A DNA stretch of 36,441 nt from Thermodesulfovibrio sp. (GTDB lineage: Bacteria; Nitrospirota; Thermodesulfovibrionia; UBA6902): the NCBI GenBank assembly GCA_026982355.1, contig JALSHG010000117.1:1-36441 (forward strand). The letters are read 5' to 3'. Each line of letters starts with the position of its first letter. Position 1 is the first letter of the stretch. The position numbers and the translations under genes are program-made. The notes beneath the pieces were generated by a model. The model was not told the origin of the DNA. It searched no databases and saw nothing but the letters and a program-made list of their open reading frames with translations. Below, one piece after another: positions 1-36,441 of the stretch.

Positions 1-120
1 AGACCTATGAGTTGTTTTAACAACTCTCAGAGTATTGAAAGGATTGTTTATGCTGTACTAAATCACTTAAATGATAAATGGAGAATGACACCCTTAAAAG
101 AATTTACACAGAAATCTTGA
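1..120 (+). CDS. IS256/mutator-type transposase, C-terminal fragment (cut by window edge)
   Basis: Frame 1 is open from the first base to a TGA at 118-120 and gives 39 residues. They include the segment RPMSCFNNSQSIERIVYAVL and then a KEFTQ-like end. A basic RP(M) turn, a hydrophobic helix (IERIVYAVLNHL), a Trp and a KEFT end resemble the C-terminus of IS256/mutator-family transposases as I remember them; no search was run. The stretch is clearly AT-richer than the genes that follow, as expected of an inserted element. The catalytic DDE part lies outside the window, so whether the transposase is intact cannot be judged. Confidence 0.6.
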   Translation, partial: RPMSCFNNSQSIERIVYAVLNHLNDKWRMTPLKEFTQKS

Positions 121-210
121 CATTACCTGCGTAAGGGTTCAGCTTTGTATTTTGCTTGTTTGTTGATGTATTATATAAACCTTGAATGTCGGATAACTCG
201 GCGGGGGAGC
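121..210 (+). mobile_element. Probable right-hand non-coding end of the insertion sequence
   Basis: This AT-rich, non-coding stretch follows the transposase stop and ends where GC-rich sequence (GGCGGGGGAGCGG) and a remnant of the local repeat family begin. The terminal inverted repeat cannot be identified because the left end of the element is outside the window, so the exact junction is unknown. A promoter-like pair, TTGCTT (152-157) and TATAAA (174-179) with a 16-nt spacer, points outward toward the epimerase gene and could drive it. Confidence 0.35.
152..179 (+). promoter_or_regulatory. Possible outward promoter at the IS end
   Basis: TTGCTT and TATAAA are separated by 16 nt on the plus strand, upstream of the epimerase gene at 247. 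The match to the sigma-70 consensus is moderate. The surroundings are AT-rich, so a chance match is possible. Confidence 0.3.
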
Positions 211-233
211 GGTATTTTTATGCTGCTGTAAGG
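211..233 (+). repeat. Right-end remnant of the 215-bp intergenic repeat
   Basis: GGTATTTTTATGCTGCTGTAAGG matches, at about 20 of 23 positions, the end of the full repeat copy at 23313-23526 (read on its minus strand). Only this end is visible here; the rest is missing or displaced by the insertion sequence on the left. As at 23313, the TAAGG end points toward a gene start, here the ATG at 247, 13 nt further on. Confidence 0.5.
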
Positions 234-246
234 TGAAATTAACGGA

Positions 247-1275
247 ATGACCGAAAAAAATCCGCATAAGAGTAAAAACAGGGTTCGGAAGCGGTTCAGC
301 GGCAAGAATGTTCTCGTCACAGGCTGCGCCGGCTTCATCGGGTGGAAGGTCTCCCAACTGCTGCTCGAGATGAACAAAAACGTCATCGGTATTGATAATA
401 TCAACAGCTACTACGATCCTGCGCTCAAGAAATGGAGGCTTGCTTCCCTGAAGCGCCATCCCAATTTCACTTTCCACAAGGTTGATATCGGCAATTATAA
501 AAAACTAAAGAACATCTTTGAGAAAAACAAGACTGATGCGGTCATCAACCTTGCTGCAAGGGCGGGTGTAAGGGCATCCGTGGAGGACCCCTGGGTGTAT
601 CTCGACACCAACGTAAAGGGGACCCTTAATCTACTTGAGTGTTCAAAAGACTACAGGGTGAAAAAATTCGTCCTGGCCTCCACATCAAGCCTTTATGCAT
701 CACTGGACATGCCCTTCAGGGAGACTTCCATGACCGACACGCCGCTTGCTCCATACTCGGCCACCAAGAAAGGGGCCGAGGTCATGTGTCATGCATATCA
801 TTACCTGTACGGCCTTGACATCACCGTTGTGAGGTACTTTACGGTTTACGGCCCCGCAGGCAGGCCTGATATGAGCATCTTCAGGTTCATCAGGAACATG
901 GATGCAGGAAGGGCGATACCGGTCTACGGGGACGGAAACCAGACGCGGGATTTCACCTATATCGACGACATCGCCGACGGGACAATAAGGGCCTTGAGGC
1001 CGGCGGGCTATGAGATAATCAACCTCGGCAGCGACCATCCCGTGAAGCTCAATTATGTTATCAGACTCCTTGAAGAGAATCTCGGCAGAAAGGCAAGGAT
1101 CAAAAGGCTCAAAAGACACCCCGCCGATGTCACCGCAACATGGGCATGCATCGACAAGGCCAGGGAGTTCCTCGGGTGGGAGCCCGGGATGCCGCTCGAA
1201 CAGGGCATAGAGAATACGGTCAGGTGGTTTTTCGAGAACCGGGATTTCCTGAAGGGTCTGGACTGGAAGGAATAG
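247..1275 (+). CDS. NAD-dependent epimerase/dehydratase, UDP-glucuronate 4-epimerase-like (extended SDR)
   Basis: This 342-residue extended short-chain dehydrogenase/reductase probably interconverts nucleotide sugars, most likely UDP-glucuronate and UDP-galacturonate, for surface polysaccharide. The Rossmann motif G26-CAG-FI-G32 follows an unusually long, basic N-terminal lead of about 18 residues. Asp50-Asn-Ile-Asn-x-Tyr-Tyr-Asp is the typical NAD-binding segment of UDP-glucuronate epimerases. The catalytic set is the STSS run at 145-148 and Y170-x3-K174. RYFTVYGPAGRPDM is the usual substrate-domain motif. The ATG at 247 is the first in frame; the ribosome-binding site is weak (AAGG about 13 nt upstream). 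No glycan cluster is visible next door, so the exact substrate is uncertain. The gene may have a promoter supplied by the upstream insertion sequence. Confidence 0.85.
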   Translation: MTEKNPHKSKNRVRKRFSGKNVLVTGCAGFIGWKVSQLLLEMNKNVIGIDNINSYYDPALKKWRLASLKRHPNFTFHKVDIGNYKKLKNIFEKNKTDAVINLAARAGVRASVEDPWVYLDTNVKGTLNLLECSKDYRVKKFVLASTSSLYASLDMPFRETSMTDTPLAPYSATKKGAEVMCHAYHYLYGLDITVVRYFTVYGPAGRPDMSIFRFIRNMDAGRAIPVYGDGNQTRDFTYIDDIADGTIRALRPAGYEIINLGSDHPVKLNYVIRLLEENLGRKARIKRLKRHPADVTATWACIDKAREFLGWEPGMPLEQGIENTVRWFFENRDFLKGLDWKE

Positions 1276-1314
1276 TAAGGACTGACGGTCACACGCGGGC
1301 CTGCGGTTTATTTG

Positions 1315-1323
1315 TGATATAAT
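1315..1323 (+). promoter_or_regulatory. Extended -10 promoter element (TGATATAAT)
   Basis: TGA-TATAAT is a perfect extended -10 hexamer, 11 nt before the ATG of the ParA-like gene. No -35 hexamer is at the normal distance, as is common for extended -10 promoters. Transcription starting 6-8 nt downstream would leave only about 4-5 nt of leader. Confidence 0.45.
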
Positions 1324-1334
1324 TTTTTCACCTG

Positions 1335-2441
1335 ATGAAACCGGCCCGGAAGTCAAAAACAATCTTCTCCATAGGCGGCGGCAAGGGAGGTGTCGGGAAA
1401 AGCATCTTTTCGGTTGCCCTGGGCGCCGTACTCGCCGACGAAGGCCGTAAAGTGGCGCTCGTGGACCTCGACCTCGGCACCGCCAACCTGCACACCTACC
1501 TCGGCATAACCCGCAAAACGCCGGCAATAGCCGATTTCATCCTGAGGAAGGTCGATTCCCTCGAGGATATCCTGCTTGAGACATCCCGGAAAAATCTTAT
1601 GGTGATAAGCGGCGCCGGGTTTGCGCCGGGCATGGCAAACCCGGCCCACTGGATGAAGCTGAAGATAATGAGACACATAAAATCACTGCCTGCCGATTTC
1701 ATCGTCATTGACCTCGGAGCAGGCGTCCATTTCAACACCCTGGACTTTTTCGGCGTCTCCGACACGGGCATCATCATGACCGCACCGGAACCCGGGGCCG
1801 TCATGAATGCGTACGGCTTTGTAAAGGGCGCGCTCTTCAGAAGGCTCAGGAGTGTCTTCGGGAAACATCCCCTCATCGGCCCTGTCATCGATTCAGGCGC
1901 GAAAAACACAGGAGAGGAGGAAAAGTTCACCCTTGAGTGGCTTGCCGGGCAGGTCAGGGAAAAAGCTCCCGACATGCTCCCCCTGATCGAGGAAATGGGA
2001 AGAGAGTTCCGTCCGGCGCTCATCATCAACAGGGTACCCGAAGGACAGAAGCATCTGCTCGTAAAGAACTTCATATCCCTCTGCGTTAAAAAGCTCGGCG
2101 TGCATATCGAGCACATGGGGAACCTGCCTGATGTCCCGGTAATCACCCACTGCCTGCTGAATATCCCCGGCTTCCTTTACTCGCGTCACGGCAGACCGTA
2201 TCTTGACGCCGTCCGGATGATAGCCGGCAGGCTTGCGGCTCCGGCGGCCGCGGCGGCAAAGACCGACTTCACGGACGAGGAAGTGGAGGAGATCATCCGC
2301 TTCATGGACGGCCTGGACAGCTCTGTATTCAGCGGCACAAACAGAGATACGTGGAGACTCAGGATGTACTTCAAGCCATCGGAGGTGGTGGATTTTCTGA
2401 TGAAACGCGGGGTGACGCATGAGGCATTCCACAGGCGGTAA
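1335..2441 (+). CDS. MinD/FlhG-like ParA-family ATPase with C-terminal extension
   Basis: This 368-residue P-loop ATPase of the ParA/MinD superfamily probably positions a cell structure or regulates an apparatus at the membrane or pole. The deviant Walker A is GGGKGGVGKS with signature Lys17 and catalytic Lys22. The switch I segment is VDLDLGTANLH (about 43-53) and Walker B is FIVIDLGAG with Asp126. TAPEPGAVMNAYGFVK follows, where MinD/FlhG proteins have their usual TxPE motif. After about residue 285 there is an Ala-rich linker and then a 55-residue tail (FTDEEVEEIIRFMDGL... and SEVVDFLMKRGV) not found in minimal MinD. No MinC, MinE, flagellar or chemotaxis gene adjoins it, so the partner is unknown. 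No Shine-Dalgarno sequence precedes the ATG, and a TGATATAAT box lies 11 nt upstream, suggesting an almost leaderless mRNA. It converges with proS. Confidence 0.8.
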   Translation: MKPARKSKTIFSIGGGKGGVGKSIFSVALGAVLADEGRKVALVDLDLGTANLHTYLGITRKTPAIADFILRKVDSLEDILLETSRKNLMVISGAGFAPGMANPAHWMKLKIMRHIKSLPADFIVIDLGAGVHFNTLDFFGVSDTGIIMTAPEPGAVMNAYGFVKGALFRRLRSVFGKHPLIGPVIDSGAKNTGEEEKFTLEWLAGQVREKAPDMLPLIEEMGREFRPALIINRVPEGQKHLLVKNFISLCVKKLGVHIEHMGNLPDVPVITHCLLNIPGFLYSRHGRPYLDAVRMIAGRLAAPAAAAAKTDFTDEEVEEIIRFMDGLDSSVFSGTNRDTWRLRMYFKPSEVVDFLMKRGVTHEAFHRR

Positions 2442-2507
2442 ATCATGATATCGCATGAACCTGCATGCCGCGATCCGGTTAAGGGGCGCGCCGCAGAGGG
2501 TTCGGGG

Positions 2508-4202
2508 TCAGGACGAAATCCACTCCCTGATCTTTTTCACCACATCTGAAGGGGCGACCTTCAGGGTCTCTTTTGTCTTCTTTGATTTCAGTTCGACAAG
2601 CCCTTCCCTCAGCGTCCTCTTGCCTATGATTACCTGCACGGGAATTCCGATCAGATCGGCGTCTTTGAACTTTACTCCGGGTCTCTCGTTCCTGTCGTCC
2701 ATGAGCGCTTCAATGTTTTCATTCTGCAAATCCCTGTATATGGTCCCGGCTGTATCCGAAATCTCCCTGTCTTCCACGGCAAGGGGGATGATCTCCACGT
2801 CAAACGGGGCTATGGCCTGCGGCCAGATGATGCCGTCACTGTCGTTGTTCTGCTCTATCGCAGCCGCGGCAATGCGGGCGGGGCCGATGCCGTAGCTTCC
2901 CATTATCACCGGCTTCTCTTTGCCTCCCTCGTCCAGGTACACGGCCTTAAGCGCTGCGGAATACTTTGTGCCGAGCTTGAAGATGTTGCCGATCTCTATG
3001 GCCTTCTCTTCCGATATCGCGGCGCCGCACTTCGGACAGCCGTCCCCTCCCCTGGCAACGTGTATGTCGTGCCACTCGGCATCGAAGTGGACTCCGGGCC
3101 TTATGCCCCTCGTATGGAATCCGGCCCTGTTTGCGCCTGTAATATATACGCCTTCCCTGAGGGAGATGTCCGCAATCTTTCTCAGGTCATTGCCGTGCGG
3201 GCCGATAAAGCCGGCCTCCACACCGAGGATATCCTTCACCTCGTCTTTCTGCGCCGGCCGGAAATCACCCGCGATTCTCCGGAGCTTCTTTTCATGAAGT
3301 TCCTGGTCGCCTCTTACAAGCGCAAGGAAGGGGCCGTCGCCGCCGATCAGCAGGAGGCTCTTTATGAAACACGAGGGGTCGGCCTTCAAATATGCTGAAA
3401 CCTCCGCAACCGTGCGTTTCTCCGGGGTCGCAACATCCTCCGGTTCCCCCGGCCGCTCGCCGCCCGCAGCCTTCTGCGGCAGGGGGGCCGAAGGCGCAAG
3501 CTCTGTGTTCGCCGCATATCCGCATTCGGCGCAGAGGACGATGGTGTCTTCACCTGCAGGGCTCGGCGCCATGAATTCATGCGCCGTCGCGCCGCCCATC
3601 ATGCCGGGGTCGCTCTCCACCTGGTAGAACCTGAGACCGCATCTTCTGAAAATCCTGTGGTACGCCTCTGCGTGTTTCCGGTAATTAGCTTCAAGGCCGG
3701 CCTCGTCCCTGTCAAAGCTGTAGCTGTCCTTCATTATGAATTCCCGGGTTCTCAGCACCCCGCTCTTGGGCCTGGCCTCGTCCCTGAATTTCGTCTGTAT
3801 CTGGTACCATACCTGCGGCAGGTCCCTGTAGGAGCGTATCTCCATTGACGCAAGCCATGTGATTATCTCTTCGTGGGTCATCCCCAGGCACATGTCCCTG
3901 CCGCCCCTGTCTTTGAGCCTGAACATCTCATCGCCTATGTCGGACCACCTGCCCGTTTTCCGCCAGATGTCGGCGGGATGAAGGGCCGGCATCGATATCT
4001 CCTGCGCGCCGATGGCGTCCATCTCCTCTTTTATGATCCTGTTTATCTTTTCAATAACCCTCCAGCCGAGCGGAAGATAAATATAAAGCCCTGCGCCGAG
4101 CTGCCTGATATAACCGGCGCGGAGCATGAGGATGTGGCTGATTGCCTCGGCCTCAGCCGGGGTCTCCCGTAATGTGGGGATGAATATATTCGTAAATCGC
4201 AT
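2508..4202 (-). CDS. proS: Proline--tRNA ligase
   Basis: Class II aminoacyl-tRNA synthetase that charges tRNA-Pro in the cytoplasm, about 564 residues and the bacterial type with an editing insertion between motifs 2 and 3. Visible are motif 2 (FRDEARPKSGVLRTREFIMKD, about 140-160), the insertion with GPFLALVRGDQELHEKK, motif 3 (MGSYGIGPARIAAAAIEQNND) and the C-terminal anticodon-binding domain. The open frame extends to a TTG at 4214, but the ATG at 4202 is preferred. It has GAGGGA five nt upstream, inside the ftsZ stop region, and gives the conserved start MRFTNIFIPTLRETPAEAE. It starts 8 nt after the ftsZ stop, so the two are probably co-transcribed and translationally coupled. It is the last gene of the minus-strand run. 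Confidence 0.95.
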   Translation of the reverse strand: MRFTNIFIPTLRETPAEAEAISHILMLRAGYIRQLGAGLYIYLPLGWRVIEKINRIIKEEMDAIGAQEISMPALHPADIWRKTGRWSDIGDEMFRLKDRGGRDMCLGMTHEEIITWLASMEIRSYRDLPQVWYQIQTKFRDEARPKSGVLRTREFIMKDSYSFDRDEAGLEANYRKHAEAYHRIFRRCGLRFYQVESDPGMMGGATAHEFMAPSPAGEDTIVLCAECGYAANTELAPSAPLPQKAAGGERPGEPEDVATPEKRTVAEVSAYLKADPSCFIKSLLLIGGDGPFLALVRGDQELHEKKLRRIAGDFRPAQKDEVKDILGVEAGFIGPHGNDLRKIADISLREGVYITGANRAGFHTRGIRPGVHFDAEWHDIHVARGGDGCPKCGAAISEEKAIEIGNIFKLGTKYSAALKAVYLDEGGKEKPVIMGSYGIGPARIAAAAIEQNNDSDGIIWPQAIAPFDVEIIPLAVEDREISDTAGTIYRDLQNENIEALMDDRNERPGVKFKDADLIGIPVQVIIGKRTLREGLVELKSKKTKETLKVAPSDVVKKIREWISS

Positions 4203-4210
4203 CGTTTCCC

Positions 4211-5374
4211 TCAAACCGTCTTTACGTCCCTCGCGTCTTTGAGATTGCCTTTCCTCATGAATGTCGGGATCTCGAGATAGCTTTCATCATTGACGTCGCC
4301 ATTGCCTTTATCCTCGTGTGTTTCCTTCGAAAGTATCCTGCTTGAGCTTTTCAGCGTGGTTGCTTCCCTTGACGGCCTCCACTTGTCATATGACGGCATC
4401 ACGGCCCTGGGCTTTTCTTCAAAGCGGGTCGCTATGACCGTGACCACTATCCTGTCGTCAAGGTCGGGGTCCACCACGGAGCCGAAGATTATCTCGGCAT
4501 CATCATGAACAGCGTCCCGTATGAGGCTGGCCGCCTCATGCACGTCGTGAAAAGACAGGGACGAGCCCCCGGTGATGTTTATCAGCACGCCCCTGGCGCC
4601 GTCGATGGAGGTCTCCTCCAGCAGGGGGCTCTTGATCGCCATCCTGGCCGCGTTTACGGCCCGGTTCTCGCCTTCCGCGCTTCCTATGCCCATGAGCGCC
4701 CTCCCGCTGTCCGACAGTATGGTCCTTATGTCCGCAAAGTCCTGGTTTATCAGGCCCGGGACGAGTATTAAATCAGAGATGCCCTTGACGGCCTGTCTCA
4801 GGACGTCGTTTGCGAGATTCAGGGCCTGAAGCCAGGGCGTGTCCTTCTCGGTAATCTCAAGCAGCCTGTTGTTATGGATTATAATTATAGCATCCACGTG
4901 CTTTTTAAGCTCTTTTATCCCCTGTTCCGCGTTTCTCGCGCGTTTATTGCCCTCGAAGAGGAACGGCTTGGTGACCACGGCCGCTGTGAGTATGCCCTGC
5001 TCCCTCGCGGCCTCCGCCACAACGGGAGAGGCGCCTGTGCCTGTGCCCCCGCCCATGCCGGCTGTTATGAAGACCATGTCCGCGCCCTGGAGCGCCTCTT
5101 CTATGAGGTCCCTGTCGTCAAGCGCGGCCTGCCTGCCTGTCGCGGGATCGGCCCCTGCGCCCAGGCCTTTTGTGAGGGAATCGCCGATCTGCAGGCGCCT
5201 GTGTGCAAGGGATGATTCAAGGGCCTGGGCATCGGTATTGACGGCTATGAATTCAACGCCCTGCAGGCTTGATGCGATCATGCAGTTTACGGCATTGCTG
5301 CCGCCGCCGCCCACGCCCACTATCTTGATCTTCGCAGCCTTGTTCTCTATCTCCTCCATTTCAAAAATCTTCAT
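4211..5374 (-). CDS. ftsZ: Cell division protein FtsZ
   Basis: Tubulin-like GTPase that polymerises into the Z ring at midcell, 387 residues. The N-terminal GTPase domain has VGGGGSNAVN (21-30) and the tubulin signature GGGTGTG (108-114). The T7 catalytic loop is N210-Q-D212-F-A-D215. After about residue 318 comes a short, charged, low-complexity linker. The conserved C-terminal peptide EIPTFMRK lies near 368-375 and should bind FtsA; it is followed by an extra 12 residues ending in VKTV, a little longer than usual. The ATG at 5374 has a strong AGGAGGT five nt upstream. It follows ftsA by about 35 nt. Confidence 0.98.
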   Translation of the reverse strand: MKIFEMEEIENKAAKIKIVGVGGGGSNAVNCMIASSLQGVEFIAVNTDAQALESSLAHRRLQIGDSLTKGLGAGADPATGRQAALDDRDLIEEALQGADMVFITAGMGGGTGTGASPVVAEAAREQGILTAAVVTKPFLFEGNKRARNAEQGIKELKKHVDAIIIIHNNRLLEITEKDTPWLQALNLANDVLRQAVKGISDLILVPGLINQDFADIRTILSDSGRALMGIGSAEGENRAVNAARMAIKSPLLEETSIDGARGVLINITGGSSLSFHDVHEAASLIRDAVHDDAEIIFGSVVDPDLDDRIVVTVIATRFEEKPRAVMPSYDKWRPSREATTLKSSSRILSKETHEDKGNGDVNDESYLEIPTFMRKGNLKDARDVKTV

Positions 5375-5409
5375 ACAGACCTCCTTTTCTTACATATCTC
5401 TCTTGGTTA

Positions 5410-6675
5410 TTAAAATCTAAACACATCCCCGACCCACTCCCTCATCCTCGCCGTGATCGAGGTGAGCGCCCGGCCGCTGTGCGGCCTGTATTCCATTCTG
5501 TACTCCTCCGCCCCGATGAGCGCCAGCCCGGCGGCCGTCGCGTATGCAGGGCCGTATATTTCCTCGGTGACGCTGTCAATGCCCGCGGGGCTGCCGATCC
5601 TCACGGGTAGCTCGAGTATGTTTTCGGCCATCACGTCCATGCCTTCCATGAGCGCCGCGCCGCCCGTGAGGACCACGCCGGAGTTCATGTCACTATGAAA
5701 TTCCCGTATCTCTTCCCTGATCAGTGTGAACAGCTCCTCCGCGCGCGGCTGCAGTATTTCGACAAGATAGCGCCTCGGCATGCTCCTGCCCGGCTTGCCG
5801 CCGCCTGATTCCGTCTCTATGTGCTCGCCTTCTCCGGCCATGGATATCATTGTGCAGCCGTGTTTCTTTTTCACATCCTCGGCCTCACGGGCCGGCATCC
5901 TCAGGCCGATGGCGATATCATTCGTGAAGTTGCCGCCCCCGACTGCAAGAACAGAGCTGTGGCAGATGCCGCCTTCGCGGAAGATGGCTATATCCGTGGT
6001 GCCGCCGCCGATATCGACAACGGCAACGCCGAGTTCCTTTTCATCCTCCGTGAGCACGGCCTCAGCGGATGCAAGTGGCTGGAATATAACCTCCATCACT
6101 TCGAGCCCTGCCCTGCGGCAGCTCCTGATCAGGTTCTGCACCGAGGTCGCGGCGCCGGTGATTATGCGGACATCAGTCTCAAGCCTCACTCCCTGCATGC
6201 CGCGGGGGTCGCTGATGCCGTCCTGGCCGTTGACGGTGAATCCCACGGGGATGACATGGAGCATCTCCCTGTCAAAGGGAATGGCCACCGCCTTTGCCGC
6301 GTCTATGACGCTGTCGACCTCTTTCCGGCCTATCTCTTTCTCCCTGACGGCTATGACCCCGCTGCTTGAGAAACACTCTATGTGCCCGCCGGTAATCCCT
6401 ATGTGGACGGCCTTTATCTCGACACCGGCCGTTGACTCGGCCTGCCGCACTGCCACCCTGATGGATTCCGCCATGTTCTCGATATTGGTGATGATACCCT
6501 TCCTGATGCCCTTTGAAGGGGCGGTCCCCACGCCGATGACATTCACAGGGCCGCCGTCCGGTTCAATGGAGAACTCGCCGACAACGGTGCATATCTTCGT
6601 GCTGCCCACATCAAGGCCCACGACTATCCTCTCGTCTTTTCCGCCCACTTCCCTTATGAATCCGAAATTCATCAT
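5410..6675 (-). CDS. ftsA: Cell division protein FtsA
   Basis: Actin-fold protein that tethers FtsZ filaments to the inner membrane, 421 residues. Phosphate-1 loop is VVGLDVGSTKIC (about 18-29). The 1C subdomain follows, then phosphate-2 VVDIGGGTTDIAIF (about 220-233) and the adenosine loop VVLTGGAALMEGMD. The last 15 residues (SITARMREWVGDVFRF) form the expected amphipathic membrane-targeting helix. It starts two bases after the ftsQ stop. Either of two adjacent ATGs at the start could be used; the outer one is reported. Confidence 0.97.
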   Translation of the reverse strand: MMNFGFIREVGGKDERIVVGLDVGSTKICTVVGEFSIEPDGGPVNVIGVGTAPSKGIRKGIITNIENMAESIRVAVRQAESTAGVEIKAVHIGITGGHIECFSSSGVIAVREKEIGRKEVDSVIDAAKAVAIPFDREMLHVIPVGFTVNGQDGISDPRGMQGVRLETDVRIITGAATSVQNLIRSCRRAGLEVMEVIFQPLASAEAVLTEDEKELGVAVVDIGGGTTDIAIFREGGICHSSVLAVGGGNFTNDIAIGLRMPAREAEDVKKKHGCTMISMAGEGEHIETESGGGKPGRSMPRRYLVEILQPRAEELFTLIREEIREFHSDMNSGVVLTGGAALMEGMDVMAENILELPVRIGSPAGIDSVTEEIYGPAYATAAGLALIGAEEYRMEYRPHSGRALTSITARMREWVGDVFRF

Positions 6676-6677
6676 TG

Positions 6678-7448
6678 TCAGGACGCCTTTCTCCTGAGCT
6701 TTTTCACGGGTTTTACAATAACGGAATCCTTGAATCTCAGGTCTATGTACTTAAGGGGCAGGCCCCTTTTTCTTACCTCGGGCTCTATCTCTATCCACCT
6801 CGCGAGCTTTTCCATGTACCTGCCGTAGCCGACCTTCATGAACTCGCCGTCGATATTGACTGTAAGGCCGTAGGACTCAAGGCCTATCTCAACCGGGTCG
6901 CTGCCCGCGGACAGGTTGCTCCGGGATATGGCATCCGCCAGTTTCAGCGCCTCGGACACGGCCCTTTTGTTCTTCGGGTTTATATCCCTGATGACCGGCA
7001 GGAAGAGCGTGCTCTCACCCCTGATCCTCTCCAGTATCCTGCCTTCGCCGTCTACAAGGTACAGCCTCTTTTTAATCCTGAGCAGGGCCTTCGGGACGGC
7101 CTCCTCTATCTTTATCATCAGTGTGTCCGGAAAACGCTTCTTCAGTGAGACCTTCCTGATCCATGCGCTCCGCCTGAGCCTCCTGTCGATGTCCTCCAGG
7201 TTTACGGACAGCAGGGGGTCTCCTTTTTTTACATTTATCCTGCCCACGATGTCTTCCCTGCCGAGCTGATAGTTGCCGTAGACGACAATCTCTCTCACGC
7301 GGAACTGGCCCGCGAGGAACCTCGCTCCCAGCACCGCGGCCGAGACAGAGATGACGATCAGAAAGAAGATAATGCCCCTCCTTAAAAAAATCGCCAGCCT
7401 TTCACCGCGGCGGTATGCCGCCCTGCGTTTCTTATTCCCTGATCGCAA
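6678..7448 (-). CDS. ftsQ: Cell division protein FtsQ
   Basis: Bitopic inner-membrane divisome scaffold of 256 residues. It has a very basic cytoplasmic N-terminus (about 1-23), one transmembrane helix (about 24-45), and a POTRA domain (FRVREIVVYGNYQLGREDIV..., about 50-118). The FtsQ beta domain follows (LYLVDGEGRILE... to VIVKPV) and then a basic tail. The start is a TTG at 7448 that lies inside the last codons of ddl (17-nt overlap). No ATG lies near, and GAGGAG sits about 10 nt upstream, so TTG is accepted with some reserve. Confidence 0.9.
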   Translation of the reverse strand: MRSGNKKRRAAYRRGERLAIFLRRGIIFFLIVISVSAAVLGARFLAGQFRVREIVVYGNYQLGREDIVGRINVKKGDPLLSVNLEDIDRRLRRSAWIRKVSLKKRFPDTLMIKIEEAVPKALLRIKKRLYLVDGEGRILERIRGESTLFLPVIRDINPKNKRAVSEALKLADAISRSNLSAGSDPVEIGLESYGLTVNIDGEFMKVGYGRYMEKLARWIEIEPEVRKRGLPLKYIDLRFKDSVIVKPVKKLRRKAS

Positions 7449-8373
7449 GCCGTATAATCTCCTCTATAAGATCCTTAAAGCCCAGCCCCGCGGCCCCGGC
7501 AATCTTGGGAAGCAGGCTCGTGGCGGTCATGCCGGGCAGCGTGTTGACCTCGAGTATGTACGGGGTATTGTCTTCATCCACTATAAAGTCAACCCTCGTC
7601 GCACCCGAGCATCCAATGGCTGCATGGGCCCTGAGGGCCGTGTCCATGACCTTACCGTAAACCGCACCGTCAATCTCCGGGGGCATCACATACTCGGTAA
7701 GGCCCGAGGAATACTTTGCCTCGTAGTTGTAAAATTCCGGCTGCGGCCTCACCTCAACCCCGCCGAGGGCGCGGTCACCGAGGATGCCTATGTGTATCTC
7801 CCTGCCTTTTATGAATTTCTCTATAATCACCCTCCGGCCGTATGAAAAAGTCTTCTCCAGGCAGGAGGGCAAGGCGTCCCTTTCCCTGACGATGCTGACC
7901 CCTATGCTGGAACCCTCCGCCGCGGGCTTCACCACCCACGGAGGCTCAAACGGCGGCTCCGGGAAATCCGCCGTCCCGCGCCTGCCGCCGCTCCGGGGCC
8001 GCCCGACCACGATAAAAGGTGCGGATGCGAGCCCGTGGTAGGCGAATATCTTCTTCGAGACTTCCTTGTCCATGGCAATGGCCGAGGCCAGCAGGCCCGA
8101 GCCTGTATAAGGAATCCCCAGCACATCAAGCAGCCCCTGGACAGCGCCGTTCTCGCCGGTGCCTCCGTGCAGCGCAAGAAAGGCAAGCCTGACCTTTTCC
8201 TTTTTCAGCACGCCGGCTATGTCCCTGCCGACATCTATCGGCACGCAGTTGTACCCGAGTTCCTGAAGGTTCTGGTATATTGCAAGACCGCTCCGCATCG
8301 AGACATCCCTCTCGGACGAGAGACCCCCCATCAGGACGCCGATCCTCTTCTTTGTAACGAGCGCTTTCGTCAT
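7432..8373 (-). CDS. ddl: D-alanine--D-alanine ligase
   Basis: ATP-grasp ligase that makes the D-Ala-D-Ala dipeptide used by MurF, 313 residues and cytoplasmic. Visible are the N-terminal GVLMGGLSSERDVSMRSG (13-30), LHGGTGENGAVQGLLD, and YTGSGLLASAIAMDKEVSKKIF (substrate and ATP contacts). The central grasp segment is PWVVKPAAEGSSIGVSIV, and the C-terminal metal-binding motif is ILEVNTLPGMTATSLLPK. The usual serine and tyrosine region is present, suggesting normal D-Ala specificity rather than a D-lactate ligase, though this was not modelled. It lies 55 nt downstream of murB and overlaps ftsQ. Confidence 0.96.
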   Translation of the reverse strand: MTKALVTKKRIGVLMGGLSSERDVSMRSGLAIYQNLQELGYNCVPIDVGRDIAGVLKKEKVRLAFLALHGGTGENGAVQGLLDVLGIPYTGSGLLASAIAMDKEVSKKIFAYHGLASAPFIVVGRPRSGGRRGTADFPEPPFEPPWVVKPAAEGSSIGVSIVRERDALPSCLEKTFSYGRRVIIEKFIKGREIHIGILGDRALGGVEVRPQPEFYNYEAKYSSGLTEYVMPPEIDGAVYGKVMDTALRAHAAIGCSGATRVDFIVDEDNTPYILEVNTLPGMTATSLLPKIAGAAGLGFKDLIEEIIRLAIRE

Positions 8374-8428
8374 GATGTTACAATCCTGTTCAGGCGCCGG
8401 CGTTTTCCTTTCGTTTTTTCAACGACGC

Positions 8429-9346
8429 TCAATCATTTCCCCCTACTACCTTTATCTCCGGCTCGAGCTCAACCCCGCTGTGCTCCATGACCCTTGCCTT
8501 TACTGCCTGCATGAGCTGCATGAAATCCCGGCAGGTGGCGTTCCCCTTGTTGATGAAGAAATTCGCATGCACCCGGCTCACTTCCGCGCCGCCCGCCCTC
8601 ATGCCCCTGCATCCCGCTGCGTCTATCAGCCTGCCGGCGGAGTCGCCGGGGGGATTCCTGAATACACAGCCGGCGGATGCCTCGCCGAGGGGCTGGGCGG
8701 CCCTCTTTTTCTCAAGGAACTCCCGCGTCCTCCGGCGTATTGCATCAGGGTCGTCTCTCCCGAGGGCAATATTCACACTCAGAATCACCGAGCCTTCAGG
8801 GAGGTTTGAGCGCCTGTATGCAAAACCGAGACTGTCCCTGTCCAGTATCTCCATATCACCGTGCCTGTTCATCACGGACACAGAGACCACAATATCCTTC
8901 ATCTCCGTGCCGAACGAACCCGCGTTCATGTAAACAGCGCCTCCGGCGGAACCGGGGATGCCTGCAAGCGCCTCGAGCCCGGCATATCCGTTTCTCTGCG
9001 CAAAACCCAGCAGCATTGCAAGCGGCGTCCCCGCACCCACGAACAGCACGCCCTCATCCCTTGTGGGCTCGATGCTCCTGAACTCCCTGAGGGATATCGC
9101 AACCCCGCCGGCCCCCGCGTCCCCCGCAAGGAGATTCGTCCCGGCCCCGATGACAAACGAGGGGATATCCTCCCTCTCACAGGCGGAAAGCACATTCTTC
9201 AGTGAAAGGGGGTCTTCGGGAAATACCATGATCTCAACCGGCCCGCCTGTCTTCAATGACGTATGCGCCGACATGGGCTCATCAAACCTTATCTCCCCCC
9301 TGAAAAGCCCCCTGTCGAAAATCTCTTTTACATCTTTGGCAGTCAA
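8429..9346 (-). CDS. murB: UDP-N-acetylenolpyruvoylglucosamine reductase
   Basis: FAD- and NADPH-dependent reductase that converts UDP-GlcNAc-enolpyruvate to UDP-MurNAc, 305 residues. FAD-binding features include NTSLKTGGP-like HTSLKTGG (about 28-35), VIGAGTNLLAGD, and the ALAGIPGSAGGAVYMNAGSFG block. The proton-donor serine is in SAGCVFRNPPG (about residue 224), and ELEPEIK near the end carries the catalytic Glu. The short form without the E. coli-type extra loop is type II. The start is a TTG at 9346 with GGAGAG upstream. That ribosome-binding site lies next to the truncated repeat separating it from murC. Confidence 0.95.
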   Translation of the reverse strand: MTAKDVKEIFDRGLFRGEIRFDEPMSAHTSLKTGGPVEIMVFPEDPLSLKNVLSACEREDIPSFVIGAGTNLLAGDAGAGGVAISLREFRSIEPTRDEGVLFVGAGTPLAMLLGFAQRNGYAGLEALAGIPGSAGGAVYMNAGSFGTEMKDIVVSVSVMNRHGDMEILDRDSLGFAYRRSNLPEGSVILSVNIALGRDDPDAIRRRTREFLEKKRAAQPLGEASAGCVFRNPPGDSAGRLIDAAGCRGMRAGGAEVSRVHANFFINKGNATCRDFMQLMQAVKARVMEHSGVELEPEIKVVGGND

Positions 9347-9362
9347 TTAATATTCTCTCCTT

Positions 9363-9426
9363 TTTCCGATATCCCGTCGCTTTATAAAGGTTTTACGGCG
9401 GACCCGCCCGCCCGCTCATGCAACAT
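9363..9426 (-). repeat. Truncated copy (left end) of the 215-bp intergenic repeat
   Basis: Read on the minus strand, this begins GATGTTGCATGAGC and continues through CCGTAAAACCTTTATAAAGCG and GGGATATCGGAAA. It matches the left third of the copy at 36097-36311 almost base for base in its inner half, while the GC arm has diverged. The interior and right end of the element are gone. It fills most of the murC-murB spacer, and its outermost bases form the last codons and the TGA stop of murC. Confidence 0.8.
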
Positions 9427-10807
9427 CGAATCTCCTCCCGGCTCTCAGGAACTCTTCGCCGATCCTCCATACATCGCCCGCTCCCAGGGTCAGCAATGTA
9501 TCGCCGTCCCTCATCTCCGTCTTCAGGAAACCGGCTATCTCATCCCTGTCCCTGATGTAATCGATATCCTTGCCCGTGTTTTTTATCCCGTCAAAAAGCA
9601 GTCCGGAGTTGACGCCCGGCAGGGGTTTTTCGCCGGCGGGATATATGTCCATCAGGACCACCCTGTCCGCGTCGGCAAAGGCATCGATGAACTCGTGGAG
9701 CAGGTCCCTTGTCCTCGTATACCTGTGAGGCTGAAACAGGACGAACAGCCGCCCGTTGCCCCTGCCGGTCATCGCCTCTCTCACCGCCTTCAGGGTCGCG
9801 GTGATTTCCGCGGGATGATGCGCATAATCATCTATTACCCTGATCCCCGAGACCGTGCCCTTGAGTTCAAACCTCCTTTGAACACCGCTGAAGTTCTCAA
9901 GAGCCCTTCTTATGACATCCGTATCGACACCCAGCTCATCGGCGACGGCAATGGCGGCAAGACAGTTGCACACGTTGTGTGCCCCTATGAGCGGGACCTC
10001 AAACATGCCCAGCGACCTGCCGTCCAGAACAGCCTCGAATTTCGACCTCATACCGCCGGTACCGACATTTTTCGCGGCAAGGTCCGCATCCCCGGACAGT
10101 CCGTATGTGATAAACCTCCTCCGAACTTTCGGCATCAGCTCCTTTATGTATCCGTTGTCCCCGCACAATATGGACAGGCCGTAGAACGGGACTTTGTTGA
10201 TGAATGAAAGAAACGCCTCCTTTATCCCTTCAATGTTTCCGAAGAAGTCCATATGCTCCTTGTCCACATTCGTCACAACCGCAATGGTCGGTGAGAGCTT
10301 CAGGAACGAACCGTCGCTCTCATCCGCCTCGGCTACCAGGAACTCGCCCTTGCCGAGTTTCGCATTGCCGCCGATTCCTTTTAATTTCCCGCCTATCACC
10401 ACAGTGGGGTCGAGGCCCCCCTCGCCCAGGATGCTTGCTATCAAGGACGTTGTCGTGGTCTTGCCGTGGGCCCCGGCAATGAGCACGCCGTATTTCAGCC
10501 TTGCAAGCTCTGCAAGCATCTCGGCCCTCGGTATGACGGGGATGGACAGCCTCCCGGCGGCCGCCACCTCGGGGTTGTCATGGGCAACCGCGGAAGATAT
10601 AACCACCACATCGGTGTTTTTTATGTTCTCCGCGCGGTGGCCGATGTTTATGTTTATGCCCATCGCCTTCAACCTCTTCGTGGTTTCGGACTCTTTCAGG
10701 TCAGAGCCCTCCACTTCATAGCCGAGATTCTTCAGGACCTCGGCTATGCCGCTCATGCCCACGCCGCCGATGCCTACGAAATAAACCCTTCCGAACCGTT
10801 TATACAT
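9416..10807 (-). CDS. murC: UDP-N-acetylmuramate--L-alanine ligase
   Basis: Mur ligase that adds L-Ala to UDP-MurNAc in the cytoplasm, 463 residues. VYFVGIGGVGMSGIAEVL (8-25) is the UDP-binding loop. GAHGKTTTTSLIA (about 112-124) is the ATP P-loop. EADESDGSF and VTNVDKEHMDFFG are the central-domain metal and substrate motifs. DDYAHHPAEI opens the C-terminal domain. Its start lies 34 nt inside murG. The final residues (FDVA) and the stop codon are encoded by the end of a truncated intergenic repeat, so the native C-terminus may have been altered; the change lies beyond the catalytic core. Confidence 0.97.
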   Translation of the reverse strand: MYKRFGRVYFVGIGGVGMSGIAEVLKNLGYEVEGSDLKESETTKRLKAMGININIGHRAENIKNTDVVVISSAVAHDNPEVAAAGRLSIPVIPRAEMLAELARLKYGVLIAGAHGKTTTTSLIASILGEGGLDPTVVIGGKLKGIGGNAKLGKGEFLVAEADESDGSFLKLSPTIAVVTNVDKEHMDFFGNIEGIKEAFLSFINKVPFYGLSILCGDNGYIKELMPKVRRRFITYGLSGDADLAAKNVGTGGMRSKFEAVLDGRSLGMFEVPLIGAHNVCNCLAAIAVADELGVDTDVIRRALENFSGVQRRFELKGTVSGIRVIDDYAHHPAEITATLKAVREAMTGRGNGRLFVLFQPHRYTRTRDLLHEFIDAFADADRVVLMDIYPAGEKPLPGVNSGLLFDGIKNTGKDIDYIRDRDEIAGFLKTEMRDGDTLLTLGAGDVWRIGEEFLRAGRRFDVA

Positions 10808-11934
10808 GCCGTGTACCCTGTTTCTCCCGCTTGTCTATTCTTTTTTTTTAAAAGCCCCTTCATGAGTTCAACGACCTTTTTCGCCGCCTCGCGAGTGCCG
10901 AGCGACCTGCTGACCCGTTCCATCTCCCCTATGGCATCCGGCTCATGCAGCAGGTGCCTTATGTGGTCCGCAAGGGTCTTGCCGTTGAGTTCCCTGTCGG
11001 GGATCACCTGCGCGGCGCCCATGTCCCAGAGCTTTCTTGCATTGACCTCCTGGTGGTTGCCGGCTGCATACGGATACGGCACAAGTATCGAGGCCTTGCC
11101 GCATGCAGTAAGCTCTGCAAGGGTGGTGGCGCCGGCCCTTGAAATAATCAGGTCGGCCGCTGCATAGGCATCGGCCATTTCGTATACAAAACGCACGACC
11201 GCACCCCTGAATTCCCGCCTGCGGTAGGCGTCCCTCACGGACCCGAAATCCCTGTCGCCCGTCTGGTGCAGGAACTGAATCCTGTCCCTGTAGCGCTCGA
11301 GGTATACAAGGGCCTCGCCTGCGGCGGTGTTGATGCTGGCCGCACCGGAGCTTCCGCCGAAGATGAATATGGTAAAAAGGTCTTTATCAAGATTGAACGC
11401 CCGGCGGCCCCTGTCCCTGTCACCGTGCAGTATCTCCTCCCTCACCGGGTTGCCCGTCAGGTATGTCTTTTCCCCCGGGAAGAATTTAATGCTGTCATGG
11501 TATGTGACCGCCACGGTGTCCACAAACCTGCCGAGCACCCTGTTGGCAAGGCCCGGGAGGCTGTTCTGTTCATGAATTATCGTGGGGATGCCCATGAGTT
11601 TCGCGCACATAAGCACAGGGCCTGAACTGTACCCACCCACACCTATGACCAGGTCGGGAGCGGTCTCTCTCAGGAGCCTGCGGGAATCCTTCAGTGACAG
11701 TGGTATCTTCGCAAGGGACCTCAGTTTCCTGCGGAGATTCCTGCCCACAAAGCCCTCCGACCTTATGAATCTGACATCATATCCCTCCCTCGGCACTATC
11801 CTGGCCTCAATGCCCGCCGCCGTGCCGGCAAAGGTGACCTTTGTACCGGGAATCTCCTTCTCGAGCTCCCGGGCGATTGCCAGGGCCGGGAAAAGGTGCC
11901 CTCCTGTGCCTCCTCCTGCTATGAGTATATTCAT
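10774..11934 (-). CDS. murG: Lipid II-forming GlcNAc transferase MurG
   Basis: Membrane-associated GT-B glycosyltransferase that adds GlcNAc to lipid I, 386 residues. The N-terminal glycine loop is IAGGGTGGHLFPALA (4-18). IGVGGYSSGP and IIHEQNSLPGLANR follow (about 95-130). The C-terminal donor domain has FGGSSGAASIN, then ISRAGATTLAELTACGKASILVPYPYAAGNHQ with the UDP-GlcNAc-contacting Glu and Gln. It overlaps ftsW by an ATGA stop-start. The extended C-terminal 30 residues overlap the start of murC. Confidence 0.97.
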   Translation of the reverse strand: MNILIAGGGTGGHLFPALAIARELEKEIPGTKVTFAGTAAGIEARIVPREGYDVRFIRSEGFVGRNLRRKLRSLAKIPLSLKDSRRLLRETAPDLVIGVGGYSSGPVLMCAKLMGIPTIIHEQNSLPGLANRVLGRFVDTVAVTYHDSIKFFPGEKTYLTGNPVREEILHGDRDRGRRAFNLDKDLFTIFIFGGSSGAASINTAAGEALVYLERYRDRIQFLHQTGDRDFGSVRDAYRRREFRGAVVRFVYEMADAYAAADLIISRAGATTLAELTACGKASILVPYPYAAGNHQEVNARKLWDMGAAQVIPDRELNGKTLADHIRHLLHEPDAIGEMERVSRSLGTREAAKKVVELMKGLLKKKNRQAGETGYTACINGSEGFIS

Positions 11935-13100
11935 CTGCGCCTCTTCATATATGATACACGGTGAGACGGGTTATTATCGCCATATGATACCCTCCCAGCC
12001 GGAATCTTTTCATTTTTCGAGGATATGTTTATCAGTATCCCCACAGCGGCCATGTTTACAAGGAGCGACGACCCGCCGTAGCTTATAAATGGCAAGGGCA
12101 GGCCCTTTGTCGGCATAAGCCCCGTTGAGACCGCAAAGTTTATGATTGCCTGCACCCCTATCATCATGCTTAATCCGAGCGTCAGGAAATAGCTGAACGG
12201 TTCATCCGTCCTCCTGGCCACATGGACGCCTTTTATGAAAAGCCACACAAACAGCCCCAGTACCGTAAGCGCGCCCGCGAGGCCCAGTTCTTCACCGATG
12301 AGGGAAAAGATAAAGTCAGTGTGAACCTCGGGCAGAAAATAGAGCTTCTGCCTGCTGTCCCCGAGACCCACGCCGAAAAACCTGCCGTTGCCGAATGCAA
12401 TAAACGACTGCACGAGCTGGAAGCCGCACCCGAAGGGGTCCTTCCACGGCTCGGTGAAACAGGTGAGCCTCTTGAGCCTGTACGCGGAAGTCGAGATAAC
12501 CAGGTAGACGGCCGGCAGTGAAAACAGGACGAGCGCGCCGATATGATTCAGTCTCGCGCCGCCCAGTATCAGGAGTGCGACGGTAAGTATGCCGAGGCTG
12601 ACCACGGCCCCGAAATCCGGCTGAAGGAGGATAATACCCTGGAACACCACCATGACCCCCACGGGGATCAGTATCCCGTGTTTGAAATCCCTCATCCTGT
12701 GAATATTCCTGTCCATGTAGTCCGCGAGAAAGATAACCATTACCACCTTTGCAAGCTCGGAGGGCTGAAAGGTGGTCGGCCACAGCCTGAGCCACCTGCG
12801 CGCGCCGTTGGCGGAGACCCCGATGTCGGGCACGAACACCAGGGCCAGCAATATCAGCGAGCCTGCGAGCAGGATGTACACCGCTGACCTCAATCTACGG
12901 TAGTCGGTCCTTGAGAGCGCGATCATGGCGGCTGTTCCGACGAGCACGGTGAAGATATGCTTCCACAGATAATGGAAACTGCTCCCGTACTGTCTCATGG
13001 ACATCAGCGCAGTGGAACTGTAGACCATGACAGTGCCTATACCGGTGAGGATGAGAACCGATGCAACAATGTTCCGGCTGTCTCTGCTGGTGAAATTCAC
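11931..13100 (-). CDS. ftsW: SEDS peptidoglycan polymerase FtsW
   Basis: Polytopic SEDS-family glycosyltransferase that polymerises septal peptidoglycan with FtsI, 389 residues and about ten transmembrane helices. Typical motifs are WLRLWPTTFQPSELAKVVMVIFLADYM, LLQPDFGAVVSLGIL with the catalytic Asp, and LTCFTEPWKDPFGCGFQLVQSFIAFGNG. Others are FLPEVHTDFIFSLIGEELGLAG and STGLMPTKGLPLPFISYGGSSLL. The GTG start overlaps the murD TGA as GTGA, so translation is probably coupled. Confidence 0.96.
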   Translation of the reverse strand: MNFTSRDSRNIVASVLILTGIGTVMVYSSTALMSMRQYGSSFHYLWKHIFTVLVGTAAMIALSRTDYRRLRSAVYILLAGSLILLALVFVPDIGVSANGARRWLRLWPTTFQPSELAKVVMVIFLADYMDRNIHRMRDFKHGILIPVGVMVVFQGIILLQPDFGAVVSLGILTVALLILGGARLNHIGALVLFSLPAVYLVISTSAYRLKRLTCFTEPWKDPFGCGFQLVQSFIAFGNGRFFGVGLGDSRQKLYFLPEVHTDFIFSLIGEELGLAGALTVLGLFVWLFIKGVHVARRTDEPFSYFLTLGLSMMIGVQAIINFAVSTGLMPTKGLPLPFISYGGSSLLVNMAAVGILINISSKNEKIPAGRVSYGDNNPSHRVSYMKRRR

Positions 13101-14572
13101 GGCTCCACCCCCCTGATCGCCCGCCGCCTGGAGAGGGGGTGTGAGTTCATGATTCCCCTTACCGCTTCCCTGAATTTCCTGCCCCTGTCCGCAAAATCCT
13201 CGAACATGTCAAAGCTCGCACATCCCGGGGACAGGAGGACGACGTCGCCGGGAGACGCCTTTGACATCGAAAGCTCAACAGCCTCTGCAAGGCCGGAGGC
13301 CATGTGTGTCTCGGTCTCCCCTCCCAACGCCCTGAATATCTTCTCCCTCGCCTCTCCCATGAGGATCAGGCACTTGACCTTTGCCCTTACCGGTTCCCGC
13401 AGGGATGAAAAATCGCCTCCCTTGTCCGTCCCCCCCATGATCAGTATCACATTCTCAAGGCCCTTCAGGGAGCCGGCGACAGCGCCTGTGTTGGTCCCCT
13501 TGGAGTCATTTATGAATTTCACGCCGTTGATCTCGCCCACGGGCTCAAGCCTGTGCTCGAGGCCGGGGAAACTCTTCAGCACATCCCTCACCGTCCCGTG
13601 TGAACATCCTGCAAGCAGGGCGCAGAGGGAAGCCGCCATGGCATTCTCGAGGTTGTGGGTTCCCTTTATCCTTATCTCATCAATGCCTATAAGCAATGAA
13701 GGCGGTGAATCCGGGAGATTGCAGTAGACCGCCCCGTCTCTGCAGTAGACACCTTCAACCTCCGCCTGCCGGCTGAAATGGAAAACACGGGGTCCGCGGC
13801 CCCCTGCCTTCAGTCTCGCGCTTTCGAGCCTTCGCACCTCCGGATCGTCCGCATTCAGGACCAGGCGGTCTTCAGGCGCCTGGTTTTCAAAAATCCTCGC
13901 CTTTGCATCAATGTAATCCTCCATGCCCCCGTACCTGTCAAGGTGGTCGGGTGTTATATTGAGTATCGCCGCAATCTCCGGCCTGAAAGTATCTATGGAT
14001 TCCAGTTGAAAACTTGACACCTCGGCGACAATGTAGTCGACCGCCGTGAACCGGGAGTTAACGGCCGGGAGTCTGAAATCTTCCGTTTCCCGGTCCCGAC
14101 CCCCGACTGTTTTTACGATTTCCTCCGTCAATGCATTGCCGATATTGCCGCCCGTCACGGTCGTGAAACCCGACTCTTTCAGCATCATGCCGACAAGCGT
14201 GGTCACGGTCGACTTGCCGTTTGTCCCGGTCACCGCGATAAAAGGCCGCCGTATCACCCGCCATGCGAGCTCAAGCTCTCCGATTACCGGGATGCCCTTG
14301 TCCCTTGCGCGTGACAGGGGGGCGATATCAGCGGGCACACCCGGGCTTATCACTATCATGCCGGATTCATCAAAAACCCCCCGGGCGCCGCCTCCCGTAA
14401 TCACCCTCACCGAGGGGGCGAGACGCCTTATGCCGTCCTGCAGCAGGCCCCGCGGCTTGCTGTCCGTTACCGTCACCCTTGCGCCCAGCGCGGAGAGGAG
14501 ATTGGCCGCACCAACCCCGCTCCTCGCAAGCCCGACAACGAGGATGTTCATATCCTTAAATATCTCCGTCAT
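13097..14572 (-). CDS. murD: UDP-N-acetylmuramoylalanine--D-glutamate ligase
   Basis: Mur ligase that adds D-Glu to UDP-MurNAc-L-Ala. The chosen start (ATG at 14572, MTEIFKDMNILVVGLARSG) gives 491 residues; the alternative ATG at 14551 gives 484. The open frame runs upstream to 14656, but those residues translate a REP-like hairpin and are unlikely to be protein. NILVVGLARSGVGAANLL is the UDP-binding loop, AVTGTNGKSTVTTLVG the P-loop, AEVSSFQLESI and NITPDHLDRYGG the central motifs, and NDSKGTNTGA the C-terminal domain start. It lacks a clear Shine-Dalgarno sequence at the ideal distance, so the start is uncertain. It overlaps ftsW by 4 nt. Confidence 0.93.
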   Translation of the reverse strand: MTEIFKDMNILVVGLARSGVGAANLLSALGARVTVTDSKPRGLLQDGIRRLAPSVRVITGGGARGVFDESGMIVISPGVPADIAPLSRARDKGIPVIGELELAWRVIRRPFIAVTGTNGKSTVTTLVGMMLKESGFTTVTGGNIGNALTEEIVKTVGGRDRETEDFRLPAVNSRFTAVDYIVAEVSSFQLESIDTFRPEIAAILNITPDHLDRYGGMEDYIDAKARIFENQAPEDRLVLNADDPEVRRLESARLKAGGRGPRVFHFSRQAEVEGVYCRDGAVYCNLPDSPPSLLIGIDEIRIKGTHNLENAMAASLCALLAGCSHGTVRDVLKSFPGLEHRLEPVGEINGVKFINDSKGTNTGAVAGSLKGLENVILIMGGTDKGGDFSSLREPVRAKVKCLILMGEAREKIFRALGGETETHMASGLAEAVELSMSKASPGDVVLLSPGCASFDMFEDFADRGRKFREAVRGIMNSHPLSRRRAIRGVEP

Positions 14573-14612
14573 GCCTCTGTATTTCTCCATCAGCATCGTT
14601 AAAACCGGTATC

Positions 14613-14650
14613 CGTGTCCGTTGTACGCGCCCGTTTTTCTCACGGACACG
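14613..14650 (-). repeat. REP-like hairpin between mraY and murD
   Basis: CGTGTCCGT (14613-14621) and ACGGACACG (14642-14650) are perfect 9-bp inverted arms around a 20-nt loop. The same arms occur at 36035-36081 with a 29-nt loop. Both sites also share CGAATCACG and a CTCACC end on the plus strand. It lies 14 bases past the mraY stop, in one of the few real gaps of the dcw cluster. Confidence 0.7.
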
Positions 14651-14663
14651 AATCACGATTCCC

Positions 14664-15746
14664 TCACCTTACCTTCAAGGTCGCGAGACTTAAAAGGGCG
14701 AGTATTATTCCCGCTATCCAGAACCTGACTATCACCTTTGGCTCGGGCCATCCCTTTTCCTCGAAGTGATGGTGTATGGGGGCCATCTTGAAGACCCTCC
14801 TGCCGGTAAGCTTGAAGGACGCCACCTGTATTATCACCGAGAAGGTCTCGAGAACGAATATGCCGCCCACAACCGCAAGCACGATCTCCTGCTTGGTTAT
14901 CACCGCAAGCGTCCCGAGCGCGCCGCCGAGGCCGAGGGAGCCGACATCACCCATGAATATCTCGGCCGGATAACTGTTAAACCACAGGAACCCGAGAGCG
15001 GCGCCGAACATTGCACCGCAGAACACGGTGAGTTCACCGGTGCCGGGCAGGTAGGGCACATAAAGATATTGCGAGAAGATCGCATGCCCCGATATATAGA
15101 CAAGCGCGGCATTGGCCAGGCTCGCGATACCCACCAGCCCGATGGCAAGGCCGTCTATACCGTCCGTCAGGTTGACCGCATTTGAGGAGCCCACGATGAC
15201 AAGCACGGAAAACGGGATATAAAACCACCCCAGGTCTATAAACCATTGCTTGAAAAAAGGGATGCTCAACTGGGCCACATAGTTGTCATTGGGATCATTG
15301 TAGAATAAAAATCCGATCGCCAGGGCGAGCATGATCTGCGCGCCGAACTTGTACCATCCCCTGAGACCCCTGGGGTTTTTCCTTACGGCCTTCAGGTAAT
15401 CATCCACAAGTCCGATGATGCCGAATCCTGATATCGCGGCTATCATTATCAACACGAACTTGTTGCCCAGGTCACCCCACATCAGGACGCTTATCACCAC
15501 CGACAGGATAATAAGGATGCCGCCCATTGTGGGGGTGCCTGTCTTGTTAAGGTGGGTCCTCGGCCCGTCATTCCTTACATGCTGGGTCATGCTGAGCCTC
15601 CTGAGCTCTCTTATAATCCACGGTGACAGGGCAAAGGTTATGACCAGCGCCGTGATAACGGCAAGCGCCGTCCTGAAGGTTATGTACCTGAAGACGTTAA
15701 ACGGCGAATAAAACTCCTGCAGAGAATAAAACAGTTCATATAACAT
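14664..15746 (-). CDS. mraY: Phospho-N-acetylmuramoyl-pentapeptide transferase
   Basis: Polytopic enzyme that transfers phospho-MurNAc-pentapeptide to undecaprenyl phosphate, making lipid I; 360 residues with about ten transmembrane helices. Diagnostic motifs are KTGTPTMGGILI (about 49-60), LVDDYLKAVRKNPRGL with the DD pair, NAVNLTDGIDGLA, FMGDVGSLGLGGALG and the triple-His PIHHHFEEKGWPE near the end. The start overlaps the 3' end of murF by 11 nt. A GGGGAG ribosome-binding site precedes the ATG. Confidence 0.98.
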   Translation of the reverse strand: MLYELFYSLQEFYSPFNVFRYITFRTALAVITALVITFALSPWIIRELRRLSMTQHVRNDGPRTHLNKTGTPTMGGILIILSVVISVLMWGDLGNKFVLIMIAAISGFGIIGLVDDYLKAVRKNPRGLRGWYKFGAQIMLALAIGFLFYNDPNDNYVAQLSIPFFKQWFIDLGWFYIPFSVLVIVGSSNAVNLTDGIDGLAIGLVGIASLANAALVYISGHAIFSQYLYVPYLPGTGELTVFCGAMFGAALGFLWFNSYPAEIFMGDVGSLGLGGALGTLAVITKQEIVLAVVGGIFVLETFSVIIQVASFKLTGRRVFKMAPIHHHFEEKGWPEPKVIVRFWIAGIILALLSLATLKVR

Positions 15747-17115
15747 TCTTTATGCTCCCCGCTATTTTCTCCATGGACATCATGCGCGAACCCTTGATTA
15801 AAACCGTGTCCCCGCGTTCAAGGATATTCACGATATCTCTTTCCGCCGCACCGGCATCTTCAAAGACAAAGGTCCGTGGCAGGCGGTCTTTCCCTTCCGC
15901 CTGTTCAACCTCCTCTGCGGCCAGCATCATCTTTTTCCCGACCGCCACGAGGACGTGGACTCCCATAGCGGACACCATGCGCCCTATTGCCCTGTGCTCC
16001 TTTTCCGCGTACTCATTCAGCTCGCCCATGTCGCCCAGCACGGCCACGGCCCTGCCCCCGGCGGCCAGCCTGAGGGTCTCTCTCAATGCCTCCTCCACTG
16101 AGAAGGGGTTTGCATTGTAGGAGTCGTTTATCAGTGTAATGCCGTCTCCCTTTATCAGCTCGAATCTCATCGGGACCGGCCTGAAGGCCTCGAGACCCCT
16201 CCTTATTTCATTGAGGCCCATGCCGAGCGAGAGGCAGGCGGCCGCGGCGGCCAGCGAGTTGTACACATTGAAACGGCCGTGCACCTTCAGGGCCACCGGC
16301 AGGCTCCCCCTGTCGCGGGCCTCCATCGTAAATGTGCAGCCGCTTTCCGCAACGCGCACATCATCCGCCCTCACATGGGCCTCGCTGTCCATGCCGAAGG
16401 TGATTATAGCGCCGTCGAAATCCGCCGCCTCCACACCTTCCATCAGAAAAGCATCATCTGCATTAACAACCGCCACGTCAAGACCCGGCAGTATCTCCAG
16501 CTTTGCATCCCGCACTGCATGGAGGCTGCCGAGCCTCCCTATATGCGCAGGGCCGATATTTGTAATTACACCGCAATCCGGCACCGCTATCTCGCACAAC
16601 CGCCTTATCTCACCCCGCGCATTCATGCCCATCTCAAGCACCGCCGCCTCATCATCCGCCCCCAGGCCGGCAAGGCTGAGTGGCAGGCCTATGTGATTAT
16701 TGAGATTTCCCTGATTTTTAAGTGTCCTGAACCTCTGTGAAAGAATCGAATATATCATCTCTTTTGTCGTTGTCTTGCCGCTGCTGCCCGTGACGGCCAC
16801 AACCGGGATATGCCGCTTCATCCTGATGAAACCGGCAAGGTCCTGCAGTGCCCTGAGGGCATCGCTTACATGGATTATGACCCTGCCCGCCGGAAGTCTC
16901 CCGGGCACTGAGTCCACAACCGCTCCGGTACCCCTCAGGAGCGCCTTTTCAACGAAGTCGTGTCCGTCGAACCTCCCGCCCCTGATGGCAAAGAACACCT
17001 CGCCTTCGGATATGGTGCGTGAATCTATCGAGACACCCCTGAAGGTCTCCGAATCACCGCAGACCAGTCTCCCGCGCGTTGCCTCAAGAATATCCCTTAC
17101 CGTCAGAACCGCCAT
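15736..17115 (-). CDS. murF: UDP-N-acetylmuramoyl-tripeptide--D-alanyl-D-alanine ligase
   Basis: Mur ligase that adds D-Ala-D-Ala, completing the pentapeptide precursor, 459 residues. Motifs: SIDSRTISEGEVFFAIRG (about 30-47), the P-loop VTGSSGKTTTKEMI (about 108-121), KNQGNLNNHIGLPL, VLEMGMNARGEI, TNIGPAHIGRLGS, and INDSYNANPFSVEEAL opening the C-terminal domain. Its start is 32 nt inside murE, and the ribosome-binding site is weak, consistent with coupling. Confidence 0.97.
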   Translation of the reverse strand: MAVLTVRDILEATRGRLVCGDSETFRGVSIDSRTISEGEVFFAIRGGRFDGHDFVEKALLRGTGAVVDSVPGRLPAGRVIIHVSDALRALQDLAGFIRMKRHIPVVAVTGSSGKTTTKEMIYSILSQRFRTLKNQGNLNNHIGLPLSLAGLGADDEAAVLEMGMNARGEIRRLCEIAVPDCGVITNIGPAHIGRLGSLHAVRDAKLEILPGLDVAVVNADDAFLMEGVEAADFDGAIITFGMDSEAHVRADDVRVAESGCTFTMEARDRGSLPVALKVHGRFNVYNSLAAAAACLSLGMGLNEIRRGLEAFRPVPMRFELIKGDGITLINDSYNANPFSVEEALRETLRLAAGGRAVAVLGDMGELNEYAEKEHRAIGRMVSAMGVHVLVAVGKKMMLAAEEVEQAEGKDRLPRTFVFEDAGAAERDIVNILERGDTVLIKGSRMMSMEKIAGSIKNVI

Positions 17116-18598
17116 GTTTTATCGCCTTTCTCAGGACCTCCCTGTCGCTGAAATAATGCCTTGCCCCCCTGATCTCCTGGTAGTCCTCGTGGCCCTTGCC
17201 CGCAACAAGCACCGTGTCCCCCTCTTTTGCTACAGACACCGCCTCCCTGATGGCATTTTCCCTGTCGGGCCGCACAATGTAGTTGTCTCTTTTGATTCCG
17301 CTGACAATATCCCTTATGATATCCAGCGGGTCCTCAGAGCGGGGGTTGTCTGAAGTTATGACCGCGAGGTCACTCAGCGCGGATGCAACAGCGCCCATCA
17401 GGGGCCTTTTGGTCCTGTCCCTGTCGCCGCCGCACCCGAAGACGGTGATAAGCCTTCCGCGCGTGACGGCCCTGGCCTCCTGCAGGACGTTTCTCAATGC
17501 GTCCTCTGTATGCGCATAATCAACTATACACAGAAAGCCCTGCCCCGCGTCAATATTTTCAAAACGCCCCTCAACGGGTTGCGCTTCCTGTATGCCCTTC
17601 CGTATCGCATCATCACTGAAACCCAGCGCATATGCAATTCCGGCGGACATTAATATGTTATAAACATTGAATATTCCCACGAGTCCAGAATGGACCCTGA
17701 ACCTGCTCCGCGGCGTCCGTACATCAAAGGAGAGGGGGGAAGCGCCGGCGGCCGGTATGCCGTGGCTTTTTATGTCTTCCGCCTTTATCATCGCGCCGTC
17801 CCGAAGTCCGCAGGTGACGACATTGCACCTGAGTTTCCCGGCAATGCCCCCGACCATGGGGTCGTCATGGTTGAGCACGGCGGAACCGCTCTCCCTCAGA
17901 TAATCGAAAAGCCGTGTTTTGGCCCTGAAATACTCCTGCATGCCGCCGTGGAAATCAAGGTGGTCCCGGGAAAAATTGGTGAATGCCGCGACATCGAATG
18001 CACAGCCCTCCACCCTCCTGAGCGCAAGCGCATGCGAGGATACCTCGATAACGGCATATTCCATTTTATTGTTCACCATCTCGCTTAAATACCTCTGCAT
18101 ATCCAGGGACTCCGGGGTCGTATTGGACGCGGGCATGGTCCTGTCCCCGGTTATGTACCGGACGGAGCCCAGCAGGCCGGCGCTCCTGCCGCCGGCATTG
18201 ATGATACTCCTTGTAATATAACTCGTCGTGGTCTTTCCGTTTGTGCCGGTTATGCCGGCCAAAGACAACCGTTCAGAAGGATGTCCGTAAAAAGCGGCGG
18301 AAATGAGGGCCAGGGCTTCCCTGCTGTCAGAGACCTCGATGTATGCGGTACGGTCGGGTGCGGTGGGATCCGGCGTATCCGTTGTCTCCACTGCACGCTC
18401 TCCGACCACAGCAGCAGCCCCCCTGCTTAATGCATCCTTTATATAATCATGCCCGTCACGGGTGAACCCCCTGACGGCCACAAAGAGAAAACCTTCGCCG
18501 ACCAGTCTCGAATCATATGCGATACCCCGTATTTCCCTGCTTAAAGGTCCTGTTATCCTTTTCGCCCTTATACATTTTAAAAGTTCCGGTATTGTCAT
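17084..18598 (-). CDS. murE: UDP-MurNAc-L-Ala-D-Glu--meso-diaminopimelate ligase
   Basis: Mur ligase that adds the third stem-peptide residue. From the preferred ATG at 18598 (MTIPELLKC) it has 504 residues; a frame start at 18643 adds 15 poorly conserved residues and has no well-spaced ribosome-binding site. GITGTNGKTTTSYI is the P-loop (about 114-127), and NTTPESLDMQRYL and VIEVSSHALALRRVEG follow. TSDNPRSEDP near 415-424 contains DNPR, the family signature for meso-diaminopimelate rather than lysine. This implies an mDAP-type, Gram-negative-like wall. It overlaps murF. Confidence 0.96.
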   Translation of the reverse strand: MTIPELLKCIRAKRITGPLSREIRGIAYDSRLVGEGFLFVAVRGFTRDGHDYIKDALSRGAAAVVGERAVETTDTPDPTAPDRTAYIEVSDSREALALISAAFYGHPSERLSLAGITGTNGKTTTSYITRSIINAGGRSAGLLGSVRYITGDRTMPASNTTPESLDMQRYLSEMVNNKMEYAVIEVSSHALALRRVEGCAFDVAAFTNFSRDHLDFHGGMQEYFRAKTRLFDYLRESGSAVLNHDDPMVGGIAGKLRCNVVTCGLRDGAMIKAEDIKSHGIPAAGASPLSFDVRTPRSRFRVHSGLVGIFNVYNILMSAGIAYALGFSDDAIRKGIQEAQPVEGRFENIDAGQGFLCIVDYAHTEDALRNVLQEARAVTRGRLITVFGCGGDRDRTKRPLMGAVASALSDLAVITSDNPRSEDPLDIIRDIVSGIKRDNYIVRPDRENAIREAVSVAKEGDTVLVAGKGHEDYQEIRGARHYFSDREVLRKAIKHGGSDGKGYS

Positions 18599-18661
18599 CT
18601 GCCCCGCCGGGAAGCGCTCCCTGCAAACACCACCGGGATGCATCCCCCTGAAAAATCTCCT

Positions 18662-20458
18662 CTAACGCGGCGTGCCGGCAAGAACAATCTGGTTCTCCTC
18701 CCTCTCCATGGGCACGTCAAGATATGCAAGTGTATGCTCCACGATATTTTTGAACACGGGCGCGGCGACCACCCCGCCGTACACAGAGCCCTTCGGTTCG
18801 TATATGACGACTATAAGCGCGATCCTCGGATTATCCGCAGGCACAAAGCCTGCGAATGAGCTTACGTATCTTTTTCTCGAATAACGGCCCGTCCGGGGAT
18901 CGAATATCTGGGCGGTGCCCGTCTTCCCCGCCACGAGGTTTCCCTTGATATACGCCCTTGTCGCAGTGCCTCCTTCTTCCACTACGGTCTTCAGGATATC
19001 CCTCACAACTGCGGCTGTCTCTTCGGATATGACGCGCCTCCTCACCGTGGGTGATACACTCCTGACCGGCTTGCCGGCCGGTGAGATTATGTCGGATACA
19101 ACGTAGGGCTTCATCAGCACACCTCCGTTGGCGATGGCTGCATATGCCGCCAGGAGCTGCAGGGGTGTCACGCCTATCTCCTGGCCGATTGACAGTGCAG
19201 CAAGCGATGTGCCGGACCAGTCTTCGGTCTTCCTGAGAATCCCCCTCACCTCGCCGGGAAGGTCTATGCCTGTCTTTTTACCGAAACCGAATTTTCTTAT
19301 GTAGTTATAGTATCTCTCCTTTCCGAGCTTGAGGCCTATCTGCACGGCGCCGACATTGGAGGACTTCTGTATGACTTCCGGGAAGGTGAGTATTTCGTGT
19401 TTATGGACATCGCGGATCCGCTTGCCGCCCACGACAATATATCCCTGCGATACGTCAAACTCCTCGTCCAGCCCGACGACCCCCTCTTCAAGCGCAGCGG
19501 CGGCCAGCACGGCCTTCATGGTCGAGCCGGGCTCATAGAGATCGGTGATGGCCCTGTTGCGCCTCTGGGACGGCCGGGATCTGCCCGGAAAGTTGGGGTC
19601 ATAAGCGGGCCTGTCGGCCATCGCGAGAATCTCGCCTGTCGCGGGGTTCATCATTATCGCGACCCCGGCCTTTGCCTTCCATTTCTTCATTGCCGCCGAC
19701 AGTTCCTTCTCCACAATATACTGCAGCCTCTCGTCAATGGTCAGCAGGAGATTATTGCCGGAGGCAGCCTCCCTGACGTCCCCGGAGAGACTGTTGCCGC
19801 GGGCGTCCGTGTTTACGTAGACACTGCTTGCCTCACCGCGCAGGTATTCATCATACATGAGCTCAATGCCGGCTATTCCCTTGTTGTCGATGTCCGTAAA
19901 GCCCAGGATGTGCGAGGCGGTGAAACCCTTGGGATAATAACGTTTCGACTCCGTCAGAAAACCCAGCCCCGCGTACCCGGACCGTTCCCTCAACGCGCTG
20001 ACTTTAAGCGCGGTGTTCATATCCAGTTTCCTTGCAAGCCAGATAAACCCCCTGTCTTTCTTCTTCAGGAGGGTCATGTTCAGCTTTTTTGACGAAACAT
20101 TTATCAGGGGCGCCAGTTCCCTGGATAAATTCCGTTTATCCTTTATTTTCGAGGGCACCGCATACAGCGAGTCCGCCTCCACGCTTGTCGCCATCTCTCT
20201 CATCCGTCTGTCCCATATTATGCCCCTCTGGGGTATTAATATCTCTTTGACCGTGTACTGCTCGGCCGCCCTTTCAGCGAGCCTCTTGTGGTCAATGACC
20301 ATCAGGTTTACAAGCCGCAGAGAGATAACCGCAAAACCGAAAAGGATGACGGTGACAAGCACGCCCGATCTTTTCCTGCTCCTCTGGAAAGGTATCCTTA
20401 CGGGATCCTCATCCCACAGTTTCCGTGTCTCAGTCTTCCGCCGCCTTCTTTCAGCCAT
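18662..20458 (-). CDS. ftsI: Septal peptidoglycan transpeptidase FtsI (PBP2B/PBP3 type)
   Basis: Class B penicillin-binding protein that crosslinks septal peptidoglycan with FtsW, 598 residues. A basic cytoplasmic tail is followed by one transmembrane helix (about 33-53), then the dimerisation/pedestal domain with RGIIWDRRMREMA (78-90). The transpeptidase domain has S312-T-M-K315 (acylated serine), S366-S-N368 and K512-T-G514. No PASTA repeats follow the transpeptidase domain. It begins 9 nt after the ftsL stop with GGGGCGGA as the likely ribosome-binding site. Confidence 0.96.
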   Translation of the reverse strand: MAERRRRKTETRKLWDEDPVRIPFQRSRKRSGVLVTVILFGFAVISLRLVNLMVIDHKRLAERAAEQYTVKEILIPQRGIIWDRRMREMATSVEADSLYAVPSKIKDKRNLSRELAPLINVSSKKLNMTLLKKKDRGFIWLARKLDMNTALKVSALRERSGYAGLGFLTESKRYYPKGFTASHILGFTDIDNKGIAGIELMYDEYLRGEASSVYVNTDARGNSLSGDVREAASGNNLLLTIDERLQYIVEKELSAAMKKWKAKAGVAIMMNPATGEILAMADRPAYDPNFPGRSRPSQRRNRAITDLYEPGSTMKAVLAAAALEEGVVGLDEEFDVSQGYIVVGGKRIRDVHKHEILTFPEVIQKSSNVGAVQIGLKLGKERYYNYIRKFGFGKKTGIDLPGEVRGILRKTEDWSGTSLAALSIGQEIGVTPLQLLAAYAAIANGGVLMKPYVVSDIISPAGKPVRSVSPTVRRRVISEETAAVVRDILKTVVEEGGTATRAYIKGNLVAGKTGTAQIFDPRTGRYSRKRYVSSFAGFVPADNPRIALIVVIYEPKGSVYGGVVAAPVFKNIVEHTLAYLDVPMEREENQIVLAGTPR

Positions 20459-20467
20459 TCCGCCCCA

Positions 20468-20800
20468 CTACCTCATCGATGCCCTGTAAGGACCGGCCTG
20501 TGCCCTCTTTTTCACAAAGAAAACATTCTCCCTTTCGGGCATGGTCATGCCGAGGCGTTTTACCGCCATGTCTTCAATCTTCTGCGTGGAATAAAAACTT
20601 GCGCTCTCGGCGACCACCATTTTCCTCTCGCGCACGAGGTCCGCCCTGAGAGTGTTAAGCCTTCCGAGTTCATACTCGAGGTTGAATACCGCTGTCCTGA
20701 GCGACACGATGGCAAAGAGGCATATACAGACATAAAGGAGAAAAGCGGCCTTTATCAGCACTGTCTTCTTCCGCGTGTTCTTTATTCTCCTGCCGCTCAT
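20468..20800 (-). CDS. ftsL: Cell division protein FtsL
   Basis: Small bitopic divisome protein of 110 residues between rsmH and ftsI, where FtsL is expected. A basic N-terminus (SGRRIKNTRKKT) precedes one transmembrane helix (about 14-34). A leucine-zipper-like coiled coil follows (LEYELGRLNTLRADLVRERKMV), then the typical IEDMAVKRLGMTMPERENVFFV ending. It works with FtsB and FtsQ to activate FtsWI. Start and rsmH stop overlap as ATGA. Confidence 0.9.
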   Translation of the reverse strand: MSGRRIKNTRKKTVLIKAAFLLYVCICLFAIVSLRTAVFNLEYELGRLNTLRADLVRERKMVVAESASFYSTQKIEDMAVKRLGMTMPERENVFFVKKRAQAGPYRASMR

Positions 20801-21681
20801 ATCCTCTCCCCCACTCTCAGTTTCGCGCTTCTTGATGAGGGGTTCAGCCTCTGTTCCGCCTGTCCCGGGACCACCGGTTTTCTTGTTATGATCATGAACC
20901 GTCCTTCCTTTGCCAGTTTCCTGAATGCGTTTTTAACAATCCTGTCCTCAAGGGAATGATAAGAAAGGACGCACAGCCTCCCACCCTTCTCAAGGAGGGA
21001 CGCCCCTTCTTCGATTGCGGCGGGCAGCTCTTCAAGCTCCCTGTTGACCTCGATCCTGATTGCCTGGAATGTCCTTGTCGCCGGGTGAATCCTGCCCCTT
21101 CCGCCGGCCGCCCTGCTGATTATATCTGCAAGTTCCTTACATGATTCAACCGGCTTCCTGCGCCGCGCATTGACTATGGCCCTTGCTATCCTCCTGCTGT
21201 GTCTTTCCTCACCGTACCTGTAGATAATGCCGGCCAGTTCCTTTTCAGGGTACTTGTTAACCACGTCCCGGGCGGTAAGGCGCTGCCCCCGGTCCATCCT
21301 CATATCAAGGGGCTCATCCCTGAGAAAGCTGAACCCCCTGCCCTCTGATTTCAGGTGCAGCGCAGAGACACCGATGTCAAGGAGGATGCCGCTGACACCG
21401 GCGTAACCGAGGTTACCGACAATATCTCTTATGTCCGAGAATGTCCCCCTGACAAGGAAGACATTCTCAAACTCCTTTAAACGCTCCCTTGCCGTCTCTA
21501 TGGCCTTTTCATCCCTGTCTATGCCTATCAATGTGCACCTCCCGGCGCGCCGGAGAATATACGCGGCATGACCGCCCGTGCCGACCGTTGCATCAACATA
21601 TATTCCGTCTTCCCTTATTTTCAATGCCTCAAGCACCTCCTCCGGCATCACAGGGACGTGGATTATCTCCGGTTCCAGCAT
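20797..21681 (-). CDS. rsmH: 16S rRNA (cytosine-1402-N4)-methyltransferase
   Basis: SAM-dependent methyltransferase (MraW) that modifies C1402 of 16S rRNA in the decoding centre, 294 residues. The start HVPVMPEEVLEAL (8-20) is family-typical. VDATVGTGGHAAYIL (about 29-43) is the SAM-binding loop, GILLDIGVSALHL motif IV, RGFSFLRDEPLDMRMD the signature segment, and SYHSLEDRIVKNAFR the C-terminal conserved block. It begins directly after the mraZ stop with no gap. Confidence 0.97.
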   Translation of the reverse strand: MLEPEIIHVPVMPEEVLEALKIREDGIYVDATVGTGGHAAYILRRAGRCTLIGIDRDEKAIETARERLKEFENVFLVRGTFSDIRDIVGNLGYAGVSGILLDIGVSALHLKSEGRGFSFLRDEPLDMRMDRGQRLTARDVVNKYPEKELAGIIYRYGEERHSRRIARAIVNARRRKPVESCKELADIISRAAGGRGRIHPATRTFQAIRIEVNRELEELPAAIEEGASLLEKGGRLCVLSYHSLEDRIVKNAFRKLAKEGRFMIITRKPVVPGQAEQRLNPSSRSAKLRVGERI

Positions 21682-22134
21682 CTACAGGCCAAGGCTCTTG
21701 AATTCTTCCTTGTATGCATCCTTGTCGACCTTTGTCGGGTCCGCTACTCCATCGTATTCACTTCTGTCCCATATCTCTATCCTGTTGCAGAGGCCTATGA
21801 GCACCACGTCGCTGTTCAGACCCGCATCGGTTCTGAGCGCCGCAGAGACAAGCACCCTTCCCTGCCTGTCGATTTCACATTCAACTGCGGAACCGATGAC
21901 CCTCCGTGTGAAATACTTGACTGCATCGGATGTCTGCGGCATCCTGCTGACTTTGTCCGTCAGTTTCTGCCATTCATCAACCGGGTAGGCGCACAGGCAG
22001 CGGTCGAAGACCTCGTTTGTTATAATCAGTTTTGAAGAGTGGTTCGAGGAAAGAATCTCCCGGAAGGGGGCCGGGATTATCAATCTGCCTTTCGGATCCA
22101 GACTGTTGTAGTGCTTACCTGAAAACCCCGGCAC
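21682..22134 (-). CDS. mraZ: Transcriptional regulator MraZ
   Basis: AbrB-like double-domain protein of 150 residues that represses its own dcw operon in bacteria where it has been studied. The two swapped-hairpin repeats contain LDPKGRLIIPAPFRE (about 12-26) and IDRQGRVLVSAALR (about 87-100), the DxxGR DNA-binding signature. The start is a GTG at 22134 with GGAGGG just upstream, overlapping the last GTGG operator repeat. It leads the dcw cluster. Confidence 0.96.
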   Translation of the reverse strand: MPGFSGKHYNSLDPKGRLIIPAPFREILSSNHSSKLIITNEVFDRCLCAYPVDEWQKLTDKVSRMPQTSDAVKYFTRRVIGSAVECEIDRQGRVLVSAALRTDAGLNSDVVLIGLCNRIEIWDRSEYDGVADPTKVDKDAYKEEFKSLGL

Positions 22135-22141
22135 GTTCCCT

Positions 22142-22166
22142 CCACTTTATACCACTTTATACCACT
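22142..22166 (-). promoter_or_regulatory. MraZ operator: three GTGG direct repeats, 10-nt period
   Basis: On the minus strand GTGGT, GTGGT and GTGGA occur at exact 10-nt spacing (complements at 22162-22165, 22152-22155 and 22142-22145) with TATAA between. This is the known MraZ box layout of direct GTGG-type repeats separated by about five bases. It covers the predicted transcription start and runs into the mraZ ribosome-binding site, so bound MraZ would block initiation. Confidence 0.8.
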
Positions 22167-22172
22167 CTATTC

Positions 22173-22201
22173 AGTATAGGAGGCTTGAAAATACTTGTCA
22201 A
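22173..22201 (-). promoter_or_regulatory. dcw operon sigma-70 promoter
   Basis: TTGACA (22196-22201) and TATACT (22173-22178) on the minus strand are separated by exactly 17 nt, close to a consensus housekeeping promoter. The predicted start near 22166 coincides with the first MraZ repeat. It lies about 45 nt upstream of the mraZ GTG. Confidence 0.8.
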
Positions 22202-22311
22202 GTGGAAAATGGGGAAAAAAGCCGATCCCTATATTTTGTGGTCTGATTTTTTTACAGATACTACTTATAGGTGTTAAAAAACAGAAAGGGGGGGACGGCC
22301 GGGCGTACAGT

Positions 22312-23307
22312 CTATACGCCGACGAGTTTCTCAAGCGCCTCGAGCTGCTTTGTCTCACCCATGGCCACAAGGGTGTCTCCATGTTTTATGACGGTTGCGG
22401 ATGTGGGATTGAATTCCATTTCACCTGTCTCTCTCTTTATGGCAACGATTATTATCCCCAGTTCCTTCCGGATTCCGCATTCATCAAGGCTGCGGTTTAC
22501 AATATGCGAGTCGCCCTTTACCCTGATCTCCTCCATCTGCAGTTCAAGATTGCCGCTGCGGGTGGCGAATTCGATAAAGTCCACCACCGCGGGCTTCAGG
22601 ACCGTGTGCGCAATCCTCAATCCTCCGAGATGATAAGGCGAGATCACCTTGTCCGCACCGGCCCTCAGGAGCTTCTGGCCGGCGTCTTCTTCGCTTGCCC
22701 TTGCCACGATCCTGAGCTTGGGGTTCAGCCCCCTGGCGGACAACACCACGTAGAGATTGTCGGCATCCGTTGAAAGCACGGAGATGAGGCCGAGCGCCCT
22801 TTCAATCCCGGCATCCTTAAGAACACTGTCCTGCGTTGAATCCCCCTGAAGGGAAAGCATGTCCTTTTCCATGGTTGCGAGCACGTCCGGGTCTTTCTCA
22901 ACTACAATAAAACCGGCCCTGTTCTGGATCATCTCCTTGCATACGATCTTCCCCATTCTCCCGTAACCGCATATGATGTAATGATTTTTCAGGCTCTTTA
23001 TCTTCTTGTTCAATTTTCTCCTCCCCAGTATATCCCTTATCTCGCCTTCTATGAGCACCCTGGCGCCGACACCGAGCGCATAGAACATTGCGCCGACGCC
23101 CGTGAGTATCAATATGATTGTAAAGACCCTTCCGGTCGCCGAAAGCCTGTGAACCTCTTCATAGCCCACTGTCGTGAGCGTAATAATGGTCATGTACAGC
23201 GAATCAAAGAGTCCCCATCCCTCAAGGAGTGCATACCCCGCCGTTCCGAACGATATAACCAGGATTATAACGCCGGCCGGGGGTATTATCCGCTGTTTGA
23301 CATTCAC
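22312..23307 (-). CDS. Two-TM potassium channel with cytoplasmic RCK (TrkA-N/TrkA-C) domains
   Basis: MthK/Kch-like potassium channel. The GTG at 23307 is preferred (332 codons) because AAGG lies at the right distance; an in-frame GTG at 23334 lies inside the repeat. TM1 is about 8-26, the pore helix and filter TTLTTVGYEEV about 41-52, and TM2 about 59-82. The RCK domain starts HYIICGYGRMGKIV (about 110-123) with acidic Glu/Asp ligands at VVEKD. A TrkA-C lobe ends the protein (MEEIRVKGDSHIVNRSL onward). The filter is TVGYEE rather than TVGYGD or TVGYGE. It lies between the Mut7-C gene and mraZ, probably co-transcribed with upstream genes. A weak GGCGTA/TACGCC hairpin follows its stop. Confidence 0.88.
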   Translation of the reverse strand: MNVKQRIIPPAGVIILVISFGTAGYALLEGWGLFDSLYMTIITLTTVGYEEVHRLSATGRVFTIILILTGVGAMFYALGVGARVLIEGEIRDILGRRKLNKKIKSLKNHYIICGYGRMGKIVCKEMIQNRAGFIVVEKDPDVLATMEKDMLSLQGDSTQDSVLKDAGIERALGLISVLSTDADNLYVVLSARGLNPKLRIVARASEEDAGQKLLRAGADKVISPYHLGGLRIAHTVLKPAVVDFIEFATRSGNLELQMEEIRVKGDSHIVNRSLDECGIRKELGIIIVAIKRETGEMEFNPTSATVIKHGDTLVAMGETKQLEALEKLVGV

Positions 23308-23312
23308 GTTGA

Positions 23313-23526
23313 CCTTACAGTTGCATAAAAACACCGCCTGCGGGCAGGGGAGTCTGACGGGGAAGCTTTATCCGCGATACCTTCAGGACATATCCCGCAC
23401 GGCATATTGCCATCTTTTGCAATTTCACTCTCCGTTACGTCCTGCAACAGGGACATATTTCCAGTATCCTATCGCTTTATAAAGGTTTTACGCCGGACTC
23501 CACAGCCGGCTTATGCAACATTAAGG
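23313..23526 (-). repeat. Full-length copy of the 215-bp palindromic intergenic repeat
   Basis: The 214-bp element has near-matching inverted ends: CCTTACAGTTGCATAA at the plus-strand left, and CCTTAATGTTGCATAA when the other end is read on the minus strand. Its interior differs from the 36097 copy at only about four positions over 92 nt. Nested pairing is visible: CAGGACGTA (minus) with TATGTCCTG, ATTGC with GCAAT, and ACGG with CCGT. The long outer stem is partly decayed here. It abuts the Mut7-C gene stop on one side and ends 5 nt before the potassium-channel GTG on the other, supplying that gene's AAGG. Confidence 0.85.
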
Positions 23527-24003
23527 TTAAGGTTTGAGAACATCCGACAGTTTTTTCCGCCATTTCTCGGGATGTGTCCCCCTCCAGTAAAACCTGCCGC
23601 ATTTCATGCACCGCCTGAAACCGTCCGAGGTGCGGTATACATAATCCGGGACATGCGGCCTCGCATCCTCCCCGGGCACGCTCACCGGGATAGTGTTGCA
23701 CAGGGAGCACCTGCTTGGGGAATGTTCCTTCAGCCGGCCGGATTCACCGCCGGGGAGCAGATGGAATGTGTTGATGACCGTTCTCAGCTGGTCGAACGTA
23801 TCGTTTTCATCAAGCAGAAGGAAATTCTTCAGACCCCTCCTCTTCACCAGGCGAGTATCCCTTGTAAGGAGCGTCCTGCCTTCCTCCTGCGCCGTTCTCA
23901 CCAGGATGCCGTCTTCAATTCGGGAGAAATACAGCGTATCATAGCCGAGCAGCCTTAACCACCTGGCAAGACGGCCGAGCATTGAATCGGCAATGAATTT
24001 CAT
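23527..24003 (-). CDS. Mut7-C RNase-domain protein with zinc ribbon
   Basis: 158-residue protein of the Mut7-C (DUF82) family, a PIN-like fold predicted to be an RNase. The N-terminus KFIADSMLGRLARWLRLLGYDTLYF holds the family signature with Asp5. LLTRDTRL (about 45-52) carries the second acidic site, and LDENDTFDQL a third. Two cysteine pairs, CSLC (about 98-101) and CMKC (about 132-135), form the C-terminal zinc ribbon. It follows rpoC by 26 nt, so it is likely co-transcribed with RNA polymerase genes. No target is known from sequence. Its stop touches a full repeat copy. Confidence 0.85.
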   Translation of the reverse strand: MKFIADSMLGRLARWLRLLGYDTLYFSRIEDGILVRTAQEEGRTLLTRDTRLVKRRGLKNFLLLDENDTFDQLRTVINTFHLLPGGESGRLKEHSPSRCSLCNTIPVSVPGEDARPHVPDYVYRTSDGFRRCMKCGRFYWRGTHPEKWRKKLSDVLKP

Positions 24004-24029
24004 GGGAGTCCATGGGTGCGAACCCGCTG

Positions 24030-27000
24030 CTAATTAAATCCCGGCTCCCCGTCCCCGCTTTCCACGAACGTCTCCCTGTAGATTTCCGTGCCTGTGCCGG
24101 CAGGGACGAGCCTGCCCATTATGATGTTTTCCTTCAGGCCCCTCAGCTTATCCACGGCCCCGTTTATTGCGGCCTCCGTCAGCACCCTCGTGGTCTCCTG
24201 GAATGAGGCGGCGGAGATAAAGCTGTCCGTTGAAAGAGACGCCTTGGTGATGCCTAAGAGTATGGGCTTTGCCTGTGCGGGCTTGCCCTTGCGCTTGATG
24301 ACTTTCCTGTTCTCCTCTTCAAAGACAAGCTTGTCGATCTGCTCGCCCGCAAGGAAATCCGTGTCTCCTGCGTCTTCGATCTTCACCTTCCTCATCATCT
24401 GCCTTACGACGACTTCAATATGCTTGTCGTTTATGGAGACGCCCTGGAGCCTGTAGACCTTCTGGACTTCATCCACCAGGTACCTCTGCAGTTCGTTCGG
24501 ACCGAGTATCTCGAGTATGTTGTGCGGGTTGATCGAGCCGTCCATCAACGCCTCTCCGGCCTTAACCCAGTCGCCCTCGTGCACGCTCAGGTGTTTGCCT
24601 TTGGGGATGAGGTACTCCCTGGTATCCGTTCCGCCCTTCACATGAACCACCCTCATGCCCTTATGAAAGCCCTTGAACTCGACAATCCCGTCTATCTCGC
24701 TTACAACGGCCTGCTCCTTGGGCTTTCTCGCCTCAAACAGCTCGGCAACCCTCGGGAGGCCGCCCGTGATGTCCTTTGTCTTTGTCGTCTCCCTCGGGAT
24801 CTTGGCGATGACGTCACCCGGATGCACGATGGTGCCCTTGTCGACAAGCACGTGAGCGCCTGAGGGCAGCAGGTAGCGGGCGAGCGCATTGGTCCCCGGG
24901 ATTCTCAGGGTGGCCTTGCCGTGTTCATCCTTCACCGAGACACGGGGTCTCATGTGTGCGGGGTATTCAATGATAACCTTGTGCGCGAGTCCCGTAACCT
25001 CGTCCACTTCCTCCTTGACCGATACGCCTTCCACTATGTCTCCAAGCGCTATCCTTCCGCCGACTTCAGTAATAATGGGGATCGAATAAGGGTCCCATTC
25101 AACAAGCAGTTGCCCCGCCTCGACCTTCTGGCCGTCTTTCACCTTCAGCCTCGCGCCGTAGACAACGGAGTACTTTTCCCTTTCCCTGCCCTTTGCGTCA
25201 ACGATTGCGAGACTGCCGTTGCGGTTCATGACCACAAGGGCACCCTCCCTGTCCGTAACCGTGGACAGGTCGATGAATTTAACGGTGCCGCTGTTCTTCG
25301 CCTCAAGCACGGTCTGTTCAACGAGCCGGGTCGCGGTGCCGCCGATATGGAAGGTTCTCATGGTAAGCTGTGTGCCCGGCTCCCCGATGGATTGCGCGGC
25401 GATTATTCCGACCGCCTCGCCGAGCTCCACCATGCCTCCCCTGCCCAGGTCCCTTCCGTAACACTTCTTGCATACGCCTATGGCTGATTCGCAGGTCAGG
25501 ACCGAGCGTATCAGCACCCTGTCCACTCCGGCGCTTATGATTTCCTGTGACAGTTCGTCGTTTATCTCCTGGCCCCTGTGTACGATTACCTCCCTGGTTA
25601 CAGGGTCCCTTATATCCTCCGCGGCTATCCTGCCGTATATCCTCTCCTCAAGGGGTTCGATAATCTCACCGCCTTCAACCAGGCTTGTTACGTGGATCCC
25701 GGAGGTTGTCTGGCAGTCCTCTTCCCTGATAATAACGTCCTGCGTGACGTCGACGAGCCTCCTGGTCAGATACCCGGAATTGGCTGTTTTCAACGCCGTA
25801 TCGGCAAGGCCTTTTCTTGCGCCGTGCGTTGATATGAAGTACTGAAGCGGTGTGAGGCCCTCCCTGAAGTTAGCGGTGATGGGCGTCTCTATGATCTCCC
25901 CCGAGGGTTTCGCCATAAGGCCCCTCATGCCGGCAAGCTGCCTGAGCTGGGCCGCCGAGCCCCTCGCCCCGGAGTCCGCCATCATGAAAATATTGTTGAA
26001 CGACCGTCTCTCCTTAAGCTCTTCCTCGGATACCCTGCTTATGTCCTCTATTCCCTCGGCCCCCAGTTCCTTCATCATGACGTCCGCGATCTTCTCGGTA
26101 ACCTCAGCCCATATGTCCACGACCTTGTTGTAACGCTCGCCGTTTGTAATAAGGCCGTCGGCATACTGTCTCTGAACATCCACGACTTCCTGCTCCGCCT
26201 CTTTGATAAGCTCGGCCTTCCTGCTCGGTATGTGCATGTCGTCAATGCATATGGAGTTGCCGGACAGGGTGGCGGCCGCAAAACCGAGTTTTTCGATGTT
26301 GTCGAGAAAGATAACCGTCGCCTTCCTGCCGAGCCTCTTGTAGCAGAACTCAACGAGTTTGCCCACCTCTTTCTTGGTCATCTCCCTGTTGATCATTGAA
26401 AACGCCACCCCCTCGGGCAGCACCTCGCCAAGGAGGACGCGGCCGACCGTGGTGTCAACAAAGGAACCGTTCATCCTGACCTTCACAGCCGCGTGTTCTT
26501 CCACCGCTCCGGCGTCATAGGCGATCCTGACCTCTTCGGGCCCGGAAAACACCCTTCCCTCGCCTTTTGCTCCCTTCTTCTGTTTTGTGAGGTAGTAAAT
26601 CCCGAGCACCATATCCTGGGTGGGCGTTGCAATTGGCTTGCCGCTTGCCGGGCTGAGGATGTTGTTGACGGACATCATCAGCACCCTGGCCTCAACCTGA
26701 GCCTCTATTGAAAGGGGAACATGCACCGCCATCTGGTCGCCGTCGAAGTCCGCATTGAATGCGGTGCAGACCAGCGGATGCAGCTTTATGGCCTTGCCCT
26801 CCACGAGCACGGGGTCGAACGCCTGCATGCCGAGGCGGTGGAGCGTCGGCGCCCTGTTCAGCAGGATCGGCTGTTCCTTGATGACTTCATCAAGGCAGTC
26901 CCAGACTATGTCTTCTCCCTTTTCAACCACTTTTTTTGCGGCCTTGATGGTTGTTACATGGCCTTTTTCCTCAAGCTTGCTGAATATATAAGGCTTAAAC

Positions 27001-28127
27001 AGCTCCAGGGCCATGGTCTTGGGAAGTCCGCACTGGTGGAGCTTGAGCTCGGGACCGACCACCACAACCGAACGGCCGGAATAATCCACCCTCTTGCCCA
27101 GGAGATTCTGCCTGAAACGGCCCTGCTTGCCCTTTATCATGTCGCTCAGGGACTTCAGCGGCCTCTTTGTCGCCGCCTTCAGGACGCGGCTCCTCCTTCC
27201 GTTGTCGAACAGGGCGTCAACCGCTTCCTGGAGCATCCTCTTTTCATTGCGTATGATAACGCTCGGGGCATTGAGCTCCATCAGCCTCTTCAGCCTGTTG
27301 TTCCTGTTTATCACCCTCCGGTAGAGGTCGTTAAGGTCGGAGGTGGCGAATCTCCCGCCCTCAAGGGGCACCAGCGGACGGAGGTCGGGCGGAAGCACGG
27401 GGATGACATCCATGATCATCCATTCGGGCTTGTTGCCCGATTTCCTGAACGCCTCCACAACCCTCAGCCTCTTTGTGAGTTTCCTCTTGACGCCGAGGGA
27501 TGATGATGCGTGTATCTTTGTCCTCAGTTCCTTGGCCAGCGCATCGAGGTCCAGATTCCTGAGAAGCTCCTTCACGGCCTCTGCGCCCACACCGGCCTTG
27601 AACTTGTCCCCGAACTCCTGCACCTTCTTCCTGTATTCCTCGTCGGTGAGCAGTTCCCTCTCTTTCAACTTCGTCTCGCCGGGGTCGACCACTATATAGC
27701 TTTCAAAATAGAGAACCTTCTCAAGCTGGCGCATGGTCATGTCAAGGAGCGTGCCTATCCTTGACGGGATGCCTTTGAGGAACCATATGTGCGCAACCGG
27801 TGTTGCAAGCTCTATATGTCCGAGCCTTTCACGCCTTGACTTGGCCTGTATGACCTCGACTCCGCATTTGTCGCAGACCACCCCCCTGTGCTTCATCCTC
27901 TTGTACTTGCCGCAGATACATTCCCAGTCTTTGACAGGCCCGAAAATCTTGGCGCAGAAAAGCCCGTCCCGCTCCGGCTTGAAAGTGCGGTAATTGATGG
28001 TCTCCGGCTTTTTCACCTCGCCGTATGACCAGGCGCGTATCTTTTCAGGAGAGGCGAGCCTTATTCTTATGGCCTCGAATTCCGTCGGATTTTTCGGCTT
28101 CTCGAATATTGAATATATATCTTCCAC
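24030..28127 (-). CDS. rpoC: DNA-directed RNA polymerase subunit beta'
   Basis: Catalytic beta' subunit of 1365 residues. The N-terminal zinc ribbon is [23 protein letters not shown], the catalytic metal loop [16 protein letters not shown], the trigger-loop region [23 protein letters not shown], and the second zinc site [13 protein letters not shown]. Bacterial C-terminal blocks end in the rudder/SBHM and omega-contact region ([20 protein letters not shown]). The GTG start has AAGGGGGA upstream and lies 30 nt after rpoB. There is no large insertion beyond the normal bacterial plan that I can see. Confidence 0.99.
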
Positions 28128-28157
28128 TAAAAATCCCCCTTGTTAAATTATGTCTGT

Positions 28158-31100
28158 TTATGCCCCGGCCTTGGCCGGCGCGCTCAGCCTGCGCCTTTCA
28201 CTGCCGTCCTTGCCGTTGTCATCCGGTTTCTCCTCCAGCAGGTCCACATCAAGACCCAGGCTCTGGAGCTCTTTGATCAGGACATGAAACGATTCAGGCA
28301 CACCGGGTTCAAGATTGGCGTCTCCCTTCACAATCGCCTCGTATACCCTTGCCCTGCCGGTAACATCGTCACTCTTGACCGTGAGGAACTCCTGCAGCGT
28401 GTATGCCGCGCCGTACGCCTCCAGGGCCCAGACCTCCATCTCTCCGAGTCTCTGCCCGCCGAACTGGGCCTTGCCCCCGAGCGGCTGTTGTGTAACGAGC
28501 GAGTAAGGGCCGATGGAGCGGGCGTGAATCTTGTCTTCCACAAGGTGATGCAGTTTCATTATATACATGTACCCTACCGTAACAGGTTTCTGGAACGGCA
28601 TGCCGGTCTTGCCGTCGTACAGGGTGATCTGCCCGCTGACCGGGAGGTTGGCCTCTGCCAGCAGTTCCTTTATCTCTTTCTCGTTTGCGCCTTCAAACAC
28701 CGGAGTCGAGACATACAGGTCCAGTTCCTTTGCGGCCCATCCCAGGTGGGTCTCCAGTATCTGCCCCACATTCATGCGTGAGGGCACGCCGAGAGGATTC
28801 AGGATTATATCAACGGGCGTTCCGTCGGGAAGGTACGGCATGTCCTCCTCGGGGACGACAATGGAAATAACACCCTTGTTGCCGTGTCTTCCCGCCATCT
28901 TGTCCCCCACCTGGACCTTTCTCTTCATGGCGACATAGACCCTTACTATCTTCAGGACGCCCGGCGGGAGGTCGTCGCCTTTTTTGAACTGCTCCATCTT
29001 TTTATCAAACCGGCTTTCAAGCAGTTTAATCTGTTTTGCGGCATTGTCCTCTATGGATTTAATCTGCCGCTGTTTTTCAGCATCAGCCAGTTTCACCTTC
29101 CGCAGAGACTTGTCGGGGATGCTGTCGATGATCTTCCGTGTGAGTTTTTTCCCCTTTTCGCATAAAACGCCCTGCACCCCCGGCACCTTGAGATCTTCGG
29201 CCGGCTTTTCGTTCAAAAGCAGTTCCCTGATCTTCCGCAGGCTGTTCTCCCGGAGGATCCTCGTCTCGTCTTCAAAATCCCTCCGCAGTTGCTCCTTTTT
29301 GTGTTCTTCTATCTCCTTCGTCCTCTTATCCTTGGGGGTTCCCTTCCTCGTAAATATCTTTACGTCCAGGACGGTTCCTTCAATTCCGGGAGGCACGTAG
29401 AGACAGTTTTCCCTCACCTCTTCCGCCTTTTCGCCGAAAATCGCCCTGAGGAGCTTCTCTTCAGGCGTCAGTTGCGTCTCGCTCTTGGGTGTGACCTTGC
29501 CCACAAGAATATCCCCGGGTTTAATCTTTGCGCCGATTCTGATAATGCCGCTCTCATCAAGGTCCTTCAGGGCGTCTTCCCCGATATTGGGGATATCCCT
29601 CGTTATCTCCTCGGGTCCGAGCTTTGTCTCCCTTGCCTCTATGGAGAACTCCTCGATGTGTATCGATGTGTAGACGTCCTCCTTCACGAGACGCTCGCTT
29701 ATGATGATGGCGTCTTCAAAGTTGTAGCCTCCCCACGGCATAAAGGCCACGAGGACGTTTTTACCGAGGGCGAGTTCGCCCTTGTCGGTCGCGGGGCCGT
29801 CTGCAATCACCTGCCCCTTCCTCACCCTCTCGCCTGTTCCGACAATGGGCTTCTGGTTCATGCAGGTGGCCTGGTTCGACCTGTAGAACTTGACGAGATT
29901 GTATACGTCAACACCCCCGTCGTCGCATCTCACAACGATCCTTGAGGCGTCAACGGAATCCACTATGCCGGCTCTCCTGGCAATCACTACAACGCCCGAG
30001 TCCCTTGCAGCCACAACTTCCACACCCGTGCCGACCCGCGGCGCGTCCGTATGCAGCAGGGGGACAGCCTGCCTCTGCATGTTGGAGCCCATCAGGGCCC
30101 TGTTGGCGTCGTCGTTCTCGAGAAACGGTATGAGCGAGGCCGAGATGCTCACTATCTGTTTCGGCGAGACATCCATATACTTGACCTCATCCGTCCTTAC
30201 GAGTTTGAAATCGCCCCCCACCCTGGCGGAGACGGTCTCGCCCATCAGATATCCCTCACTGTCCACCGGCGAGGTTGCCTGGGCTATCACGTGCTTTTCA
30301 CCGTCAATCGCGGAAAGGTACTCGATCTCGTCCGTGACCCTGCCGTTTTTGACCTTTCTGTAAGGGGACTCTATAAAACCGAAGTCATTCACCCTTGCAT
30401 AGGAGGCCAGTGACGTGATCAGGCCGATATTGGGACCCTCCGGCGTTTCAACTGGACAGATGCGGCCGTAATGCGTGGGGTGAACGTCCCTTACCTCGAA
30501 TCCGGCCCTTTCCCTTGTCAGGCCCCCCGGTCCCAGTGCGCTCAAACGCCTCTTGTGCGTGATCTCCGACATCGGGTTGGTCTGGTCCATGAACTGGCTC
30601 AACTGGCTCGAACCGAAAAACTCTTTTATGACCGCGATAACGGGTTTTGCATTTATTATGTCGTGAGGCATCGCGCTTTCAAGCTCCGTAAGGGTCATCT
30701 TTTCCTTTATGGCGCGCTCCATCCTTACGAGGCCGATCCTGAACTGGTTTTCAAGAAGCTCTCCGACCGCCCTCACCCTCCTGTTGCCCAGGTGATCGAT
30801 GTCGTCCACTTCGCCCTTGCCCGCCCTGAGGTCAAACAGATACCTGAGTATCTCCACTATGTCCCTGTCAGTAAGCACCCTTGTCTCAAGCGGTATGTCG
30901 AGCCCGAGGCGCTTGTTGAGCTTAAGCCTTCCGACAACCGAGAGGTCGTATCTCTTCGGATCAAAAAACAGCCCTTCAAAGAGCGCCTTTGCATCCGCAA
31001 CCGAGGGGGGCTCGCCGGGCCTGAGTTTCTTGTATATCTCCACGAGGGCCTCGTCGGTGCTGCTCACCCTGTCAAGCAGCAGGGTGTCCCTGAGAGAGGG

Positions 31101-32138
31101 AAGATACCTGACGCCGTCGATAAAAAGCAGTTGAAGGACGGCTTCCTTAAGGGTCATTATCTTTTCGGCCATATCTTCCGTGATCTCTTCATTGCTCTCC
31201 AGCATAACTTCGCCCGTCTCGGGGTCGATGATGTCGGTAAGGGTCACCCTGCCGACAAGCTCTTCCTTCACCATGGGGATTTCCGTAATCCCCGCAGCCT
31301 CCATCTTCCTGAAGGCGGACTTTGTAATCCTGCCGCCTTCCTTGACGATCACTTCCCTTGATTTCGGAACAGTGATGTTTTTAAACGCCCTGAGCCCCAC
31401 GAGATGGCTTGTGACGTCTCTTGTTGCGGTGCCGTTTTTTATCCTTACCTCTTCGACCGGGTAATAGGTCTTCAGTATCTGCTCCTCGGTATAACCGAGG
31501 GCCTTGAGGATAATCGTGGCATGCAGCTTTTTCCTGCGGTCGATCCGGACATAAAGCGTATCCTTTGTGTCGAACTCGAAGTCAAACCATGAGCCCCTTG
31601 CAGGTATTATCCTCGCGGAGAAGATGACCTTGCCCCCCATCTGTGATTTGCCCTTGTCATGGCTGAACAGTATGCCGGGAGAACGATGCAACTGGCTGAC
31701 AACAACCCTTTCCACGCCGTTTATGATAAATGTGCCCGTATCCGTCATCAGGGGAAGCTCGCCCAGGTATACCTCCTGCTCCCTGGACTCCTTCAGCCTC
31801 TTTTCGTCCCCCTCTCCCTTTTCCCACAGGTGCAGTTTGACCCTTATCTTCAGAGGCGCGGCATAGTTGATGCCTTTCTCAAGACACTCCCTCTGCTCGT
31901 ATTTCGGCTCGCCGATTATGTACTCGACGAACTCAATGGACGCGGTCTCATTGTAGTCGACAATAGGGAACACACTCTTGAATGCCGCCTGCAATCCCTG
32001 GTCTTCCCTCTGTGCCGGCGGGATATTTTCCTGCAAAAAACGTTCAAAAGAGCGTTTCTGGATTTCTAAAAGATCCGGAATAGCAAGTATCTGGGATGTC
32101 TTCCCAAAATCTTTTCTTACCCTTAAACCTTCTGCCAT
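28158..32138 (-). CDS. rpoB: DNA-directed RNA polymerase subunit beta
   Basis: Beta subunit of 1326 residues. The rifampicin pocket reads [37 protein letters not shown]. The residues matching E. coli Ser522, His526 and Ser531 are all wild type, so no classic resistance change is seen. Other blocks include [17 protein letters not shown], the [19 protein letters not shown] active-site segment, [19 protein letters not shown], and the C-terminal clamp [26 protein letters not shown]. The ATG has AGGAGA upstream, 81 nt after rplL. Confidence 0.99.
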
Positions 32139-32219
32139 AATTCTCCTTTTGAGGATCCAAGGATATCGTTGAGGATTTAATTGAATGAGTCACCCGGCCC
32201 TTGAATCCTGCCTTTTAGT

Positions 32220-32606
32220 TTATTTCAACTCAACCGTTGCTCCCTGCTCCTCGAGCTTTGCCTTTATGGCCTCCGCCTCCTCTTTGGATACCCCTGTTTT
32301 CACGGGCTTGGGCGCGCTGTCCACGAGTTCTTTCGCCTCCTTGAGTCCAAGGGTCGTGATCTCCCTGACCGCCTTTATCACCTGTATCTTCTTGTCGCCG
32401 ACAGCGGACAGGACAACATCAAAGCTTGTCTTCTCTTCCTCCGGGGCCGCGCCTCCCTCGCCTGCAGGCGCCGCTGCGGCGGCCACTGCCACAGGGGCTG
32501 CGGCGGTTACACCGTATCTCTCCTCAAACTCCTTGATAAACTCGGACATCTCTATGATCGTCATTTTATCGATAAATTCAAAAACCTGTTCTTTGGTTAC
32601 AGACAT
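32220..32606 (-). CDS. rplL: Ribosomal protein bL12 (L7/L12)
   Basis: 128-residue ribosomal stalk protein that recruits translation GTPases. The N-terminal dimerisation helix pair ([29 protein letters not shown]) leads into an Ala/Gly-rich hinge. The C-terminal factor-binding domain has [47 protein letters not shown] strong AGGAGGGG precedes the ATG. The gene lies in the usual order after rplJ. Confidence 0.98.
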
Positions 32607-32669
32607 CTTCCCCTCCTGATATTTATTGTTGAATTTAAGTGCAGCTTATTGAAACTTTTCATAATTCAG

Positions 32670-33203
32670 TCAATCCTGAGCGCCTGCGGCTGCGCGTTTT
32701 TCCTTCAGCGCCTCCAGTGCATAGGCAAACCTCGTGACCGTCGCGTTCAGCAGGCCGGCGAATTTGCTTAAAGGCGACTGCATGGCGCCTATGAGCATGG
32801 CCAGTTGCACCTCCCTCGGCGGCAGCGCCGAAATGGCCTTAAGCTGTTCGACGGAGCAGACGCCTCCCTCGACAAGCCCGCCCTTTATCTCAAGCTTCTC
32901 GTTCGCCTTGCTGAATTCAAGTATCTTTTTGACCAGGAGCAGCGGATCATCATAACCGATGGCAAGGCCCACCGGCCCCGAAAAGATATCCTTCGCACTG
33001 TCCACGGGCGTGCCCTCCGCCGCCCTCCTGGCGAGGCTGTTCTTTACGACCCTGTACTCCAGCTCAGCGGACCTGAGGTCGTTTCTCAGGCCGGTGATTT
33101 CTTCGACATTAAGACCGCGATAATCGGTAAAGACGATCCCCTTTGCCCTCTGAAACTTGTCCTGGAGTTCCGAGACAACACGCACCTTCTCTTCTTTCCT
33201 CAA
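32670..33203 (-). CDS. rplJ: Ribosomal protein uL10
   Basis: 177-residue stalk base protein that binds 23S rRNA and anchors L7/L12 dimers through its C-terminal helix. The N-terminal globular domain contains GIVFTDYRGLNVEEITGLRNDLRSAELEYRVVKNSLARRA, then GPVGLAIGYDDPLLLVKKILEF. The C-terminal helix is LNATVTRFAYALEALKEKRAA. The start codon is TTG at 33203 with GGAGGTG upstream at normal spacing; no ATG is available nearby. L10 should autoregulate through the leader at 33303-33385. Confidence 0.96.
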   Translation of the reverse strand: MRKEEKVRVVSELQDKFQRAKGIVFTDYRGLNVEEITGLRNDLRSAELEYRVVKNSLARRAAEGTPVDSAKDIFSGPVGLAIGYDDPLLLVKKILEFSKANEKLEIKGGLVEGGVCSVEQLKAISALPPREVQLAMLIGAMQSPLSKFAGLLNATVTRFAYALEALKEKRAAAGAQD

Positions 33204-33302
33204 CCTTTCACCTCCCTTTCGACATCAGAGACCCGGGAATAATACGCTTTGAGCATCAGGGGTCATGTTCATGCCTCAACCCTTGTTCTTTTGTTTGCCG
33301 CC

Positions 33303-33385
33303 AGTTTCCCCGTCTATGCAGGCCGGCTCATACCGGGCCGTTTAAGCAATCCCCGTCAACAGGAATCCGCGCCTGCAGTCTCCGA
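33303..33385 (-). promoter_or_regulatory. L10 leader (autoregulatory mRNA site for uL10-L12)
   Basis: Upstream of rplJ on the minus strand, GGAGACTGCAGGCGCGG (33367-33383) is followed about 45 nt later by GGCCTGCATAGACGGGG (near 33307-33323), with a TTAAA between. This pairing of GCAGGC with GCCTGC, together with the flanking GAC and AGACGG bulges, matches the conserved L10 leader kink-turn region. It should bind the L10(L12)4 complex and repress rplJL. Confidence 0.7.
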
Positions 33386-33404
33386 CTTTATTTTTCAACG
33401 TTAT

Positions 33405-33430
33405 CCTTACAGTTGCTTAAAAACACCGCC
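33405..33430 (-). repeat. 26-nt right-end remnant of the 215-bp repeat
   Basis: These 26 bases match positions 23313-23338, the end of a full repeat copy, at 25 of 26 positions. Only this end is present. It starts one base past the rplA stop and lies just upstream of the L10 leader in the direction of transcription. Confidence 0.75.
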
Positions 33431-33431
33431 A

Positions 33432-34115
33432 TCAGGATATACTCGAGACATTCACCGGTATTCCGACTCCCATAGTGGATGAAATGGATATCTTTTTGAG
33501 ATATTTTCCCTTGCTTGACGAAGGCTTTGCCTTTTCAACAGCCTTCACGACCGTCCTGGCATTGTCAATGAGTTTTTCACTGTCAAATGAAACCTTGCCT
33601 ATGGATACGTGGACAACCCCGCCCTTGTCGGTCCTGTAATCAGCCCTTCCCGCGCTTATATCCCTGACTGCCTTTGCAATATCAAAGGTCACGGTGCCCG
33701 ACTTGGGATTCGGCATGAGCCCCCTCGGCCCGAGAATCTTTCCGAGCCTGCCGACCACTCCCATTATATCAGGGGTTGCCACCACCTTATCAAAGTCCAG
33801 CCATCCGGCCTGTATCTTCTCGGCGAGGTCCTCGGCCCCTACATAATCGGCCCCTGCATCCCGCGCTTCGGCGGCCTTTTCACCCTTTGCAAAGACGAGC
33901 ACCCTTATCTTCTTTCCGAGGCCGTGCGGCAGAACCACGCTGCCCCTTACTATCTGGTCCGACTTCCTCGGATCCACGCCCAGATTCAACGCCATATCCA
34001 CCGACTCGTCAAACTTTGCATGAGCAGACTGCTTGACCAGTTCAACCGCTTCCTTGATATCATACTGTTTCGTCCTGTCTATCTTTTCCTTAGCACTGAT
34101 ATGTTTCTTACCCAT
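33432..34115 (-). CDS. rplA: Ribosomal protein uL1
   Basis: 227-residue L1-stalk protein that binds 23S rRNA and often represses its own operon. The start [46 protein letters not shown] is typical, and [18 protein letters not shown]-like [17 protein letters not shown] marks the RNA-binding domain. The ATG at 34115 is chosen over an in-frame codon at 34139 because GGAGG lies 5 nt upstream and homologues start there. A MITE-like element separates it from rplK. Confidence 0.98.
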
Positions 34116-34162
34116 TATGCCTCCCGCAGCAATCAACAATTAACACCGTTTAATTCTTCATT

Positions 34163-34295
34163 GAGGCTCTTGCAAAAGTCCTCTGTATGTCAGCTCGAGC
34201 GGAGAGAGATGTCTTGCAACTTATCGATAGCAAAAGATTTCTCCCTGCGGTCGAAATGACATATGCAGGCATTTTCACACTTTTGCAAGAGGCTC
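34163..34295 (-). repeat. 133-bp MITE-like palindrome between rplA and rplK
   Basis: The ends GAGGCTCTTGCAAAAGT (34163-34179) and ACTTTTGCAAGAGGCTC (34279-34295) are 17-bp inverted repeats with one mismatch. The interior also folds back: GGAGAAATCTTTTGC pairs imperfectly with GCAAGACATCTCTCC. TTTCGACCGCAGGGAGAAATC resembles a repeat motif I recall from intergenic elements of many bacteria. Both flanks are AT-rich and carry inverted TTAATTGT/ACAATTAA words. No clear target-site duplication is visible and no protein is encoded. Confidence 0.75.
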
Positions 34296-34307
34296 CACTG
34301 TTAATTG

Positions 34308-34739
34308 TCAATTGTTAATTATCTCCACTCCCATGCTCCTCGCCGTGCCTTTGATGGTCTCCATTGCCTTCTCAATATCAAAGGCATTGAGATCCGGCAT
34401 CTTCGTCGTCGCTATCTCCCTCACCTGGTCCATCGTTATCCTGCCGACCTTGTCCTTGTTGGGAGTGCCCGAACCCTTTATTATGCCGGCCGCTTTCTTG
34501 ATCAGTTCGGATGCAGGCGGCGTCTTCAGGATGAATGTAAACGACCTGTCCTTGTATATCGTGAGCACGGCCGGGATTATCGTATCCCCCATTGATTGCG
34601 TCTGTGCATTGAATGCCTTGCAGAAATCCATTATATTAATCCCGTGGGGGCCGAGCGCCGGCCCGATCGGGGGGGCCGGGTTTGCCTTGCCTGCCGGAAT
34701 CTGAAGCTTTACCTGTGCCACTACCTGCTTCTGGGCCAT
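34308..34739 (-). CDS. rplK: Ribosomal protein uL11
   Basis: 143-residue GTPase-centre protein that binds 23S rRNA helices 43-44. The N-terminal [33 protein letters not shown] and the C-terminal RNA-binding domain ([19 protein letters not shown]... [10 protein letters not shown]) are complete. A strong GGAGGAGG precedes the ATG. It lies 21 nt downstream of nusG. Confidence 0.98.
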
Positions 34740-34760
34740 TTCAAAAACCTCCTCCTTAAA

Positions 34761-35285
34761 CTATGTCTTTTCAACCTGCAGAAAGTTTAATTCAACAGGG
34801 GTCTGTCTGCCGAATATCGTCACCATAACCCTCAACTTGTTGTGAACCTCGTCTATGTCATCCACATAACCGTTGAAATTGGCGAAGGCGCCGTCTATTA
34901 TTCTTACGGTGTCGCCCCTGTCGAACTCGGCCTTGACCTGTGTGGCAGGCCCTTTCTCGATCTGCTGAACGATCAGGTCTATCTCTTCCTGCTGTACGGG
35001 CGTGGGTTTTTCACCGCCCACAAATCCCGAGACCCTCGGGGTGCTGCTCACAAGATGCCATGTTTCATCATCAAGGTGCATGTTGATGAGGATATAACCG
35101 GGATAGAACTTTTTCTGGGACTCCTTCTTCTTTCCCGATTTCAGTTCAACAACCTTCTCAGTGGGAATCAATATCTGGCCGATCTTGTCCTCAAGACCTC
35201 TCCTGCGGACATTGTCTTCGATTGTCAGCTTGACCTTCTCCTCAAAGCCCGAATACGTATGCACCACATACCATTTCTTTTCCAT
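34761..35285 (-). CDS. nusG: Transcription termination/antitermination factor NusG
   Basis: 174-residue elongation factor that binds the RNA polymerase clamp and couples to ribosome or Rho. The NGN domain spans WYVVHTYSGFEEKVKLTIEDNV to about residue 110, including KKFYPGYILINM and VSGFVGG. The C-terminal KOW domain has FDRGDTVRIIDGAFANFNGYVDDID. AGGAGAAATC precedes the ATG. It follows secE by 8 nt. Confidence 0.98.
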   Translation of the reverse strand: MEKKWYVVHTYSGFEEKVKLTIEDNVRRRGLEDKIGQILIPTEKVVELKSGKKKESQKKFYPGYILINMHLDDETWHLVSSTPRVSGFVGGEKPTPVQQEEIDLIVQQIEKGPATQVKAEFDRGDTVRIIDGAFANFNGYVDDIDEVHNKLRVMVTIFGRQTPVELNFLQVEKT

Positions 35286-35293
35286 GATTTCTC

Positions 35294-35479
35294 CTACTTC
35301 ACCACCATGCCAACCAGTTTGGAAAGCACCAGATCAATTAAACCCAAAAAAACCGCGACTATCAGCACAAGCACCAGCACCACCTTCGTGGAGCCTATCA
35401 CCTCTTCCCTTGATGGGAATACAACTTTTTTGAGTTCGATTTTCACTTCTTTGAAAAAGTTCTTTATCTTTTTAAACAC
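35294..35479 (-). CDS. secE: Protein translocase subunit SecE
   Basis: Small inner-membrane subunit of the SecYEG channel. The GTG at 35479 gives 61 residues, the normal length for single-helix SecE, starting (V)FKKIKNFFKEVKIELKKVVFPSREEVIGST. This amphipathic helix is followed by one transmembrane helix (about 31-53). The open frame continues upstream to 35542, but that part runs into the tRNA-Trp gene and cannot be protein. GGAACGGGACA before the GTG gives only a modest ribosome-binding site. Confidence 0.92.
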   Translation of the reverse strand: MFKKIKNFFKEVKIELKKVVFPSREEVIGSTKVVLVLVLIVAVFLGLIDLVLSKLVGMVVK

Positions 35480-35512
35480 TGTCCCGTTCCTATCAAATGC
35501 CCTGGGAAAAAA

Positions 35513-35589
35513 TGGCAGGCCAGGAGGGATTCGAACCCCCAACCCTCGGATTTGGAGTCCGGCGCTCTATCCGTTAGAGCTACTGGCCT
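35513..35589 (-). tRNA. trnW: tRNA-Trp (anticodon CCA)
   Basis: The minus strand folds as a full cloverleaf of 77 nt. The acceptor stem is AGGCCAG/CTGGCCT and the D stem GCTC/GAGC. The anticodon loop is CTCCAAA with anticodon CCA, and the T loop is TTCGAAT. Discriminator G and a genomically encoded CCA end it. The outermost anticodon-stem pair is a C-A mismatch. Its position between rpmG and secE is a common bacterial arrangement. Confidence 0.96.
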
Positions 35590-35631
35590 GTTTCCAGATG
35601 TAAGTTCACGATTCAAGGAATTTTCCTTTTT

Positions 35632-35852
35632 CCTTCTTCAGCATTAAAATGTTAAAGTATCGACATCGGGGCAGGTGGGCCTGCCGGAAGAACTCCACCT
35701 GTGATTCCTCCGGAAGTACCCGGCACGGCATCTTTAATGTTTTCCCGGCTTCATTCATAACCGATTCCTGCAACAGAGACCTGTTTGCATTTACAAAATC
35801 CGGCCGCATTGCAAAGATTACGCGGCAGGCTGGCCTAGCCGCCCCTGAAAGG
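35632..35852 (-). repeat. Diverged full-length copy of the 215-bp repeat
   Basis: Read on the minus strand, this spacer follows the same plan as the 36097 copy: AACCTT start, a GC arm ending GCGTAA, CTTT, GGAT, AAAT, then TCTCTGTTGCAGGA identical over 14 nt. Later come ATGCCGTGC, and an end TTTTAATGCTGAAGAAGG like TTTTTATGCCGCTGCAAGG. Most other positions differ, so it is an old copy. A frame open to 35606 aligns with the 36097 copy's frame without gaps, sharing SLLQ, E, K, MPC and PE. An ATG at 35809 would give 67 residues, but it has no ribosome-binding site, so no gene is called. Confidence 0.6.
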
Positions 35853-35858
35853 TTGATT

Positions 35859-36011
35859 TTATGCCTTTGTCTCTTTGTGCTCAACGTGCTTCCTGCAGTG
35901 CCTGCAGTATTTCCTGAGAACGAGTTTCTCCGGTGTATTTTTCTTGTTCTTCGTAGTCGAATAATTTTTATTTTTACAGCTGGTGCATTGCAAAAGTATT
36001 ATATCCTGCAT
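35859..36011 (-). CDS. rpmG: Ribosomal protein bL33
   Basis: 50-residue large-subunit protein, [20 protein letters not shown] onward, ending [10 protein letters not shown]. The zinc-ribbon form is shown by CTSC (9-12) and CRHC (36-39). [13 protein letters not shown] is the family core. GGAGG lies 6 nt before the ATG. Repeat copies lie on both sides of it (35632-35852 and 36097-36311), and a REP-like hairpin lies upstream. Confidence 0.95.
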
Positions 36012-36034
36012 CTCCGTCCTCCGTGTACGTCCCC

Positions 36035-36081
36035 CGTGTCCGTTTTTGATGTCTTCCGACGGTCACCGAATCACGGACACG
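36035..36081 (-). repeat. REP-like hairpin between rpmG and tuf
   Basis: CGTGTCCGT (36035-36043) and ACGGACACG (36073-36081) form a perfect 9-bp stem with a 29-nt loop. The same arms occur at 14613-14650. On the minus strand there is no T-run right after the stem, so it is not a standard terminator. It ends 15 nt from the neighbouring 215-bp repeat. Confidence 0.65.
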
Positions 36082-36096
36082 CCTCACCTTTTTTTA

Positions 36097-36311
36097 CCTT
36101 GCAGCGGCATAAAAACATCGCCTGCGGGCTGTGGAGTCCGGCGGAAAAGCTTTATCCGCGATACCTTCAGGACATATCCCGCACGGCATATTGCCGTCTT
36201 TGGCAATTTCACTCTCCGTTATGTCCTGCAACAGAGACATATTTCCGATATCCCATCGCTTTATTAAAGGTTTTACGCCGGACTCCACAGCCGGCTTATG
36301 CAACATTAAGG
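36097..36311 (-). repeat. Full-length copy of the 215-bp palindromic intergenic repeat
   Basis: This is the best-preserved copy. The arms GGCTGTGGAGTCCGGCG (36127-36143) and its exact complement (36276-36292) give a perfect 17-bp stem, extended inward by AAAA/TTTT and CTTTA/TAAAG. Inside, TATGTCCTG (36220-36228) pairs perfectly with CAGGACATA (36168-36176), and GGCAAT pairs with ATTGCC. The outer ends carry GCATAA/TTATGC and CCTT/AAGG. It begins one base after the tuf stop and fills most of the tuf-rpmG gap. A 70-codon open frame runs through it on the minus strand. Confidence 0.88.
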
Positions 36312-36312
36312 T

Positions 36313-36441
36313 TTATTCTATTATCTCCGTGACGACTCCGGCTCCCACCGTCCTGCCACCTTCCCTCACTGCAAACCTCAGCTCCTTCTCCATCGCTATC
36401 GGCGCTATCAGCTCTATCTCCATCGTCACGTTGTCCCCGGG
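36313..36441 (-). CDS. tuf: Elongation factor Tu, C-terminal 42 residues (cut by window edge)
   Basis: The frame encodes [20 protein letters not shown] and ends [17 protein letters not shown]-stop, the conserved end of EF-Tu domain 3. EF-Tu delivers aminoacyl-tRNA to the ribosome. The rest lies beyond the right edge. It is the first visible gene of the minus-strand run and is followed after one base by a repeat copy. Confidence 0.97.

What the first reader, a model, noticed from the sequence alone, without database searches (positions are those of the whole stretch)
36097..36311. An undescribed-looking family of 215-bp palindromic intergenic elements
Two close full copies (23313-23526 and 36097-36311), one diverged full copy (35632-35852) and partial copies at 9363-9426, 33405-33430 and 211-233 share ends and internal order. 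The whole element can fold into one long hairpin with nested inner stems; the outer stem is a perfect 17 bp in this copy. Like ERIC or NEMIS elements, it lies only in spacers of transcribed operons and always close to stops, ribosome-binding sites or starts of core genes. Six occurrences in 36 kb suggest a high copy number in the genome.
Basis: partly seen in the sequence, partly recalled or inferred. Interest (0 to 1): 0.72.

Follow-up and report, generated by a model that had tools for sequence, protein, structure and literature searches.

The report
One-way jumping hairpins near genes
A groundwater bacterium of the phylum Nitrospirota carries roughly 500 copies of a small hairpin-shaped jumping DNA that has no genes of its own, apparently moved by a borrowed enzyme (an IS1380-type transposase found in the same genome), and nearly all copies that lie between genes reading the same way point in one direction relative to those genes, which is unusual and unexplained.

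Summary
The 215-bp element at 36097-36311 belongs to a family with an extrapolated ~490 copies in this 2.62-Mb Nitrospirota MAG: ~105 full-length copies, plus ~91-bp and ~50-70-bp derivatives. It also occurs in two congeners and, more diverged, in other genera of the family. It is a MITE. The ends are CCTTACAGTGGCAT...TTATGCAACATTAAGG, with 4-bp TTWA target-site duplications (51/98 exact; 14 expected). An intact IS1380-family element in the same genome has the same ends and TTAA duplications. Rfam, phage, plasmid and viral collections gave no match.

(1) Orientation: in spacers between co-directional genes, 62 full copies have the element's minus strand as mRNA and 1 the plus strand; 15:1 in two congeners and 17:0 in other genera. 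It follows local gene direction, not replication, and holds for palindromic TTAA targets (20:0). (2) The innermost hairpin core is nearly invariant and covaries. It also occurs in another genus inside elements with unrelated ends.

Mobilisation by an IS1380 transposase is well supported. The cause of the orientation lock and the function of the core are inferred or open. Verdict: a new variant of a known kind.

The parts
36097..36311 (+). Full-length MITE copy (215 bp), ends CCTTGCAGCGGCAT...TTATGCAACATTAAGG
   Evidence: CM 260.8 bits; boundaries from the alignment with flanks and the TSD statistics
36093..36096 (.). Left target-site duplication TTTA
   Evidence: sequence; TSD test on 98 copies
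36312..36315 (.). Right target-site duplication TTTA; contains the TAA stop of the minus-strand ORF 36313-36441, whose C-terminal residues look like EF-Tu (my reading, not searched)
   Evidence: sequence, ORF list
36145..36165 (+). Left strand of the conserved core, AAAAGCTTTATCCGCGATACC
   Evidence: near-invariant across genera; shared with G044 elements of different ends
36255..36274 (+). Right strand of the conserved core, ATCGCTTTATTAAAGGTTTT (this copy has one extra T)
36126..36142 (+). Left arm of the variable outer stem (partner about 36277-36293)
   Evidence: fold; stem covaries across genera
23313..23526 (+). Full-length MITE copy; flanks TTGA / TTAA (TSD with one mismatch); right end abuts the TAA stop of the minus-strand ORF 23527-24003
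   Evidence: CM 252.1 bits; sequence
35632..35852 (+). Old, strongly diverged full-length copy; orthologous copy in congener G001 (L190:526-710)
   Evidence: CM 33.0 bits, E 3.7e-7
178..233 (-). Complete 56-bp short derivative with both ends (CCTTACAGCAGCAT...CATTCAAGG)
   Evidence: CM 23.1 bits, E 2e-4; sequence
9362..9426 (+). Fragment: right part of the element (model positions 145-209)
   Evidence: nhmmer 54.3 bits, E 2e-15
33405..33430 (+). Probable left-end fragment
   Evidence: 33-nt 91% match to the left end of the 23313 copy; not confirmed by the CM (E 0.73)

Best explanation
The element is a palindromic MITE. It carries the ends of an IS1380-family insertion sequence and is moved in trans by an IS1380-type transposase into TTWA targets, where it makes a 4-bp duplication (shown for ends, target and partner; the act of moving is inferred). 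TTAA/TTTA targets include TAA stop codons, so insertions often sit exactly at a gene's stop and the duplication restores the stop. After insertion the long hairpin tends to lose its inside, giving ~91-, ~50-70- and finally 34-bp derivatives (inferred from the nested sizes and one same-site pair). Among co-transcribed genes, copies survive almost only with the minus strand in the mRNA. My best guess is selection against the other orientation: it would put a C-rich, G-poor untranslated stretch of ~90 nt into the message, as in Rho-dependent terminators, and so cut off the downstream genes (inference; about 35% likely among the causes). Erosion of an already oriented full copy would explain why the short forms share the bias. 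The inner core is kept by the lineage of copies that keep jumping, probably because a protein or RNA-level step of the element's own life cycle needs it (inference). The confidence given is for the MITE/IS1380 part.
For: TIR: exact CCTTACAG ends, 99 pattern matches in the genome against 0 control. TSD: 51 of 98 identical 4-mers against 14.1 shuffled; without TTAA/TTTA, 18 against 0.92. Partner: PF13701 found an intact 481-aa protein, an IS1380 equivalog (NF033539, 234 bits; cut-off 180). The IS (L060:159-1689, 1531 bp) starts CCTTACAGTGGCATAAAA (18/18 with the MITE consensus), ends TTTTGCCACATTAAGG and is flanked by TTAA on both sides. A 68%-identical relative in another lineage has ends CCTTGTAGTTGCATAAAA / CCCTAACGTTGCATAAAA. 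I looked for IS1380 because of the TTAA target, before seeing it. Orientation: 62:1 (P 1e-17; young 31:1, old 31:0; TTAA targets 20:0), 46:6 in a 436-kb sample of all sizes, 15:1 in G001+G002, 17:0 in G051, G052, G018, G048. It follows local gene direction along contigs. C against G in the plus-strand loop: 27:13, 20.8:12.5 in other genera. Sizes; same site 216 bp in G001 and 68 bp in G000. Private mutations are spread evenly over the element (P 0.20), which argues against strong upkeep after insertion.
Against: No close copy of this transposase was found in the other genomes that carry the MITE, so the partner must have been lost there, missed in incomplete MAGs, or replaced. The MITE interior is unrelated to the IS interior. 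The ~91-bp class is balanced in C and G (25.5 against 26.3) but still 19:1; the Rho idea needs these to inherit the bias. No Rho site was tested. The shared core in elements with other ends suggests a use not tied to IS1380 ends. Gene directions come from my own simple gene finder on a MAG, without RNA-seq.
Confidence: 0.85

Rival explanations
1. A functional structured RNA. In the sense orientation the core acts in the mRNA of the host genes (processing, attenuation or stability), and copies are kept because they are useful; transposons only spread it.
For: One-way orientation over hundreds of sites in several genera; in divergent spacers copies within about 60 nt of a start nearly always have the same end toward the start; core with an invariant internal loop and 11 pairs changed on both sides, 95.9% of cells paired, covariation score 0.445 against 0.187 shuffled and at most 0.10 slid; the core is shared by elements with other ends.
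Against: Private mutations are not depleted in the core (8 in 25 sites, about 13 expected; whole-element test P 0.20). Short forms without the core keep the bias. In the variable stem, changes keep plus-strand wobble pairs, not minus-strand (mRNA) ones (51:17; 30:7). The G044 elements with the same core are 3:2 in orientation (few). No Rfam match.
Confidence: 0.2
2. Oriented insertion: the transposition complex reads the direction of transcription (for example at R-loops or behind RNA polymerase) and inserts one way, without selection.
For: Young copies are as biased as old ones (31:1 and 31:0); TTAA targets are symmetric yet 20:0; the bias follows the local gene strand, not replication.
Against: No such behaviour is known to me for DDE transposases. 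Flanking target composition looks symmetric. Elements also sit where transcription is unlikely (divergent spacers).
Confidence: 0.25
3. A REP/BIME-like element moved by a RAYT (Y1) transposase as single-stranded DNA.
For: Long hairpin; small palindromic derivatives.
Against: No Y1_Tnp (PF01797) in any of the three genomes of the genus, while 5 of 14 control genomes ring; true 4-bp TSDs.
Confidence: 0.02
4. A small coding element: a minus-strand open frame of about 50 codons in the window copy.
For: The minus strand of the 36097 copy is open over the loop (by eye).
Against: Copies with one-base indels; stop codons in the same stretch of G023 and g6 copies (by eye); no period-three pattern of change (by eye).
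Confidence: 0.02

Closest known systems
ERIC (enterobacterial repetitive intergenic consensus)
   Same: Palindromic, intergenic, co-transcribed with neighbours, MITE-like; its effect on upstream mRNA depends on orientation (De Gregorio 2005 as reviewed in PMC2229807)
   Different: ERIC is 127 bp with TA-type termini; here 215 bp, CCTTA ends, 4-bp TTWA duplication, an identified IS1380 partner, and almost one-way orientation genome-wide
Correia/NEMIS
   Same: High-copy palindromic MITE between genes of one genus
   Different: Other ends and host; RNase III cleavage is reported for Correia elements (PMC3049150), untested here
BOX, RUP and SPRITE of Streptococcus pneumoniae
   Same: Interspersed repeats; for BOX and RUP a partner IS is inferred from shared ends (PMC3049150)
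   Different: Those are over-represented between convergent genes; here most copies lie between co-directional genes, one way round
IS1380 family (ISEcp1) and eukaryotic piggyBac
   Same: The partner IS is an IS1380 equivalog, ~26% identical to ISEcp1; TTAA duplications with TAAA/TCAA/ATTA variants and CCCTT-type ends as in piggyBac (PMC10813416)
   Different: I found no paper describing an IS1380-linked MITE; none known to me at this copy number
REP/BIME with RAYT
   Same: Hairpin repeats near stop codons
   Different: No Y1 transposase in the genus; TSDs present

Membership tests
MITE | Terminal inverted repeats shared by all copies | tested here: met
MITE | Target-site duplication of fixed length | tested here: met
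   4 bp, 51/98 identical against 14.1 by shuffling
MITE | Short, high copy, no transposase gene of its own | tested here: met
   34-218 bp; ~105 full copies at or above 180 bits; 81 of all sizes in 436 kb; no conserved frame
MITE | A transposase-bearing IS with the same ends and target | tested here: met
   L060:159-1689, TTAA flanks
MITE | Filled and empty sites between relatives | tested here: inconclusive
   G001 filled (TTTA...TTTA), G000 empty at L056 ~14856, but flanks too diverged to read the target base by base
MITE | Transposition observed | not testable with these tools
   needs an assay
IS1380 family (partner IS) | Transposase above the curated IS1380 cut-off | tested here: met
   NF033539, 234 bits, cut-off 180; PF13701 149.7 bits, cut-off 34.7
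ERIC | TA-type termini and 127-bp ERIC consensus | tested here: not met
   4-bp TTWA duplication and CCTTA ends; length 215 bp. ERIC sequence similarity was not searched directly
REP/RAYT | Y1 (TnpA-REP) transposase in the genome | tested here: not met
Any Rfam RNA family | Match at or above the gathering score | tested here: not met
   (best chance hit on the element 20.8 bits against 50)
ISfinder-listed element or MITE | Match to a named entry | not testable with these tools
   ISfinder is not held

The most novel reading that the evidence does not exclude
The hairpin core is a functional structured RNA module (for example a cis-acting mRNA processing or attenuation element) that has been dispersed, in the useful orientation only, into hundreds of transcripts of Nitrospirota by at least two unrelated kinds of transposable ends, so that it forms a transposon-built, genome-wide post-transcriptional layer.
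Probability: 0.15. Interest if true: 0.88.

Novelty: new variant of a known kind. Interest (0 to 1): 0.66.

Why it matters
It is, as far as I could find, the first IS1380/piggyBac-type MITE described at very high copy number and the first large MITE family traced in Nitrospirota. The near-absolute orientation relative to transcription (62:1, repeated in other species and genera) gives a clean, testable case of either strong selection on what a repeat does inside an mRNA, or of transposition that senses transcription. The conserved core inside elements with unrelated ends points to a motif whose job can be tested directly.

Tried and rejected
RAYT/REP origin: no Y1_Tnp in the genus while controls ring. 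Known RNA: no Rfam match at the gathering score, and only chance hits below it. Phage, plasmid or viral carriage: no match. Target asymmetry as the cause of orientation: rejected, TTAA copies are 20:0 and target flanks look symmetric. Replication direction: rejected, the bias follows the local gene strand within contigs. A minus-strand peptide: indels, stops in relatives, no period three. Strong upkeep of the sequence after insertion: private mutations evenly spread (P 0.20). Promoter or intrinsic terminator in the element: no sigma-70-like site in it and only one weak terminator-like site in the 23313 copy. MITEs paired with the related IS in G187, G406, G328, G272: a narrow exact pattern found none, which does not exclude diverged ones.

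Full report
Setting. The window is contig C117 of a 2.62-Mb, 119-contig MAG (100% complete, 0.55% contamination). A genome of the same family (G023) has a contig C91 of 37,324 bases, the length of record JACQXG010000012.1, titled 'Nitrospirae bacterium isolate NC_groundwater_1509'.

The observation. The element at 36097-36311 and the copy at 23313-23526 are real and strong. A blastn search scored only 40 of 612 candidates and returned about 40 full-length copies at 85-98% identity. A covariance model built from 36 copies, limited to the 150 best candidates, gave 149 matches, of which about 105 are full length at 180 bits or more. In 436 kb read directly (window plus 20 stretches), 81 copies reach 23 bits, which extrapolates to about 490 in the genome and about 2% of its DNA (my arithmetic). 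The exact left-end pattern occurs 99 times and its reversed control never. The same genus (G001, G002) is also rich in copies. More diverged copies occur in genus g6 (G051 24, G052 21, G023 11, G018 2 matches at E<=1e-5) and in small numbers elsewhere in the family.

What it is. Aligning copies with flanks shows the element proper, CCTTACAG...TTAAGG, between short repeats. On 98 full copies the flanking 4-mers are identical in 51 cases against 14.1 when pairings are shuffled. Leaving out TTAA and TTTA, it is 18 against 0.92, at most 5 in 2000 shuffles. The duplication is thus 4 bp, consensus TTWA. TTAA targets and CC(Y)T ends are typical of the piggyBac/IS1380 group (PMC10813416), so I searched the genus for PF13701. 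It gave one intact protein of 481 aa at C48, an IS1380-family equivalog (234 bits, cut-off 180), about 26% identical to ISEcp1. Its element is 1531 bp, begins CCTTACAGTGGCATAAAA, which equals the MITE consensus over 18 of 18 bases, ends TTTTGCCACATTAAGG (14 of 16) and is flanked by TTAA on both sides. Contig C48 also ends in a weak match to the MITE interior, which fits its belonging to this genome. Relatives at 68-69% identity lie in other Nitrospirota lineages; one has ends CCTTGTAGTTGCATAAAA / CCCTAACGTTGCATAAAA. The IS and MITE share only their ends. No close transposase was found in the other MITE-bearing genomes, so the mover seems to come and go. There is no Y1 (RAYT) transposase in the genus.

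Sizes. In the sample the copies fall into about 215 bp, 89-97 bp, 44-70 bp and one of 34 bp, all with the same kind of ends. At one site congener G001 has a 216-bp copy and G000 a 68-bp copy, in the same orientation. The simplest reading is stepwise loss of the hairpin's inside. That the 91-bp class shares one junction suggests it may also move as such. Both readings are inferred.

Structure. The stem at columns 32-48/187-203 changes its sequence almost completely between species and stays paired, for example A-U, G-C, C-G and U-A at one position. In my parsimony counts on 98 copies, changes from Watson-Crick in the inner stem make plus-strand G-U three times as often as A-C (51:17, P 4e-5), with no such bias in the end repeats (26:32). 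Minis show 35:10, and other genera 26:6. Since the mRNA carries the minus strand, either the plus strand is the one that needs to fold, or hairpin-breaking changes are favoured in the mRNA. I cannot tell which; cells are not fully independent.

Orientation. My own hexamer-based gene finder gave 353 genes in the sample. In spacers between co-directional genes 46 copies have the minus strand as sense RNA and 6 the plus strand. For the 98 full copies (some shared with that sample) it is 62:1 (P 1e-17), the same for young (31:1) and old (31:0), and 20:0 for copies in the palindromic target TTAA. Along contigs the elements flip with the genes, which speaks against replication as the cause. G001 and G002 give 15:1 (a few sites are shared with G000). 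G051, G052, G018 and G048 give 17:0. In divergent spacers, copies close to a start nearly always turn the same end to it. The literature I could search held no such report, though ERIC acts on mRNA in one orientation only (PMC2229807). Of the explanations, selection against the plus strand in mRNA is my first choice: its loop is C-rich and G-poor in two genera (27:13; 20.8:12.5), like Rho-dependent terminators (established knowledge). Oriented insertion and a useful RNA remain open.

The core. Across genera the innermost stems, a G-G mismatch and a 2x3 internal loop hardly change. Thirteen matches in G044 (genus g14) were found; the ten read in detail share this core, AAAAGCTYTAYCNGCRAYACC...RTYGCWTTRTARAGGTTTT, but have other outer stems and other ends (left GGAAAAATGCATTTGATAGCATATTACAACAGG). 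On 20 sequences of both kinds 95.9% of cells pair, 11 pairs change on both sides, and the covariation score is 0.445 against 0.187 shuffled and at most 0.10 when slid. In the G000 sample the core occurs only within CCTTA elements, apart from weak matches. The G044 elements show no orientation bias (3:2, too few). Private mutations within G000 copies are not clearly depleted in the core, so its conservation belongs mostly to the lineage that keeps jumping. Why two kinds of element share it is unexplained.

Verdict. The element is a high-copy MITE with an identified IS1380-type partner; as a class this is known. The one-way orientation and the shared core make it a new variant worth experiments.

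Noticed in passing
G000 contigs C12, C18, C39, C49, C70, C75, C81, C90, C100, C105 (starts), C87 and C106 (ends): Many contigs begin or end inside the element: the repeat breaks the assembly, so true copy number is probably higher than counted.
   Followed up: partly
L206, L212, L217, L222, L226, L230, L258-L261 (G044): A second family of palindromic elements in genus g14 with the same inner core but ends like GGAAAAATGCATTTGATAGCATATTACAACAGG; its transposase is unknown.
   Followed up: partly
L190:105-319 (G001), spacer orthologous to window 36047-36311: G001 has a full copy in the same spacer (rpmG-like gene to EF-Tu-like gene), apparently at a different point from the window's copy: an independent insertion in the same spacer.
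   Followed up: partly
L061:1492-3009 (G002:C299): A different IS1380-family transposase whose nearby end reads CCTTACACAAGCGT; it is not the partner of this MITE by its end sequence.
   Followed up: partly
L056 about 14856 (G000) against L149 (G001): Site filled in G001 (TTTA...TTTA) and empty in G000; flanks diverged.
   Followed up: partly
variable stem, 98 copies and alignment A4: Strand-biased wobble: plus-strand G-U changes exceed A-C about 3:1 in the stem but not in the end repeats, while the unpaired loop shows the opposite tendency (G>A above C>T per site).
   Followed up: partly
L083:601-816 (G000:C71): The only full copy in sense orientation between co-directional genes; young (241 bits).
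   Followed up: no
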